Source: Halothermothrix orenii H 168
GTDB lineage: Bacteria > Bacillota > Halanaerobiia > Halanaerobiales > Halothermotrichaceae
Reading direction: 5' to 3'
Assembly: GCF_000020485.1 (NCBI RefSeq)
Contig: NC_011899.1
Span: 407,501-471,500 of the forward strand
DNA: 64,000 bases
Position numbers and translations under genes: made by a program. Shown piece by piece: positions 1-64,000 of this stretch. Below the pieces are notes generated by a model, which was given only the letters and a program-made list of their open reading frames with translations, made no database searches and had not been told where the DNA came from. Positions within the stretch are counted from its first letter, which is position 1, and every line of letters starts with the position of its first letter.

Positions 1-313
1 TAGTGCTAGTCCCCATTTCCCTGATGGGCAACATTTTATGAGTGAGGATATTGAAAACATCAAAGATAATTCAAAAGTTCCCGAAGACCTCTACATGGGT
101 AGGGAAACCATGGCTTCAATCCAGAGGGCTATTAATAAATTACCAGCTGATCAAAAAGAAGTAATAGTGTTAAGAGATATACAGGGGTTTAGCTATAAAG
201 AGATTTCAGAAATTATAGGAGTTCCGATGGGAACTGTTAAATCGCGTTTGAGCAGGGCCAGGAAGTCTTTACAGAAACACCTCAAAAATATAGAAGGGAG
301 GGGTTTAAAATGA
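1..313 (+). CDS. ECF-type RNA polymerase sigma factor, C-terminal part (5' end outside window)
   Basis: The reading frame is open from the first bases of the window, so this is the 3' end of a longer gene; the ATG at 38 is internal. The last ~65 residues are sigma-70 region 4: the helix-turn-helix runs through 'GFSYKEISEIIGVPMGTVKSR' and would contact the -35 element. ECF factors are about 180 residues, so roughly the last half is present. Its stop overlaps the ATG of the next gene (ATGA at 310), and that gene encodes an anti-sigma protein, so the two form a translationally coupled sigma/anti-sigma pair. The signal sensed cannot be told from the sequence. Confidence 0.9.
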   Translation, partial: SASPHFPDGQHFMSEDIENIKDNSKVPEDLYMGRETMASIQRAINKLPADQKEVIVLRDIQGFSYKEISEIIGVPMGTVKSRLSRARKSLQKHLKNIEGRGLK

Positions 314-1482
314 ATCATCAGAAACTTAAAGACCTTTTACCCCTGTATGTGGATAACGGGTTGAATGATGAGGAGAAAAACCTGGTGGAAAAACATTTAA
401 AAGAATGTGAGGAGTGCCGCAATGAATTGAAACATTACCGGCAAAATTTTAATATACTTTCCTCAACTGAGGGGGTTGAGCCCCCACAGGATATAGTTGA
501 GTCTGTCATGGAGGGACTTAATAACCTGGATTATAATATAGATAAAGAACAGGAGCAGAATACCTGGTCTGATAAACTCCTTAATCTCTTTAGACTAAAG
601 GTAAGGATACCAGTTGGGGCAGTTGCTGTGGTAGTAGCAATTATCCTGAGTATAGCTTTATTTTCACCCGGCATATATAATTCCTATCAGAATTACAGTC
701 TCTCCCGGGAAGAAATGGAGATGGGACAGGAAGCAGCCCCGGAACAGGATCTTAAGATGGCCCGTGACCGAACCATGAACAGGACAAACCTCAATCAATC
801 TTCACCCAATACTAATCAGGAAGCAGGACTGGATCGGAAGATTATTCAAAATGCCAGTCTGGAGATTGAGACCGATGATTTTGCAGAGGTCAGCAAGGTG
901 GTTACCGGACTGGTTACCAGCTATGAGGGCTATATTGCTAGTTCTACAAACTGGGTTACTGCTTCTGGACAGAAAAAGGTCAGTTTTACTTTAAGAATTC
1001 CAGAAAATCATTTCCACATGGTACTGGAACAGATTAAGAATATGGGGAGAGTTAAGTATAGTAGCCTGGGGAGCCGGGATGTCACCGAGGAGTTTATCGA
1101 TGTTGAAGCCAGGCTTGACAACCTGAAAGAACAGGAGATAAGATACCGTAAACTCCTTGACAGAGCCGATAAAGTAGAGGATATTCTTAAAATTGAACGG
1201 GAACTGGAAAGGGTCCGCAGTACTATAGAGAGTCTGGAAGGGCGAATTGAGTATCTACAAAACCGGGTTTCATTTTCAACCATAAATGTTGTCTTCATGG
1301 AACCGGAATCAATTATGAATAGTAACCGGGGGATAATTGGTGCATTACGCCAGGCCCTGAGGGCGATGGTTGAAAGTTTTTACAACCTGATTATCAAATT
1401 AGGTGCCTGGTTACCATATATGCTTCCCCTGGTGGCAGGATATTTTATATACCGGAGACATAAATTAAAGAATAAAGAGTAG
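310..1482 (+). CDS. Membrane anti-sigma factor with zinc-finger (HC2) and DUF4349 domains
   Basis: A protein of 390 residues. Residues ~1-45 form a zf-HC2/anti-sigma zinc finger with H29, C33 and C36 (HLKECEEC). A transmembrane helix lies at about 97-120, and a DUF4349 domain spans about 175-340, including a coiled-coil stretch rich in Glu/Arg. A second hydrophobic helix near 362-380 is followed by a basic tail. By family knowledge the N-terminal finger binds the cognate ECF sigma in the cytoplasm and the middle domain faces outward. The overlap with the sigma gene supports this. Most anti-sigma proteins lack DUF4349, so here the sensor part may be this domain (inference). Confidence 0.85.
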   Translation: MNHQKLKDLLPLYVDNGLNDEEKNLVEKHLKECEECRNELKHYRQNFNILSSTEGVEPPQDIVESVMEGLNNLDYNIDKEQEQNTWSDKLLNLFRLKVRIPVGAVAVVVAIILSIALFSPGIYNSYQNYSLSREEMEMGQEAAPEQDLKMARDRTMNRTNLNQSSPNTNQEAGLDRKIIQNASLEIETDDFAEVSKVVTGLVTSYEGYIASSTNWVTASGQKKVSFTLRIPENHFHMVLEQIKNMGRVKYSSLGSRDVTEEFIDVEARLDNLKEQEIRYRKLLDRADKVEDILKIERELERVRSTIESLEGRIEYLQNRVSFSTINVVFMEPESIMNSNRGIIGALRQALRAMVESFYNLIIKLGAWLPYMLPLVAGYFIYRRHKLKNKE

Positions 1483-1582
1483 CTAATAAAGGAAAAAGAT
1501 TATAATTACAGGAGAAGAGTAAATACTTCAGGATATTAAAAGCTTTTTTAATAATTAACAATATAGCGGTTAATGTATCGGT

Positions 1583-1612
1583 AAAAGCCCCTGGAACAGG
1601 GGCTTTTATTTA
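1583..1612 (+). terminator. Rho-independent terminator after the sigma/anti-sigma operon
   Basis: A perfect 10-bp stem (aaaagcccct / aggggctttt at 1583-1592 and 1598-1607) has a 5-nt loop and is followed by a T-rich stretch. It closes the operon about 100 bp after the anti-sigma stop. Confidence 0.85.
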
Positions 1613-1744
1613 TATCAAAGTTTTTTAGCATTTAATAAATGGTATCATATTCTTTTCATTAATAACTGGTAAGTTGGTTTAATAAGTTATATAATTAATA
1701 CAGTTAATATTCTAATGTTGAGTCTGTAAAGGGGGGAAATTTAT

Positions 1745-2224
1745 TTGAAGAAGCTCATACTTTATGCCAGCAAACATGGCACAACCGAAAAAGCATCAGC
1801 CTTACTGGCTGAAAAGCTTACTGGAGAAGTAGAAAGGGTTAATGTCCAGAAGAAATTTCCCGATTTAAGGGGATATGATTATATAATTATCGGAGGTTCA
1901 ATCCATGCTGGACAAATTCAAAAGGAGATTAAAAAGCTCTGTGAAGATAACCTGAATATATTACTTGATAAGAAGATTGGTTTGTTTCTCTGCTGTGGCC
2001 TGGAAGATAGGGTTGATGATCAAATGAAAACAGGGTTTGGAAGTAAATTATACGAACATGCCCGGGTCAGGGGTTATTTTGGGTATGAATTTAACTTTGA
2101 TAAAATGAATTTTCTGGAAAGGCTTGTTGTTAAGGTACTGGCCAAAGTCAAAGAGAGCAAGTCCTCTATTTATGAAGAAAATATAGAGGACTTTGCAAAT
2201 AAAATTAATGAAAGCCTGACATAA
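1745..2224 (+). CDS. Flavodoxin-domain protein (HemG/protoporphyrinogen-oxidase-like flavodoxin family)
   Basis: A protein of 159 residues, TTG start at 1745 behind a strong ribosome binding site (aaagggggg, ~1729-1735). The N-terminus has the FMN phosphate loop 'YASKHGTTEKA' typical of flavodoxins, then 'YDYIIIGGSIHAGQ', a second FMN-contacting loop seen in the Flavodoxin_5 group that includes HemG. The family transfers electrons or oxidises protoporphyrinogen. No haem genes are adjacent, so the substrate is unknown. The next gene, 24 bp downstream, is an FMN-binding protein, suggesting a small redox operon. Confidence 0.8.
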   Translation: MKKLILYASKHGTTEKASALLAEKLTGEVERVNVQKKFPDLRGYDYIIIGGSIHAGQIQKEIKKLCEDNLNILLDKKIGLFLCCGLEDRVDDQMKTGFGSKLYEHARVRGYFGYEFNFDKMNFLERLVVKVLAKVKESKSSIYEENIEDFANKINESLT

Positions 2225-2248
2225 TAATTAAAAAAGGGTGATAGACTC

Positions 2249-2632
2249 TTGAGTAAGAAAATTATTACTGCAGGGCTGATTTTATTTATAATGCTGGCAA
2301 TTGTGTTTGGTTTTAATTCCTATAAAAAAATAGACCGGGTACGGAGTATGGATATTAATGATATTAATCTGGGCAATGTAAGGGATGGAATCTATACAGG
2401 GAGTTATGATGCCGGGCTTGTTTCCGCCCGGGTCAGGGTAGCTGTTAAAAATCATAGGATTACCAGAATAGAAATCATGGAACATAATAACGGTCGGGGA
2501 GAACCGGCTGAAAATATTGTTAAAAAAATCTTAAAAAAACAGTCCCTCAAGGTTGATGCTATAAGTGGTGCTACCATCAGCAGTAAGGTTATATGTAAGG
2601 CTATTGAGATAGGTCTTGAAAAGGGTCAATAG
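2249..2632 (+). CDS. Membrane-anchored FMN-binding domain protein
   Basis: A protein of 127 residues, TTG start at 2249 with ribosome binding site aaaaagggtg. Residues ~4-24 form an N-terminal membrane anchor. The rest is an FMN_bind domain (as in RnfG/NqrC) ending in 'DAISGATISSK', whose S-G-A-T motif supplies the threonine that takes FMN covalently in RnfG/NqrC-type proteins. It probably sits on the outer face of the cytoplasmic membrane as a one-electron carrier. It follows the flavodoxin closely, so the two are likely co-transcribed. The partner flavin transferase (ApbE) is not in the window. Confidence 0.85.
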   Translation: MSKKIITAGLILFIMLAIVFGFNSYKKIDRVRSMDINDINLGNVRDGIYTGSYDAGLVSARVRVAVKNHRITRIEIMEHNNGRGEPAENIVKKILKKQSLKVDAISGATISSKVICKAIEIGLEKGQ

Positions 2633-2664
2633 GTGATTTAAAATATAAGAATATATTCTGGATT

Positions 2665-2690
2665 ACCCCATCAAATATGGTGGGGTTTTT
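2665..2690 (+). terminator. Rho-independent terminator
   Basis: Stem accccatc / ggtggggt (one T-G pair) with loop aaatat, followed by a T run at 2686-2690. It ends the flavodoxin/FMN-binding operon. Confidence 0.8.
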
Positions 2691-2800
2691 AATTGGATAA
2701 CGGTAATTTCAGGAGAGATTTCAATAAAATAAAGGAACAGAGAATCAGGTGTTGAATTTATACAATATAAAAAGTTACTAAGAAATGAGGTTGGTTGGTT

Positions 2801-4471
2801 GTGAAATTTAAAAAAGGTTACTTGTGTACATATTTAACAATTTTTGTTGTAGTAACCGGTTTTATGTTTTTAATTAATATTCAAACCACCCGACTCCTCA
2901 GTAATGACAAGATTTATAAAATTGTTAATTATAGTTTAGATGGTAGTTCCGATGATTTACATTATCGTTTGCTGGAAGAAGGACAGCGCCTTTTCAAATT
3001 TAAGACAATTATCCCTGAATCAAAACTGCCAGCAACACTGGATGGAAACTATAAAATTATTATTCATCGTCTGGCTGGTCAGTGGTATCGTGTTTATATA
3101 AATGATGTCTTAATAGGGAGCCTGGGTGACATCAAAAAAGGATACAGCAATATCTGGAATGCTTTTGGTGTTTATGACCTTGATCAGGATTTGTTACAGG
3201 AAAGAAATGAATTAGTGATAGAAGTATATGGGCTCTATGAAGTTGGTTTATTGGGTTATCCTGTTATGATAACTGATAATGTGACCGCCAACAGGTTATC
3301 AAACTGGTTTATAATATTAATTCGTAACATAAAACTAGTTGCCATCGGTGTTTTGTTAACAGCATTTATTATATTAATTCTTCTTATAAAAATGTCTAAA
3401 AAAATAAAAAGGGAATACGTCTACTATGCTCTGGGGGCTTTTACAATTATTTTTATGGTCCTGGATTACCAGGTTATGTACAGGCTACCTGTTCCCCCTA
3501 TTTTATTTAAAAAGTTTATTATATCAGGTATTTATCTGGCCAGTTTCTTTATTTCGATTGGTTTATATAAGCAATTTAAGGTTCAATTAAATCTGGTTCT
3601 GGGATTAATGGTACTGGGCAGTGCAGGTTATCTTATTATCTTTCCCGGGAATATGGTAGATTTTAAGAAGTCTTATAGCTTATTAAATCTTTTAATTTCT
3701 TTAAATGTCCTGGGATGGTTTTATGCCGGGGCTTTAAATTTTAAAAAGTCCCTCTATGCCCGGGTTTTTTCTATCTGCAGTTTTGTTTTATTTGTCCTGG
3801 CCAGCTGTGATATTTACCATATTTTGATGAATAGAGGCTTTGTTATATCAATGTCTATTATTGGGGTGGCTGTTTTCTCTATAGGGATAGTTTTCTTGAT
3901 AATCATTGATTATATAATAATGCAGGGTCAGGTAGTATATGAGAAGAAAAAATCCCGCTTTTTTTATGAAAAATCTATCAGGGATAGCATGACCGGGATT
4001 TATAACCACCATTATATTGTTTCGACTTTGTCCAGGATGAAAGAACCTTTTTCCCTGGTTGTTCTTGATCTTGATAATTTCAAGAATATAAATGACACTT
4101 ATGGGCATCTGGCTGGTGATGAAGTCATTAAAAATGTTGCTATTAATTTACAAAACAGTATCCGCAAATATGATTATGTGGGAAGGTATGGCGGGGATGA
4201 ATTTGTAATTATTTTAATGAACTGTTCTTTAGATGAACTTAAAATGATGGCTAAAAAAATAAAAAGAGCTGTTGAAGAACCTGTGTATAAGTATAAGGGT
4301 AATAAAATCAGGGTGACTGCCTCTATGGGCATATATAATGCAACAGAAAAAGAGGAAGGCGAACAGGTTATTTACCGGGCAGATCAGGCCCTGTATGCGG
4401 CCAAAAAAAGTGGTAGGTCCGGTATAAAAATGTGGACAAAATCTGAATTTAGTGATGAGAGGGGGGAATAA
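2801..4471 (+). CDS. Membrane-bound diguanylate cyclase (GGDEF)
   Basis: The GTG at 2801 is chosen because gagg at 2787-2790 lies ~10 bp ahead; an in-frame TTG at 2795 is too close to it. About 556 residues. The order is: one N-terminal membrane helix, an extracytoplasmic beta-rich domain (~30-160) resembling the 7TMR-DISM ligand-binding type, a block of about seven membrane helices (~165-370), and a C-terminal GGDEF domain. The active site GGDEF is intact (464-468). An inhibitory I-site RxxD (R455-D458) lies exactly five residues before it, so the enzyme should make c-di-GMP and be product-inhibited. No EAL domain is present. The outer ligand is unknown, though sugars are bound by some relatives. 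Confidence 0.9.
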   Translation: MKFKKGYLCTYLTIFVVVTGFMFLINIQTTRLLSNDKIYKIVNYSLDGSSDDLHYRLLEEGQRLFKFKTIIPESKLPATLDGNYKIIIHRLAGQWYRVYINDVLIGSLGDIKKGYSNIWNAFGVYDLDQDLLQERNELVIEVYGLYEVGLLGYPVMITDNVTANRLSNWFIILIRNIKLVAIGVLLTAFIILILLIKMSKKIKREYVYYALGAFTIIFMVLDYQVMYRLPVPPILFKKFIISGIYLASFFISIGLYKQFKVQLNLVLGLMVLGSAGYLIIFPGNMVDFKKSYSLLNLLISLNVLGWFYAGALNFKKSLYARVFSICSFVLFVLASCDIYHILMNRGFVISMSIIGVAVFSIGIVFLIIIDYIIMQGQVVYEKKKSRFFYEKSIRDSMTGIYNHHYIVSTLSRMKEPFSLVVLDLDNFKNINDTYGHLAGDEVIKNVAINLQNSIRKYDYVGRYGGDEFVIILMNCSLDELKMMAKKIKRAVEEPVYKYKGNKIRVTASMGIYNATEKEEGEQVIYRADQALYAAKKSGRSGIKMWTKSEFSDERGE

Positions 4472-4482
4472 CCCCCTTTTTT
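4462..4482 (+). terminator. Terminator overlapping the diguanylate cyclase stop codon
   Basis: ggggg and ccccc pair around aataa, which contains the stop TAA, followed directly by six T. A short but typical intrinsic terminator. Confidence 0.7.
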
Positions 4483-4761
4483 GGTTTCATATTTTTTTTT
4501 AATAGTATCCTTTAGTTATAATGGTTCTGATACAATTTTATAAGCTTATTCTTAGTCTATTCCTTTAAAAATATTATATATTATATCTTATATATTATCA
4601 GGAAGAAGAGGAAGGATTTTTTATAATAAACAAGAATTATATAATGATAACAAAACTTATGTTCACTTTAAAATGTGGTTTTGATGGACTGTATACAAAA
4701 TCAATATAAGTTTATTGTACATGAACTTATAACTGTTGTTATAAAAAGGGGGAGAGGTCCT

Positions 4762-5991
4762 TTGAGAATTTTACATACTGCTGACTGGCATCTGGGGAAA
4801 CACCTGGAGGGATGGAGTAGATATGAAGAACAAAAAGAATTTGTTGAAGAAATAATTGAAATAGCTGATGATAATAAGGTAGACATGGTTTTAATATGTG
4901 GGGATATATTTGACACTACTAACCCTCCAGCGGAGGCGGAACAGCTTTTTTTTCAGGCGATGGATTACCTGTCAAAAGGTGGGGAGAGGGTAATCTGTTT
5001 GATCTCTGGTAACCATGATAGTCCCAACCGTCTTATGGCCCCGGGGCCTCTGGCTTCCAGACAGGGAATTTTTATTATGGATGAGCCCCGGGGAGACAGG
5101 TATAAGCTGGATGATGACCGGGTGTTAAACCGTGGTCAGGGGTACATAGAACTTGAAATTAACGGAGAAGGTGTTGTCCTTACGGCTCTGCCCTATCCTT
5201 CTGAGAGCCGGTTAAACCAGGTCTTTTCATGGACCGGTGATGACCGGGCAGTGCAGGAAAGTTATTCCCGTCGAGTGGGTCAGATTTTTTCCCATTTAGA
5301 GCAATATTATCGTGAAAATACAATCAACATTGCCATGAGTCACCTTTTCGTTGCCGGGGGTCAGACTACCCGGTCTGAAAGACCCATCCAGGTTGGTGGC
5401 AGCCTGACAGTATTACCGGAACACCTTCCAGAAAAATCCCAGTACACAGCCCTGGGCCACCTCCATCGTTATCAAATTGCTTCTTCAGCCCGGAGGGCTT
5501 ACTATTCAGGTTCTCCGTTGCAGTATAGCCTCAGTGAAAAAGATCATAAAAAGTGTGTTAACCTTGTAGAGCTTCATCCGGGAGAGGAGGCCCGGATTGA
5601 ACAGGTTGAATTGACAACAAAAAAACCAATCGAGGTCTGGGAAGCAGAAGGGGTTGAAGAGGCTATAAAAATGGTTGAGGCCAATAAGGACCGTTCTGTC
5701 TGGGCATACCTTTATATAAATGTGGATAAAACTCTACTTCAGTCTGAAATTAAAAAAATAAAGGAAATTAAAAAGGATATTCTATGTATTAACCCCATAA
5801 CCCCTGAAGAGAAATATGAATGGGAAACTATAAAGATGCCTGATGAGGACCTGGATATAATGGAATTGTTTAAAGAATATTATCGTAAGACAAAAAAAGT
5901 TGAGCCTGATGACGATATTATCAGGATGTTTAGCAGTATTGTTAATGATACCAGGGAAAAGGGGGAGCATGATGAGACCGCTGCTTCTTAA
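4762..5991 (+). CDS. sbcD: Exonuclease SbcD (Mre11-type nuclease subunit)
   Basis: 409 residues from the TTG at 4762, placed right after the ribosome binding site agggggagagg. An ATG at 4675 in frame would add a 29-residue tail not seen in the family. All metallophosphoesterase motifs are present: HTADWHLGK, CGDIFDT, GNHDS, SHLF and GHLH. Together they bind two Mn ions and give 3'-5' double-strand exonuclease and hairpin-opening endonuclease activity. The partner SbcC overlaps its end by about 20 bp, so the two are translationally coupled. The complex removes hairpins, palindromes and blocked DNA ends in the cytoplasm. Confidence 0.97.
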   Translation: MRILHTADWHLGKHLEGWSRYEEQKEFVEEIIEIADDNKVDMVLICGDIFDTTNPPAEAEQLFFQAMDYLSKGGERVICLISGNHDSPNRLMAPGPLASRQGIFIMDEPRGDRYKLDDDRVLNRGQGYIELEINGEGVVLTALPYPSESRLNQVFSWTGDDRAVQESYSRRVGQIFSHLEQYYRENTINIAMSHLFVAGGQTTRSERPIQVGGSLTVLPEHLPEKSQYTALGHLHRYQIASSARRAYYSGSPLQYSLSEKDHKKCVNLVELHPGEEARIEQVELTTKKPIEVWEAEGVEEAIKMVEANKDRSVWAYLYINVDKTLLQSEIKKIKEIKKDILCINPITPEEKYEWETIKMPDEDLDIMELFKEYYRKTKKVEPDDDIIRMFSSIVNDTREKGEHDETAAS

Positions 5992-8900
5992 AATTTCGGG
6001 TTTAAATAGCTTTGTCCAGGAAGAGATTATTAATTTTAAAAAGCTGACCGAAAAAGGGTTATTTGGTATTTTTGGTCCCACCGGGAGTGGTAAGTCGAGT
6101 ATTTTAGATGCCATAACCATTGCCCTTTATGGGAAAATAGCAAGGGATACCAAAGAATTTATTAATAAAGAGACCGGCGAGCTTTATGTCTATTTCGAAT
6201 TTGCCATGGGAAGTAATCAAAAGACTTATTGTATTGACAGAAAACTGAAGACCTCTGATAACAATGGATATACTACCTCACGGGTTCGCCTTGCCATTAA
6301 AGAAAATGGCAAGGTTGAGGAAGTCTATGAAAAAGTGAGGGAAGTCGAGGATAAGGTTGAAAAAATTATTGGCCTTAATCATGAGGATTTTATGCGAACC
6401 GTGGTTTTACCCCAGGGACAGTTTAGTGAGTTTTTAACCCTTCAAGGAAAGAAACGGCGGGACATGCTGGAAAGGATTCTTAACCTGGAAGAGTTTGGTG
6501 AAAGATTGATGGAGAAATTGCGGTTACGGAAAAATATAAAAGAGAGTCAACTAAAAAGTGTGGAAACTATCCTGACCAGTTATGAGGATGTATCAGAAAA
6601 GAGTCTTGAAGATATCCTCAATAAACTTGAAAATCTTAAGAAAGAAATTGGTTATAAAAAAAAGAGGTTACAGGAAAAGAGAAATGAGTATGAGAAATAT
6701 AAAGAAGTCTGGACCAGGCAGAAACAGCTTTTAAAATACCAGGAAAAACTTGATACTCTAGAGGAACGTTCTGAGAGAATCTCTAACCTTAAAAACAAAA
6801 TGGAACAGGCTAAAAAGGCCCTGAACCTGAAAAAAGATATAAACAGGCTGGAAAGATATCATCAGGAGCGAAAAGAAACTAACCAGAAGGTAGAGAATCT
6901 GGAGAAAATGATTGTAGATTTAAGGGAAAAGAGGGATAGATATAACCGTGAGTACGAAGAGAGCCTCAGGGCAAAAGAAAAAGAATTACCTGACCTAACA
7001 AAAAAGAAACTGGAAATCAAGGATGCTATTAAACTCTATGAGCAAAATAAAGGGATAAAAAAAGAGGTAACCGGGAAAGCAGAAAAATTAAAACAAATGG
7101 TGCAGGATAAAAATAGTCTTGAAGAATATTTAAAAAGGGGTCAGGAAAAATCCCGGGTGATCAAACAGCAAATCAAAGACCTGGAAGACATCATTGAAAA
7201 ACAGGTCATTAATTCAGATTACCGGAAAACAATAATGGCAGGGCTTAACCTTGAAAGAGACTATAAGCAGGTTCAAAAAGACATTAAGGTGATTAATCAG
7301 GGGATAAAGAGGCTTGAAAGGGAAATATGGAGCCTTGATGAAAAGAGGAAGGATAAATCTGGAGAATTAAAAAGAATTGAAAGTGGAATCCTTTATCAAT
7401 ATGAAAAAATAATTGGTGATAAAGAAAAAGCGGAGAGGGAGTTAAACGGGCAGAAGGAAAAACTTGAAGATGACATTAATAAAAAAAGAAAACAACTGGA
7501 AGATTTAGAAAAGGAAATTGAAGATTATAAAATTAGAAATCTGGCAGGTATTCTGGCCGGGAAATTAACTGAGGGTTCTCCATGCCCGGTCTGTGGCTCG
7601 ACTGAACACCCCCGGGTAGCTGAGAAAATTGATAAAGCGGGGCTTCAAAAGCTCCTGAATACCAGAAAAGAGATCGATAGCAAATTAACGGAATTAGAGG
7701 AGAGGTTAAATAAATATAATTCCGGGATGAGTATTTTAAATAAAGAACTTACCAGATTACGGCAGGAAAAAGAAGAAGTGATTTTATCATTTGACAATGT
7801 TCTGTCAGAACTTGAAGAATATGATGGAGTTTTAACAACAGGTCCGGGGGAGTTGAGAAGAAAGAGGGACAGGGTAAAAAATGAGTTGACAAAATATACT
7901 ACCCAGTTGGAAACAAAGCAAAAAGATCTTGCTGACAGGAAAGATAAAATGAAAGAATTAAAGAGTCTTAATAGTACCTTGAAACAGGAGTATTTTAAAT
8001 TAATCGGGGAACTTGGCATTGATGATATTGCTGATGAACTTGAAAATATAAATAAAAAGGATAAAGAGAGGGAAAATTACCAGAAGAGGCTTACCCAATT
8101 ACGTCAGCAGTATGAAAAGATTAATAACCGGATTGAAAATTACCGGGTTAGCTTTAATGAAACTGAGAGGGAAATTACGATTTTTGAACATAAGATACAA
8201 ACACTAAAGGATAAATATCAGGAAAATAGAAAAGAGATTGAAAATAAGGTTGGTGACAGGGATCCCCTTCATTATTTAAAAGAGGTTGAAAGCCGGGAAG
8301 AAGAGTTGAAAAAAAGGGTAGATAAATATAAAAAGGCCCTTGAAGATACTACAGACCTTTTAAATAACAAAGAACGTCTTATGGAGAGGTTAAAACAAAA
8401 CCGGGCTACCCTGATAAAAGAAATCAGTGATACAGAGCAATATTTAAAAGAGAAAATGGATGAGTATAAATTTGAGAGTTTTGATGATGTACGCAAATAC
8501 CTGTCCTGGGAAAACCAGATCAGGGCCTGGGAGGAAGAAATAACTGAGTTTGAAGATTTAAAAAAAGAGGTAGAAAGTAATATTACCAGATTAAAAATGG
8601 AGCTTAACGGACAGTCCATCAGTCAGGAGCGGTGGACTAAAATAAAGGCTGACAGGGAAAGCCTTGAAGAGAATCTCAGCAGGCTACAGGAAGAACTTGG
8701 TTCCTGTAAGCAGACTATTGAGGAATTGAAAAGAAAGCTGGAGCTTAAGCGCAAAAATCAGGAGAAAAAAGAGGAACTGGAGCATGACCTGGCAGTTATT
8801 AAGGATATTAATGACCTTATCAGGGGCAAAAGTTTTGTTGAATTTGTGGCCATGAAACAGCTGAGGTATATAGCCCTGGAGGCTTCCAGCAGGTTGATGG

Positions 8901-9298
8901 AAATAACTAATAACAGGTACAAACTGGAGCTGGATAATCAGGGTGAATTCGTTATCTGTGATAATTACAATGGAGGTGTCAGGAGAGACTGTAAAACCCT
9001 GTCCGGAGGAGAAACTTTCCTGACATCCCTGTCACTGGCCCTGTCCCTGTCCTCCCATATTCAGCTCAAGGGTAATTCAAATATGGAATTTTTCTTCCTT
9101 GATGAGGGGTTTGGAACACTGGATGTCAACCTGTTGGATATTGTTATGAATTCACTGGAGCGGTTGCATAATGAACACCTGACGGTCGGTATTATCAGTC
9201 ATGTTGAAGAACTTAAAAACAGGGTCCCGGTTAAGCTTATGGTCGAACCGGCTGAACCGGGACTTCATGGTAGCCGGGTCAGGATTGAATATACATAA
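5972..9298 (+). CDS. sbcC: Exonuclease subunit SbcC (Rad50-type SMC ATPase)
   Basis: About 1108 residues. The start is taken at the second of two tandem ATGs (5969, 5972) behind gggggag; longer in-frame starts lie inside sbcD. The Walker A motif GPTGSGKSS is near residue 35. Two long Lys/Glu-rich coiled-coil arms meet at a zinc hook CPVCG (~540). The C-terminal head carries the signature LSGGE and Walker B FFFLDEGFGTLD. This is the full Rad50/SbcC layout and normal length. It gates the SbcD nuclease with ATP and tethers DNA through the hook. Confidence 0.97.
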   Translation: MRPLLLKISGLNSFVQEEIINFKKLTEKGLFGIFGPTGSGKSSILDAITIALYGKIARDTKEFINKETGELYVYFEFAMGSNQKTYCIDRKLKTSDNNGYTTSRVRLAIKENGKVEEVYEKVREVEDKVEKIIGLNHEDFMRTVVLPQGQFSEFLTLQGKKRRDMLERILNLEEFGERLMEKLRLRKNIKESQLKSVETILTSYEDVSEKSLEDILNKLENLKKEIGYKKKRLQEKRNEYEKYKEVWTRQKQLLKYQEKLDTLEERSERISNLKNKMEQAKKALNLKKDINRLERYHQERKETNQKVENLEKMIVDLREKRDRYNREYEESLRAKEKELPDLTKKKLEIKDAIKLYEQNKGIKKEVTGKAEKLKQMVQDKNSLEEYLKRGQEKSRVIKQQIKDLEDIIEKQVINSDYRKTIMAGLNLERDYKQVQKDIKVINQGIKRLEREIWSLDEKRKDKSGELKRIESGILYQYEKIIGDKEKAERELNGQKEKLEDDINKKRKQLEDLEKEIEDYKIRNLAGILAGKLTEGSPCPVCGSTEHPRVAEKIDKAGLQKLLNTRKEIDSKLTELEERLNKYNSGMSILNKELTRLRQEKEEVILSFDNVLSELEEYDGVLTTGPGELRRKRDRVKNELTKYTTQLETKQKDLADRKDKMKELKSLNSTLKQEYFKLIGELGIDDIADELENINKKDKERENYQKRLTQLRQQYEKINNRIENYRVSFNETEREITIFEHKIQTLKDKYQENRKEIENKVGDRDPLHYLKEVESREEELKKRVDKYKKALEDTTDLLNNKERLMERLKQNRATLIKEISDTEQYLKEKMDEYKFESFDDVRKYLSWENQIRAWEEEITEFEDLKKEVESNITRLKMELNGQSISQERWTKIKADRESLEENLSRLQEELGSCKQTIEELKRKLELKRKNQEKKEELEHDLAVIKDINDLIRGKSFVEFVAMKQLRYIALEASSRLMEITNNRYKLELDNQGEFVICDNYNGGVRRDCKTLSGGETFLTSLSLALSLSSHIQLKGNSNMEFFFLDEGFGTLDVNLLDIVMNSLERLHNEHLTVGIISHVEELKNRVPVKLMVEPAEPGLHGSRVRIEYT

Positions 9299-9350
9299 GT
9301 TGTCTGTGTTGATGTATTAGAAAAATTAATTTTACAAAATTTTAATTAAA

Positions 9351-9384
9351 TAACCGCAGCCAGCTGGCTGCGGTTATTTATTTG
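9351..9384 (+). terminator. Terminator after sbcDC
   Basis: A 10-bp perfect stem (aaccgcagcc / ggctgcggtt) with an agct loop is followed by a T-rich run. The whole of 9351-9376 is a palindrome, so it could act in both directions. Confidence 0.8.
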
Positions 9385-9448
9385 ATAGCAAGGTTTACCG
9401 GATATATAATGTTTTGATAGCTTTATGAACAACTAATTTTCCAGCTAA

Positions 9449-9567
9449 TCATAATTTGAACATATTCACCTCATTTGCCAGTTCTTCTGCCATTCTGGCA
9501 AGCTTATTGGCAGAGGAGACTATTTCCTGAGTTGAGGCAACCTGCTCTTCACTGGAAGCGGTTATGC
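9449..9567 (-). pseudogene. C-terminal remnant of a methyl-accepting chemotaxis protein
   Basis: Read on the minus strand, 9449-9565 encodes about 38 residues ending at a TCA/TGA stop: 'TASSEEQVASTQEIVSSAN' followed by a stretch ending 'MAEELANEVNMFKL'. This is the standard end of the MCP signalling domain, where the ASSEEQ..ST.EI.. block precedes the last helix. Upstream the frame is closed by a stop at once and no other receptor sequence follows, so only the tail of the gene is left. It lies in the 380-bp gap between sbcC and the MFS gene. The rest of that gap (9384-9448, 9568-9704) shows no other gene. Confidence 0.75.
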
Positions 9568-9704
9568 AAACATTTCATAAAATAAAAATGGGAATATAAA
9601 AATAATTAAAGGGGAGGATTTTTATATTTGGAGCAGAAATATATAAATAATTATAATCATTTGCTCAAAACGAAATTTAAATGTGTGTAAAGGATGATAA
9701 AGAA

Positions 9705-10391
9705 ATGGAAAAGAGATTCAGGAAAAATAAATTTTATAAAAAGGTATTAATATTTGCCTGGCATGGTTTTTTTCTATCCCTGACCATGTCTATGATAGAT
9801 TTCAATACTGTCTTTCCGTCCCTTATAACAGAATTGACAGAAGTAAAAGTTGTTTTTGGCCTGTTGTATTCGATTATGCTGGGAGCCCCCCTGGTTTTTA
9901 ATATCATCTTTAGTCATTTCATGCAATATTACCCCTTTAAAAAGAAATTCCTCCTGATCGGAATCTATGTCAGGAGTTTCTCATTTCTGGGTATGGCAGT
10001 CTTTACATATATTTTTGGCCGTTCAAATCCAGCCCTGGTAATATTCAGTTTCTTTTTCTGGGTATTTCTCTTTTCGATAAGCGGTGGCTTTGCTGGACTT
10101 GCTTTTACGGACATTATCGGGAAATTATTTAGAAAAGAGGAGAGAGGCCGGGTTTATGCCATCAAACAATTTTTCAGTAGCCTGGCGGCCTTATTTGGTG
10201 GTTCCATTGTAGCCAGAATCTTTAGTATAGAAGAATTTCCGCTCAACTATACCTACAGTTTAATAGTAGGATTTATCGGTTTATTTATTGCTGCCCTGGC
10301 ATTCTGGTTAATTAAAGAGCCACCATCAGAGATTGGTGATAAAAAAAGGGAATCTTTAAGATTCTTTTTAAAAAGGTTCCTGTTATCTTAA
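9705..10391 (+). CDS. MFS transporter, N-terminal part (frame broken near 10370)
   Basis: About 228 residues with six membrane helices in the first half of a Major Facilitator fold, including the short basic loop 'RKEERGRVYAIKQF' after helix 4. ATG 9705 is preferred over 9681 because aaagga lies ~10 bp ahead. The frame ends in TAA at 10389-10391, but the -1 frame continues the protein into the next ORF without loss: 'ESLRFFLK' joins 'KVPVILKEDKRF'. The break falls on ttttt-aaaaa (10365-10374). A ggggagg and TTG at 9628 open a further 20-codon frame just upstream, which may be an old N-terminus. The substrate cannot be inferred. Confidence 0.7.
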   Translation: MEKRFRKNKFYKKVLIFAWHGFFLSLTMSMIDFNTVFPSLITELTEVKVVFGLLYSIMLGAPLVFNIIFSHFMQYYPFKKKFLLIGIYVRSFSFLGMAVFTYIFGRSNPALVIFSFFFWVFLFSISGGFAGLAFTDIIGKLFRKEERGRVYAIKQFFSSLAALFGGSIVARIFSIEEFPLNYTYSLIVGFIGLFIAALAFWLIKEPPSEIGDKKRESLRFFLKRFLLS

Positions 10392-10939
10392 AAGAAGATA
10401 AAAGATTTTTCCGCTTTATTACTGTAGAGAATCTGACCAGCCTTAGTCTAATGGCCCTTCCATTTTATATTGTATTTGCCAGAGAGGTATTTGAAATTGG
10501 TGAATCATATATAGGGCGGTATTTACTTTTTCAGATTGGGGGTACCATTATTTCCAACATAATCTGGGATTATCTTTCCAGAAAAGCTGGTTCTTTGATG
10601 GTAGTCCGTACCTGTATACTACTGGGTGGATTAATTCCCGTGGTGGCCATTTTAACTTCTTTTTATGGACCGGATGTATTTGTTATTGTATTTATTCTAA
10701 TAGGTTTTATAAAAAGTGGCCGTCGAATCGGCTTTGACCCTTACTTACTGGAAATAGCTCCTGAGGGAAAGAGAACTGTTTATTTGGGGGTAAGGGGTAC
10801 TCTTAATTTTTTGATTGTTCTTATGCCAGTCTTCGGGGGTGTATTTATTGATCTGGTTGGTTTTTATATAACATTTATTATTGTATCACTTGTTATGTTT
10901 ATAGCATATAAAATGGTGAAGGGGCCATCACCAAAATAA
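10373..10939 (+). CDS. MFS transporter, C-terminal part (continuation in -1 frame)
   Basis: The frame is open from before 10373, and the first ATG is at 10451. It encodes the remaining helices 7-12 of the same MFS protein, including 'SKAGSLMVVRTC' and 'GKRTVYLGVRGTLNF' loops. On its own it has no ribosome binding site at the ATG, so it is either read after a -1 shift or belongs to a gene inactivated by a one-base change. Joined, the protein would be ~415 residues, a normal MFS length. Confidence 0.65.
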   Translation, partial: KVPVILKEDKRFFRFITVENLTSLSLMALPFYIVFAREVFEIGESYIGRYLLFQIGGTIISNIIWDYLSRKAGSLMVVRTCILLGGLIPVVAILTSFYGPDVFVIVFILIGFIKSGRRIGFDPYLLEIAPEGKRTVYLGVRGTLNFLIVLMPVFGGVFIDLVGFYITFIIVSLVMFIAYKMVKGPSPK

Positions 10940-10965
10940 ATCAGAGTGGATACTATATCATTTGT

Positions 10966-11034
10966 TTGACTTATATGTATTTATTAGTTATAATTAGTTA
11001 ATATAAACTAACTAATGAAAATATATTAACTAAT
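10966..11034 (+). promoter_or_regulatory. Promoter and MarR operator of the marR-cdf unit
   Basis: TTGACT (10966-10971), a 17-bp spacer and TATAAT (10989-10994) form a near-consensus sigma-A promoter. A perfect inverted repeat TTAGTT-AATATA-AACTAA (10994-11011) overlaps the -10 and start region. Extra half-sites lie at 10984-10990 and 11026-11034. The same TTAGTT-N6-AACTAA box recurs after marR. This is a plausible autoregulatory operator for the MarR protein. Confidence 0.75.
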
Positions 11035-11060
11035 ATGATAAGCCAGGGAGGACAGTTCAA

Positions 11061-11486
11061 ATGGGAACACAGGATTCTTTAATTGAGGTAATTGAGAAGC
11101 TTTCTGCTATGATGGGAGAGTTTGAGGATAGAGCCCTTAATAGTGATGAACTGGCAGACTTAACGGTTAAGCAATTACATTATCTTGATGTTATAAAAAA
11201 ATATAAAAAACCGACTTTTACAGACCTGGCTGAAGAAATGGGGGTAACCAAACCCACTGTAACCCTTGCGGTAAATAAATTGATAAATCAGGGTTATGTT
11301 AAAAAAGTACAGTCTGCTGAAGACCGGAGGGTATACCACCTGTTACTGACTGAAATGGGGGAAAGGGTGGTCGACGTTCATGATAAAGCACACCGGGACT
11401 TTGCGCGGCAGTTTATGAAGTGCCTCAATGATGAGGAACTTAATCAGCTAGTGACCATATTTAAAAAGGTTGTTAAATGTGAGTAG
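11061..11486 (+). CDS. MarR-family transcriptional regulator
   Basis: 141 residues, ATG behind ccagggagg. A winged helix-turn-helix occupies ~45-105: 'TFTDLAEEMGVTKPTVTLAV' is the recognition part and 'SAEDRRVYHLLLT' the wing with the Asp-Arg pair common in MarR proteins. Helices at both ends form the dimer. Operators of identical design flank the gene on both sides, so it likely represses itself and the downstream CDF exporter. The effector is unknown; the target suggests a metal ion, but no clear metal site is visible. Confidence 0.88.
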   Translation: MGTQDSLIEVIEKLSAMMGEFEDRALNSDELADLTVKQLHYLDVIKKYKKPTFTDLAEEMGVTKPTVTLAVNKLINQGYVKKVQSAEDRRVYHLLLTEMGERVVDVHDKAHRDFARQFMKCLNDEELNQLVTIFKKVVKCE

Positions 11487-11504
11487 AAAAAAATTTATTA
11501 ATAT

Positions 11505-11526
11505 AGTTAGTTATATCAAACTAACT
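11505..11526 (+). promoter_or_regulatory. Second MarR-type operator, upstream of the CDF gene
   Basis: A perfect 8-6-8 palindrome AGTTAGTT-ATATCA-AACTAACT contains the same TTAGTT-N6-AACTAA core as the box in front of marR. It lies 80 bp before the exporter start. Two copies of gttaatatatcc (around 11551 and 11571) follow it; their role is unknown. Confidence 0.7.
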
Positions 11527-11605
11527 AATATATGCATATATTATATAAGAGTTAATATATCCACTATAAGGGTTAATATATCCATGTAAAAAAAGGAGTG
11601 TTTTT

Positions 11606-12484
11606 ATGATGGAGGAAGAGAGATATAGAGAAACCAGGAAGGTCAGCTTTATTAGTATTGTTATCAATATAATATTATCAGTAGCAAAAATATTTATAGG
11701 TATCAGTTTTGCCAGTAAAGCATTACTGGCTGATGGGGTACATTCTGTTTCCGATATTGCCTCAACGGTTGTGGTCTTAATAAGTATTAAGTTTTCCCAG
11801 AATCCAGCAGATGAAAGACACCCCTACGGTCATGGAAAAGCGGAACAAATAGGGACTGCTCTCCTTGGTCTTATGCTGTTAATTACGGGTTTAACTTTAA
11901 TAAAAGATACGGCTGGAAATATGATAACAGGTGAAATAACTGTTCCCGGGCAGATTACCCTGTGGATAGCCTTAATTTCAATTATAAGTAAAGAAGCCCT
12001 GTATCAGTACACGGTTAAGATTGGTAAGAAAATAAACAGTAAAGGTTTGGTTGCCGATGCCCACCACCACCGGTCAGATGCCCTGTCTTCTGTGGCTGCC
12101 CTTGCAGGTATTGCCGGGGCCCGACTTGGATATCCGTTCCTCGACCCCCTGGCCGGTTTGATAGTAGCCCTCCTTATTATTAAAATCAGTATAGAAATTA
12201 TAAAAGAAGCTGTTCATGAGCTAATGGATGGAATTCCTGATGAAGATAAGATAGTTAAAATCAGAAAAATAGCAGAGAATGTCAGTGGAGTAAAAGATAT
12301 AGGTGATATAAAGATTCGCTCCTATGGCCCCCACCTTATTGTGGACCTGACTGTTGCTGTTGATAAAAACTTAAAAGTAATTGAGGGACATCAGGTGGCA
12401 GCAAATATTAAAAACGAATTACTGAATAGTGATTCTAATGTGGAGGATGTTCTGGTTCATGTTGACCCCTGGCAGGAAGGATAG
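11606..12484 (+). CDS. Cation diffusion facilitator (CDF) family metal exporter
   Basis: 292 residues, ATG with aaaggag 7 bp ahead (a second ATG follows at once). Six membrane helices carry the metal-site residues of the family: 'ALLADGVHSVSDI' (helix 2, D..HS.SD, x-D-x-x-D type) and 'VADAHHHRSDALSS' (helix 5, HxxxD). A C-terminal cytoplasmic domain (~210-290) has 'HELMDGIPDE'. CDF proteins exchange protons for Zn, Mn, Fe or Co and move the metal out of the cytoplasm. The preceding MarR regulator and shared operator suggest induced expression. The metal cannot be fixed by eye. Confidence 0.92.
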   Translation: MMEEERYRETRKVSFISIVINIILSVAKIFIGISFASKALLADGVHSVSDIASTVVVLISIKFSQNPADERHPYGHGKAEQIGTALLGLMLLITGLTLIKDTAGNMITGEITVPGQITLWIALISIISKEALYQYTVKIGKKINSKGLVADAHHHRSDALSSVAALAGIAGARLGYPFLDPLAGLIVALLIIKISIEIIKEAVHELMDGIPDEDKIVKIRKIAENVSGVKDIGDIKIRSYGPHLIVDLTVAVDKNLKVIEGHQVAANIKNELLNSDSNVEDVLVHVDPWQEG

Positions 12485-12510
12485 TTCCTTCCCTGTAAGG
12501 GTTTTTTTTT
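12475..12510 (+). terminator. Terminator after the CDF gene
   Basis: ggaagga / tccttcc form a stem across the stop codon (12475-12492). A short ccct-gta-aggg hairpin follows and then nine T. The T run is clear, though which stem acts is uncertain. Confidence 0.6.
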
Positions 12511-12532
12511 AAGCAATTTTGTACATGGGTAG

Positions 12533-12561
12533 TTGACAAGTCGTTATTAAAATATTATACT
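12533..12561 (+). promoter_or_regulatory. Sigma-A promoter of the gntR-chr unit
   Basis: TTGACA (12533-12538) and TATACT (12556-12561) are separated by exactly 17 bp, close to consensus. It lies about 215 bp before the GntR start, leaving a long leader in which no riboswitch or gene was recognised. Confidence 0.75.
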
Positions 12562-12590
12562 TGTATATACAAGATACTTATCTATACAAG
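12560..12590 (+). promoter_or_regulatory. GntR/HutC-type operator pair
   Basis: A perfect 14-bp palindrome CTTGTATATACAAG (12560-12573) starts within the -10 box. A second, imperfect copy CTTATCTATACAAG follows at 12577-12590, 17 bp centre to centre. HutC-subfamily regulators commonly bind tTGTATATACAa-like sites, so self-repression by the downstream regulator is likely. Confidence 0.75.
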
Positions 12591-12776
12591 TTTGCATCGG
12601 CCCTGTGGATAATAAAAATTTCAAATTCCGTAAAAGGTTCTCATACCAGGGGGCTTTAATAGTTTGTTTTCATGGTCTCAAAACTCATGATTACCATTAA
12701 AAAGTAAATATTTTAAAGGATAATAAATCATAATTATTGTCTTAGTAATGATCTAATAGGGGAGGAATTTTGTTAG

Positions 12777-13481
12777 ATGGGTAAACCGGTTTTACCAACC
12801 TATAAAACGATAGCAGCTGAAATTACCAATAGGATACATGAAGGCGAATATAAGTCGGGTAGTTACCTTCCTTCAGAAAATCAGTTAGCCAGGGAGTTTG
12901 AAGTTACCAGGACTACAATTAGAAAGGCCTTAAATATTTTAAAAGAAAGAGGGACCATTGAAAGCCACCAGGGTAAAGGTTATCGGGTTAAGTTACTTCA
13001 CTGGGAACAGAGCCTGTTAACTTTTTATAGTTTTGGACGTGATATTGCCTGGAAAGTGCAGAACCCGGAAACAAGGTTGCTTTCCTATAATAAAATCAGG
13101 GGTCTAAAAAATATTAATGAGTTCATTAATACCGAATTATGGGAGATTACCCGGTTAAGGTTTATGAATGAAATCCCATTAATTTTAGAGACTTCATATA
13201 TTCCTGTAAAGGTTATGCCAGAATTTAAAGAAGAAGACCTTAAACAGAATTCACTATATAATTTATTAAAAGAAAATGGTGTTCATATTGTAAAAGCTAA
13301 AGAATATCTGGAACCAGTATTACCATCACTGGAAGACCAGAAATTATTGAATATCAAACAGAATACCCCTCTATTTCAAACCCTTAGATATACCTATGAT
13401 TCTAATGAGAAACTACTTGAAGTAAGGGAAAGTTTGATCAGGGGTGACCACTTCCGGTTTTCTGTAGAAATGACTTTATAA
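12777..13481 (+). CDS. GntR-family regulator, HutC/UTRA type
   Basis: 234 residues. The N-terminal winged helix (~8-75) contains 'LPSENQLAREFEVTRTTIRK' with the family pattern. A C-terminal UTRA ligand-binding domain spans ~90-230, ending in the usual 'SLIRGDHFRFSV' strand. UTRA domains bind small acids or phosphorylated sugars. It is followed after 14 bp by two chromate-transporter halves, so it probably controls them. Operators matching the subfamily overlap its own promoter. Confidence 0.92.
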   Translation: MGKPVLPTYKTIAAEITNRIHEGEYKSGSYLPSENQLAREFEVTRTTIRKALNILKERGTIESHQGKGYRVKLLHWEQSLLTFYSFGRDIAWKVQNPETRLLSYNKIRGLKNINEFINTELWEITRLRFMNEIPLILETSYIPVKVMPEFKEEDLKQNSLYNLLKENGVHIVKAKEYLEPVLPSLEDQKLLNIKQNTPLFQTLRYTYDSNEKLLEVRESLIRGDHFRFSVEMTL

Positions 13482-13495
13482 GAGGCAAATAACCT

Positions 13496-14095
13496 ATGAA
13501 AAAATCTTTGAAAAACCTGGTAAAGCTATTTTTCGTTTTTTTAAAAATAGGTTTATTTACCTTCGGGGGTGGTTTTGCCATGATTCCCCTGATGGAAAAA
13601 GAGATAGTCCGTAAACATGGGTGGATAGAGAAAGAAAAGTTTATTGATGCTATTTCTATTACCCAGTCAGTGCCAGGAGCTGTTGCCATTAACCTTGCTA
13701 CCTTTTTTGGTTATAATCTGGCCGGGATTCCCGGGGCTATAGTTGCTGCAACAGGGACAGCTTTACCGTCTTTTGTAATAGTCCTTATAATTGCCATGGG
13801 GTTCAGTAAATTTAATAATAACCAGGTTGTTAAAAATATGTTTAAAGGTATCAGGCCTGCTGTTGTCGGATTAATAATATATGCCGGGCTGGATTTGGCC
13901 AGGCATATTGACTGGTCAAAGTTTTTGCTTTGTACTTTTTTAATGACAGTAGTAGCTATCATTATCTTTAATATAAACCCAGTATCCCTTATCTTGACAG
14001 CTATTGTTACTGGATTACTGGTTTACCAGAGGAATACCGGAAGAGATGACCAGGAAGAGGCTGAAGCAACATCGTTTAAAATACAGGAGTCTTAA
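13496..14095 (+). CDS. chrA: Chromate transporter family protein, half-size subunit 1
   Basis: 199 residues with about five to six membrane helices. It has the family motifs 'FGGGFAMIPLMEKEIV' and 'SVPGAVAINLATFFGY'. Long ChrA proteins carry two such halves fused; here each half is a separate gene (short-chain ChrA), and the second follows 49 bp later. The pair probably forms one antiporter. Chromate, sulfate or an organic anion are possible substrates. The UTRA regulator in front argues for something other than chromate alone (inference). A polar, Glu-rich tail follows the last helix. Confidence 0.88.
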   Translation: MKKSLKNLVKLFFVFLKIGLFTFGGGFAMIPLMEKEIVRKHGWIEKEKFIDAISITQSVPGAVAINLATFFGYNLAGIPGAIVAATGTALPSFVIVLIIAMGFSKFNNNQVVKNMFKGIRPAVVGLIIYAGLDLARHIDWSKFLLCTFLMTVVAIIIFNINPVSLILTAIVTGLLVYQRNTGRDDQEEAEATSFKIQES

Positions 14096-14144
14096 ATAAT
14101 TATTATGGGTTTAAGATATTAAAAAATTATAAGGAGTAATAAAA

Positions 14145-14669
14145 ATGTATGAAACATTAATGGCACTCTATTACTCATTTTTTAAAATAGGTCTTTTTGG
14201 ATTTGGTGGGGGTTATGCAATGATATCCCTGATCCAAGAGGAATTAGCCTGTAATAACTGGCTTAATCTGGATGAATTCCTTGATATTATAGCTATTGCC
14301 CAGATGACACCTGGTCCAGTTTCAATTAATAGCGGGACTTTTGTTGGCTATAAAATATCCACCGCAACAGGCTCCCTGATAGCTACCCTGGCTGTTATTA
14401 CCCCTTCCTTTTTCATGATTTTACTGGTGGCCCGTTTTTTTGAAAAAATAAAAAATTCTCAGTATATATCTTATATTCTCAGGTATTTACGGCCTACTGT
14501 AATTGGCTTAATTATAGCTGCAGCCCTTAAAATAGGCAAAAATAGTGTGGGAGATGTGGCCAGTGTCTTAATTGTTTTAAGTGTCATTCTGATAATGGCT
14601 AAAACAAAAATTCATCCGGTTATTGTTATAATGCTTGCTGGCATAACAGGAGTTATAATATATCAATAA
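14145..14669 (+). CDS. Chromate transporter family protein, half-size subunit 2
   Basis: 174 residues, ATG with aaggag ahead. It repeats the motif set of the upstream half: 'FGFGGGYAMISLIQEEL' and 'QMTPGPVSINSGTFVGY' (the PGP variant typical of the second subunit). Membrane helices fill the chain. It is co-transcribed with the first half and likely pairs with it in inverted orientation. Confidence 0.88.
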   Translation: MYETLMALYYSFFKIGLFGFGGGYAMISLIQEELACNNWLNLDEFLDIIAIAQMTPGPVSINSGTFVGYKISTATGSLIATLAVITPSFFMILLVARFFEKIKNSQYISYILRYLRPTVIGLIIAAALKIGKNSVGDVASVLIVLSVILIMAKTKIHPVIVIMLAGITGVIIYQ

Positions 14670-14785
14670 AGTTATTAGAAATATTAGATTTAGATGATTG
14701 GTTAAAAGTGTATGTCATACATGATTTTTCTTGTGGTAAAGCTGGTGTCGACTTTCGTAATAAAAGCTTAATTACTGAATTCTAG
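14660..14785 (+). pseudogene. Possible short gene remnant between chr and the next terminator
   Basis: In the frame ending with TAG at 14783-14785 the DNA reads like protein: '...LLEILDLDDWLKVYVIHDF' then 'SCGKAGVDFRNKSLITEF'. There is no start codon with a ribosome binding site, and it runs out of the end of the transporter gene. Composition looks coding, but no family could be recognised. It could be a relic. Confidence 0.3.
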
Positions 14786-14790
14786 AGTTT

Positions 14791-14820
14791 AACCCATAGC
14801 TGTCAGAGCTATGGGTTTTA
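14791..14820 (+). terminator. Terminator
   Basis: An 11-bp perfect stem (aacccatagct / agctatgggtt) with loop gtcag is followed by a short T-rich end. It closes the gntR-chr unit. Confidence 0.8.
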
Positions 14821-14876
14821 TAAATTGTATCACCATATTTAATTGTTGAATATGCTGTAACAGGGAGAGATTGAGA

Positions 14877-15278
14877 ATGGGATTGTTATCAATATTTAAT
14901 TCGCTAAAAAATAAAATAGCATGTTTTATTGGTGATAATGACTGCCGGAATCAGGATAAAATACACCTGAACCTTGATGGTCTGTCTATATATATGGAGC
15001 GGTGTTTTGAATATGATAAACCCCATGAAGTTTCAGTGTTTGTCCCCCGGGCTGAGTTGAGGAAAAGGATAACCAGGGGGGATGAGGTTGAGGAGATCGA
15101 AATCTTATTAAATAGTATAACAGTAGTTCACTCTCCACAGAGGCCATCTGATGAGGGAGGGGGCCCACCACCTGCTCCCCCTGAAATACCCGGGAAAAGC
15201 ATAAAATTAAAGGAATTTAAAGGGATAAAAGGCAAAGAAATTAATTATTATAACAAAAAAACTAATGCTCACAGATAG
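14877..15278 (+). CDS. Hypothetical small acidic/basic protein with proline-rich segment
   Basis: 133 residues from ATG 14877, 8 bp after gggaga (a TTG at 14871 is too near). No family recognised. The amphipathic N-terminus is 'MGLLSIFNSLKNKIACFIG'. A middle beta-like part has 'VSVFVPRAELRKRI' and 'EIEILLNSITVVHSP'. A Gly/Pro linker (GGGPPPAPPEIPG) leads to a Lys-rich tail (~105-133). Two Cys lie near the start. No signal peptide is evident. It stands alone between two terminators. Codon use matches the neighbours, so it is probably a real gene. Confidence 0.55.
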   Translation: MGLLSIFNSLKNKIACFIGDNDCRNQDKIHLNLDGLSIYMERCFEYDKPHEVSVFVPRAELRKRITRGDEVEEIEILLNSITVVHSPQRPSDEGGGPPPAPPEIPGKSIKLKEFKGIKGKEINYYNKKTNAHR

Positions 15279-15443
15279 TTTTTTAATGTCTAAGAAATTA
15301 TACCCAGGAGTTTTTCTGTGGATAATTTATGACATCAAGAAATTTACCTTATTAATTGATTATGGCCAAAGGCCAATTTGTTCTAAAATAAAGGAAGTTT
15401 GCAATAACTGTTGAAGTATTATACTATAACTCCAAACACAGGA

Positions 15444-15471
15444 AGGGCCAGTTAATTCTGGCCCTGTTTTT
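15444..15471 (+). terminator. Terminator between convergent genes
   Basis: Stem agggccag / ctggccct with loop ttaatt, then ttttt on the plus strand at 15467-15471. It sits just past the stop of the minus-strand kinase and may serve both directions. Confidence 0.7.
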
Positions 15472-16342
15472 AAAATATTTCATAACTATGGGAAAGGGCG
15501 GGGGCTTTAAGATTTTCCAGAACCCGTTCCAGCATTACACCTTCCCGGTTGGCATAGTTATAGCCATAGGTTGTTCTAATGGCGGTGGATACAAACTGGA
15601 CAGCCCTGTCCAGGGCCAGGGGGAGGCTATCCCCCTGGAGCATACTGCCGACTACCACACTTGTAAAAGCATCCCCGGTACCCGGGAAATGGGTGGGAAC
15701 ATAATCACAGTCTACTTTCCAGAATCTACCATCATCCCGGTTATAGGCCACTACTGAGGTTTTACCTTTAATACCCTCAAAGGGGACACTGGTTATAATG
15801 ACTATGCGGGGGCCTTTTTGTGAGAGGTCAACCAGGTATGTTTTGATTTTTTCTTCACTGATGGTTTCTGGATAATTTTCATCAAGTAAAAAAGCAGCTT
15901 CGGTCATATTGGGGGTAATAACATCAGCCTGGCAAATCAGGCCCTTCATTTCCTGTATCATTCTGCCATTCATTGGTCCGTAAGTCTGGCCATTATCTCC
16001 CATGACCGGATCAATAACAATCAGCTGGTTATCACCCTGGAATTTTTCAATAAAATTGGAGACAATGGAGATCTGATCAGGAGAACCCAGAAACCCACTG
16101 TAGATACCGTCAAATTTAATGTTTAGTTTGTCCCAGTGGTTAATATAGTCCTCCAGGTGTTCTGTTAAGTCTATATATTTATAGTCTTTAAAACCTCCGG
16201 TATGGGTGGATAGAATAGCGGTAGGAACAGGGCAGACCTGAATACCAAGGGTTGAGAGAATAGGTATAATGACAGTTAGTGAAGCCCTTCCAAAACCTGA
16301 TAAATCATGTATGGCGGCGACCCGGGGTACGGGAAGTTGCAT
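15470..16342 (-). CDS. Pyridoxal/pyridoxamine kinase-like protein (PfkB/ribokinase superfamily)
   Basis: 290 residues, ATG behind a clear minus-strand taaggagg. The opening 'AAIHDLSGFGRASLT' and 'VPTAILSTHTGGF' match pyridoxal kinases of the PdxY/PdxK group. 'DPVMGDNGQTYG' and the late 'PGTGDAF' provide the phosphate-binding loop and catalytic Asp of the superfamily. It would phosphorylate pyridoxal, pyridoxamine or pyridoxine with ATP in the vitamin B6 salvage pathway. It stands alone between plus-strand genes. A related hydroxymethylpyrimidine kinase activity cannot be excluded by sequence alone. Confidence 0.88.
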   Translation of the reverse strand: MQLPVPRVAAIHDLSGFGRASLTVIIPILSTLGIQVCPVPTAILSTHTGGFKDYKYIDLTEHLEDYINHWDKLNIKFDGIYSGFLGSPDQISIVSNFIEKFQGDNQLIVIDPVMGDNGQTYGPMNGRMIQEMKGLICQADVITPNMTEAAFLLDENYPETISEEKIKTYLVDLSQKGPRIVIITSVPFEGIKGKTSVVAYNRDDGRFWKVDCDYVPTHFPGTGDAFTSVVVGSMLQGDSLPLALDRAVQFVSTAIRTTYGYNYANREGVMLERVLENLKAPALSHSYEIF

Positions 16343-16608
16343 ATTGAAATCCTCCTTATGATATTTTGTGGTTATATTTTTTGTTAACTTTATAATTCAT
16401 CATAGGATGTTTTTTTCCTTTGATTAATCCTGTAATTTCGTCAAAAAATATGCAGTACGTTTATGTAATGAAAAGTCTTTTATTATGATGTTTCTAATTA
16501 CTATACTTGGTAATACTTTCAGACATTAATTATAGAATTATTTATTATGGAACTGGCTTATTGATAGTGATAAAAAAAATAATAGCAGAAGAAAGGAGAA
16601 TGTTATAT

Positions 16609-17544
16609 ATGGAAATATTTGGTCCCATTCCTTCCAGGAGATTAGGTAAAAGCCTGGGTATAAACATCATTCCCCCGAAAGTATGTAGTTACTCCTGTGT
16701 TTATTGTCAGGTTGGAAGGACTAAAAAAATGTGTATAAATCCCGTTGAGGTTGACGACAAGGAAGAAATTAAAGAAAATGTCAGACAAAAATTGGATTTA
16801 CTCGAACAGCGGGGTGAAAGGGTAGATTATTTAACCTTTATAGCTGATGGAGAACCGACCCTTGCTTCAAATCTGGCTGAGATTATTAAATCAGTCAGGG
16901 ATTTTAACATAAATACAGCCATAATAACCAATAGTTCAACCATAGATCGGCCCGGGGTTAAAGAAAGTTTAAAGATGGTAGACTGGGTTTCTCTGAAATG
17001 TGATGCATATACAGAAGAAGTCTGGCATAAAATTAACAGGCCCCATGGTGGGTTAGAACCTGGTAAGATCAAAAATGGTATGATTGAATTTTCCCGGGAT
17101 TATTCAGGAAAGATGGTTACCGAGACAATGCTGGTGAAGGGTATTAATGATAGTGAAGAAGAATTAAAGTCTATTGCCTCTTTTTTAAATGAAATTAAAC
17201 CTGATGTATCCTATATCAGTATTCCGACCCGTCCTCCGGCAGAGGAATATGCTGTATCCCCCACCCCTGAATCAATTAACCGGGCCTATAATATTTTTAA
17301 AAGCCAGGGGTTGACACCGGAATTATTAATCGGATATGAAGGAAGTGGATTTGCCAGTACCGGTAATATTAAAGAAGATATTTTAAGCATTACATCAGTT
17401 CATCCCTTAAAGCAGGAAGCTATTGTGGCTTTACTTAAAAAAGCTGACGCCAGCTGGAATGAAGTTAACTCTTTAATTGAAGAAGGTAGGATTACTGTTG
17501 TTGAATATAATGGGAGTAAGTTTTACGTTAGAACAATAAAATAA
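16609..17544 (+). CDS. Radical SAM protein of the COG0731 (Fe-S oxidoreductase) type
   Basis: 311 residues from ATG 16609 (aaaggag ~10 bp ahead); a longer frame to 16507 lacks a ribosome binding site. The N-terminus 'FGPIPSRRLGKSLGIN' is the hallmark of this group. The cluster motif CSYSCVYC (CxxxCxxC) binds the 4Fe-4S/SAM centre. 'IADGEPTLASN' is the SAM-contacting GE motif. A ~60-residue C-terminal tail looks like a small winged-helix ('QEAIVALLKKADASWNEV'). Its reaction is not established in the family; relatives are annotated near tRNA wybutosine enzymes but lack proof. Its own transcription unit ends at a terminator. Confidence 0.85.
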   Translation: MEIFGPIPSRRLGKSLGINIIPPKVCSYSCVYCQVGRTKKMCINPVEVDDKEEIKENVRQKLDLLEQRGERVDYLTFIADGEPTLASNLAEIIKSVRDFNINTAIITNSSTIDRPGVKESLKMVDWVSLKCDAYTEEVWHKINRPHGGLEPGKIKNGMIEFSRDYSGKMVTETMLVKGINDSEEELKSIASFLNEIKPDVSYISIPTRPPAEEYAVSPTPESINRAYNIFKSQGLTPELLIGYEGSGFASTGNIKEDILSITSVHPLKQEAIVALLKKADASWNEVNSLIEEGRITVVEYNGSKFYVRTIK

Positions 17545-17628
17545 TCAGGATAATTTTAATTTTTTATGAAAAGTTACTAAATGTATTTTTTTATGTTATA
17601 TATTATTTAAAATTATTTAAAATTTTTT

Positions 17629-17652
17629 AAAGCCCCTGTTATGGGGCTTTAT
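17629..17652 (+). terminator. Terminator
   Basis: AAAGCCCC / GGGGCTTT stem (17629-17636, 17643-17650) with loop tgttat. The T tract is limited to the stem end. Confidence 0.75.
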
Positions 17653-17760
17653 CAGTTAAACTTATGTTAAAATATACTAATAAAGGAATATGTAACTTAA
17701 ACTCGAATTATATATAATATAATCACTTTATTTACATAAAGGAGGGAAAGGGTAAACCCC

Positions 17761-20355
17761 ATGAATTTTACTTATCTAGACTATCACGAGGATCTTTTTA
17801 GTAAAATAATCAGTAATGACCTTCCCAGAATCTATGTTTTTGATAACACTAATAACATGCTCAAGGCCAGGGAATATTACAAAAAACCATTATTACAACG
17901 GGGAAGTATTTTTATTACTATATCAGACCTGAAAGAAAAACTATTCCCGACTGACCGCCTCATTTTAAAGGAAGAAAAGTTAGCAGTAATATTCTATGAA
18001 TTACTGACAGAAAGAGAGAAGAAGGAACTCCAGATAAGTGACTATTTTGATGCCATTGAATTTGCCAGTGAATTTTTTAATTTTTTCAATGAATTAAATG
18101 AATATGGTGTTAAAAATATTGATAATTTAAGGAAATGGCAGGAGAAGAAGTATAATCTTTTTAAAACAATCAGAAAAAGGTACCGAAAGCGTCTAGAGGA
18201 ACTCAATTATACGGATCGGACCCTGGCTTTTAATTTTAATAACTTCTGTTCTCATTTTATGGAGGGATATAATGAACTTGTTTTTGTTAATATTGTTAAC
18301 TTTACCCCGAAAGAAAAAAGGTTGTTAAAGTTGCTTCAGGAAACAGGAAAAGAAATTAATCTGGTGTTACAGCTTTCCCCCGATGACTTTGATGAAGAGT
18401 CCCTGAGATTAAAATCGGTAACCCTTCCTGAAGAGTTAAGTTCTGAGATTGAGTTGTATTATACAGGGGAACGTTTGACCCAGATGGTTAATCTGATTTC
18501 AAAAATGGAGGCAGAAAACGGAAATATAACCATTCTGGATGCTGATTATAATAACACATGCTACCATCGTCTCATATCACCTGATAAAATAGACATTGAC
18601 CGGGATTTAAGTTTTACGGAAACGAAAATATACAGGTTTTTAGAGGTTATATATAACCTTCTCAAAAATGCCGATTCCACCGATGGTTTTTTAAGGGTTG
18701 AGCTTAATGATCTGTTGGAGGCATGTTATCTCCAGGAATTCAGGGATTACTTCAGTATTAATGAAAATGCCGTAAAAGTCCTGCAGGAACTGGCCCGGGA
18801 GGAATATGCCTACTTTTATCCTGGCTTTATAAAAAGGTATATATCACTGAAGAGATTTGGAGAGGTCCTCGAAGAGATAGAAAAATTAAGACAGATAGAA
18901 AACATAAATCAGTTATGTAATTACCTGGAAAACCTCAATCTGTATTTTCTCAATGACAGGGAGATCAGTAATAATATAACCCAGTATTTTGACGCCCTGC
19001 TAGAGTTGAATTCTCTTGAAGAGATGGGGATTGTTAGTTCCTGGGACCATTATTTTAAAGATAAGGCCCGTGGCCTTTTCCGCATGGCTTTAAATTACCT
19101 GCGATATAAAAAGGTAAAACCGGTTATTGACAACCAGAATAAAGGTAATAAACTTGATAGTCTGTTTTCTGCTCCCCACCTTTCCCGGGATATACTGATA
19201 GTCCTCAATGCTTCCCGGGGGGTTATTCCTTCAGAGGCAGGGAATGATTTTATATTGACCGACAGGCAGAGGGCGGAACTGGGTTTAGAGACAATAAATA
19301 ATTTAAGATTGAGGGAGAAGTATTATTTTTACCGCCATATTTTAAACAGCCAGAAAACCATTATCTTCAGCCTGAAAAATCTGGAGAGCAACCTGACGAC
19401 CAGCTCTTTTGTTGATGAACTCAGGTTAAAATACGGACTTGACCTTAAAGAAGCGGAGATTACTTCCCGGCAGCTACCGGCTGTTATCCGGAGGATATTT
19501 CCTGCAAAGCCAGCTGCACTGGGGATGGTATCTTCTGTTAGCAGAAAAGAAGATAAACTGGTTATAGAAACCGATGATTTCCCGGGAAATCAAATGTCTC
19601 TGTCTTATTACAGGTATACAACTTTGATAGACTGTTATTATAAATTTTACCTGGAAAAGTTAGTCCGGCTTGCTGAAGACAGGGTGGTAGTTGACCGGGA
19701 GATGAGTCCCCTCCTCTTTGGTAATTTTGTCCATGAAGTCTTTGCTGAAGTTTTAAACCGTCAGGGACGTAATTTAAATGTATCTAAAGAAGTGGTGGAA
19801 GAGGTTATAGTCGATAAACTTAATTCCTACAGGCTTCAGATTAATAACTATTACCTGCCATATTACCGGAAAGTTTTACTCCCTACAGTTCGTGATTCGG
19901 TTATCAGTTTCTTCAGGGGATTAAAAAGAAGGGTTAAAGGAGAGATTGTCGATATTAAAATTGAATGGCAGCCTGAAAAGAGTAAAGACCGGGTCATTTT
20001 TAACCACGATTTTACCGATGTATTCTTAAATGGCCGGGTTGATCTTATCATCGAAACCAGTGATACCCGGTTTATTATAGATTTTAAAACAGGCCAGGGC
20101 AAGGAAGACCAGCTTGATTTCTATTCCCTGTTGCTTGCCCCTGATTATGGAAGCGAAAAAAAGGTTGCTAAAGAGCTTTATAATGTCATGAAAGCCAGTT
20201 TTAAGGCCGGCGCTCCCGGTACTGAGGAGGAGTTTGCCAGGGAAATAAGTGAGGAAATAAAGAACTTTTTTGAAGGTGGGGAATATACGACTATTTATAA
20301 ATCTCGCTGTAAAGATTGTAACTGGATGGATATCTGCAGGGTGGTGATAGAATGA
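17761..20355 (+). CDS. AddB-like PD-(D/E)XK nuclease subunit
   Basis: 864 residues, shorter than Bacillus AddB (~1160). A degenerate helicase-like N-terminal part has no Walker A. A C-terminal RecB-type nuclease domain contains H in 'FGNFVHEVF', D in 'NGRVDLII' and 'IIDFKTGQ'. Four cysteines, C625, C850, C853 and C859 (C-xn-C-xx-C-x5-C), match the AddB 4Fe-4S cluster. Its ATGA stop/start overlap with the next gene shows they form one complex. Together they should resect double-strand breaks for RecA loading. The strong rbs (aaaggagggaaaggg) fixes the start. Confidence 0.85.
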   Translation: MNFTYLDYHEDLFSKIISNDLPRIYVFDNTNNMLKAREYYKKPLLQRGSIFITISDLKEKLFPTDRLILKEEKLAVIFYELLTEREKKELQISDYFDAIEFASEFFNFFNELNEYGVKNIDNLRKWQEKKYNLFKTIRKRYRKRLEELNYTDRTLAFNFNNFCSHFMEGYNELVFVNIVNFTPKEKRLLKLLQETGKEINLVLQLSPDDFDEESLRLKSVTLPEELSSEIELYYTGERLTQMVNLISKMEAENGNITILDADYNNTCYHRLISPDKIDIDRDLSFTETKIYRFLEVIYNLLKNADSTDGFLRVELNDLLEACYLQEFRDYFSINENAVKVLQELAREEYAYFYPGFIKRYISLKRFGEVLEEIEKLRQIENINQLCNYLENLNLYFLNDREISNNITQYFDALLELNSLEEMGIVSSWDHYFKDKARGLFRMALNYLRYKKVKPVIDNQNKGNKLDSLFSAPHLSRDILIVLNASRGVIPSEAGNDFILTDRQRAELGLETINNLRLREKYYFYRHILNSQKTIIFSLKNLESNLTTSSFVDELRLKYGLDLKEAEITSRQLPAVIRRIFPAKPAALGMVSSVSRKEDKLVIETDDFPGNQMSLSYYRYTTLIDCYYKFYLEKLVRLAEDRVVVDREMSPLLFGNFVHEVFAEVLNRQGRNLNVSKEVVEEVIVDKLNSYRLQINNYYLPYYRKVLLPTVRDSVISFFRGLKRRVKGEIVDIKIEWQPEKSKDRVIFNHDFTDVFLNGRVDLIIETSDTRFIIDFKTGQGKEDQLDFYSLLLAPDYGSEKKVAKELYNVMKASFKAGAPGTEEEFAREISEEIKNFFEGGEYTTIYKSRCKDCNWMDICRVVIE

Positions 20356-23300
20356 TTAAAGTATTGAAAGCCAGTGCAGGAACAGGGAAGACCTATCGAC
20401 TTTCTTTAGAATATGTTAATTCATTGCTCCGGGGGCAGTCCTTTGATGAAATTGTAGTTATGACCTTTACCCGGAAGGCAACCGCTGAAATCAGAGAGAG
20501 AATTTTTGAGCATATTGAAGACCTTCTGGAACATGGTATGGAAAGTAAAGTCTATAATAGTCTCAAGGAAATATATCATGATATATCTTTTAACAGGGAT
20601 AACCTGCAGAAAAAATATAAGGCTATGCTAATTAATAAGGATAAACTCCATATCTATACAATTGATAGTTTTATTAACAGGGTATTCAAACAGGCTATTG
20701 CCCCCTATCTGGGTGTTTATAAATACGAAATAGTGGAGGACGATAAAAATACCGAAATAGTGGAAAAGGTTTTTAAGGAAATACTGGATAATCCAGATGA
20801 TTTTGCCCTGATGGAGAAATTCTTGAGTGATAACCCGGAGCGAAAGATTAAAGAGTATATAAATTTAATAAAAAGTATGTTAAATAACCGCTGGAAGTTT
20901 TTATTGATTGACCATAAACCACGTAAAAAAAGGGAAACCGGACAGCTGACTCCGCTCCTGGATGAATGCCTGAATATCCTTGAAAGTGCGGCCCGGGATA
21001 AGGGAAAGGATTTTTCAAAAGATTATTTTAAAAAATCATTCCAGGGACAGATGAGTCAATACCTGGAACTTGAAACCCATGAGGCCAGAAAGGAGTTTAT
21101 TATAAAAAATAAAGATTCCTTTTTCAAAGAATCATTCTGGAATGGTAATAATCTCAGGGGGAAGGCCATGGCCCCATTTAAGGAACACCTTGAAGTAAAG
21201 TACAGGGAGTTTTTGGAAAAAATGGCCGGGTATATATATAATGAAGAGATGATTCCCTACGAAGAAGAGGTGTTTAAATTTTACTCCCGGATTTTTGAGA
21301 TCTATGACCGGATTAAATTTAAGGAAAAGACCTTTACCCACACCGATATCAGTAATTATACCTATAAATATTTAAGGGAAGAGGCCCTGGATCTTCTTGA
21401 TGGGAAAAAGGTAAGTGATTATTTTTACGAACTTCTGGGGAGTGAGGTTACTACCCTATTTATTGATGAATTTCAGGATACCAGTATTCTGCAGTGGAAG
21501 ATTCTAAAACCCCTTATCGACAGGTGCAGAAATGTGATCGCTGTTGGTGATGAAAAACAGTCTATCTACGGCTGGCGTGGTGGAGAAAAGGAACTTTTCT
21601 CCAGGCTTGATAAGATTCTGGATGGGGAAAGTGAATCCCTGAAGGTGTGTTACAGGAGTGAAAAAGAAATAATTAAATTTATTAATCGCTTTTTTACAGG
21701 TCTGGAGATTGACTGGGAATATAATGAAGTTAAACATCTGCCTGAAAAACAGGAAGGTTTTATAGAAATATTGCTGGGTGGTGACAGCTTAAAAAATAGA
21801 ACTAACAGTAAAAAATTTAACAATATGAGTGAAGAAAAACAGAGGCAGATAATTGAACTTAACGAAAAGGTTACAGTAAATTTAAAGAGAAAGATTGTGG
21901 AGCGAATTAAGAATATTTCTGATTTAAGCGGGGTAGGTATCCTGGCCCGGTCTAACGACGACCTGTCAGATATTGCCACTGAACTGGATAAAAAAGGGAT
22001 TCCCTATATCCTTGAGAGTAAGGATAGTCTGATTAACCATGAGGCCGTAAAACCCCTTTATTTCCTACTTGGTTATCTGACATATAATGATTATCTGGAG
22101 TTAATAAAGTTTTTAAGGAGTGACCTTGTCGGTCTTGATAACCAGGGGTTGAAATATCTATTGAGAAACAGGGACAGGGTTGAGAAGTTTATGCGGGGAA
22201 GGGGAGTAAAGTTGAGTAATGCTCTTCTGCAGAAGGCTCTGTCTGAAATAAGGCGGTTAAAGGCCCTGAATTACAGGGAATTAACAAATACCCTGATACA
22301 GAAGTCAGGGTTAATGGATCTCTTTGGCGATAACAGTGGTGCCCTCAAAAACATTTACCACTTCTTTAAATTAATGCGTCAGTTCTCCTGCCTCAAGGAT
22401 TTTATGGATTATATTGAAGAAAACAAAAACTCAGATGAATTAAAACAGGTAGGTGTTAAGGAGGAGAACGCTGTAAAATTAATGACCATTCACAAGTCTA
22501 AAGGCCTTTCCTTTGAAACCGAGTTTTTCTACTGGTGTCCTGGTAAAAGGAAAGGTGGCCGGAGCAATCGTATGGAAATATACGTGAGATTTGATGATAA
22601 TTTTGAGGAACTGGAAGATTATTTACTGACCCATTCCAGATACACCAGATATTTTGAGTATCTGGGATTTAATTTTAATAAAGAGCAGGAAGAAAAAGAG
22701 CTAATAGAGGAAATAAATAATGTTTATGTAGCCCTGACCCGGCCTGAGAAGAACCTTTATTTATACATTGAAGGGCCGAGAATTTTTGAGGTAGATAAAC
22801 CCGGACAAGAGTGGAAAGGCAAAAAATACAGTTTTTATGAAAAGGCCATCCTTAAAGGGGCAGGGGTTAATTCCCTGTGTGACCTTATTGAGGGCAGGAG
22901 GCTCGGTCATTTTAATAGTGAAGAGAAAGATAGAGGTGAGGAAAATATCCTTCTCCCTGACCTGGAACCATATTTTCAGCCTGGTGATCTACCGGAAGAA
23001 CTCCTCGACAGTTTTAATGATAATAAAGATCTTAATATGAACTTAAAAATGGAGATTGACCGGATAGAGGGGCTGGCAATCCATTATTATCTGGAGCATA
23101 TCCAGTATAATAGCCAGGAAGAACGGGATTATGCCAGGAAGATGGTTCTGGCCCGGTATGGTAATATCCTGGGACCAGTCAAGACTGATGAGATTTTTGA
23201 AAGGGTCGAAAGTTTTATCAAAAACAACCCCGGTTATTTTGAGGATAGATGGAAGGTATTTACTGAATATGAAATTAAAGATGGTAACCAGGTTTACAGG

Positions 23301-23462
23301 ATAGACCGACTGCTGGTAGATGAGGGGGGAAAAGAGATAAAGATTATAGATTATAAGAGCGGGGAAACCAGGGAAAAAACACAGCTTGAAAAATATAAAG
23401 ATCTCCTGGAAGAAAAAACCGGGGGAGAGTATTCCATATCTGTTGAGTTTGTGGAGGTGTAA
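20352..23462 (+). CDS. AddA-like UvrD/RecB-family helicase-nuclease
   Basis: 1036 residues. Walker A is at 7-14 (ASAGTGKT). The next motif is 'TFTRKATAEIRER'. Walker B/motif II is 'LFIDEFQDTS' and motif III 'VGDEKQSIYGWRGG'. 'LMTIHKSKGLSFE' and 'VALTRPEKNLY' give motifs V-VI of superfamily 1A. The C-terminus has a second PD-(D/E)XK nuclease with 'YRIDRLL' and 'KIIDYKSGE'. It is shorter than AddA (~1230). It overlaps the AddB-like gene. The function is 3'-5' unwinding with end resection in recombination repair. Confidence 0.9.
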   Translation: MIKVLKASAGTGKTYRLSLEYVNSLLRGQSFDEIVVMTFTRKATAEIRERIFEHIEDLLEHGMESKVYNSLKEIYHDISFNRDNLQKKYKAMLINKDKLHIYTIDSFINRVFKQAIAPYLGVYKYEIVEDDKNTEIVEKVFKEILDNPDDFALMEKFLSDNPERKIKEYINLIKSMLNNRWKFLLIDHKPRKKRETGQLTPLLDECLNILESAARDKGKDFSKDYFKKSFQGQMSQYLELETHEARKEFIIKNKDSFFKESFWNGNNLRGKAMAPFKEHLEVKYREFLEKMAGYIYNEEMIPYEEEVFKFYSRIFEIYDRIKFKEKTFTHTDISNYTYKYLREEALDLLDGKKVSDYFYELLGSEVTTLFIDEFQDTSILQWKILKPLIDRCRNVIAVGDEKQSIYGWRGGEKELFSRLDKILDGESESLKVCYRSEKEIIKFINRFFTGLEIDWEYNEVKHLPEKQEGFIEILLGGDSLKNRTNSKKFNNMSEEKQRQIIELNEKVTVNLKRKIVERIKNISDLSGVGILARSNDDLSDIATELDKKGIPYILESKDSLINHEAVKPLYFLLGYLTYNDYLELIKFLRSDLVGLDNQGLKYLLRNRDRVEKFMRGRGVKLSNALLQKALSEIRRLKALNYRELTNTLIQKSGLMDLFGDNSGALKNIYHFFKLMRQFSCLKDFMDYIEENKNSDELKQVGVKEENAVKLMTIHKSKGLSFETEFFYWCPGKRKGGRSNRMEIYVRFDDNFEELEDYLLTHSRYTRYFEYLGFNFNKEQEEKELIEEINNVYVALTRPEKNLYLYIEGPRIFEVDKPGQEWKGKKYSFYEKAILKGAGVNSLCDLIEGRRLGHFNSEEKDRGEENILLPDLEPYFQPGDLPEELLDSFNDNKDLNMNLKMEIDRIEGLAIHYYLEHIQYNSQEERDYARKMVLARYGNILGPVKTDEIFERVESFIKNNPGYFEDRWKVFTEYEIKDGNQVYRIDRLLVDEGGKEIKIIDYKSGETREKTQLEKYKDLLEEKTGGEYSISVEFVEV

Positions 23463-23516
23463 AAAATAGTAAAAAAAGGACTGGATACAGGTAATATTTA
23501 ACAATTGTATAATCTA

Positions 23517-23544
23517 AAAAGGCAGGGTTATTACCCTGCCTTTT
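23517..23544 (+). terminator. Bidirectional terminator between convergent genes
   Basis: AAAAGGCAGGGT-TATT-ACCCTGCCTTTT is a 12-bp perfect stem with T runs on both strands. It separates the helicase from the minus-strand peptidase. Confidence 0.9.
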
Positions 23545-23570
23545 CTTTGCTGTCAATTATGGTGTACCTT

Positions 23571-23624
23571 ACTATAGTTTATATATTATACTATAGTTTA
23601 TATATCTCTATAGTTTATATATCT
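23571..23624. repeat. Three short tandem repeats of ctatagtttatatat
   Basis: The 15-mer begins at 23572, 23591 and 23608, so the units are 19 and 17 bp apart. The third copy encodes the last codons and stop of the M32 peptidase. It looks like replication slippage that may have set the end of the protein. Confidence 0.75.
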
Positions 23625-25128
23625 TACTATATTTATTTTCAAGGTATTTAATCAGGTACCTGGAATTAATTTCTTCTCCGGTGACCTTTTTAATTATTTC
23701 TGTTGGAGTAAGGAGTTTACCGTATTTATGTATCTTGTCACCGAGCCATTCCTTGATGGGCTGGAAATGCCCCTTACTTATCAGTTCATCATAATTATTA
23801 ATTTCTTTCTTAATAGTGTTATAAAACTGGGCTGCATAGATATTCCCCAGGGCATAGGAGGGGAAATAACCAAACAGGGCATTTGACCAGTGGACATCCT
23901 GGAGAACCCCTTCCTTATCATTTTCTGGTTCGATGCCCAGGTATTCTTTCATTTTTTGATTCCAGACTTCAGGGAGTTCAGCAACCTCAAGCTCCCGGTT
24001 TATTAAAGCCTTTTCTATTTCATACCTGACCATGATATGAAGGTTATAGGTAAGTTCATCGGCTTCTACTCTGATCATTGATGGCTCAACTTTATTTATA
24101 GCCCGGTAAAATTCATCTAGGGATATATCATTAAGCTGTTCAGGGAAGAGCTTCCGAACCTTTCCATAATAAGACTTCCAGAAGTTATAGCTCCTGCCAA
24201 TAATGTTTTCCCAGAACCTGGACTGGGACTCATGGATACCCATAGAGGCCCCATCATGTAATGGGGTTTCATCGAGTTCAGGATCAATATTCTGGTCATA
24301 TATAGCATGGCCCCCTTCGTGGAGTGAACTGAACAGGGCGCTGGTTAAATTGTGGGGGTAATAATGGGTTGTTACCCTGACATCTCCACTATTAATACCA
24401 ATGGTAAAGGGGTGCTCACTTTCATCCAGTCTGCCGGCTTTAAAATCATAACCGATTTCTTCTAAAAGTAGCTCACATAGTTTTTCCTGGGTTGCAGGGT
24501 CATAATATTCTTTCAGGAAGGAATCATCCGGTTTATCTTGAGCATCCTTAACCCTTTTAAGTAAGGGGACAATACTGGCCTTGAGATCGGTAAAAATATC
24601 ATCCAGCTTCTCCACAGTAACCCCTGGTTCATAATGATCGAGTAGTGTATTATATTTATTCCCCTCATACCCCCAGATATCGATAAATTCATTGAGGTAG
24701 TCAACTATTTTTTCAAGGTATGGCCGGAAAAGATTGAAATCGTCATTTTGTTTAGCTTTTTTCCAGATAGATTCAGCTTCTGATTTTAACCTGACAAAGT
24801 CACGGTATTTATCTTCCGGTATTTTTTTGAACCTGTCATAATTTTTTTTGCATTCCCTTACTATTCCCTTCATTACAGGATCAAGGTCTTTATTTACCTC
24901 TTGCCGGGAAAAGTTATCAAGGTATTCCTTCATTTTATCAGAGGTAGACATTTTAAAGACTTCTGTTGAGAGGAGACTGATTATAGAAGCCCTCTTAGAA
25001 ACACCTTTTTCCGGCATTCCGGTAACCATGTCCCAGTAGAGGAGAGACTGCGCACTATCGTAGGCCTTAATCTTTTGAACAAACTCCAGAAACGATTTTT
25101 CAGTATTTGACTGTTTGATATTGAACAC
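23608..25128 (-). CDS. Carboxypeptidase Taq-type metallopeptidase (M32)
   Basis: 506 residues, the normal length for M32. The zinc motif HEGGH (~residue 268, in 'SLHEGGHAIYDQN') supplies two His and the catalytic Glu. The downstream 'GIHESQSRFWEN' provides the third ligand region. It removes C-terminal residues (not after Pro) from peptides in the cytoplasm. The start is a GTG at 25128 directly behind gaggtg, an unusually tight spacing, so the true first codon may be nearby. No signal peptide. It stands alone and ends at the shared bidirectional terminator. Confidence 0.93.
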   Translation of the reverse strand: MFNIKQSNTEKSFLEFVQKIKAYDSAQSLLYWDMVTGMPEKGVSKRASIISLLSTEVFKMSTSDKMKEYLDNFSRQEVNKDLDPVMKGIVRECKKNYDRFKKIPEDKYRDFVRLKSEAESIWKKAKQNDDFNLFRPYLEKIVDYLNEFIDIWGYEGNKYNTLLDHYEPGVTVEKLDDIFTDLKASIVPLLKRVKDAQDKPDDSFLKEYYDPATQEKLCELLLEEIGYDFKAGRLDESEHPFTIGINSGDVRVTTHYYPHNLTSALFSSLHEGGHAIYDQNIDPELDETPLHDGASMGIHESQSRFWENIIGRSYNFWKSYYGKVRKLFPEQLNDISLDEFYRAINKVEPSMIRVEADELTYNLHIMVRYEIEKALINRELEVAELPEVWNQKMKEYLGIEPENDKEGVLQDVHWSNALFGYFPSYALGNIYAAQFYNTIKKEINNYDELISKGHFQPIKEWLGDKIHKYGKLLTPTEIIKKVTGEEINSRYLIKYLENKYSKIYKL

Positions 25129-25273
25129 CTCACTTAAGTATTTTTTCGCTTAGTAATTTGACTATAAATTTTAACAAAGTTCTTTTATAAAAATTTAAGA
25201 ACTAGTATATACCTAATTTTAACATAGTATGCCCGTTTTATCCAGGTACTATAGTTATTATAATACATAAAAA

Positions 25274-25743
25274 TGTTAAAAAAAAATTAAACTGGAAATT
25301 GATGGGTTCATAAAAGTCAAAAAGAACGGGATAACTGTAACCAGTTATGAATATAACTATAAAGGGCTCTGTGTCAAGAAAAAAACCTAGAATCAACTGT
25401 ATATTATATCTTTGATATAAACGACAATGTCCTTTATGAGCAGGAAGATAATACCTTTACGGAGTATATATATGTAGAAGGAAAACACTTTGCCAGGGTA
25501 GATGGCAACTTACTAACAACAGAAATATTTATATATTAACTCGAAAAAGGACAGCTATATTAAGATAATGGAATAATATGACTGGTATAAAACAATAGAA
25601 AATAAAACCTAATACAGTTATATATTATGTTATCGAGAGGACAGAAAACTACGAATATAATGCGGTCGATAACAGGCTAGAAAAATTAGGACCGCAGCTG
25701 GTAGGACCAGTGCCAGGTGTATTGATCATAATAAGATAGGTCT
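25274..25743 (+). pseudogene. Decayed RHS/YD-repeat protein gene fragment
   Basis: Several frames carry pieces of a YD-repeat protein. One reads 'NGITVTSYEYNYKGLCVKKK' until a stop at 25388. Another, entered by a one-base shift in the poly-A at ~25379, continues 'STVYYIFDINDNVLYEQE' and 'TEYIYVEGKHFARVDG' to a stop at 25537. A third near 25628-25737 reads 'ENYEYNAVDNRLEKLG'. These are standard RHS core elements. Stops and frameshifts show it is dead. The rest of 25129-26063 is AT-rich with no other gene, apart from an operator at 25895. Confidence 0.7.
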
Positions 25744-25894
25744 TTATTACTATATATGGGATATTTGAATAATTACTCTTGAAATATCTTATTTTTTTTT
25801 ATATTATTAAATAAATATTTACCATATAAAGGATAATTATAAATACAGCTAGATTTGTTATGTAATTAAATTCTATAAAAATTTCACTAAAAAA

Positions 25895-25908
25895 CGAAAC
25901 CGGTTACG
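25895..25908 (+). promoter_or_regulatory. LacI-family operator 1 (upstream of GH81)
   Basis: CGAAACCGGTTACG, a near-perfect inverted repeat around a central CG, 156 bp before the GH81 start. It matches seven other sites in this locus. Confidence 0.8.
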
Positions 25909-26063
25909 GGGAATCATATTGAAATATTATTTACTAATTATGAAATGGGGTGGTTTATGGTTATAGTCAGTTCTATGGTTTTTAAAATATTGTTTAAGTT
26001 ATTTTAGAGGCCGGTTTGTAAAAAATTGAGTAAAAATTTTTAAAATTTACAGGAGGTTAAAAA

Positions 26064-29000
26064 ATGTCAAAAAACAAGCTATTGCTTTTTATGATGTTGA
26101 TGGTACTCCTTCTCTTTACTTACACTGTTTCAGGTGCAGTTCCTAATGAAGGGGTTGTCTCAGTTGGAGCCGGAAGTTATGTAGATGTTTTTCCTTCTGG
26201 TATAGATCAAAGCAACCCGGACAATACCGATATCCAGGAAAATATATATATTACTTCTAATATGGAAGGACGTCCTATTCCCACTAATGACTGGTGGAGT
26301 AGTCTTGTCTGGGAAGGGGTTTCTGATGATGGTCATTATGTACAGGCTGCCCATCCTTTCTTAATAAAACTTGAAGCGCGAGGTATGAGGTTATTCGCAC
26401 CAAAAACTGAAGACTTCTGGGTAATTGATAATGCTTATGGTGCTACTATGGCCGTTGGAAATAGCCAGGATTTTGTCCTGGGGAATAGTTTATCAACAAC
26501 TATGGAGGCCTATCTACATGACTTCAGTGATTGGTTTGTGACTGCTTCCATGGAGGGCGGTAGTGCCTCAATGAAATTGACCTATGGACATGGTTCTCCT
26601 TATGTTTATGCCATTTATGAAAGTGGGAACCCTACTTTGACCTTTGACACCCCACCTACAATCTGGTATGATAATTCTTACACTAAAGTAATTGGTTTTT
26701 CTATAGAGGGTAGAAATTATGCAGCTTTTGCCCCTGAGGGTAGTACCTGGTCAGGAATTGGTACTACTACCATTACCTGCAATTTACCAGGTGGGAGTAA
26801 CTATTTCAGTGTAGCAGCTTTACCTCCTGGTGAACCGGACACACTACTACCATTATTTGAACAATACGCATATAACCATATTATTAATACAGAAGTAGTG
26901 TGGGAGTATGTGGAAAGTAGTAGTGAAGTAATTACATCTTACAATTATACAGTTACCCAATATGAAGGAAGTGAAACAGGTACTCTCTTTGCGCTTTATC
27001 CTCATCAGTGGAGAAACCTGCAACAGGGAAATTTACAAAATTATTCCTATACTACTGCCCGGGGTGAAATGAAACTTGCTCAGGGTACATCTTTTACTAC
27101 AAGTATGAAATTCCCGGGTGTTTTGAGTGCCCTTCCACCTCTGGAAACCCAGACTGATCTTGACAGGTTGTATAGCTATGTCGATTCTGCCAGGAACGAA
27201 CCATTTACCAGTACAGATACTTACTATGTAGGAAAAAGGCTCGGTAAACTGGCCACCATTATTCCTATAGCTGAACAGGTTAATCATACTACTGCAGCCA
27301 GTGAATTCCGAAATGAATTAAGGACTCGTCTGGAAAATTGGTTTAATGCTACCAATGATGATGGTTCTGCCTATGTCAGGGATATTTTTTATTATAATAA
27401 CAACTGGAAGACCCTGATTGGTTTTGATGCTAGTTTTGGTAGTGCTAATCAGCTTAACGATCACCACTTCCATTACGGTTATTTTATAAAGGGTGCTGCT
27501 GAAATAGCCCGGACCGATCGCACCTGGGCTTCTGAAAGCCAATATGGAGAAATGGTTAATTTACTGATCAGGGATATAGCCTGTCCTGACAGAAATGACC
27601 CAATGTTCCCATTCTTGAGGAATTTTGATATCTATGCAGGACATTCATGGGCTTCAGGTCATGCCCGTTTTGCTGATGGTAATAATAATGAATCATCATC
27701 CGAGGCCATGAATGCCTGGACAGCCCTGATCCTATGGGGAGAGTATACCAATAGTCCAGAGATAAAGGAACTGGGAATTTATCTTTATACTACAGAAATG
27801 CATGCAATATATGAATACTGGTTTAACATCTATAATGAAAATTATCCTGATACATTTAGTAAACCTATGACAGCTATGGTCTGGGGTTGCAAACAGGACT
27901 ATGCTACCTGGTTTAGTGCAGCACCAGAGGCTATTCAGGGTATAGTTTTATTACCAATTCAGGCCGGGTCACTCTATCTGGGACATGACCCCAATTATTG
28001 CCAGTTATATTTTGATTTCCTGGTGGATCAGCGGGGTAGCAGTGACTTTGCCCAGTGGGATGCTATTTTCTATGCATATGAAGCTCTTTTTGATCCTGAC
28101 CAGGCCCTGCAGGACTTCTTTACCTATGAAAACCAGTTACTTAATTCTACCAGTGGGCCGACGGCAGCGACTGAAGAGGGTAATACCGTTGCTAATACCT
28201 ATCACTGGATTAAAAATTTACAGAGATTAGGCAGGGTAGACCATAGTGTTGTGGCTACAAACCATGCTCTTTACGCTGTCTTCCAGCAGACAGATGGAAC
28301 TCGGACCTATGTTGCCTATAACCCCACAGACAATGGTAAGACAGTTAATTTTAGTGATGGCGGCAACCTCTATGTTGCTCCCCATTCCTATGGTGTTTCT
28401 ACCGATTCTCCAGTAATTAATCCCCCGTCATCACCTGTTTTAAATAGTGCCATTGCAGGTGACGCCCAGGTAACTTTAGATTGGAATAGTGTTAGTGGAG
28501 CAACTGGTTATAAAGTTTACTATGGAACAGCTAGCGGAGAGTATAATAATGTTCAGACTGTTAGTGATATAACCAGTTATACCGTAACTGGATTGACCAA
28601 CGATACGACTTACTATTTCGTAATTACTGCTACTAATTCAGCAGGCGAAAGTGGTTATTCTAATGAACTTTCAGCAACACCACAACCTGAATTAAATAAT
28701 CCTCCGGTAGAACCAAATTTAAACAGTGCAACTGCTGGAGATGGTGAAGTCAGCTTAAGCTGGGATAGTGTCAGTGGTGTTACTGGTTATAACCTTCATT
28801 ATGGAACGAGCAGTGGGAGTTACTCCGTGACAATTGATGTCGGTAATTCAACCAGTTATACTGTAACCGGCTTGAACAATAACACAACCTACTATTTTGC
28901 CGTGACTGCCTATAATGATAATGGTGAGAGTGGTTACTCCAATGAACTTTCAGCAACACCACAGGCCGAAAGCAGTGATGATCATGGTGCTGAATATGTC

Positions 29001-29267
29001 AGCCCAACAGAAGCCCTGTTCTGGGTTGATGATGGAGGGGATCCTTCCACCCAGGACTACGGTTGGGTTATTGTATATATCGGGCCAGATCCCAGCACAT
29101 CACTACATGAAAAGCCGGGTTATCACATGAGCTATAACTCCAGTCTGGACCGCTGGGAATATACCAAGGCAGATATGCATGATAATGATGGTAATCCATG
29201 GGAATACCAGTTTAATTTTAATGATCAGGAATTAAGTGAAGAATATCTTTACTATCATCAGCCGTAA
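26064..29267 (+). CDS. Secreted endo-beta-1,3-glucanase, GH81, with two FN3 domains and a C-terminal module
   Basis: 1067 residues with a signal peptide (hydrophobic core ~5-22, cut near 'TVSGA'). No lipobox. The GH81 catalytic region spans ~30-780, with 'DHHFHYGYFIKGA' at 466 and 'ESSSEAMNAW' at 543; the latter glutamates match the catalytic region of the family. Two fibronectin type III domains follow (~785-873, ~880-970), each ending 'SGYSNELSATPQ'. The last ~95 residues, with several Trp/Tyr, look like a beta-glucan-binding module (CBM56-like, unsure). It cuts internal beta-1,3 links of insoluble or laminarin-like glucan outside the cell. An operator and strong aggagg precede it. Confidence 0.92.
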   Translation: MSKNKLLLFMMLMVLLLFTYTVSGAVPNEGVVSVGAGSYVDVFPSGIDQSNPDNTDIQENIYITSNMEGRPIPTNDWWSSLVWEGVSDDGHYVQAAHPFLIKLEARGMRLFAPKTEDFWVIDNAYGATMAVGNSQDFVLGNSLSTTMEAYLHDFSDWFVTASMEGGSASMKLTYGHGSPYVYAIYESGNPTLTFDTPPTIWYDNSYTKVIGFSIEGRNYAAFAPEGSTWSGIGTTTITCNLPGGSNYFSVAALPPGEPDTLLPLFEQYAYNHIINTEVVWEYVESSSEVITSYNYTVTQYEGSETGTLFALYPHQWRNLQQGNLQNYSYTTARGEMKLAQGTSFTTSMKFPGVLSALPPLETQTDLDRLYSYVDSARNEPFTSTDTYYVGKRLGKLATIIPIAEQVNHTTAASEFRNELRTRLENWFNATNDDGSAYVRDIFYYNNNWKTLIGFDASFGSANQLNDHHFHYGYFIKGAAEIARTDRTWASESQYGEMVNLLIRDIACPDRNDPMFPFLRNFDIYAGHSWASGHARFADGNNNESSSEAMNAWTALILWGEYTNSPEIKELGIYLYTTEMHAIYEYWFNIYNENYPDTFSKPMTAMVWGCKQDYATWFSAAPEAIQGIVLLPIQAGSLYLGHDPNYCQLYFDFLVDQRGSSDFAQWDAIFYAYEALFDPDQALQDFFTYENQLLNSTSGPTAATEEGNTVANTYHWIKNLQRLGRVDHSVVATNHALYAVFQQTDGTRTYVAYNPTDNGKTVNFSDGGNLYVAPHSYGVSTDSPVINPPSSPVLNSAIAGDAQVTLDWNSVSGATGYKVYYGTASGEYNNVQTVSDITSYTVTGLTNDTTYYFVITATNSAGESGYSNELSATPQPELNNPPVEPNLNSATAGDGEVSLSWDSVSGVTGYNLHYGTSSGSYSVTIDVGNSTSYTVTGLNNNTTYYFAVTAYNDNGESGYSNELSATPQAESSDDHGAEYVSPTEALFWVDDGGDPSTQDYGWVIVYIGPDPSTSLHEKPGYHMSYNSSLDRWEYTKADMHDNDGNPWEYQFNFNDQELSEEYLYYHQP
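28420..28968 (+). repeat. Duplicated FN3-coding segment inside the GH81 gene
   Basis: Two ~270-bp units (about 28420-28690 and 28700-28968) encode clearly related FN3 domains, with near-identical ends such as 'TSYTVTGL' and 'SGYSNELSATPQ'. They act as linkers between the catalytic part and the C-terminal module. Confidence 0.8.
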
Positions 29268-29342
29268 CAATTCATGATAGTTATTTATAAGAAACTCTAA
29301 GTTGACTAATAACAGAATTAAAAAGTTGTGAACAGTACTATT

Positions 29343-29410
29343 ATGCTCCCCTTAAAGGTAGGCAGATTTATGTCTAATAAGTCTGTCTACTCGAATGGGG
29401 GAGTATTTTT
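29343..29410 (+). terminator. Nested hairpin terminator after GH81
   Basis: An outer stem (atgctcccc with gggggagtat) encloses an inner hairpin built from gtaggcaga and tctgtctac, and is followed by ttttt. An antisense ORF over this area was not accepted. Confidence 0.6.
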
Positions 29411-29504
29411 AATGGACTTATTCTTGAAAAAAATTTATATGGAATTTTCTTATAAATAAAAAGAGGAATTTTAGCACCGATTGTATAATATTTATTATAG
29501 GAAA

Positions 29505-29518
29505 TGTAATCGGTTACG
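29505..29518 (+). promoter_or_regulatory. LacI-family operator 2 (upstream of GH94)
   Basis: TGTAATCGGTTACG, inverted repeat with central CG; the distal one of two sites in front of the GH94-GH3-GH30 genes. Confidence 0.75.
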
Positions 29519-29669
29519 GTAAAGTAATATGAAAAATATCCAATATACAGGTATTTTATTAAAAAAATTACTAACGAAAGAGTAATTGTCCCATAATCTA
29601 AAGACCAACTATCTAACAATTTATAAGAAATAGTATAGTATTCTATAATAAGGTATCTCAAGAATATAT

Positions 29670-29683
29670 CGTAAGCGGTTACG
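29670..29683 (+). promoter_or_regulatory. LacI-family operator 3 (upstream of GH94)
   Basis: CGTAAGCGGTTACG, nearly perfect palindrome, 115 bp before the GH94 start and 165 bp from operator 2. This spacing would allow looping by a tetramer. The remainder of 29411-29797 holds no gene. Confidence 0.8.
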
Positions 29684-29797
29684 ATAAATGTAAGTAATAT
29701 TTTATTCGGTTTTCATTTAATAATATTTGTATTTTACTTTAATTAAATCTGTGAATTAATTTTATTAAATAATTAAATAAAGAAAGGAATGTTAAAT

Positions 29798-32512
29798 ATG
29801 GGTTGGGAATTCAACAATAACAAGGGTACCTTTAGTTTGAAGGGGGCTGATGATAATAGTTATTTATATTTTCCACTGACTAACGAGAGTGGAATCATGT
29901 CCTCAATAACCCCGACACTAAACGGGGACATTAAAACTGACCAGAATAGTTTTTTGATGCAGCCTGTATCTGTTGAGGACCTACATAATAACAGATCAAA
30001 CCGTAATTTCTGGTTAAAAATTGATGGTTATGGGCCGTGGTCAGTAACGGGTAATTCTGCCAGACAAATTTCTATGAAATATACCGGAGATAAAAAAATA
30101 GAAACTGCTGATGTGGAAGCAGGGTTTTTATGGCATAAGGTGATAAGAAAAAATAGAAAACTTAACATTAAAGCAGAAATAACCAATTTTGTCCCGGTAA
30201 ATGAGGACCAGGTTGAGTTAATGAAAGTTACTATCGTTAATACGGGACAGGAGACTATAAAATTTACCCCGACGGCAGCCATTCCAGTATACGGACGTTC
30301 TGCTGATAATCTGAGGGATCATAGACATGTTACCTCTTTATTACATCGTATTACTACTAATTCTAACGGGGTTATAGTAACCCCTACTTTGTCCTTTGAT
30401 GAAAGAGGGCATCAGCCAAATAATACTTCTTATGGTGTATTTGGGCGATGTTCAGACTCTTCAGATCCGGTAGGTTTTTGTCCGGTTCTGGAGGACTTTA
30501 TTGGAGAGGGAGGAACCCTGGACTGGCCCCGTTCTATTGTGGAAGGTAATGTTGATTTTGTAAAACCCGGTTTTAAATATGAGGGTTATGAGAGTATAGG
30601 GGCCATTAAGTTTGGTGATAAAGAATTAAAAGCCGGGGAGTCTATTTCCTATATTATTGTAATGGTGATAGATCATAATGGGAAAGACATGAAAAAATAT
30701 ATTGATAAATACTGTTCTGAAAAAGATTTTGACAGGGAACTAAATGAAAATAAAAAATACTGGCAATCTACAATTGAGCAGCTCACTTTTTATACAGGGG
30801 ATGAAACCTTTGATAACTGGATGAAGTGGGTTACCCTGCAGCCGGTATTACGCAGGATATATGGATGTTCATTTTTGCCATATCATGATTACGGCCGGGG
30901 AGGCAGAGGCTGGAGAGACCTCTGGCAGGATTGTCTTGCTTTATTATTAATGGATGATAAGAATGTCAGGTATCTATTATACAATAATTTTGCTGGTGTT
31001 AGAATAGATGGCAGTAATGCGACAATAATTGGTAATAAACCAGGTGAATTTATTGCCGACAGGAATAATATTACCAGGTTATGGATAGACCATGGTGCCT
31101 GGCCCCTGCAGACGACAAGTCTATATATTAATATGTCCGGTGATATAAAATTCTTGATGGAAAAACAGTCATATTTTAAAGATAGAATTGTATCCTTTGC
31201 CAGAGAGATTGATAACAGGTGGCATCAGGGAATGGGTAATAAATTAAAAACAGAAGAGGGCCAGGTCTACCACGGTTCCATTCTTGAACATATTCTCCTG
31301 CAAAATCTAACAGTGTTTTTTAATGTTGGGGAGCATAATAACATAAGACTGGAGGATGCTGACTGGAATGACGGCCTGGACATGGCTTCAGAAAAGGGAG
31401 AAAGTGTCGCTTTTACAGCCTTTTATGCCGGTAATTTGTTTGAGATTGTAAACCTGTTAGAAACATTAAGAGATAAAGAAAATGTGACTGAAGTGAAGTT
31501 GCTGGAGGAAATCAAGGTTTTACTGGATACACTTTATAATCCGGTAGATTATAATGATGTCACTGCCAAAAATGAAGTGTTAAATAAATATTTCGCCAGT
31601 TGTAAATATAATATATCCGGTAACCAGGTTACAATAAAAATTGATCAACTCATCAAAGATATCAAACGAAAAGCAAACTGGTTACAGGAACATTTAAGGG
31701 AAAATGAATATATTGGGGATAATAAGGGGCATAAGTGGTTTAATGGATATTATGATAATAAAGGTCAGCGGGTTGAAGGCAGGTTTGAAAAGGAAACCAG
31801 GATGACCTTGACCGGACAGGTATTTACCACTATGTTTGGTATAGCAACCGGAGAACAGGTAAAAAATATAATTTCTGCTGCTGATTATTACCTCTATGAT
31901 GATGGTGTAGGAGGTTACCGGTTAAATACAGATTTTAAGGACAAAGATATTCAGCTTGGACGTTGTTTTGGTTTTGCCTATGGCCATAAAGAAAATGGAG
32001 CCATGTTTAGCCATATGTCTGTAATGTATGCAAACGCTCTTTACCGGAGAAATTTTGTTAAAGAAGGATTCAAGGTGTGGCATAGTATTTATAATCATTG
32101 CCTTGATTTTGACAGAAGCCGTATTTATCCCGGTATACCGGAATACATCAGCCAACGGGGCAGGGGTATGTATAGTTATTTAACGGGTTCTGCCAGCTGG
32201 TTATTACTTACCTTTGCTACGGAAGTCTTTGGTGTTAAAGGGTATTACGGGGATTTGAGGCTGGAACCAAAGCTATTAAAGGAGCAATTTGATGAAGAAG
32301 GAAAGGCTACCATTGGTATTAAATTTGCCGGGAAGAGATTAACAATAACTTATGTTAATCCTCAACTGTTAGACTATGATTCCTATAAGATAGATAAAGT
32401 AATGGTTAATGATGAAATAATAGATTATTATGAAGATAAACAGGTAACTATTAAAAGGGAAGATATTGAAGAAAGGGATGAAGTAATAGATATTACGGTA
32501 AGACTGGCATAA
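29798..32512 (+). CDS. GH94 phosphorylase, probably laminaribiose phosphorylase
   Basis: 904 residues from ATG 29798, which lies 9 bp after gaaagga; an ATG at 29789 touches it. There is no signal peptide, so it is cytosolic. The GH94 layout is an N-terminal beta-sandwich, helical linker, (alpha/alpha)6 barrel with 'EDADWNDGLDMAS' (D522-D528, containing the general acid), and C-terminal jelly roll. The family splits beta-glucosides with phosphate to glucose-1-phosphate. Specificity ranges over cellobiose, laminaribiose and chitobiose; the beta-1,3-glucan context favours laminaribiose (inference). It heads a GH94-GH3-GH30 unit under operators 2 and 3. Confidence 0.88.
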   Translation: MGWEFNNNKGTFSLKGADDNSYLYFPLTNESGIMSSITPTLNGDIKTDQNSFLMQPVSVEDLHNNRSNRNFWLKIDGYGPWSVTGNSARQISMKYTGDKKIETADVEAGFLWHKVIRKNRKLNIKAEITNFVPVNEDQVELMKVTIVNTGQETIKFTPTAAIPVYGRSADNLRDHRHVTSLLHRITTNSNGVIVTPTLSFDERGHQPNNTSYGVFGRCSDSSDPVGFCPVLEDFIGEGGTLDWPRSIVEGNVDFVKPGFKYEGYESIGAIKFGDKELKAGESISYIIVMVIDHNGKDMKKYIDKYCSEKDFDRELNENKKYWQSTIEQLTFYTGDETFDNWMKWVTLQPVLRRIYGCSFLPYHDYGRGGRGWRDLWQDCLALLLMDDKNVRYLLYNNFAGVRIDGSNATIIGNKPGEFIADRNNITRLWIDHGAWPLQTTSLYINMSGDIKFLMEKQSYFKDRIVSFAREIDNRWHQGMGNKLKTEEGQVYHGSILEHILLQNLTVFFNVGEHNNIRLEDADWNDGLDMASEKGESVAFTAFYAGNLFEIVNLLETLRDKENVTEVKLLEEIKVLLDTLYNPVDYNDVTAKNEVLNKYFASCKYNISGNQVTIKIDQLIKDIKRKANWLQEHLRENEYIGDNKGHKWFNGYYDNKGQRVEGRFEKETRMTLTGQVFTTMFGIATGEQVKNIISAADYYLYDDGVGGYRLNTDFKDKDIQLGRCFGFAYGHKENGAMFSHMSVMYANALYRRNFVKEGFKVWHSIYNHCLDFDRSRIYPGIPEYISQRGRGMYSYLTGSASWLLLTFATEVFGVKGYYGDLRLEPKLLKEQFDEEGKATIGIKFAGKRLTITYVNPQLLDYDSYKIDKVMVNDEIIDYYEDKQVTIKREDIEERDEVIDITVRLA

Positions 32513-32696
32513 GATTTTTTAGAAACTTATTATGTTCAGATACTATTGTTTTCAGGGTTATTTGTTTTTAGTGATGTCTGTCATTGTGTTATATATGTTT
32601 TCAGTGCTTCTATTTGTTTTAAAATTTTAAATTTAGATTTAAATTTTAATGAGGTGAATAAGTGAAGGTCATAAAGTAATAAAGGGGATGGGGCAT

Positions 32697-34553
32697 ATGA
32701 AGAGACTAGCCGGCTTTAGTCTTCTGTACATGGTGCTGTTGATTTGTTTTATAGGGGGAACTGTTTTTGCGTCTACTGAATTAGTCGAAAATGAAGAGTT
32801 TAAGATAATACCAGATTATATGAACCCCTTTTTATCTATTGAGGAAAAGGTTGACAAACTTCTATCTGTGATGACCCTGGAAGAAAAAATAGGACAGATG
32901 ACCCAGGCCGAACGAAGATATATAACACCGGATGAAGTTTATCAGTACAAAATTGGTTCTATTTTGAGTGGTGGGGGTTCGACACCATTTTCTAATACAC
33001 CTGAAGCCTGGGCTAACATGTATGACAGATTTCAGAAGTGGGCCATGAAGACCAGGCTAAAGATACCAATAATCTATGGTGTAGACGCAGTCCATGGACA
33101 TAATAACCTCAGGGGGGCGACCATCTTTCCCCATAACATTGGCCTTGGGGCCACCCGGGATCCTGAACTGGTGGAAAAGGTAGGTAGAATTACTGCCAAA
33201 GAGGTTTCAGCCACTGGACCTGACTGGAATTTTGGTCCCTGTGTGGCAGTGGCCCGGGATGAGAGATGGGGCAGAACCTACGAAAGTTTCGGAGAGCATC
33301 CAGAATTACAAAAATTACTGGCCGGGGCCTATGTCAGGGGGTTACAGGGTCCAGAGGCAGAGATGGATGGAGAATATGTGGTGGCCTGTGCCAAGCATTA
33401 TGTTGGTGATGGTGGAACTGAATGGGGAAGTGGTGATGGAGGATATTTAATTGACCGTGGCGACGTTACTGTTGATGAAAAAACCTTACGTGAAATCCAC
33501 CTTCCAGGTTATATTGAAGCTATTGAAGAAGGTGTCGGTACCATTATGGTATCATTTAACAGCTATCAGGGAGTAAAAATGCATGCCCATAAATACCTGA
33601 TTACTGATGTCTTAAAAGGTGAGCTGGGTTTTGACGGATTTGTTGTTTCGGACTGGAACGGAATCAATGAGATATCAGGCTACAGTTATTATGAAAAAGT
33701 AGTTAAGTCAGTTAATGCCGGAATTGATATGTTTATGGTGCCTGATAGCTGGAAGAAATTTATTTATAACCTTAAGCAGGCTGTAGAAAATGGAGATGTA
33801 AGTGAAGAGAGGATTAATGATGCGGTACGGAGAATCTTAACCGTCAAATTCAAAGCAGGTTTATTTGAAAAACCCTTTACTGATCGTAGCCATATCTCCC
33901 TGATTGGCTCAGAAGAACACCGTGAGGTAGCCCGGGAAGCAGTTCGAAAATCCCTGGTTCTATTGAAAAATGAAAATGTTCTACCCCTGGATAAGGATAG
34001 TAAAATTTATGTAGGTGGTTCCAATGCCGAAGACATTGGGAGTCAGTGTGGGGGCTGGACTATAACCTGGCAGGGACGTTCCGGTGATATTACTGAAGGG
34101 ACCACAGTTCTGGAAGGTATTGAAGCAGCTATTGCTGGCCGGGGTCAGGTTGTAAATGATTTAAATCAAGCTGATGTAGCGGTAATAGTAGTAGGAGAAG
34201 ACCCTTATGCTGAAGGCCGGGGGGATAATGGAAGGCTGGAATTGAAACAGGAAGATATCAGCCTGCTAGAAAAGGTCACCGGGGCCGGAAAACCGGTTGT
34301 AGTAGTTATGATTTCCGGTAGACCTTTGATTATAAGTGATTATATCGATGACTGGGATGCTTTTGTAATGGCCTGGTTACCTGGCACAGAAGGTCAGGGT
34401 ATAGCTGATGTGTTATTCGGTGATTATAATTTTACTGGTAGATTACCTGTTTCCTGGCCAGAAGATGTTTCTCAGTTACCCATAAATTATGGGGATGATG
34501 ATTATGACCCCTTATTCGAATATGGTACTGGCCTTAAAATGGACCTTGAGTAA
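32697..34553 (+). CDS. Exported GH3 beta-glucosidase
   Basis: 618 residues from ATG 32697 with aaagggg 9 bp ahead (ATG 32688 adjoins the ribosome binding site). The signal peptide has a hydrophobic core ~6-20 and cleavage near 'TVFA'. The GH3 TIM barrel has 'PIIYGVDAVHGHNN' and the nucleophile D319 in 'VVSDWNGI'. The second domain has 'SLVLLKNENVLPL' and the C-terminal 'EYGTGL'. With no lipobox it should be periplasmic or secreted. It releases glucose from oligo-beta-glucosides. It lies 20 bp from the GH30 gene and in the same orientation as GH94, so an operon is likely. Confidence 0.92.
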   Translation: MKRLAGFSLLYMVLLICFIGGTVFASTELVENEEFKIIPDYMNPFLSIEEKVDKLLSVMTLEEKIGQMTQAERRYITPDEVYQYKIGSILSGGGSTPFSNTPEAWANMYDRFQKWAMKTRLKIPIIYGVDAVHGHNNLRGATIFPHNIGLGATRDPELVEKVGRITAKEVSATGPDWNFGPCVAVARDERWGRTYESFGEHPELQKLLAGAYVRGLQGPEAEMDGEYVVACAKHYVGDGGTEWGSGDGGYLIDRGDVTVDEKTLREIHLPGYIEAIEEGVGTIMVSFNSYQGVKMHAHKYLITDVLKGELGFDGFVVSDWNGINEISGYSYYEKVVKSVNAGIDMFMVPDSWKKFIYNLKQAVENGDVSEERINDAVRRILTVKFKAGLFEKPFTDRSHISLIGSEEHREVAREAVRKSLVLLKNENVLPLDKDSKIYVGGSNAEDIGSQCGGWTITWQGRSGDITEGTTVLEGIEAAIAGRGQVVNDLNQADVAVIVVGEDPYAEGRGDNGRLELKQEDISLLEKVTGAGKPVVVVMISGRPLIISDYIDDWDAFVMAWLPGTEGQGIADVLFGDYNFTGRLPVSWPEDVSQLPINYGDDDYDPLFEYGTGLKMDLE

Positions 34554-34572
34554 AACAGAAAGGAGAGTTTTC

Positions 34573-35910
34573 ATGAATTCTATTAGTGTAATTTTAACCG
34601 CCAGAGACACCGGAGATAGATTAAGTTTAAAAGGTGAAAAAGTATTTAAATCGGGAATAGGGAGACAGGATATAGACCTGGAATTATATCCTGATACAAG
34701 ATATCAGAAAATAATCGGTTTTGGTGGGGCATTTACTGAGGCCGCTGCATATACACTGTCTAAAATAAGTTCTGATAAGAGACTTAAAATTATCGAAAGC
34801 TATTTTGATAGGGATAAAGGTCTCGGGTATAATATGGGGCGTGTTCATATCAATAGCTGCGATTTTGCCCTGGAGAACTATACTTATGTAGAAGATGGAG
34901 ATAGAGAGTTAAAGACATTTGATATTTCCCGGGAACGGCAATGGGTGATACCTTTGATCAGGGATGCTATAAAGGCCAGGGGTGGTGAAATAAAATTACT
35001 GGCCTCACCCTGGAGCCCACCCGCCTGGATGAAGAGCAATGAAAATATGAATTATGGCGGTAAATTGCTGCCTGAATATAGAGATGTCTGGGCTAAATAT
35101 TATACTAAATATATTAAAGCCTTTCAGGAAGAAGGATTAAATATCTGGGGAATTACTGTTCAGAATGAACCTGCAGCAGTTCAGACCTGGGATTCCTGTA
35201 CATATACTGCTGAAGAAGAGCGTGATTTTGTTAAAAACCACCTCGGCCCGGTTATGCATGAAGAAGGCCTTGGTGACATTAATATCCTTATCTGGGATCA
35301 TAATAGAGATATTATTGTTGACAGAGTAAAACCCATTCTGGATGACCTTGAAGCTGCTAAATATGTATGGGGGACCGCCTTTCACTGGTATGTGAGTGAA
35401 GACTTTGATAATGTGGGCCAGGTACATGAAATGTATCCTGACAAGCATTTGCTTTTTACTGAAGGTTGTCAGGAGGGTGGCTGTCAAATTGGCGAATGGT
35501 TTACGGGTGAGAGATATGGGCGTAATATCATCGGTGATTTAAATAACTGGACTGAAGGGTATCTGGACTGGAACATGGTATTGAATGAGGAAGGTGGTCC
35601 AAACCATGTGGGCAATTACTGTGATGCCCCGGTAATTGTGGATACAAATACAGAAGAGATATATTATAATAGTTCATATTATTATATTGGCCATTTCAGT
35701 AAATATATCAGGCCTGGTGCTGTCCGGATTGGTGTATCCTGTACTAATGATAATTTAAAGGCAACATCTTTCCTTAATAGTGATGGTAGTATTATACTAA
35801 TTGTTATGAATGAGACAGATAATCCCACAGATTTTGCAGTATCTCTTGATAATAAGGTAGCTGACCTTACATTGCCAGCCCATGCTATTGCAACTTATAT
35901 CATTACTTAA
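34573..35910 (+). CDS. GH30 glycosidase (glucosylceramidase/beta-1,6-glucanase type)
   Basis: 445 residues from ATG 34573 after aaaggagag; longer in-frame starts overlap the GH3 gene. No signal peptide, so probably cytosolic. 'IIGFGGAFTEAAA' opens the barrel. The acid/base E199 is in 'TVQNEPAA' and the nucleophile E297 in 'LFTEGCQEGG', as in GH30 subfamilies 1-3. The C-terminal beta-domain closes with 'LPAHAIATYII'. Known activities include glucosylceramidase, beta-1,6-glucanase and beta-xylosidase. Laminarin has beta-1,6 branches, so debranching of imported oligosaccharides is a fitting role (inference). Confidence 0.88.
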   Translation: MNSISVILTARDTGDRLSLKGEKVFKSGIGRQDIDLELYPDTRYQKIIGFGGAFTEAAAYTLSKISSDKRLKIIESYFDRDKGLGYNMGRVHINSCDFALENYTYVEDGDRELKTFDISRERQWVIPLIRDAIKARGGEIKLLASPWSPPAWMKSNENMNYGGKLLPEYRDVWAKYYTKYIKAFQEEGLNIWGITVQNEPAAVQTWDSCTYTAEEERDFVKNHLGPVMHEEGLGDINILIWDHNRDIIVDRVKPILDDLEAAKYVWGTAFHWYVSEDFDNVGQVHEMYPDKHLLFTEGCQEGGCQIGEWFTGERYGRNIIGDLNNWTEGYLDWNMVLNEEGGPNHVGNYCDAPVIVDTNTEEIYYNSSYYYIGHFSKYIRPGAVRIGVSCTNDNLKATSFLNSDGSIILIVMNETDNPTDFAVSLDNKVADLTLPAHAIATYIIT

Positions 35911-36126
35911 GATACTTATATAATTACTTATGATGTAAAATTAGAAAGAAAACAATTATATAAGAAGAAAACAAAAAAAGTTATCAAGAAAAAGAATGAA
36001 GAAAAAGATGCAAAGAAAATGCGATGTAGCCGTTATCCATTAAATTTGAAAAACAGTAACAAAAAATCAACGAAATAAAATTCGAGGAAGGAATTTAATA
36101 TTATATCAAGAATTTAAATAACATAA

Positions 36127-36140
36127 TGAAATCGATTACG
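36127..36140 (+). promoter_or_regulatory. LacI-family operator 4 (upstream of the first lacI gene)
   Basis: TGAAATCGATTACG, 30 bp before the ATG of the first LacI gene, in a position for autorepression. The rest of 35911-36126 is A-rich with no gene. Confidence 0.75.
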
Positions 36141-36170
36141 ATTATTTGTTTAAATATGAGGTGATAAAAC

Positions 36171-37196
36171 ATGGCTACCATTAAGGATATAGCAAAGATA
36201 GCAGGAGTGTCAACAGCTACGGTCTCCAGGGTAATAAATAATTACCCTGATGTCAGTGAAAAAACCAAGAAAAAAATCCTGAAAATCATGAAAGAAAATA
36301 ATTACAGGCCTAATTCTGTTGCCAGAAGCCTGTCTACCAGCAAGTCTAATATTATAGGTATATTTTTTACTGACCATTTTAATACCGGAATACACCATCC
36401 CTTTTTCCGGGAGGTTATTTATGGTCTGGAGAAAATATTTGATGAAAAAGGATATGATATATTATATTTTACTAATAGAAAATGGGGAGAAAATTTCAGC
36501 TATGTAGAGAAGTGCCATGACAGGCAGGTAGATGGGGTGGTATTGATGGGGGTTCCAAAGACCGATTCCAATATCCCCAAACTTCTCGATTCCGATATAC
36601 CAACTGTTTTTGTTGATCTTGATATAGTTGGTAAAAAAGCCTCATATGTTATTTCAGATAATTATAGAGGGGCAGAAATGGCTGTTAATTATCTACACAG
36701 TCTAGGCCATACCAGAATCGGGATGATTATGGGAATAAGTTCGACCAAGGTTACCAATGATAGGTTGCTTGGCTATCAGACAGCCATTAAAAATTTAGGT
36801 CTTGTCTATAACTCACAGTGGATACTCGATGGTAGATACACTGAAGAAGGTGGTTATCAGGCCATGTCTAAATATCTGGAGATGGATGAGAGGCCAACAG
36901 CTATTTTCTGTCAGAGTGATTCCATGGCAATTGGGGCTATGCAGGCCATACATGAAGCCGGTATGAGTGTCCCTGAAGATTTTTCCTTAATTGGTTTTGA
37001 TGATATTGAAGTGAGCCGCTATGTAAACCCTGCTTTAACTACGATAAAACAGGATAAAATAGGTCTGGGAAGGGCAGCCGGTGAACTGTTGATAAATATT
37101 GTAGAAAATGAGAATGAAAGTCAAGCTCCTGTTATTCTTCCAGTTGAACTGGTTAAGAGAGATTCCTGTGGTCGACCTAATTTAGACATGGTTTAA
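36171..37196 (+). CDS. LacI-family transcriptional regulator 1
   Basis: 341 residues. The N-terminal helix-turn-helix is 'ATIKDIAKIAGVSTATVSRV', followed by the hinge helix ('NSVARSLSTSKS', ~49-60) and a periplasmic-binding-protein-like effector domain with 'GFDDIEVSRYVNPALTTI'. Eight similar 14-bp palindromes with a central CG, the classic LacI/GalR site type, lie in front of the glucanase genes and of this gene. It likely represses the beta-glucan regulon until an oligosaccharide such as laminaribiose binds. A close paralogue lies at 46973. Confidence 0.95.
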   Translation: MATIKDIAKIAGVSTATVSRVINNYPDVSEKTKKKILKIMKENNYRPNSVARSLSTSKSNIIGIFFTDHFNTGIHHPFFREVIYGLEKIFDEKGYDILYFTNRKWGENFSYVEKCHDRQVDGVVLMGVPKTDSNIPKLLDSDIPTVFVDLDIVGKKASYVISDNYRGAEMAVNYLHSLGHTRIGMIMGISSTKVTNDRLLGYQTAIKNLGLVYNSQWILDGRYTEEGGYQAMSKYLEMDERPTAIFCQSDSMAIGAMQAIHEAGMSVPEDFSLIGFDDIEVSRYVNPALTTIKQDKIGLGRAAGELLINIVENENESQAPVILPVELVKRDSCGRPNLDMV

Positions 37197-37295
37197 TATA
37201 CTGTACTATTATTTTATTTTAATTTTTTTAAAAATTTTTGATTAAAAAAAAAAGGAATATTTACATATTTACAGAATACTTATTATATAGAAATA

Positions 37296-37309
37296 CGAAA
37301 CCGATTACG
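37296..37309 (+). promoter_or_regulatory. LacI-family operator 5
   Basis: CGAAACCGATTACG, first of two sites between lacI-1 and the GH16 lipoprotein gene. Confidence 0.78.
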
Positions 37310-37448
37310 ATTTATTATCCGATATTTTATCCTGAATCGAGAAAATGGTGGTATATTTGTATAATAATTATTAAGCTTTGTATACCATTGGAGTAAAGAA
37401 ACAACCGGTCCTGGGTCAGACACAAAACCTTGCCAAGCTATAATCGAA

Positions 37449-37540
37449 CACAACCTTAAACCGTTCTTGTATGGATTAGTTAGATACGGAGTGCCTGTGG
37501 CACAACCTTAAACCGTTCTTGTATGGATTAGTTAGATACG
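37449..37540. repeat. 40-bp direct repeat, two exact copies 12 bp apart
   Basis: Copies occupy 37449-37488 and 37501-37540; both begin cacaacctta and end gttagatacg. They are separated by gagtgcctgtgg. Just before them is cctgggtcagacac (37410-37423). The pair interrupts an otherwise AT-rich leader between operators 5 and 6. It could be a scar of a transposon or a duplicated target; no ORF is present. Two copies with a 12-bp spacer do not make a CRISPR array. Confidence 0.85.
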
Positions 37541-37645
37541 AAAGCAATCTTTATTATCTAAAATCGATTTATACATATAGGATTTACATATATATAATAA
37601 TAACCAAATAAATATAAAAGTGCGAATTTAATTTTTATTTAAAAA

Positions 37646-37659
37646 CGTAACCGGTTACG
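37646..37659 (+). promoter_or_regulatory. LacI-family operator 6 (upstream of GH16 lipoprotein)
   Basis: CGTAACCGGTTACG is a perfect 14-bp palindrome and best defines the motif. It is 45 bp before the GH16 start. Confidence 0.85.
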
Positions 37660-37703
37660 ATTTAATACATATAATCCCTTACATTAGAATTGAGGAAGAT
37701 ATT

Positions 37704-38567
37704 ATGGGTTATTACAGAAAAGTGTTTCTGTTTTGTTTAGTTTTATTGCTGGTTGTAGTATTGTCTGGATGTAGTGACTTGTTTGGTACTGTACCTGAGG
37801 ATATGAACAAAGATATAAACGAAGATACGAACGGCTGGACACTTGTCTGGTCAGAAGAATTTGACCAGGACGAAATTGACCTCAGTACCTGGAATTTTGA
37901 AATAGGTAATGGACATGCAGAGGGTATACCCGGGTGGGGTAATAATGAGCTGGAATACTATACTGCTGGTGACAATGCTGAAATAATTGATGGCAAGCTA
38001 GTTATTACAGCCAGGAAAGAGAATCGAAGGGATGAGTATGGTACCTATAATTACACCTCATCCAGGATGACTACTGAAGGTAAATATGAAGTTGAATATG
38101 GAAAAATTGAGGTCCGGGCTAAACTCCCTGAAGGGCAGGGTATCTGGCCTGCTATCTGGATGCTTGGTAATGATATTGGTGAGGTTGGATGGCCTGCCTG
38201 TGGGGAAATTGATATTATGGAACTTTTAGGCCATCAACCATCTATTGTTTATGGTACAGTACATATGCCCGGTACTTCTAAAGGTAGTAGTTATAGCCTT
38301 TCTTCAGGCAAGTTTTCTGATGCCTTCCATGTCTTTGCCATCGAATGGGACAAAGATAAAATAGAATGGTATGTAGATGGACAATTATACCATGTATTTA
38401 ATAAGAATGAGATTCCGGACAGTTCATGGGTATTTGACCATCCATTTTTCCTGATCCTCAATATTGCAGTTGGTGGAAACTGGCCTGGGTATCCTGATGA
38501 AACTACTATTTTCCCCCAGACTATGGAAGTGGATTATATAAGGGTTTATGAAAATATTAAACCTTAA
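37704..38567 (+). CDS. Lipoprotein endo-beta-1,3-glucanase (laminarinase), GH16
   Basis: 287 residues, with ribosome binding site gaggaag ahead of the ATG. An N-terminal lipoprotein signal with lipobox LSGC is at ~20-23, so it is membrane-anchored outside the cytoplasm. The GH16 domain fills ~40-285. 'GEIDIMEL' holds the nucleophile E168 and acid/base E173 with the bulge Met typical of laminarinases. 'GIPGWGNNELEYY' and 'GKIEVRAKLPEGQGIWPAIWML' elements are canonical. It hydrolyses internal beta-1,3 links. It is highly similar to the GH16 part of the fusion gene at 42854, so one arose by duplication. Confidence 0.95.
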   Translation: MGYYRKVFLFCLVLLLVVVLSGCSDLFGTVPEDMNKDINEDTNGWTLVWSEEFDQDEIDLSTWNFEIGNGHAEGIPGWGNNELEYYTAGDNAEIIDGKLVITARKENRRDEYGTYNYTSSRMTTEGKYEVEYGKIEVRAKLPEGQGIWPAIWMLGNDIGEVGWPACGEIDIMELLGHQPSIVYGTVHMPGTSKGSSYSLSSGKFSDAFHVFAIEWDKDKIEWYVDGQLYHVFNKNEIPDSSWVFDHPFFLILNIAVGGNWPGYPDETTIFPQTMEVDYIRVYENIKP

Positions 38568-38704
38568 GTTTTATTGGTAATTTGTTTCATTATAGATCTA
38601 GTTAGTTAAAATTTATTTTATATAAAAATTATTTTCATAAGATTATAAGGATTTTATATAAGATTATGATTAAAAAAATTCAGACTCAAGGGAGGAAAAT
38701 GTAA

Positions 38705-40579
38705 ATGAAAAAGTTTCCTGTACTACTTAGTTTGGTGCTGGTTCTGTTATTAGCATTACCTGCCTTTGCAGTAACTAATGTAGAGTTCAGTGGGAATGCT
38801 AACTTTAATTTCTGGGAGTTTTATGAAGTAGATGGCAAAGCCAATTATTCGATGAATGGTATCCCAGGAGCAGTATTTGGAATTGGTGATTATAAACAAT
38901 CCACCAGTGATAATAAGGATGATAACCGGGAAAGGTTAGAAATGGGTTTAAATCTGAATATGAATGTTAAGGTTGATAACATAGTCAATATTGATGCTAA
39001 TTTTGTTGGATTACATGAAGAGATGAATATGGACTATAACGGAACAGACGAGACATATAGTCAGGACCAGACTACTCCGAAGGATAATGCAGTTTTAAGA
39101 TTAGGGGATCTTACAATAACTGCTACACCAGAATTTGGAGAAATAATTATTACTAATAATTTTAATTACAATTTTAATAATAAGGTCCTTGCTGCCCAGT
39201 TTCGTGATAACTGGGGTGATATGTCTCCTTATGGTGAAGGTATATTGATTAAGAAAGATATTGCTGGAATTTCTACTCAGAGCTTTCTGTATAAAACTGA
39301 AATTAATAGTAATGATCGCGAACAAGTTGATTTTTGGAACCCAAATTTAGAAGTCCAACAGATGGTATATGGTGTAGACCTGAAAAAAAATATTTCCCTG
39401 GGCAAGGTTGGAGCACTTCTGGTTAGAACACATGATGAACGTGCTGATGAAGCGGGAAGTTATTTTGGTAAAGACCTTGATAATACCCATATTGCTTTAA
39501 CCGGTGAACTCTATCCTAATAATATGGTCAAAATTAACGGAGAATTTATTACAGCTATTTATGGTGATGATGTAGATACTATTTATAATACAGTTCCCTA
39601 CGGTTGGATACCAGAACCTCAAGAGTTTGATTTATCAGCACCTGGGGCTAAAGAAGATACTAATGTAATTGAAGTGGGAGCTACTATAACTCCAATTGCT
39701 GGATTACAGCTGACAGGGACTTATAAAGATGTAGGTGAAGATTATATTGCAGTACAGGGTAACTCTCATGCACGACAGTCATGGTTTGGAGATGAGTCAT
39801 TTGGTCCTGACCAGAGGTTTGATTATGTAGATGGTTGTGGTTATGAAAAAGGGTTTAAGTTAGATGGTAGTTATATGTTACCAGTTAATTTAGCTCCACA
39901 GATTACCGGGATGTTTACCCAGTATGAAGAGACCCGTAGTGCATTAAACGATGCTGCTGATAATAGTGTAACCATTGCCAGAGTTGAGACAAATGTTTCT
40001 GGTGCTTTGTGGAAAGCAGATACCTCTTATAGATGGAGAAATAATAAGGCTGCTACTGAAAATAATGGTATTTTATTTAATGAGTTTAATGTAAATGGTA
40101 GTTATACAGTATTAGATGACGGTATAACAAAAGTTGGTTTAACTGGTGAAGTTAATTATTATACGGGTAGTGATGAAGAGGTTGAAGATAATAAAAACTT
40201 TGCTAACGAAATCCGGGTTAGAGCTGGTGTTAATGGTAGCTATAAGTTAAATAACAGGGTTGATTTGACTGCCAGCTATGACTTTGGTATAGCCAGAGAA
40301 GATAGTGATCTATTAACAGGTAGTGCTATGCAAAACCTATTTAAGGCTGGATTAAGTTATAAGGTTAGTCAAAACACTACTTTTACTATTGGTTATCAGT
40401 TTGATGCTTATCAACTGAATGATATTAATGACCCTGATGATGATTTTGTTACTGCAATGAGCAAAAGAGAGGCCCATCATATATGGTATGATGGTGCGGA
40501 AAGCTGGCAACCTAGAAATCCAGACTATGAAGGTTATACAACTCACTCAGTTAAAGCCTCTTACAATATAACATTCTAG
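38705..40579 (+). CDS. Outer-membrane beta-barrel protein, candidate oligosaccharide porin
   Basis: 624 residues, ATG behind ggaggaaa. A Sec signal peptide ('LVLLLALPAFA') has no lipobox. The mature chain is rich in Asn/Asp/Gly/Tyr with many short alternating strands such as 'VDLTASYDFGIA' and no membrane helix. It ends 'SVKASYNITF', where V, A, Y, I and F alternate and the last residue is Phe, as in outer-membrane proteins recognised by BamA. No SLH domain is present, unlike many porins of diderm Firmicutes. Placed between two laminarinases, it probably lets beta-glucan oligosaccharides through the outer membrane (inference). No family was identified by name. Confidence 0.7.
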   Translation: MKKFPVLLSLVLVLLLALPAFAVTNVEFSGNANFNFWEFYEVDGKANYSMNGIPGAVFGIGDYKQSTSDNKDDNRERLEMGLNLNMNVKVDNIVNIDANFVGLHEEMNMDYNGTDETYSQDQTTPKDNAVLRLGDLTITATPEFGEIIITNNFNYNFNNKVLAAQFRDNWGDMSPYGEGILIKKDIAGISTQSFLYKTEINSNDREQVDFWNPNLEVQQMVYGVDLKKNISLGKVGALLVRTHDERADEAGSYFGKDLDNTHIALTGELYPNNMVKINGEFITAIYGDDVDTIYNTVPYGWIPEPQEFDLSAPGAKEDTNVIEVGATITPIAGLQLTGTYKDVGEDYIAVQGNSHARQSWFGDESFGPDQRFDYVDGCGYEKGFKLDGSYMLPVNLAPQITGMFTQYEETRSALNDAADNSVTIARVETNVSGALWKADTSYRWRNNKAATENNGILFNEFNVNGSYTVLDDGITKVGLTGEVNYYTGSDEEVEDNKNFANEIRVRAGVNGSYKLNNRVDLTASYDFGIAREDSDLLTGSAMQNLFKAGLSYKVSQNTTFTIGYQFDAYQLNDINDPDDDFVTAMSKREAHHIWYDGAESWQPRNPDYEGYTTHSVKASYNITF

Positions 40580-40588
40580 AAGTTATAT

Positions 40589-40637
40589 TGCCACGGTGTT
40601 CAGGTAAAGATACCTGAACACCCGATGGCAGTTTTCT
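40589..40637 (+). terminator. Strong hairpin after the porin gene
   Basis: A perfect 12-bp stem GGTGTTCAGGTA / TACCTGAACACC with loop aaga sits inside an outer tgcca / tggca stem and is followed by gtttt. It may be an attenuator, since the next gene follows in the same direction. Confidence 0.75.
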
Positions 40638-40725
40638 GGATTATGTCCTATTATTAGGATTTAACTTAATTCTATATTTTAATAGATTTATACGGTAACA
40701 CCATTATATGACAGGGGGTAAAAAA

Positions 40726-42555
40726 ATGAAGAAGTTGTCAATTCTGGCGATTTTGTTGGTAGGGTTACTGGTCCTGGCTGGTTGTAGTAAAGATGCAAAT
40801 GATGTCAATAGTGCTGTTAAACATACTTTAACAGTAACTGTTACAGATGAAGCCACTCAAGCTGCAATTGAAGGAGCAACAGTAACAGTTGATGAGGCAA
40901 GTAAAACTACAGATGCAAATGGTGTAGCTCAGTTTGAATTAACAGATGGAACCTATGATATAACTGTAACAGCTGAGGGATATGAAAGTAAATCAGGTTC
41001 AGTTACAATTGATGGGAAAGACTCCACTCTTGATGTAACATTAACTGCTGGTACTGGTGGATCAACAGATTTTGTCCTGATTACTTCTAATAGTGGTGAG
41101 GAAACTGATATATATGTTGACTGGGATTATGATAATAATATAGGGAATATTGCTGCAGATGCCTGGGGGTCAGGAACAACTATAACTCAAGATTCTAGTT
41201 ATAATAATACACCTTGCTGGGAATTAACTACAGGAGATGGCTGGGGTACTGTATTAGCTTTTATGGGAGATATCTATAATGTAGATCAAATTGCAGAGTT
41301 CCCGGTAGATTTAACAGCTGACAGTGTTATCAGCTTTTCTGTAGCGACTACAGGCGATTATGATGAATTGAGAGTAAAAGTAGTGGGTGAAGAAAACGAA
41401 AAAGAAATAGCCATAGATAGTTTTGACAATACAAGTACTGACTGGCAGACTGTACAGGTTACTACTGATCAGTTTTCAGAAGTAGTCCCGGCAAATGTGA
41501 CTCAAATAGCAATAATTGCTTTTGGTGGAACAGCTGGAACTTCCAAAGTTTATGTAACAGATTATACAATCAGTAATGCAGAGGTTGTAATTCCAAAGCC
41601 ACAACCTGAAACTTATACATTAACAGTAACTGTAACAGATGATAGTCAAGTTGCAATTGAAGGTGCCACAGTAACAGTTAACGGGACAAGTAAAACAACA
41701 GATGCAAGTGGTGTGGCTACATTTGATTTGCCAGATGGAACTTATACAGTAAATGTAAGTGCTGATGGCTATGCTAATGGTTCAGGTTCAGTAACTATTG
41801 ATGGAGCAGATAAGTCTGTAGATGTATCATTAACAAGTCTTGAAGTCACTTCTACTTTGACAGTAAATGTTAAAAATGCTGTCAGTGGAGCAGTAATTGA
41901 AGGAGCAGCAGTAACAGTTGATGGAACTGAAATTGTAACAGATGCAAATGGAGTAGCTCAGTTTGATTTAGTAGATGGGGATTACACAATTAATGTAAGT
42001 GCGAATGGTTATAATACTGTTTCTCAAGATGTAACAATAGCTGGAGCTGATAAAACTGTAGATATATCTTTAACTACAGATGCTCCGTCTTTATTTAATA
42101 GCAGCTTTACAGTATTTAATGAAGCTCCAATAACAGCTCTGCAAGCTAGTTATGAAGTATCAACTACAGAAATAACAGAAGGTGATAGTTCAATCAAGGT
42201 AACATATCCAGGAGATAACTGGGGAGGAATTTATGTAGAAATTTCTACTCCAGTAGATTTAAGTTCATATGATGGAGGTAATTTAGTATTTGATATTAAA
42301 TTGCCCACTACTATAAAAGATATTGGTGTAAAGTTAGAAGGGCCAAAAGGAACAGGAGTGCAGGTGCAACTCGCTAACTATACCGGAACTGATGCTGGAA
42401 ATGGATGGATGACCTATACAATTCCTTTATCAGATTTAGGTATAGACTTAACTCAAGTAGCAGTAGGCTTTGGGTTATGGAATCCAACAGATGGAACAGC
42501 ACTTGATGCCTGGGCAGGTGGAGATGTTTATATTGATAATGTAAGGTTTGAATAA
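40726..42555 (+). CDS. Lipoprotein with three carboxypeptidase-regulatory-like repeats and two carbohydrate-binding-like domains
   Basis: 609 residues from ATG 40726 (aggggg 8 bp ahead; ATG 40708 rejected). Lipobox LAGC places the lipid on Cys20. Three ~75-residue beta repeats each carry 'IEGA.VTV', a 'DG.Y.I.V.A.GY' strand and a 'VTI.G.D' strand; they lie near 33-107, 300-377 and 380-452. Between repeats 1 and 2 sits a ~165-residue jelly-roll-like domain with Trp. A second one at the C-terminus (~455-609) resembles the last domain of the GH16-GH17 protein. No catalytic residues are seen. It may be a surface glycan-binding protein, a functional counterpart of SusD/SusE (inference). Confidence 0.7.
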   Translation: MKKLSILAILLVGLLVLAGCSKDANDVNSAVKHTLTVTVTDEATQAAIEGATVTVDEASKTTDANGVAQFELTDGTYDITVTAEGYESKSGSVTIDGKDSTLDVTLTAGTGGSTDFVLITSNSGEETDIYVDWDYDNNIGNIAADAWGSGTTITQDSSYNNTPCWELTTGDGWGTVLAFMGDIYNVDQIAEFPVDLTADSVISFSVATTGDYDELRVKVVGEENEKEIAIDSFDNTSTDWQTVQVTTDQFSEVVPANVTQIAIIAFGGTAGTSKVYVTDYTISNAEVVIPKPQPETYTLTVTVTDDSQVAIEGATVTVNGTSKTTDASGVATFDLPDGTYTVNVSADGYANGSGSVTIDGADKSVDVSLTSLEVTSTLTVNVKNAVSGAVIEGAAVTVDGTEIVTDANGVAQFDLVDGDYTINVSANGYNTVSQDVTIAGADKTVDISLTTDAPSLFNSSFTVFNEAPITALQASYEVSTTEITEGDSSIKVTYPGDNWGGIYVEISTPVDLSSYDGGNLVFDIKLPTTIKDIGVKLEGPKGTGVQVQLANYTGTDAGNGWMTYTIPLSDLGIDLTQVAVGFGLWNPTDGTALDAWAGGDVYIDNVRFE

Positions 42556-42577
42556 GTATTAAAGTAAATTTTAGTTC

Positions 42578-42617
42578 CACCAACATCACCGGGCTTAAAC
42601 ACCCGGTGATGTTGGTG
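42578..42617 (+). terminator. 16-bp perfect hairpin
   Basis: CACCAACATCACCGGG pairs fully with CCCGGTGATGTTGGTG around an 8-nt loop. There is no long T run, so it may act as a terminator or as an mRNA-stabilising end. The remaining 42618-42853 has no gene. Confidence 0.75.
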
Positions 42618-42853
42618 AATATTTAAATATTTAAAGGAATTTATAAAGAAACACGAACCACAAGACACTTATTTTTATTTGGTAAAGGAAATTAATTATA
42701 AATTATAGAGGACTCATATTATTGTTGATTAGATTAATGGACAGTGCCCTGTTGAAGGGGTAAATTTAAATAAAAGTCTGGCAATACATTTACATATTGA
42801 ATTTACATTCTTTATATAGATTTTTATCTATTAGAAATAAAGGAGGAATAGTA

Positions 42854-45800
42854 TTGAAAATAAGACAGAATAAGGTTTGGCTTGTAGCAACATTAGGATT
42901 AATTATGTTATTAGTTCTGGCAGGGTGTAAAAGTGGGGTATCTGAAGGAACATCCAGTTTACTGGTTAATGTCCAGGATGGTAATTCCCAGACAGAGATT
43001 AAAGTGTTAGATGACAGTGGAGAAGTTGCCAGTAAAACAGGTAAAACAGCTAAGTTTGAATTGTCAAATGGTGTTTATAAGGTTGAAGTCGGTAATAAAA
43101 TATTTGATGTTTACTTAACAGGTGACACCACTTTAGATGTTATTTTAGGAGAAGATGAAAATTTAATTGGTAGTGGATTTTTTAATGAACCCTTATCTAA
43201 CAAGAAAATAGCTGGAGACGGATATGTAGATACAGAAGGCAACTGGGTAGCATACTTGAATACTGGAGGTGGAGGTAGAGCTACTGTTAAGAATGGCAGG
43301 GTGATATACCAGGTTACTAATGCAGGCTCTCAACCATATTCAGTACAATTGATTCAGGCACCAGTTAAGATTGAAAAAGGAGCTAAATATAAAGTTAGCT
43401 TTGATGCTAAGGCTGCGGATGGCAAAACTATTGCCATTAAGGTTGGTGCTATAGCTGACCGGGCCTGGGAGGCGTATGCACAACAAAATATTAAGTTAAC
43501 AGGAAACTGGGAGAGCTATGAATTTGAGTTTACAATGATGGCAGAAACAAATGAAATGGCCCGCTTTGAGTTCTGGTTTATAGATACAGGTATCTATGAA
43601 CTTGATAATATTAAATTAGTAAAAGTCGAAGAGAACGCAATATCGACAGAAGGAACAAAGACCGAAGCTGATGAGGATTTAGTAGAAGATTGGGAATTAG
43701 TCTGGAGTGACGAATTTGATGAGATAAGAGAAGATGTCTGGACTTTTGAAGTAGGGAATGGCCATAAGCAGGGTATTCCTGGCTGGGGAAATAATGAGCT
43801 ACAGTATTATACTGATGGTGATAATGCCCATATTAAAGATGGAAAATTGGTGATAACCGCTAAAGAAGAAGAAATAAGTGATTCTCATGGTAGCTACAAC
43901 TATACTTCAACTAGAATGATAACCAAAGGTAAATTTAGTATGAAATACGGTAGGGTTGAAGTAAGGGCTAAGATGCCAGAAGGGAAAGGTATTTGGCCAG
44001 CTATCTGGATGTTAGGGACTGATATTGATGAAAATCCCTGGCCAGCCTGTGGAGAGATAGATATTGCAGAGGTTATTGGTAATACTCCGAATATAGTTCA
44101 TGGTACAATCCATGGGCCAATAAGTACTTATACTGGAATTAGTGCAGGTTATATACTGCCAGATGGCAAGAAGTTCTCTGATGATTTTCATATATTTGCT
44201 CTGGAATGGGATGAAGATGAGCTAGAATTTTATGTTGATGATGTACTATATCATGTCGTCAATAAAGATGAAGTAGGCGGACAGGAGTGGGTTTATGATA
44301 AACCATTGTTTTTTATCCTGAATGTAGCTGTTGGAGGTAACTTGCCAGGTTACCCAGATGGAACTACAGAATTCCCACAGACAATGGAAGTCGATTATAT
44401 TAGAGTTTATGAAGATAAAGACCCTGCTTCTATAGATGGAGAAGAGAGATGGGATTCTGAATATGAACTCAAGTGGAGAGAAATGAAGGAGAAAGAAGAA
44501 TCTTCTAAAGAAAAGAAAAATGCTGATCTTACTATAAATCGTGTTGTTAATGGTGCTTTTGATAGTGAAATTGTTAATGATGTAGAGGCTCACCGTGATA
44601 ACTGGTATGTTCTGATTGAAGAAGGTGGAGAAGTAAATTCTTTTGGTGTAGAGAATGGAGAGTTTATTATGGATATAGCTAATCCCGGTAGTAAAGCGTC
44701 AAATGTACAATTTGCCCAGTGTTTAAAATTGGAACCTGGCTCTATTTATAAGGTGAGTTTTGATGCCAGGGCAGAAGATGCCAGGGATATAAATGTAAAA
44801 ATGTTGCATCCCACTAAACATACGGTTTATGGAGAAGAAACTATAGGACTCAATCCTACTATGGAAAGCTATAGTTTGGAAGTTGAGTTTCCAGGGAATG
44901 TCAGTGAAGTTGTTAACCTATCGTTCGAGTTGGGCGCTCTCAGTGATCAGAGTAAGGCTACCCGTGTGTACTTAGATAATGTAAAAATTGAAAAAATAAG
45001 GGGAGTCAATTACACAGAATATGGTAATTGCCTGCTGGATAACGGGGAACTATTATTTGGAAATCCAGATTACCATGCTATTTCATATAGTGGTTACCGA
45101 AAGAATGTTAGAAGAGAGAGTACAGTTCCCACTGTTGAGCAGATAAAAGACGATATGAAAATTCTGGAGGCAATGGGTGTCAAATTATTAAGGACCTATA
45201 ATACTAATGAGTTCTCCCAGAGTGAAAAAATCCTGAAGGCTATCAGTGAACTAAAGGAAGAAGACCCTGATTTTGAAATGTATGTTATGTTAGGTGCCTG
45301 GATATCATGTGAAGGTGCTTATACAGACAGTGTTAATCATAATGTAGAAGATGAAGATAAAAATAAAGGCGAAATAGATAAAGCTATTGAACTTGCAGCT
45401 AAATATCCCCAGATTGTCAAGGCAATTGCGGTAGGAAATGAAGCTATGGTAAGGTGGCAAGCCCATTATGTTCCAGCAGAAGTTATCTTGAAATGGGTAA
45501 ATTACTTAAGAGAAGCTAGAGAAAATGGAGATATTCCCGGGGAGACCTTAATAACAAGTTCCGATAACTTTGCAGCCTGGGGAGGAGAGGGTAGTTATCG
45601 CAGTAAAACTTTAAAAGATTTAGTTAAAGCTGTTGACTTTGTTTCCCTTCATACCTATCCTTTCCATGATACACATTATGTTTCAAAGTTCTGGAAGACT
45701 CCAGAAGAAAATAAAGACCTTTCAGATAAAGAGAAGATTGATAATGCAATGAAAAGAGCTTTTGAACGGGCTAAAAATCAATACCAATTGGTAAAAGAGT

Positions 45801-46726
45801 ATGTTCGCAGTATTGATCCTGAGAAACCAATACACATTGGTGAGACTGGCTGGGCAAGTGTGTCCACTGACTTGTATGGTTCAGGTGGTTCCAGGGCAGC
45901 TGATGAATATAAACAGAAACAATATTATGATCAGATAAGAGAATGGAGCGATGCCTGTAATATTAGTGTCTTCTTTTTTGAGGGATTTGATGAGCCATGG
46001 AAGGGTTCAAACAACCCGGGACACTCTGAGAAACACTTTGGATTATTTACTGTTGATGGTAAAGCAAAATATGTGTTGTGGGACCTGGTAGATAAAGGTA
46101 TCTTTGATGGTCTGACCAGGGATGGTAATCCTGTAAAGAAAACCTATAATGGTGATGAAAGTGCCTTAATGGAAGATGTGCTAACACCGCCACTGGCTCA
46201 GAACCATACTGCAGGAGCTGCAGTAACAGAAGACACTTATGTTGTATTAGATACAAAGAAAAATACTGAAACAAATAGCTATCTTGCTATTCCGGCAATT
46301 GTAAATCCATGGGAAGGAACCTGTGGAATGGGTTTAACTGATGATGGAATAGTTGAGATAACTACAGGAACTGGAAACTGGTGGGGATGTGGCCTGGAGA
46401 TAAGAGAAGGCGTAAATCTAAGTAATTTTGCCAATGGTCATCTCCATTTTGATATCAAAGGTGACACCAGTTCATCCTTTAACATTGGTTTCCAGACAGG
46501 AGTATATGGGAGTAGTGAACGTCCCCAGACTAATAACTACGTAACCTTTGGTCCTGGTAGATCATATCAGTTAACAAGAAACTGGAAATCCTATTCAATA
46601 CCTGTTAGTGAGTTAATGAAAGGTGCAGATTTAACTGATGTAACCTCGTTACTATATCTAATGGGAGATGCTAACTTTGATGGCCGTAAAATCTATGTCA
46701 AAAATGTTTATTATACTCAAGATTAG
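42854..46726 (+). CDS. GH16-GH17 fusion lipoprotein beta-1,3-glucanase with carbohydrate-binding modules
   Basis: 1290 residues from TTG 42854, 6 bp after aaaggagga. Lipobox LAGC gives Cys25. The order is: small beta domain (~35-80), CBM4_9-type module (~90-255), GH16 (~279-520; GEIDIAE with nucleophile E401 and acid/base E406), second CBM4_9-type module (~562-716), and GH17 barrel (~719-1086; acid/base E863 in 'VGNEAM', nucleophile E997 in 'IGETGW'). A C-terminal jelly roll spans ~1150-1290. Both catalytic sets are complete, so one anchored chain holds two glucanase types. GH17 enzymes may also transglycosylate. It ends the GH16-porin-lipoprotein series. Confidence 0.92.
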   Translation: MKIRQNKVWLVATLGLIMLLVLAGCKSGVSEGTSSLLVNVQDGNSQTEIKVLDDSGEVASKTGKTAKFELSNGVYKVEVGNKIFDVYLTGDTTLDVILGEDENLIGSGFFNEPLSNKKIAGDGYVDTEGNWVAYLNTGGGGRATVKNGRVIYQVTNAGSQPYSVQLIQAPVKIEKGAKYKVSFDAKAADGKTIAIKVGAIADRAWEAYAQQNIKLTGNWESYEFEFTMMAETNEMARFEFWFIDTGIYELDNIKLVKVEENAISTEGTKTEADEDLVEDWELVWSDEFDEIREDVWTFEVGNGHKQGIPGWGNNELQYYTDGDNAHIKDGKLVITAKEEEISDSHGSYNYTSTRMITKGKFSMKYGRVEVRAKMPEGKGIWPAIWMLGTDIDENPWPACGEIDIAEVIGNTPNIVHGTIHGPISTYTGISAGYILPDGKKFSDDFHIFALEWDEDELEFYVDDVLYHVVNKDEVGGQEWVYDKPLFFILNVAVGGNLPGYPDGTTEFPQTMEVDYIRVYEDKDPASIDGEERWDSEYELKWREMKEKEESSKEKKNADLTINRVVNGAFDSEIVNDVEAHRDNWYVLIEEGGEVNSFGVENGEFIMDIANPGSKASNVQFAQCLKLEPGSIYKVSFDARAEDARDINVKMLHPTKHTVYGEETIGLNPTMESYSLEVEFPGNVSEVVNLSFELGALSDQSKATRVYLDNVKIEKIRGVNYTEYGNCLLDNGELLFGNPDYHAISYSGYRKNVRRESTVPTVEQIKDDMKILEAMGVKLLRTYNTNEFSQSEKILKAISELKEEDPDFEMYVMLGAWISCEGAYTDSVNHNVEDEDKNKGEIDKAIELAAKYPQIVKAIAVGNEAMVRWQAHYVPAEVILKWVNYLREARENGDIPGETLITSSDNFAAWGGEGSYRSKTLKDLVKAVDFVSLHTYPFHDTHYVSKFWKTPEENKDLSDKEKIDNAMKRAFERAKNQYQLVKEYVRSIDPEKPIHIGETGWASVSTDLYGSGGSRAADEYKQKQYYDQIREWSDACNISVFFFEGFDEPWKGSNNPGHSEKHFGLFTVDGKAKYVLWDLVDKGIFDGLTRDGNPVKKTYNGDESALMEDVLTPPLAQNHTAGAAVTEDTYVVLDTKKNTETNSYLAIPAIVNPWEGTCGMGLTDDGIVEITTGTGNWWGCGLEIREGVNLSNFANGHLHFDIKGDTSSSFNIGFQTGVYGSSERPQTNNYVTFGPGRSYQLTRNWKSYSIPVSELMKGADLTDVTSLLYLMGDANFDGRKIYVKNVYYTQD

Positions 46727-46766
46727 TAGAGTAATTCTTTAAATTGTTCCCTCCCTATTTTTTAAA

Positions 46767-46803
46767 GTGAGGGGGATCATTAATCCCCATGATTCCCCTC
46801 CAC
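46767..46803 (+). terminator. Hairpin after GH16-GH17 gene
   Basis: gtgagggggatcat pairs with atgattcccctccac (one G-T and one bulge) around taatcccc. The T tract is missing, so termination is likely but not certain. Confidence 0.5.
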
Positions 46804-46930
46804 TATAAAATGTTGAAAAAGTAATCATTCTATTTTTATATGAATATATTTTTATAAAAAAAATTATTAAAAAAATTAAAATAAAGAAGGAATTTAAAAA
46901 ACTATCGCGTAATTATATAATAGAGGGTAC

Positions 46931-46944
46931 CGAAAACGGTTACA
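46931..46944 (+). promoter_or_regulatory. LacI-family operator 7 (upstream of lacI-2)
   Basis: CGAAAACGGTTACA, 28 bp before the second LacI gene; same motif with one weaker end. Confidence 0.72.
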
Positions 46945-46972
46945 ATTAAATAAAGTAAATGGGGGACTGAAT

Positions 46973-47986
46973 ATGGTTACCATTAAAGATATAGCAAGAA
47001 TAGCAGGAGTATCAACAGCAACAGTCTCCAGGGTAATAAATAATTACCCACAAGTGAATGAAAAAACAAAGAAAAAAGTCCTAGAAGTAATGAAGGAGAA
47101 TAATTACAGGCCAAATTCAGTTGCCAGGAGTTTATCGACCAGTAGATCATATACTATAGGTATCTTTTTTACAGATCACTTTGACACTGGTCTACGGCAT
47201 CCCTTTTTTCGTGAGGTTATTTACGGTTTAGAGAAAATATTTGGACAAAAGGGATATGATATATTATATTTTACCAAAAGAAACTGGGATGATAAATGTA
47301 GTTATGTTGACAAGTGCAGGGATAGACATGTTGATGGTGTAGTCCTGATGGGAGTATCCAGAGAAGATACAAATCTTCCCCAACTACTGGATTCAGGAAT
47401 CCCTACAGTATTTATCGATGTGGACATTATTGGTAAAAGGGCTTCTTATGTTACTCTCAATAATACTGATGGGGCAAAAATGGCTGTTAATTATCTTTAC
47501 AGTTTAGGTCACACTAAAATAGGTATGATTATGGGTATCAGTTCAACCAAGATTGCTCATGATAGATTTCTCGGGTATCAGATGGCTTTAAAAGATTTAA
47601 GTTTATCATATAATCCGGACTGGGTATTAAATGGTTTGTTTTCTGAAGAAGGTGGCTACCGGGCTATGAATAAATTTCTGAAAATGATAGATAGACCGAC
47701 GGCAATCTTCTGCCAGAGTGATACCATGGCCATAGGTGCAATGAAAGCCATTAAAGAAGCAAAGATGAACGTTCCTGGTGATTTCTCAATCATAGGTTTT
47801 GATGATATTGAAATTAGTAAATATGTAAAACCGGCTTTGACTACCATAAGACAGGATAAAGTAAAGTTGGGCAGGGCTGCAGGGAAACTTCTGTTAAATA
47901 TTATTAATAATGACCTGGATGGTTATAAGCCCGTAATTCTACCTGTTAAATTGATAAAGCGTAAATCCTGTGCTAAATTGAGATGA
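46973..47986 (+). CDS. LacI-family transcriptional regulator 2
   Basis: 337 residues, closely related to the protein at 36171 along its full length. Its DNA-reading helix 'VSTATVSRVINNYP' is identical, and so is the hinge 'NSVARSLSTS'. Differences gather in the effector domain (for example the loop after 'VDVDIIGKRASYV'). The two should therefore bind the same palindromes but may answer to different sugars (inference). The gene has its own operator and sits before the GH149/161-ABC series. Confidence 0.95.
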   Translation: MVTIKDIARIAGVSTATVSRVINNYPQVNEKTKKKVLEVMKENNYRPNSVARSLSTSRSYTIGIFFTDHFDTGLRHPFFREVIYGLEKIFGQKGYDILYFTKRNWDDKCSYVDKCRDRHVDGVVLMGVSREDTNLPQLLDSGIPTVFIDVDIIGKRASYVTLNNTDGAKMAVNYLYSLGHTKIGMIMGISSTKIAHDRFLGYQMALKDLSLSYNPDWVLNGLFSEEGGYRAMNKFLKMIDRPTAIFCQSDTMAIGAMKAIKEAKMNVPGDFSIIGFDDIEISKYVKPALTTIRQDKVKLGRAAGKLLLNIINNDLDGYKPVILPVKLIKRKSCAKLR

Positions 47987-48003
47987 TTTATTTTATGCAA
48001 TAA

Positions 48004-48017
48004 TGTAATCGATTTCG
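48004..48017 (+). promoter_or_regulatory. LacI-family operator 8 (upstream of the beta-glucan phosphorylase)
   Basis: TGTAATCGATTTCG, a degenerate copy of the motif 114 bp before the phosphorylase start; probably controls the phosphorylase-ABC-chemoreceptor genes. Confidence 0.65.
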
Positions 48018-48130
48018 ATATTAGAAATATTTGTTTAATTAAAAATTTTACAGTTATATCTTTAAATTGAATTATTCTAATTAAATTATCTAATTAAATT
48101 GTTCTAAATGTAGAGGAGAGGAGTGATCCC

Positions 48131-51100
48131 GTGAAAATAAGCAATAATGGAAGTTTTGTGATCAGTAATTATCAACAACAAAAAACATTTGCCAGCTTTC
48201 TGCCTGGTATTGCCGGTGAAATGGGAGTACCGGTCTGGGCTTTTTATGTAAACAGGGGACAGGGAATTGCTGGTTTTGGAATTAAAGATAAGGATCATGC
48301 CATAATGGAGTTCAATCCATCCAATAAAGCATATCAGGTTACTCCTTTAAAGGGGTTTAGAACCTTTATAAAATTTATAAATTCAAATAATATCTATGAA
48401 CCCTTTACTGGTTCCTCAGAAAAAGTTAAAACTAAAATGATTATTGAGCCCCACGCACTGGTAATAAAAGAGGTAAACAAAGAACTGGGTCTTGAGGTCA
48501 AGGTTAAATATTTTATCCTCCCTGGAGAGACTTTTGGAGCCCTGGTAAGGAGGGTATACATAAAGAATATTTCAGAAAATCCTTTTGAATTAGAGGTACT
48601 TGATGGCCTACCTGAGATAATTCCTGAAGGGATATCTCACCTGGCTTTAAAGGAAGTAAGTCAAACCATGTCAGCCTGGTGCAGGGTTTATAATCTTGAA
48701 CATAAGATGCCCTTTTTCAGGCTAAGGGCAACGGCTGATGATACTCCTGAGGTAAGGAAGATGGAGTCTGGTCACTTCTATCTTTCTTATCACTCGAATG
48801 AGAATGGAATTAATCTTTTAAAACCACTGGTTGATCCGGAAGTGATTTTTGACCAGGATAAATCCTTCATTAAGCCTGTTAATTTTTATCATAGTTCCCT
48901 GTTAAATTATCAGGGAAGACAGCTTTTGGAAAACCGTTATCCATCAGCTATGGCTGCAGCTGTATGTGTCTTAAAACCCGGTGAAGAAGAGGTTATAAAT
49001 TCGTTCTATGGACATACCGGGAATCAAAATAACCTCAATTCGATAAAAGAAAGGGTTTTAAAACCTGGCTATATTGATTCTAAAGAAAGGGAAAATATTG
49101 CCCTGCATAATTATTATCTCGATAAAATCCTGACGGTAAGTAATTATTCTGAATTTGATCAGTACTGCCGCCAGACCTTTTTAGATAATATTCTCAGGGG
49201 AGGATTTCCACATCAAATAGGTGGCCATGTTTACCACCTATTTTCCCGTAAGCATGGAGACCTGGAGAGGGATTATAATTTCTTTCAGCTGGAACCAAAT
49301 TATTATTCACAGGGGAATGGTAATTACAGAGATGTAAACCAGAACCGCAGGTGTGATAATTTCTTTAACCCAGAAGTTCAGGAAACAAATATTAAATTAT
49401 TTGCAAACCTGATACAGCCAGATGGCTATAACCCCCTGGTAATCAAGGGCCTGGTCTTTAAACTGAATAAGGAAGACAGGGCCGATATTTTAAAACTGGT
49501 ATCCAATAAGAAAAATATACTGGAGAAGAAATTAAATGAAGAATTTACCCCCGGAAACCTGGCCAACTTTATAATAAATCATCATATTGAACTTTCTGTA
49601 CCAGTGGATGAGTTTATTAATCGACTTATGGAAAAAGCAGAAAGTAGAATTTCAGCGGAACACGGGGAAGGCTTCTGGGTTGATCACTGGACTTATCTCC
49701 TTGATTTAATAGAAAATTATCTGGCAGTTTATCCTGAAAAATCAGGAGAGCTTCTGGTAAATGATAACACCTATACCTATTATGATAATTTTGTCAGGGT
49801 ACAGCCCCGTGACAAAAAATATGTACTGAGTGACCTCGGTCCCAGACAGTTTGGGGCAGTGGTAGCTGATGAAGAAAAACAGAAGGAGATAAAAGAGCGG
49901 GAATTCAACCAAGACCAGGTACGTACTGGATATGGTCGGGGAGATATATTGTATACTAACCTGCTGGTAAAATTACTGACGATAGTAACCAATAAAATAT
50001 CTTCCCTTGATCCTGAAGGAACCGGAGTTGAAATGGAGGCCAATAAACCCGGCTGGTATGATGCCCTCAATGGACTACCGGGAATATTTGGTTCATCTAC
50101 CCCCGAGACCATGGAACTATACAGGCTGGTAAATTACCTGTTAGATAAAATTAAAGATGTACAATCATCAGGGAAGCATTTATCAATAGAGTTGCCAGAA
50201 GAAATTTATGAATTTATAAATGGTTTGAAACAGGAATTAGAAACATGGCAGAGAGAAAAAGATGACTTTTTATACTGGGATAAAACAGCTGAACTTAAAG
50301 AAAAATACCGTGATAAAGTGTTTAAGGGTTTCAGTGGTAAGCTAATTAACATGCAAATTGAAGAAATTATTAATTTCCTGGAAATGAGTCAGGAAAAACT
50401 ATTAACTGCCATTGAGAAGGCTTATAACCCTGACACTGGCCTTTATAATACCTATTATTACTATCTCCCGGAAGAGTATGACAGGACAGGGGAGTATTCT
50501 CCAGAGGGTTACCCCTGTATCAGGGTAAAGAGTTTTAAACAGCATGTACTTCCTCCGTTTCTCGAAGGACAGGTAAGGGCCATGAAGATTATGGGTGATA
50601 AGGAAAAGGCACTGCAGTTACACCGGAGTGTGTGTCAGAGTGAGCTTTATGATAAAAAATTAAAAATGTTCCGGCTCAATGGAGACTTATCAGAAATGCC
50701 TGATGACATTGGAAGAGCCAGGGCATTTAGCCCGGGTTGGCTTGAAAATGGTTCTATATGGTTACACATGGAATATAAATACCTTCTTGAGTTAATAAAA
50801 GGTGGTCTGTATGATGAGTTTTATCAGGCCATGAAAGATGCTCTGATACCTTTTCTGGATCCGGTTATGTACGGCAGGAGTATCTTAGAGAATAGTTCAT
50901 TTATTATGAGCAGTTTAAATCCTGATACAGAAAACCACGGCCGTGGGTATATTGCCCGTTTAAGTGGTTCAACGGCTGAATTTATACACATCTGGTCACT
51001 GCTTGCTTTTGGGCCTCAACCGTTTGTTTACCGAAATGGTATATTATCTTTTAATCCTGAACCAATTCTGGACAGTGACATGTTTACCAGGGAGGAAAAA

Positions 51101-51370
51101 GAAATAAGTTTCCAGTTAACTAAATCCCGGAAAATGACTATTACGATTCCTGAAAATTCATTTGCTTTCCGGTTAATGGGTCATACACTAGCCATCTATC
51201 ATAATCCGGGTAGGAAAAGGACATTTGGTGATAACAGGGCCAGAGTTAAAAAGTTTGTTCTATCAATTAATGGAGAGGAAGTCCTCGTACAGGGGAATGA
51301 ACTTAAGGAAGAATATGCCGAAAAACTGCGTAATAATGAAGTTGATAGACTTGATATGTATCTTGAGTAA
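48131..51370 (+). CDS. Large beta-1,3-glucan phosphorylase-like enzyme (GH161/GH149 type)
   Basis: 1079 residues, GTG start behind gaggagaggag. No signal peptide, so cytosolic. It is distantly related to GH94 but longer. It has an N-terminal beta-sandwich ('GIAGFGIKDKDHAIMEF'), a large helical barrel with 'NKPGWYDALNGLPG', 'LSDLGPRQFGAVV' and 'ENGSIWLHMEYKYL', and a C-terminal beta-domain. This size and pattern fit the beta-1,3-glucan phosphorylases of GH161 or GH149, which shorten longer beta-1,3-oligoglucosides to glucose-1-phosphate. That complements the GH94 enzyme, which would finish the disaccharide. The family call is from memory of sequence style, so GH161 against GH149 is open. Confidence 0.72.
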   Translation: MKISNNGSFVISNYQQQKTFASFLPGIAGEMGVPVWAFYVNRGQGIAGFGIKDKDHAIMEFNPSNKAYQVTPLKGFRTFIKFINSNNIYEPFTGSSEKVKTKMIIEPHALVIKEVNKELGLEVKVKYFILPGETFGALVRRVYIKNISENPFELEVLDGLPEIIPEGISHLALKEVSQTMSAWCRVYNLEHKMPFFRLRATADDTPEVRKMESGHFYLSYHSNENGINLLKPLVDPEVIFDQDKSFIKPVNFYHSSLLNYQGRQLLENRYPSAMAAAVCVLKPGEEEVINSFYGHTGNQNNLNSIKERVLKPGYIDSKERENIALHNYYLDKILTVSNYSEFDQYCRQTFLDNILRGGFPHQIGGHVYHLFSRKHGDLERDYNFFQLEPNYYSQGNGNYRDVNQNRRCDNFFNPEVQETNIKLFANLIQPDGYNPLVIKGLVFKLNKEDRADILKLVSNKKNILEKKLNEEFTPGNLANFIINHHIELSVPVDEFINRLMEKAESRISAEHGEGFWVDHWTYLLDLIENYLAVYPEKSGELLVNDNTYTYYDNFVRVQPRDKKYVLSDLGPRQFGAVVADEEKQKEIKEREFNQDQVRTGYGRGDILYTNLLVKLLTIVTNKISSLDPEGTGVEMEANKPGWYDALNGLPGIFGSSTPETMELYRLVNYLLDKIKDVQSSGKHLSIELPEEIYEFINGLKQELETWQREKDDFLYWDKTAELKEKYRDKVFKGFSGKLINMQIEEIINFLEMSQEKLLTAIEKAYNPDTGLYNTYYYYLPEEYDRTGEYSPEGYPCIRVKSFKQHVLPPFLEGQVRAMKIMGDKEKALQLHRSVCQSELYDKKLKMFRLNGDLSEMPDDIGRARAFSPGWLENGSIWLHMEYKYLLELIKGGLYDEFYQAMKDALIPFLDPVMYGRSILENSSFIMSSLNPDTENHGRGYIARLSGSTAEFIHIWSLLAFGPQPFVYRNGILSFNPEPILDSDMFTREEKEISFQLTKSRKMTITIPENSFAFRLMGHTLAIYHNPGRKRTFGDNRARVKKFVLSINGEEVLVQGNELKEEYAEKLRNNEVDRLDMYLE

Positions 51371-51481
51371 AATTCATACCCCTGAAAATAGACCTTAAAG
51401 GAGGTGGTGAAACAACTACATTAAGATACAGGGGTTAAGTATTATATAAAAAAGCTAATTTTTTAAAGGGGGAATATATTA

Positions 51482-52738
51482 ATGAAGAAGTTTGCCGTGA
51501 TTGCTGTAGTGGCTCTGCTGGTAGTTTCAATGTTCAGTCTTTCTATAGCTGCCAAGACAAAGATTAAGGTGGCCTGTTTCCCTGATCAGGACTCTGGCTT
51601 TGAAGCAATTTTAGATCAATTCCATGCTGAACATCCTGATATTGAGGTAGAGCTGGTAGTTAATGGTTTTGCCGATCACCACAACACTCTGCTTACCCAG
51701 ATTGCTGCCGGGGCAGAGGTACCTGATGTTGCCATGATTGAAATTGGGTATATTGCCAACTTTGTCTCCAAAGGTGGTTTTGTAAATCTCCTCGAAGAAC
51801 CATATAACGCTGGCCAGTTTAAGGAAAATATCGTTCCCTATAAATGGGCACAGGGAAGTACTGATGACGGCCGCTTAATTGCTTTTCCAACTGATATTGC
51901 ACCGGGTACAATTTATTATCGCAGGGATAAACTGGCTGAACTTGGCTATGAAATTGAAGATATGAAGACTTTAGAAGACTGGATTGAAGCCGGTTCTCAA
52001 TTTGCTAAAGACTTAGATGGTGACGGTGTCAATGATCGCTGGTTACTGGCTGACGCTACTGATATTTTCTTTATGATTGCTAAAAGTGGTGAAGAACTTT
52101 ACTTTAATGAAGACGGTGAGTGTATAGTTGATTCCCCAAGGTTTATCAAGGCCTTTAAGGCTGCCAAGATGGTCAGGGATATGGGACTCGATGCCAGGAT
52201 AGGTGCCTGGACCAATGAATGGTATTCTACCTTTAAAGATGGTACAGTCTTAATGCAACCTTCAGGAGCATGGCTTGGTGGCCATATCCGTAACTGGATT
52301 GCTCCTGACACAGCAGGCAAATGGGGTGTAACCAACCTCCCGGATGGAATGTACTGTAACTGGGGTGGATCCTTTGCAGCTATACCGGAGAAAGCTGAAC
52401 ATAAGGAAGAAGCCTGGGAATTTATTAAATTTATTGCCACCAGAAAGGATACCCAGATTGCCCAGTTTAAAGCTTCAAATATCTTCCCGGCCTGGATGCC
52501 TGCCTTTGATGACCCGGTCTTTCAGGAAGAAATGGAATTCTATGGTGGACAGAAGGCCCGTTTACTCTGGCTTGAAGCAGCCAAGAAGATTCCTAATGTT
52601 GTAACCAATAAATATGATGTTATTGCTGAAGAGATTGTTACTGCAGCCCTGACAGATGTACTTAATAATGATGCTGATCCTGTAGAAGCACTCAGGGAAG
52701 CTAAAAGAATGATTGAAAGAAGGATGAGAAGAAGGTAA
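51482..52738 (+). CDS. ABC transporter sugar-binding protein (family 1), free periplasmic
   Basis: 418 residues, ATG behind gggggaa. A Sec signal peptide (~1-23, 'VSMFSLSIAA') lacks a lipobox cysteine, so the mature protein is soluble. It starts 'KTKIKVACFPDQDSGFEAIL' and has 'AAGAEVPDVAMIE' and 'GGSFAAIPEKAEHKEEAWEF', standard for family 1 (MalE/UgpB-like) oligosaccharide binders. In a single-membrane Firmicute such proteins are normally lipid-anchored, so the absence fits an outer membrane. In this context it should bind laminari-oligosaccharides (inference). Confidence 0.92.
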   Translation: MKKFAVIAVVALLVVSMFSLSIAAKTKIKVACFPDQDSGFEAILDQFHAEHPDIEVELVVNGFADHHNTLLTQIAAGAEVPDVAMIEIGYIANFVSKGGFVNLLEEPYNAGQFKENIVPYKWAQGSTDDGRLIAFPTDIAPGTIYYRRDKLAELGYEIEDMKTLEDWIEAGSQFAKDLDGDGVNDRWLLADATDIFFMIAKSGEELYFNEDGECIVDSPRFIKAFKAAKMVRDMGLDARIGAWTNEWYSTFKDGTVLMQPSGAWLGGHIRNWIAPDTAGKWGVTNLPDGMYCNWGGSFAAIPEKAEHKEEAWEFIKFIATRKDTQIAQFKASNIFPAWMPAFDDPVFQEEMEFYGGQKARLLWLEAAKKIPNVVTNKYDVIAEEIVTAALTDVLNNDADPVEALREAKRMIERRMRRR

Positions 52739-52750
52739 ACATTAAATATG

Positions 52751-52773
52751 GGGGTGGGGTATCCCACCCCTTT
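52751..52773 (+). terminator. GC-rich hairpin between binding protein and permease genes
   Basis: GGGGTGGG-GTAT-CCCACCCC followed by ttt lies 12 bp after the binding-protein stop. Such hairpins let the binding protein mRNA be more abundant than the permease part. Confidence 0.8.
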
Positions 52774-52789
52774 AATAAGGAGGGTTAAC

Positions 52790-53698
52790 ATGAGACTAAG
52801 TAAAAAAGTAGCACCATATGTGTTTATTTCACCGTTCTACATCCTGTTCTTTATCTTTGGTGCTTTCCCAATCCTGTATTCCTTTTTCTTAAGTTTTCAT
52901 ATCTGGGATGGAATAAGCCCTAAAGAATTTGTGGGTCTGGAAAATTATCTATTTGTCCTGACAGATCCCTGGTTCTGGCAATCGGTCTGGAATACATTAG
53001 TTATCTTTGTATTGACAACTATACCCCAGCATGTAATTGCCCTGTTTTTAGCCTTTATTTTAAATTCTAAACTGGTAAAATTCAAGGCCTTATTCAGGTC
53101 TTCATACTTTTTGCCTTATATTACCTCTTCAGTAGCAGTGGCCATGATATTTGGGATGTTATACGGAGAACATTACGGGATATTAAATGCAATTCTAAAA
53201 TATGTAGCTAATTTCCCGCCGATTGGAGCCCTTTTTGAAAGTATTGGCTTAAATTTACCGGTCAGATGGTTGGGTGAGGCAGCCTGGATCAAGCCATCGA
53301 TTGCCTTGCTTGTAACCTGGCAGTTTACAGGCTGGAATTTAATTATTTATTATGCCGGGTTAAAAAATATTCCCCACAACCTATATGAAGCCGCCAGGGT
53401 AGATGGGGCCAACATGAGGCAAATATTCTTCAAAATTACCCTGCCAATGTTGCGGCCGGTTATTTTCTTTGGAATTACTCTGTCTATTATTGGTAACCTT
53501 CAGCTTTTTGAACAACCCTTTATTTTAACTGGAGGGACCGGTGGCACTGGCCGGGCCGGTTTGACTACAGCCCTGTATTTATACCGGACTGGTTTTAACT
53601 GGAATATGTTTGGAACAGGTAGTGCAATGGCTTATATTCTTTGTATCTTTATTATTATTCTATCTTTAATAAATATGAAAATATTTCAGAAAAGATAA
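52790..53698 (+). CDS. ABC sugar transporter permease (MalF/UgpA type)
   Basis: 302 residues from ATG 52790 after aaggaggg; the in-frame ATG at 52748 begins in the hairpin and is rejected. Six membrane helices. The EAA loop 'YEAARVDGANMRQIFFKITLPMLRP' region, with the Gly at the usual spacing, contacts the ATPase. It pairs with the following MalG-type protein. It imports the sugar delivered by the upstream binding protein through the cytoplasmic membrane. Confidence 0.94.
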   Translation: MRLSKKVAPYVFISPFYILFFIFGAFPILYSFFLSFHIWDGISPKEFVGLENYLFVLTDPWFWQSVWNTLVIFVLTTIPQHVIALFLAFILNSKLVKFKALFRSSYFLPYITSSVAVAMIFGMLYGEHYGILNAILKYVANFPPIGALFESIGLNLPVRWLGEAAWIKPSIALLVTWQFTGWNLIIYYAGLKNIPHNLYEAARVDGANMRQIFFKITLPMLRPVIFFGITLSIIGNLQLFEQPFILTGGTGGTGRAGLTTALYLYRTGFNWNMFGTGSAMAYILCIFIIILSLINMKIFQKR

Positions 53699-53710
53699 GG
53701 GGGGAACAAT

Positions 53711-54604
53711 GTGGAGTTACAGTTAAATAAGAAAGAAAATATCACCAAAGAAAATGTTACCATAGATAAGAAGCAAAAGGACTGGGTTAAGGTCCTCAAA
53801 AAAGCACTTCTTTATTTTATTTTGATTTTCGGGGTGTTAATTACATTTTTCCCATTTTATTATATGATAGTCCTGGCAACCCGTAGTGTTGAAGAAATTT
53901 TTAATTTTCCACCCCCCCTCTGGTTTGGTAATGCTGCTCAGGAGAACATACAGATTTTGCTGGATAAGCTGCCATTTTTCCAGAATATCTTTAATTCAAT
54001 CATTGTTGCCACTCTGGCTACCTTACTGGTATTGTTTTTCTGTTCCCTCGGGGGGTATGGTTTTGCTAAATATAACTTCAGGGGAAAAGAAAAATTATTC
54101 TTTCTTATGTTAGCCAGTATGATGATTCCACCATTATTATCAATTATACCCTGGTTTATTATGATGAAAGCCTTTGGCTGGATCAATAGCTTTAAACCAT
54201 TAATTATACCAGGGGCTGCCAATGCCTTTGGTATTTTCTTGATGAGGCAGTTTATGGAAGAAATACCTGATGAGATTATTGATGCAGCCAGGATTGATGG
54301 TGCCGGGGAGTTTGAAATTTATTATAAAATTGCCCTACCTTTAAGCAAACCAGGGATGGCTACTTTAGGTATCCTGACTTTCCTGGGTTCCTGGAATAAC
54401 TTTATGGGCCCCCTGCTTGTACTCCAGGAAAAAACAAAATACACCATACCTGTTGCCCTCTCAAAGCTAAATGGTAACTTTGAAACTCCCTGGGGAGCAA
54501 CGATGATGGGTACTGCTCTCGGGGTTTTCCCGATAGTACTGGCCTTTGTTCTGGCATCTAAATATTTTATTTCTGGTTTAACGACAGGTGCTACCAAGGG
54601 ATAA
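53711..54604 (+). CDS. ABC sugar transporter permease (MalG/UgpE type)
   Basis: 297 residues, GTG start at 53711 behind aagggggg. An ATG two bases earlier opens only a five-codon frame. A polar N-terminal tail of ~30 residues precedes six helices. The EAA motif 'IDAARIDGAGEFEIYYKIAL' is complete. No ATP-binding gene follows, so the transporter must use an ATPase encoded elsewhere, as many Firmicute sugar transporters share one MsmX/UgpC-type subunit. Confidence 0.94.
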   Translation: MELQLNKKENITKENVTIDKKQKDWVKVLKKALLYFILIFGVLITFFPFYYMIVLATRSVEEIFNFPPPLWFGNAAQENIQILLDKLPFFQNIFNSIIVATLATLLVLFFCSLGGYGFAKYNFRGKEKLFFLMLASMMIPPLLSIIPWFIMMKAFGWINSFKPLIIPGAANAFGIFLMRQFMEEIPDEIIDAARIDGAGEFEIYYKIALPLSKPGMATLGILTFLGSWNNFMGPLLVLQEKTKYTIPVALSKLNGNFETPWGATMMGTALGVFPIVLAFVLASKYFISGLTTGATKG

Positions 54605-54662
54605 TTTAATTGGTTGGTCAGGTTGGCAGAAACAATGGGTTTGTGATTAAAGTTGGCAAAAA

Positions 54663-54686
54663 GGGAGGCCCGGGGGGCGGTCTCCC
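54663..54686 (+). terminator. GC-rich hairpin after the permeases
   Basis: GGGAGGCC / GGTCTCCC (one G-T pair) with loop cggggggc. No T run; partial terminator or processing site before the chemoreceptor. Confidence 0.5.
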
Positions 54687-54720
54687 TATTCAGGTATCTT
54701 CTTTAAAAGGGGGTTAGATC

Positions 54721-56790
54721 ATGTTTAGTTTTCTAAAAATTATAACAAAGCCTTTTTTGTATTTAGTGAGATTAGTTAAATCCCTTGACAGATTTGTGAT
54801 AAAAATCCTGGGACGATTAAAAATAGGGAAAAGAATAATGCTCTTTATATTATTAATGATAATAACTATTGTAGGTATTAGTTCTTATCAAATTTATAAT
54901 TCTTATCTGAATACTCTTGAAAACAACGAACGGGAGAAACTGCAGCAGGATCTGAGGGTTATCAGTAACCAGTTAGAGCAGAGAAAAATTGAAGTCTCCA
55001 GTATCGCTGGTAGTCTGGCCAAAATGCCCCTGGCCAGAAAAATTATATATGATATGGAATATGACAAAACATACTGGGAGTACATAATGGGACAGTTACA
55101 GGTCGATGGTATAGAGATAAGGGATTTTGATTTTGAATCGGTGGCCAGGGTTGGTAATGTAGGTGTCGATTTTGAAAAAAATAATGAGTTGAAACAAAAA
55201 ATTGTTGATCTAATTTTGTCAGGGGTGGACGTAACTTTCTTTACCCATAATGATAAATACATACAGGTGAATGCTGTAAGCAGTGTCATTGATGAATTCA
55301 GAATACCGGGCCTGGGTGGGATTATGGTTAGTAAATTTCTGGGGTCTGAATTTATTAAATTATTACCTTTTAATGATGAATATGGAGTTCAATTGTACTA
55401 TAATCAAAAATTAATAGATAGCAACCAGATAGGGTCAAACTTTAACGATGTAGCCTTGATAACCAGTGATATTGAAAATACCTTTAACAGTGGTTCTGAT
55501 AGTTATTTAATCTGTAAAAGAGAAATAAATGGGGAAATATACTCGGTTGGTTATTTACCGATCAAAAACTTTTTTGGTAAACCCATTGGTTATATTGTCT
55601 TGATACAATCCAGGGCAGGAGTAGTTGGGAAAATAAATGATATGTTCAGACAGATTATTATAAATTCACTGGTCATTATTGGAATATCGTCTTTGTTTGT
55701 CTTGCTGATTACCCAGAGCATAACACATCCCCTCAACAAAGTTATTGGAGGAGCCCGCCAGGTCAGTCAGGGAGACTTACGGGTCACAATTGAAGCAGAT
55801 TCAAAAGATCAGTTTCTGGTTCTGTCTGATAACTTTAATCAAATGGTCGCAAACCTGAAAAATGTAGTTTCCAGCCTGTTATATTCCTCTGATAATGTTT
55901 ATAAGATGTCACAAAATTTATCAGCCAGTGTTCAGGAAGTCAGTGCTACTTCAGAGGAAGTAGCAGCGACCAGTGAAAAGATTGCCCTGGGAGCTGAAGA
56001 ACAGGCTACTAAAACAAAGGAAACCGAAAAACTTCTTGATAATATTAAGAAGGGAGCAGAAGATGTAAGTGAGAGTTCAGCTAAAATTGTTGAGGTTGTC
56101 GATAATGTCCAGAAACAGTCAATAGATGGGTTAGATGTTATTAAAAAAGCGAGAAATCATATGGGGAAAACCCTTGAAGAGTTAGATTTAACAAATGAAG
56201 TAATTGATAACTTAAGGGATAGCATCGATCAAATTAATACAATCATTGAAGCAATTAATTATATTAACGAAGAAACAACGTTACTTTCTTTTAATGCAGC
56301 TATTGAAGCTGCCAGGGCCGGTGAAGCTGGCCGGGGGTTTGCTATAGTTGCTGAAGAAATCAGGTCGTTAGCCAACAGGTCCAATGAATCACTGGATAAT
56401 ATTATTTCTATTTTTAGGCAGATAAAAGATGCTATGCAGCAGGTAGAGGATGCCATGGATAAAAGTCGTAATAACATCAAGAGTAGTGATCAGAATGTGG
56501 TTGACGTGTATAAAGCCCTTGAAGAAATGCAGAATGTAGTAGAAGAAGCAAAGAATGTCAGTATAGAAATAGCTAAACAGGCGAGAAGCCAATTAAAGGG
56601 TACAGAAGATATAGATAAAGTAGTTGGGGAAATTACAGATATTGCTGAGGATAACCTGTCAGGGTCCAGACAGGCTGCCCAGATGAATCTGGAACAATCC
56701 AAAGTAATTGAAGAAGTGGCCGAGGCTGCTGATGACCTTGCCGATATGGCAGAAAGCCTGCAAAATATGATTAAGAAGTTTAAATTATAA
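54721..56790 (+). CDS. Methyl-accepting chemotaxis protein
   Basis: 689 residues, aaaggggg ahead of the ATG. The first membrane helix is at ~40-60 after an unusual 38-residue basic cytoplasmic start. An extracytoplasmic sensor domain (~60-300) with Cache-like features follows, then the second helix (~305-335). The HAMP domain begins '[21 protein letters not shown]'. The signalling tip is '[21 protein letters not shown]'. There is no C-terminal pentapeptide; it ends 'NMIKKFKL'. It lies directly behind the sugar ABC genes in the same direction, so it may steer cells to beta-glucan breakdown products, perhaps via the loaded binding protein (inference). Confidence 0.93.
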
Positions 56791-56972
56791 AGTGATTTAA
56801 AATATAACTAATTAAGAGAGATGAAAAGTAATTTAGCGGGGACAGGCTTACAGTAAATAAAATTCCAGGTAAAATAACAGCTTCTGTTCTGCAGGTAATC
56901 CCTGGTCAGGAAATATGATTCAATATCAGCTAAGCTATAGAAGTAAAAATTCTTTTATATATTATATTATTT

Positions 56973-57006
56973 AAGAAGCAGTTTTTCTGAACTGCTTCTT
57001 TTTTTT
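56973..57006 (+). terminator. Terminator closing the beta-glucan locus
   Basis: An 11-bp perfect stem AAGAAGCAGTT / AACTGCTTCTT with loop tttctg, followed by eight T. A clear boundary to the next cluster. Confidence 0.92.
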
Positions 57007-57405
57007 ATTGAAATAAATTAAAAAAACTCTTTCTGTAGTCTAAAAGACCTATTATCAAATAGATATAAAAAAATATTAATATTAAGAAGGAAATTAATGG
57101 AACATAATAGAAATACTAAATAAATGAAAAAATTAACAATATTGATTATATGAAAAATAGATAGGAAAATATACTATTATATAGAAAAAATAATATTATA
57201 AACCAAATTATTAGTAATAAAGGAGCCGGGTTTAAATAACTGGTCCCTGTAACGGGACAGGCTTCATCAAAATAGGACAAGTTATTACATTAACAATAAC
57301 TAACCCCTTTTTTTGAAAAAGTGTTTTACAAATTTTATTTTTTATGAGGATGATATTTAGCTAATTAATTGGTTTAAAAAACAATTAAAAAAGGAGGTGG
57401 AGGTC
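57007..57405 (+). other. AT-rich leader region of the RiPP cluster
   Basis: No gene found. A small hairpin gtccc-tgtaac-gggac lies at ~57242-57257. TTGAAA (57313 region), a 17-bp gap and TATTTT give a weak promoter candidate. The ribosome binding site aaaaggaggt at 57389-57398 serves the precursor. No LacI operator of the glucan type is present. Confidence 0.5.
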
Positions 57406-57597
57406 GTGAATTGGTGTGCTGCTTGTTCTGCCTGTTCTGCATGTGCAGGGTGCTCAGTTGGTTGTGTTACCTGTGCTGGTTGTGGTGGCTGTGTTATTAC
57501 CCCCACACCTGACGTTGAAGTAGCGGTGACTGGTGTTGCTTCAGGGACAGTGACAGCAGCAGCAGTAGGAGGTGTAGCTGGAGTAGCCGCCTGGTAA
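57406..57597 (+). CDS. Cysteine-rich RiPP precursor peptide (sactipeptide-like)
   Basis: The GTG at 57406 lies 8 bp after aaggagg, giving 63 residues; a GTG at 57397 overlaps that site. The start 'MNWCAACSACSACAGC' leaves almost no leader. Nine Cys, six of them in CxxC steps, occur within the first 29 residues. A Pro/Thr hinge (ITPTPD) follows, then a Cys-free tail of Ala, Val, Gly and Thr ending 'VGGVAGVAAW'. Cys donors in one half and small hydrophobic acceptors in the other is the thurincin H/subtilosin plan for sulfur-to-alpha-carbon bridges. Two radical SAM genes follow. Mature product, cleavage site and activity are unknown. Confidence 0.8.
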   Translation: MNWCAACSACSACAGCSVGCVTCAGCGGCVITPTPDVEVAVTGVASGTVTAAAVGGVAGVAAW

Positions 57598-57608
57598 TGG
57601 TACTTATG

Positions 57609-57641
57609 TTAATGGTGGGGTAGAATATATCCCACCATTAA
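57609..57641 (+). terminator. Hairpin between precursor and modification genes
   Basis: TTAATGGTGGG pairs fully with CCCACCATTAA around an 11-nt loop and is followed by cccatcttttt. It sits 12 bp after the precursor stop, and 110 bp of AT-rich leader separates it from the first enzyme. It probably gives partial termination so that precursor is made in excess. Confidence 0.75.
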
Positions 57642-57750
57642 CCCATCTTTTTAGAGTTCTGGGGGTGTTTAGCTTTTAAGCTCCCATTTAATTATTATAA
57701 ATAATTATTATGAAATATCTAAATTAAATAATGGGAAGTAGGGTGAAAAA

Positions 57751-59130
57751 ATGTCACAAACTTTTATTACTGATAAAATGAAAGAAAATCTTGATAAATA
57801 TATTATTTTTAATGAGGACGTAGTTGATATTATCTTTAGATACCCCGACAGGGTTCTAGTTTATAATCATGATACGAGCGGATTGAGTAGATTTATGGGC
57901 TTTGGACTTGATATCCTGTATGATGATTCCCTTGACATTCTGTTGAATAATCCCGACAAATTACTTGGAGAATATAAGCCAGAGTTTATTACTAAATACA
58001 TAGAATACTATTATTTCAAAAACTGGATTTGTTTTAGCGATACCCCTAAAACAGAATATAAAATTAGATTTTTGGGAAGTAAAGATTATTACATACCTGG
58101 TCACCTGGCTATAGAACTGACGGATAAATGTAATCTCGCTTGCAAACATTGTTATCGGGATTCAACAAAAAAAGGTAAATTAATGGATACTCAGAAGTTA
58201 TTTTCATTAATAGATATGCTAACTGAAAAAGGATTAATTATTGTGGAGCTAACAGGGGGTGAAATAACCCTTCATCCTGATTTCTGTGAAATAGTTGATT
58301 ATTTGGCCCAGAAGCTCGATATAATTGCTTTATTAACAAATGGTTATGAATACAATCAGGAAATAATAGAATGTATTCTAAGAAACAAAGATAAAGTAAT
58401 GGTTAATGTTAGTCTGGATAGTTATGACCAGGAATTTCATGACAATTTTAGAGGGAAAAAAGGTGCCTGGGAAAGGGCATACAATTTGGTTAAAACACTG
58501 GCATCAAATGAAGTTCCAACCAGAATAGCGATGGCTATTACACCAGAGAACTTATTTCATATCGAAAAAACAATATTATTAGCCAAAGAATTAGGGATAA
58601 AAAACTTTGCATGGGATCAGGTATCCCAATTTGGTAGAGGAAGTAGTATTGATTGGAGTAAGGTAACACCTGAAGAGTATTTTGAATATGAAAAGCAAAG
58701 CAAATATTTGTTTAAAAAATATTATGATATGTTAACCTTGATTCCAGCCAAAATAACCAGACAGATGAAAGTTGAAGGATTAAACTGTGGGGCTGGCTGG
58801 AGAACCTTTGCCCTTGACCCTGATGGTAATTTAAGATTATGTGTGAATTCAGAACTTGATTTATTCAAGATTGGGAATGTATTTGAAGAAGGTATGAGCA
58901 TTTTTAAAAAAGAACTGTTACAAGAGTTTGCAAAAGTCTCTATGCCCAGGTATAGAACTTGTAAAAATTGTAATTATTTTAGTTTTTGCGATAGCTGTAC
59001 ACTTAAGGGTTTAATAGGTGCTAAGAATAATAAAAACTGTGTCTGGGATGGGAAGAAGCTAGCCAGAAAAGTCAGGACAAGGCAGACTATAAATATTAGT
59101 TGCCTTAGTAAAAAGACTATTTCAAAATAA
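57751..59130 (+). CDS. Radical SAM-SPASM peptide maturase 1
   Basis: 459 residues. An N-terminal domain (~1-115) without a recognised fold may hold the precursor-binding element. The radical SAM barrel has CNLACKHC near 130 and 'VELTGGEITLHPDF' for SAM contact. The C-terminal SPASM domain has C-x12-G-x4-C ('CGAGWRTFALDPDGNLRLC'), then CxxC-x5-CxxC ('CKNCNYFSFCDSC') and a final Cys, enough for two extra 4Fe-4S clusters. This is the layout of sactisynthases and ranthipeptide synthases that form thioether bridges. It directly follows the Cys-rich precursor, so thioether formation is the likely reaction (inference). Confidence 0.88.
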   Translation: MSQTFITDKMKENLDKYIIFNEDVVDIIFRYPDRVLVYNHDTSGLSRFMGFGLDILYDDSLDILLNNPDKLLGEYKPEFITKYIEYYYFKNWICFSDTPKTEYKIRFLGSKDYYIPGHLAIELTDKCNLACKHCYRDSTKKGKLMDTQKLFSLIDMLTEKGLIIVELTGGEITLHPDFCEIVDYLAQKLDIIALLTNGYEYNQEIIECILRNKDKVMVNVSLDSYDQEFHDNFRGKKGAWERAYNLVKTLASNEVPTRIAMAITPENLFHIEKTILLAKELGIKNFAWDQVSQFGRGSSIDWSKVTPEEYFEYEKQSKYLFKKYYDMLTLIPAKITRQMKVEGLNCGAGWRTFALDPDGNLRLCVNSELDLFKIGNVFEEGMSIFKKELLQEFAKVSMPRYRTCKNCNYFSFCDSCTLKGLIGAKNNKNCVWDGKKLARKVRTRQTINISCLSKKTISK

Positions 59131-59161
59131 GAAAACAATAATGAGAGTGGGGTGTAAACTG

Positions 59162-60172
59162 TTGATCAAGGAAAGTCTTTCTACGGTTACATTGAATGTA
59201 ACTAGTAAGTGTAATTATAATTGTAGTTATTGTGCTTCATGTAACAAAGAGGATTTACTTGAATTAAAAGATATAAAGATGATTATTGACAATACAGTTA
59301 AGTTAAAAACTCAATATCTTATACTTTCTGGGGGAGAACCAACTTTACGAAATGACTATCAAGATATTATTGACTATGCAAATAAAAACGGGTTAATTAC
59401 TGTTTTGTTTAGTAATGGTAGTCAAATTGACAATGTGGCAGCTGATTATATAAAAGAAAATATTAATATAGTTAGATTTACCCTGGATAGTACAAAAGAA
59501 GAAAAATATGATAAAATTAAAGGCAGGGGAACATTTGCTAATTTAATAAAAACAATAGATATGTTTAATGATAAGAAAATACCTGTTAATTTAAATATTC
59601 CAGTAAATTATGATAACATTGAGGAAATTGAAGACATTATCTTGTTTTCCATAGATAAGGGTATCCAGACCCTCAGGTTTGCCCCAATTATTCCTTCTGC
59701 CGATAAACATATTTATAAAACTTTATTAACCAGTATTTTCGAGAATATAATTAAGTACGAACCATTTTTTGCTTTCCCTGATTTTAAACCAGTTGGTAGC
59801 CGGGATACATTTATTAATGCGGTTTCCAATATAGACTGTCCAGGAGGTATAATATCAATTAATATTAATTCAAATGGAGAAGTGACAGTATGTTCATTTT
59901 TTGATGAAGTAACAGAAGGAAATTTGAAGGAAGAAGATTTATTTGACATCTGGTTTAATAATTATGAAAAAAATTTAAATCAAAAATGTAAAGTTATCGA
60001 TGTTGATATTGGCGAATTGTTGTCAGAAGTCTTGACAGATAAAATGTGGGGTTATTCAGCTGTCAGGAAAGCAATAAGTTTTTGGTATACTGAAATTGCC
60101 GGTAAAGAAAAAATGTGTTATCGCGGTTTTCCATTCTGGCAGTTATATTTTTCACGGAAGCCGGGTGAGTAG
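59162..60172 (+). CDS. Radical SAM peptide maturase 2 (reduced SPASM)
   Basis: 336 residues from TTG 59162, ~9 bp after ggggtg; an ATG at 59141 in frame lacks a ribosome binding site but is possible. CNYNCSYC starts ~17 residues in, so there is no N-terminal extension. 'LILSGGEPTLRND' is the SAM motif. The C-terminal part keeps only four late cysteines (in 'DCPGG', 'VTVCSFF', 'NQKCKV' and 'KMCYRG'), a twitch or shortened SPASM. It is clearly different from the first enzyme. Two radical SAM enzymes recall thuricin CD. The second may bridge other Cys residues or do a separate chemistry. Confidence 0.85.
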   Translation: MIKESLSTVTLNVTSKCNYNCSYCASCNKEDLLELKDIKMIIDNTVKLKTQYLILSGGEPTLRNDYQDIIDYANKNGLITVLFSNGSQIDNVAADYIKENINIVRFTLDSTKEEKYDKIKGRGTFANLIKTIDMFNDKKIPVNLNIPVNYDNIEEIEDIILFSIDKGIQTLRFAPIIPSADKHIYKTLLTSIFENIIKYEPFFAFPDFKPVGSRDTFINAVSNIDCPGGIISININSNGEVTVCSFFDEVTEGNLKEEDLFDIWFNNYEKNLNQKCKVIDVDIGELLSEVLTDKMWGYSAVRKAISFWYTEIAGKEKMCYRGFPFWQLYFSRKPGE

Positions 60173-60173
60173 C

Positions 60174-60881
60174 ATGGCCAATATAATAGAGATAAAAAAT
60201 TTGAAAAAAATAATTAATAACAAATTGATCCTTAAAGGTGTTTCGTTAAACATTCCCCAGGGGAGTATTTTTGGGTTGATTGGGCCAAACGGGGCCGGTA
60301 AAACAACCTTAATTAGACATCTTCTAGGTTTGTATAAACCTACAGAAGGTCAAATTTTAATTATGTCAAACAGTGAAAGACATATTAAAAATAAGATTGG
60401 GTTCATGCTTCATGCAACGGGGCTTTATCCAGTTCTAACCTGTTATCAGAATCTGGACCTATATGCTACAATTTATAATTTAAATAATTCCGAAAAGAAG
60501 ATTAATAATATCTTAAAAACTGTAGGACTTTTAAATCGTAAAAATGACCGGGTTGCTGAGCTTTCAAAGGGAATGAAGCAAAAACTTGTTTTAGCCAGAG
60601 CTTTATTACATGAGCCTGAGATATTAATACTGGATGAGCCTACCGTGGGATTAGAAATTGAGATGAAAGTTTGGTTTAGAAATTTTATTAAGACTTTTGT
60701 TGATGATAAATTACGTACAGTAATAATTTCTTCACATGAATTATCAGAATTAGAGAAAATATGTACTCATGTTGCTATAATAAGGGATGGGATGATTGTC
60801 AAACAATATAGAAAAAATGAATTACCAACAGATGTCTCCCTTGAAGATCTTTATTTGAAGTCTGGTGGTGAAATGTCTTGA
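60174..60881 (+). CDS. ABC transporter ATPase for peptide export/immunity
   Basis: 235 residues from ATG 60174, directly after the maturase stop; earlier in-frame ATG 60096 lies inside that gene. Walker A is GPNGAGKTT, the signature 'LSKGMKQKLVLARAL' and Walker B 'ILILDEPTVGLE', all complete. It belongs to the ABC-2 (CcmA/drug export) class, without peptidase or membrane domain. It overlaps the next gene by TTGA. It would power the two following membrane proteins to export the peptide or protect the producer. Confidence 0.92.
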   Translation: MANIIEIKNLKKIINNKLILKGVSLNIPQGSIFGLIGPNGAGKTTLIRHLLGLYKPTEGQILIMSNSERHIKNKIGFMLHATGLYPVLTCYQNLDLYATIYNLNNSEKKINNILKTVGLLNRKNDRVAELSKGMKQKLVLARALLHEPEILILDEPTVGLEIEMKVWFRNFIKTFVDDKLRTVIISSHELSELEKICTHVAIIRDGMIVKQYRKNELPTDVSLEDLYLKSGGEMS

Positions 60882-61564
60882 GTATATTAACTAAAGAATT
60901 CAGGCTTCTTTATGGTAATAAAGTGTTTTTGTTGTGCTTTCTCTTTTTTACATTAATTTATTCTGCGATTGGATATGGAGCCAGATATGTATATGAAGAG
61001 GTTGTTAATGATTTAAATGTGGTATATTACTTTATATTTGTATATTCTATGTCATTAACTTTACTTATGCTTCAGGTTTATCCAGCATCCAATGATATTA
61101 GAGAACAGGCCTATGGTGGTGTTGAAAATATTCTGGCTACAGGTTACCCTTTAAGTAAGTTAATATTACATAAAATGTTACCAATATTTAGCGCCCTATA
61201 TCTCCCATCATCAATAATGGTTGTAATTATTATAATATGGAGTAAGTTGTACCTAGCGGGGCTGGTTGCTTTATTATGTATATTACCGGTAATCAATGCT
61301 GGATTATCTTTAATTTATACCTGTACAGTTCTTCTATCTCCCATTCCTGGTATGGTAATGAATCAGATATCTTTTTATGCAGTAGCTGGTATTTTCCTTT
61401 TAAGTTATGGTCCGGTATTGATTTATAGAACTACTGGTTATGTTGTAGGAATTAAAGTAAGTATATTATTATCTTTTGTCTTTTCTCTCCTGGTAGGATT
61501 TAGGGCGTACAGGAAGTTTAAAAAAACAGATAAAGAAACAATTATTATAAGGGGAGACTATTGA
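60878..61564 (+). CDS. ABC-2-type permease subunit A
   Basis: 228 residues, TTG start overlapping the ATPase stop. Six membrane helices fill the chain. Short conserved segments 'ASNDIREQAYGGVENILATGYPLSKLI' (given as positions ~74-100) lie on the cytoplasmic side and probably touch the ATPase. No peptidase. It is remotely similar to permease B in the 'ENLLATG' type loop, so the two likely form a heterodimer. Confidence 0.8.
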   Translation: MSILTKEFRLLYGNKVFLLCFLFFTLIYSAIGYGARYVYEEVVNDLNVVYYFIFVYSMSLTLLMLQVYPASNDIREQAYGGVENILATGYPLSKLILHKMLPIFSALYLPSSIMVVIIIIWSKLYLAGLVALLCILPVINAGLSLIYTCTVLLSPIPGMVMNQISFYAVAGIFLLSYGPVLIYRTTGYVVGIKVSILLSFVFSLLVGFRAYRKFKKTDKETIIIRGDY

Positions 61565-62223
61565 TGATTTTAGAAATAACAAATTATCTTACTAGGTATG
61601 AAAAGTACGAACCGGTTAACCAACATATCGATAAAAGACTTGTAAATACCTTTAGTATTATCCTTCCGATAGTATTATTTATTATTTTGAAAAAATTAAA
61701 TCTGGTTTTAAGCTTTAATGCTATTTTGTTATACCTTTATGTAAATATTTTTGTCAGAGTCAATACTCTGGCACTCCGGGTTATATCAAAAAAATATGGA
61801 GGGATTTACGAAAACCTATTAGCTACAGGTATGGGCAGAAAACATTTAATAATTATTGAAACACTAATATATATAAAGCAAAACTGGGTGAAGATAATCC
61901 TTTTTAATTCCTCTATTACTCTGGGATATTATTTAATAAATTTAAAATTAATGTCAGTATATAATTTGTTAGTATTTTTACTTATAGCAAATATAATATC
62001 TATAATATTACATTTAATTGTGGGAGCAATAACAGTAATAAATGGGATGGTCAATAATTCTTTAGCCCAGTTGATAACATTAATTGGATGGGGAAGTGGA
62101 CTTGTTTTATTTTTATCCAAGCATATTATTATAAAAATTACAGTTCCGCTAGTAGTAATTTGTTTGTTGGGTGGTTATTCTGTTATTAATATATTAATTA
62201 AAGAAGATTATGAAGTTATATAG
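61564..62223 (+). CDS. ABC-2-type permease subunit B
   Basis: 219 residues; ATG 61564 shares a base with the preceding stop. About six hydrophobic helices. The loop 'KKYGGIYENLLATGMGRKHL' parallels 'GGVENILATGYPLSKL' in permease A, which shows common origin despite low similarity elsewhere. It is the last gene of the cluster. Very AT-rich codon use (ata, tta, aat) resembles the rest of the cluster. Confidence 0.8.
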   Translation: MILEITNYLTRYEKYEPVNQHIDKRLVNTFSIILPIVLFIILKKLNLVLSFNAILLYLYVNIFVRVNTLALRVISKKYGGIYENLLATGMGRKHLIIIETLIYIKQNWVKIILFNSSITLGYYLINLKLMSVYNLLVFLLIANIISIILHLIVGAITVINGMVNNSLAQLITLIGWGSGLVLFLSKHIIIKITVPLVVICLLGGYSVINILIKEDYEVI

Positions 62224-62339
62224 TAAACAGAATGAACAATCACAGGCCAGGACACTACTTAATTTTATTGAAAGCTTTTCATAATCCCTGATAGAGGAAA
62301 ATCCTTTTAAAAAAAATAAATTAGTAATTTTTTAAAACC

Positions 62340-62375
62340 ACCACAGGGATATCCCCCTGTGGTATAATTTTTTTT
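62340..62375 (+). terminator. Terminator of the RiPP cluster
   Basis: ACCACAGGG / CCCTGTGGT with loop atatcc, then ataa and eight T. Marks the end of the operon. Confidence 0.9.
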
Positions 62376-62478
62376 AAATAGTATATTAAATTTGAAAAGG
62401 AAATTTTGAAGGTAGCAAGAACTTAATATTATAGAGGTTTATTGATATATATTATTTAACGGGAAAGGAGATATATTA

Positions 62479-62532
62479 ATGTTTGAAATGACTAATCTAA
62501 TTTCTAACCATCATTATTTTAATTCCAGGTGA
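62479..62532 (+). CDS. Short ORF of 17 codons with a strong ribosome binding site
   Basis: gggaaaggag (62461-62470) stands 8 bp before an ATG that opens 'MFEMTNLISNHHYFNSR' and stops at TGA. It lies in the 437-bp gap between the RiPP cluster and degV. It could be a leader peptide, a small protein or the start of a lost gene. The rest of the gap shows no gene. Confidence 0.3.
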   Translation: MFEMTNLISNHHYFNSR

Positions 62533-62660
62533 CCCTGGCAATATAATATCTAGATCTACAGATAAGGAATAAAAAAACTTATTTATGCATAGGGATTAAA
62601 CAGACCCCATCTTTATTAAAATATCATATAATAAAAATTATAATGAGGAAGTGATTAATC

Positions 62661-63518
62661 ATGTCAACTAAAATCATTGTTGATAGTGCCTGTGATCTTC
62701 CAGATGAAATCCTGGATAAATATGAAATTGAAGTATTGCCCTTTAATATTCATATTGATAACCAATGTTATAAAGATGGTATTGATATAGAGGTTGAAGA
62801 GCTTTATGCTGCTATGAAAGAGGGGAAAGTGCCTAAAACATCCCAGGTTAGTCCCGAAGATTTTAAAAGAGCTTTTAGCAGGAATGCAGAGGCAGGTAAT
62901 GATTGTATTTATATAAGCTTTTCCGCGAAACTTTCCGGAGCCAATCAGACAGGACAGTTGGTAGCAAAAGAAATCAGGGATAAATATAAAGATGTTAATA
63001 TAGATATTGTGGATAGCAAAGCAGGTTCAGTAGCAACCGGTATTATTGCCTATAAAGCAGCTCTTTTGCTTGAAAAGGGAGTCAGTAGAGAAAAGGTGAT
63101 AGAAAAGATTAAATACTGGGCAGATCATATTGAGCACATATTTATGCTCGATGATTTAAAACCCCTGGTAAGGGGTGGAAGGATTAGTAAAACTAAATTC
63201 TTTGTCGGAAACATACTTAATATCAAGCCTATTTTATGTGTTAAAAACGGAAAAATAGAGTTATTGAAAAAAGTCCGTGGCACCGGAAGGGCCATAAGTA
63301 AGATGATTAATTATGTAAAAGAGAAAAGTTATGATCTAACAGAGCAACTAATAGGAATTGCCCATGCTGATGATTTAGTTCAGGCTGAAGTGTTGAAAGA
63401 AAAGATAGAGGAGCTTGGGGGAAAAATCTTCTGTGTGGAGAAAATTGGAAGTGTGCTGGGAGTTCATCTTGGTATCGGGGGAATTGGTGTCTTCTTTTTA
63501 AATGAGGCCGAAGCCTGA
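62661..63518 (+). CDS. degV: DegV family fatty-acid-binding protein
   Basis: 285 residues, ATG with gaggaag ahead. It starts 'TKIIVDSACDLPDEIL', the family entry motif. 'KTSQVSPEDF' and 'SFSAKLSGANQTG' line the lipid head-group pocket, and 'PLVRGGRISKTKFFVGNILNIKPIL' elements (~170-195) are typical. DegV/FakB proteins bind a fatty acid and present it to the kinase FakA for phosphorylation. No fakA is nearby. A separate transcription unit, not related to the upstream peptide cluster. Confidence 0.93.
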   Translation: MSTKIIVDSACDLPDEILDKYEIEVLPFNIHIDNQCYKDGIDIEVEELYAAMKEGKVPKTSQVSPEDFKRAFSRNAEAGNDCIYISFSAKLSGANQTGQLVAKEIRDKYKDVNIDIVDSKAGSVATGIIAYKAALLLEKGVSREKVIEKIKYWADHIEHIFMLDDLKPLVRGGRISKTKFFVGNILNIKPILCVKNGKIELLKKVRGTGRAISKMINYVKEKSYDLTEQLIGIAHADDLVQAEVLKEKIEELGGKIFCVEKIGSVLGVHLGIGGIGVFFLNEAEA

Positions 63519-63593
63519 TATATCGTAATGTAGTAGAAGCCCTGGGCCTGAGCTTAAGGAGTGTAGGGTATAAAAATAAATAACGTATATTTA

Positions 63594-63624
63594 GAAACCC
63601 TCATAGCATGGGGGTTTCTTTTTT
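63594..63624 (+). terminator. Terminator after degV
   Basis: gaaaccctcat / atgggggtttc (one T-G pair) with loop agc, followed by seven T. Confidence 0.9.
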
Positions 63625-63723
63625 GTATACAGTAAACATATTTTAATTTTGTTCATTCTATACTCTTAGTTATGTGTAAATCTGTGTTCTGTCTAAATAG
63701 TAATGTCTAAATAAGTAGAATAC

Positions 63724-63767
63724 TTGACAATTACTAATTCCTGTTTTATAATGAATATAAATTCATT
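63724..63767 (+). promoter_or_regulatory. Consensus promoter with overlapping TetR operator
   Basis: TTGACA (63724-63729), 17 bp, TATAAT (63747-63752): a perfect sigma-A promoter. The palindrome AATGAAT-ATAA-ATTCATT (63750-63767) overlaps the -10 box and transcription start, ideal for autorepression by the TetR protein encoded next. Confidence 0.85.
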
Positions 63768-63789
63768 TAAATACCAGAAGGTGAGTTGG

Positions 63790-64000
63790 ATGCCAAAAAT
63801 AATTAAGGATATTGAGGAACGTATTTTTAATGCAGCCTTAAAACTTTTTGCTGAAAGAGGATATAATAAAGTGAATATGAAAATGGTGGCAAAAGAAGCG
63901 GGTATTGCGGTTGGAACTTTATATAACTACTTTCCCAATAAACTTGGTTTATTTTTGAGTGTGCTGGAAACAAATTTTAAAAAACCTTTGAAAAGCTTAA
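63790..64000 (+). CDS. TetR-family regulator, N-terminal part (cut by window end)
   Basis: ATG 63790 with aggtgag ahead; 70 codons lie in the window and the frame is still open at its end. It contains the TetR DNA-binding domain: 'IFNAALKLFAERGYNKVNMK' then 'VAKEAGIAVGTLYNYFPNK', with the usual Y-F-x-N-K. The ligand-binding part lies outside. Its own promoter carries a palindrome, supporting autoregulation. Confidence 0.93.
   Translation, partial: MPKIIKDIEERIFNAALKLFAERGYNKVNMKMVAKEAGIAVGTLYNYFPNKLGLFLSVLETNFKKPLKSL

Follow-up and report, generated by a model that had tools for sequence, protein, structure and literature searches.

The locus described here lies on the plus strand of a 64,000-nucleotide stretch of the Halothermothrix orenii H 168 chromosome (the window, to whose first letter all positions refer unless a locus prefix is given), the chromosome having been published at 2,578,146 bases (PMC2626281). 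It comprises a Cys-rich precursor gene, a hairpin, two radical SAM genes (rSAM1 and rSAM2), an ABC ATPase gene and two permease genes, in that order (Table 1). From rSAM1 to the last permease, neighbouring genes overlap or are separated by no more than 10 nt. An earlier note on this DNA had claimed this order and tight packing, with a SPASM enzyme first, a second radical SAM enzyme with a reduced C-terminus, and an ATPase followed by two membrane proteins, and each of these parts was recovered by our analysis. The closing terminator that it had described is also real, but it lies beyond the end given there for the cluster (62223). The G+C content of the cluster is 31.6%, below the window mean of 36.5%. 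No protease gene was found within the cluster, and the promoter scan returned 36 hits against 36.0 expected by chance. Further along the window, a regulator-like gene beside DegV (TetR-like by eye) appears to be split into two ORFs, 63724-64008 and 64008-64349, which meet at one base, so that a frameshift or a coupled pair is possible (window 63724-64000 onwards; L025:11225-11850).

Table 1. Features of the H. orenii radical SAM cluster and of the related cluster L049.
Feature	Position	Strand	Description and evidence
Terminator of upstream chemoreceptor gene	56973-57000	+	Sets that gene apart from the cluster
Possible longer leader	57364-57405	+	14 in-frame codons, MNWFKKQLKKEVEV; open frame; ATT start 57364
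Cluster	57406-62223	+	Precursor, hairpin, rSAM1, rSAM2, ABC ATPase, permease 1, permease 2
Precursor	57406-57597	+	63 aa, MNWCAACSACSACAGCSVGCVTCAGCGGCVITPTPDVEVAVTGVASGTVTAAAVGGVAGVAAW; ORF, GTG start, ribosome-binding site, codon-position G+C, layout shared with relatives
Terminator-like hairpin in precursor/enzyme gap	57608-57642	+	15 pairs, -25.8 kcal/mol, z -3.1, then T-rich tail
rSAM1, AlbA/SkfB-type radical SAM enzyme	57751-59130	+	459 aa; Radical_SAM and SPASM matches
rSAM2, radical SAM enzyme	59141-60172	+	343 aa; Radical_SAM match, and a SPASM match limited to positions 1-46 of 67
ABC transporter ATPase	60174-60881	+	235 aa; PF00005 8.7e-35; drrA and lantibiotic-protection families
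ABC-2-type permease 1	60878-61564	+	Six hydrophobic segments; motif GVENILATGYPLSK
ABC-2-type permease 2	61561-62223	+	Six hydrophobic segments; ATG at 61564
Intrinsic terminator of cluster	62340-62363	+	-17 kcal/mol, z -3.3, T-rich tail
L049 cluster	L049:296-4737		Contig JAHIPG010000051.1, 5.9 kb, MAG labelled Nanoarchaeota; two radical SAM genes

The precursor carries nine evenly spaced cysteines (positions 4, 7, 10, 13, 16, 20, 23, 26 and 29), and the 34 residues after the last of them are free of Cys. The Cys run leads into a TPTPD turn, followed by a 27-residue tail made up chiefly of Val, Ala, Gly and Thr. In having its Cys donors towards the N-terminus and an acceptor region towards the C-terminus, the peptide is built like the precursor of a sactipeptide. 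Scanning the reading frames of the 64 kb window gave no other CxxC-type run with over five Cys. The precursor was also the only Cys-rich ORF upstream of the enzymes with both a start codon and a ribosome-binding site; the sole other frame with such a run overlaps the precursor. The G+C content at codon positions 1, 2 and 3 is 63, 75 and 27%, and the third position tracks the AT-rich genome, a pattern expected of a genuine coding sequence.

The start codon of the precursor determines how much leader precedes the Cys run. A GGAGG ribosome-binding site (57393-57397) lies 8 nt before the GTG at 57406, which gives three residues before the first Cys, whereas a start at ATT 57364 would give 17. The longer form has no standard start codon and its ribosome-binding site is badly spaced. 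The six codons upstream of the GTG resemble their counterpart in L049, the best-matching relative (P about 0.0001 under a simple null), and the Trp behind this likeness precedes any standard start in L049. Because of the well-placed ribosome-binding site before the short form in H. orenii and the equivalent site in L049, we favour the short form with moderate confidence, and on this reading of the sequence the leader looks minimal (M-N-W-C...).

Enzyme rSAM1 is predicted to belong to the AlbA/SkfB type. Its CX3CX2C motif is at 127/131/134 and its SPASM domain is complete, with seven Cys (346, 364, 404, 407, 413, 416 and 430), and it retains every Cys that is invariant in an 18-sequence alignment. 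The top NCBIfam match was AlbA (model NF012164), at 205 bits, below the curated cut-off of 850 bits, and the CteB and PapB families were also matched. The structure model (pLDDT 78.1) matched the fold of SkfB best, then SuiB and CteB, over most of its length, and a sequence comparison with solved structures likewise put SkfB first for rSAM1 and rSAM2 alike. In the model, the N-terminal 100 residues form three strands followed by helices and resemble an RRE, the part around the middle helix being of low confidence. The alignment places a deletion of about 19 residues at the middle helix of the relatives. With this region shortened and a leader of perhaps no more than three residues, it cannot be taken for granted that the leader guides recognition as it does in thurincin H. 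The idea that a degenerate RRE goes together with a missing leader found no support, as L049 has a short leader and yet a full RRE.

The CX3CX2C motif of rSAM2 is at 24/28/31; the protein begins only 23 residues before it, and so there is no N-terminal recognition domain. The true start could be TTG 59162. Of the SPASM set, Cys 233, 251 and 283 are kept, and the CxxCx5C stretch is absent; by analogy with the ligand assignment of TrnC, rSAM2 would retain the first auxiliary cluster but not the second. The protein has the C-terminal motif CYRGFPFW and ends in KMCYRGFPFWQLYFSRKPGE. A single-sequence structure prediction reached a pLDDT of 44, too poor to use. Two similar, longer radical SAM proteins are encoded elsewhere in the genome (L025:12589-13944 and L047:6627-8015; 451 and 462 aa), the former about 3 kb downstream of the cluster and the latter with no precursor-like ORF noticed alongside.

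Matches to rSAM1 in 38 genomes of the order were at best 25-31% identical and confined to the core, rSAM2 had no match above 30-31% identity in 59 genomes of the class, and no full-length close relative of rSAM1 was found in the order or in a 398-genome sample of the phylum. With matches in the order and class this weak, there was no orthologous cluster for comparison. When rSAM1 was the sole query, scanning IMG/VR and GTDB contigs for close relatives gave no match. A scan of GTDB contigs with a three-sequence alignment gave 34 loci, the 20 best of which were inspected. Most of these 20 share the same layout of precursor, AlbA-like enzyme, ABC ATPase and permeases, and their precursors have a (Cxx)nC run of three to five Cys and a small-residue tail averaging 21 residues. 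The hosts include Elusimicrobia, Bacillota (Blautia, Eisenbergiella, Anaerococcus, Paenibacillus and Enterococcus) and archaeal bins (Methanothrix, Euryarchaeota and Nanoarchaeota). Nine Cys are unmatched among the relatives, and the 34-residue tail is shared in length by a Methanothrix MAG alone; across relatives, tail length showed no correlation with Cys number (rho -0.04 when H. orenii is left out). A long branch leads to rSAM1 in the tree; it falls outside the Bacillota group (100/100) and has no sister with support. The motif GVENILATGYPLSK of permease 1 weakly recalls one in the permeases of the relatives, and profile comparison of the permeases gave weak matches only. With its short precursor, AlbA/SkfB-type radical SAM enzyme, ABC ATPase and ABC-2 permeases, the cluster falls by comparison within a wide range of sactipeptide clusters of the thurincin H-like kind.

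Some of the related loci have features of their own. Elusimicrobia carry a family of AlbA-like enzymes (L050:5215-7074, L051:2-1851, L052:5493-7179, L054:5461-7077 and L055:2953-4558) accompanied by one to three Cys-rich precursors with MSNPxI-like leaders, and ABC-2 genes mostly come next. At another five loci, from genomes of the Elusimicrobia phylum, a second radical SAM gene is absent. Long leaders precede the same CxxC core in a Methanothrix MAG (about 80 residues, L053:3-428) and a Hyphomicrobiales MAG (about 50 residues, L056:5267-5515), against the usual 10-13 residues, as if leaders had been swapped.

The best match to rSAM1 was in L049 (37% identity; 44% for the ABC ATPase). The contig itself looks archaeal because it carries a fragment of a Hel308-type archaeal helicase, and L049 is in its own right a candidate archaeal sactipeptide locus of the thurincin H-like kind. 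Its precursor, MPLWCVGCAACAICTLCNWWDPNANAAGFVGFVAFTAW, has a short leader and an AW end, and the two peptides compare as MPLWC...TAW and MNWC...AAW, with a W-C start in both. Beside the precursor, L049 also has a second radical SAM gene, whose product is the best match of rSAM2 in that genome, has a CFRSLPLW C-terminus and ends in ACFRSLPLWYYMLKK. When the C-terminus of rSAM2 was compared with 129 radical SAM ORFs, the H. orenii copies of rSAM2 being set aside, this enzyme ranked best (37, next 31), a score reached in 12 of 5000 shuffles; a CYRGFPFW-like C-terminal pattern was absent from the other radical SAM ORFs in the fetched loci. In contrast to H. orenii, L049 has five Cys in the precursor, a full RRE in enzyme 1, a full SPASM domain in enzyme 2, the enzyme 2 gene on the opposite strand, and one permease. 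The sequence likeness, seen in two loci, is suggestive of a subtype shared by the two clusters.

Two characterised systems are the nearest points of reference. The earlier note had drawn a parallel with thuricin CD, which holds for the two radical SAM enzymes, one with a seven-Cys SPASM domain and one with a truncated auxiliary domain. The SPASM Cys of rSAM1 (Cx12Gx4Cx39Cx2Cx5Cx2Cx13C) and TrnC (Cx11Gx4Cx36Cx2Cx5Cx2Cx14C) are spaced almost identically, a TrnC-like arrangement. The parallel fails for the precursors, of which thuricin CD has two and the present cluster one that is Cys-rich, and for the N-terminal domain of the second enzyme: TrnD has an RRE-like domain, by which it binds TrnC (PMC12093266), and a CX2CX5C stretch, whereas rSAM2 lacks both, retaining instead the first two Cys of the SPASM set. 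In the complex that TrnC and TrnD form, the truncated partner is needed while its radical chemistry is dispensable (PMC12093266). With thurincin H (thn, Bacillus thuringiensis), the cluster shares the N-terminal CxxCxxCxxC run, the small hydrophobic tail, the AlbA/SkfB-type enzyme and the ABC transporter; the precursor of the Paenibacillus relative L060 (MVAPSVEPNGITCWGCLACAACTV...) also looks like that of thurincin H, and the L060 enzyme shares 29% identity with rSAM1. The precursor had been said to match no known product; the CxxC run with a small-residue tail is the thurincin H-like pattern, but the nine Cys are indeed unmatched. Thurincin H has four Cys and a leader of about 9-13 aa, whereas the H. 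orenii precursor has a 34-aa tail and an almost absent leader; the cluster also has a second radical SAM enzyme and lacks a protease or regulator. ThnB is described as twitch type, in contrast to the full SPASM domain of rSAM1. The cluster appears as a variant of a known system type, set apart by the uncommon length of its Cys ladder and by its unusual second enzyme.

The earlier note had called two-membrane anaerobes of this kind hardly known as sactipeptide producers; H. orenii was already a predicted producer in Letzel et al. (2014; PMC4289311), where Hore_04320 is given in Table 4 as a putative sactipeptide radical SAM gene. We placed this gene by counting ORFs from published landmarks, namely Hore_04020/04030 at window 4675 and 5900 and Hore_04140 at window 20352, and checked the count on the restriction-modification genes near Hore_04440. 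Hore_04320 falls on rSAM1, or at most one gene off, on rSAM2, and so the locus has very probably been a listed sactipeptide candidate since 2014. The main-text table of that paper names neither a precursor nor a second enzyme nor any relatives of Hore_04320, and H. orenii is not mentioned by Murphy et al. (2011).

The earlier note took the locus for a RiPP cluster of the sactipeptide pattern, with two radical SAM enzymes, and this assignment is well supported by the AlbA/SkfB matches and by same-layout relatives with CxxC precursors. The scheme that follows is inferred as regards the kind, number and register of the bridges, the part played by rSAM2, what the hairpin does, the direction of transport and the activity. 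The 63-aa precursor would be made in excess, because the hairpin that follows its gene is probably a partial terminator, yielding more precursor than enzyme. rSAM1 would take hydrogen from the alpha-carbon of Ala, Gly, Val or Thr residues of the tail, which would be joined to the N-terminal cysteines, the innermost pair lying near the TPTPD turn. Where nested sactipeptides have been characterised, successive donors and acceptors are paired about a turn, and in the ladder of thuricin Z the two positions of every pair add up to 42 (PMC8172795). The tail is long enough for nine rungs of the thuricin Z type; several registers fit, and the tail residues favour none. The product would be a nested hairpin ladder with up to nine thioether rungs. 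rSAM2 would act as a partner of rSAM1, as TrnD does with TrnC, or add another change to the same peptide, and the ABC ATPase with the two six-segment permeases would export the product, protect the cell that makes it, or do both. As to its use, the peptide would most likely be a narrow-spectrum antimicrobial against related bacteria in salt-lake sediment. Taken as a whole, a sactipeptide-type operon with an alpha-carbon ladder made by rSAM1, rSAM2 as partner and ABC-2 export or protection appears fairly probable to us from the sequence.

The part given to rSAM2 is open to another reading, in which rSAM1 alone cross-links and rSAM2 makes a different change, such as epimerisation of Val and Ala in the tail. 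Stand-alone radical SAM enzymes of its size include the epimerase EpeE/YydG, and the missing recognition domain and reduced SPASM set of rSAM2 agree with such a role, as does the use of one enzyme for the same kind of precursor by nearly all relatives. However, the YydG/EpeE model (TIGR04078, threshold 300 bits) gives rSAM2 only 24 bits, below the 37 bits of rSAM1, the best solved relative of rSAM2 is the sactisynthase SkfB, and the truncated second enzyme of thuricin CD is needed for cross-linking (PMC12093266); we place a separate modification somewhat short of an even chance. A ranthipeptide-like product, with bridges at beta or gamma side-chain carbons, is quite unlikely in our judgement. 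Sequence alone leaves the attacked carbon unfixed, and CteB and PapB are among the matched families, but the closest curated and structural relatives, AlbA and SkfB, are alpha-carbon enzymes, and the separation of N-terminal Cys from C-terminal acceptors is the layout of nested sactipeptides, not that of an acceptor after each Cys.

The transporter had been taken as the cluster's own ABC-2 exporter. Such a system is present, but because its ATPase scores almost equally on the antibiotic-resistance family drrA (176 bits) and the lantibiotic-protection family (172 bits), it may serve immunity as well as export. It may even be devoted to self-immunity, the peptide leaving by another route or acting in the cell. 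One ATPase with two six-segment permeases is the LanFEG layout, and the cluster has the same. Against this, the ABC-2 system is the sole transporter of the cluster, and ABC and permease genes usually accompany precursor and enzyme in the relatives, so that we hold a purely protective role to be a sizeable possibility, not our expectation. Finally, the product of the Cys-rich ORF might simply bind metal, unmodified and with no connection to the enzymes. CxxC repeats are capable of metal binding, and no computed result spoke for this reading; in many loci from different phyla, an equivalent ORF immediately precedes the equivalent enzyme gene, which makes it highly improbable.

The reading that we prefer remains a sactipeptide-type operon, and what is unusual here is the nine-Cys precursor with its 34-residue tail, the seemingly minimal leader and the second enzyme. 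That all of the more far-reaching features hold together, namely a nine-rung ladder, a near-leaderless precursor, an enzyme pair with a shortened and a missing recognition domain, and a subtype common to one two-membrane member of the Bacillota and an archaeon, is doubtful. If the ladder forms as predicted, H. orenii, a thermophilic halophile, would provide a peptide with very many bridges and a natural test of the length that nested sactionine ladders can reach, the characterised sactipeptides in one review having two to four bridges. If the minimal leader is true, the cluster would also test how a sactisynthase finds its substrate with hardly any leader. Furthermore, the occurrence of thurincin H-like clusters in Elusimicrobia and archaeal bins extends this group beyond the Bacillota, the source of the characterised sactipeptides.
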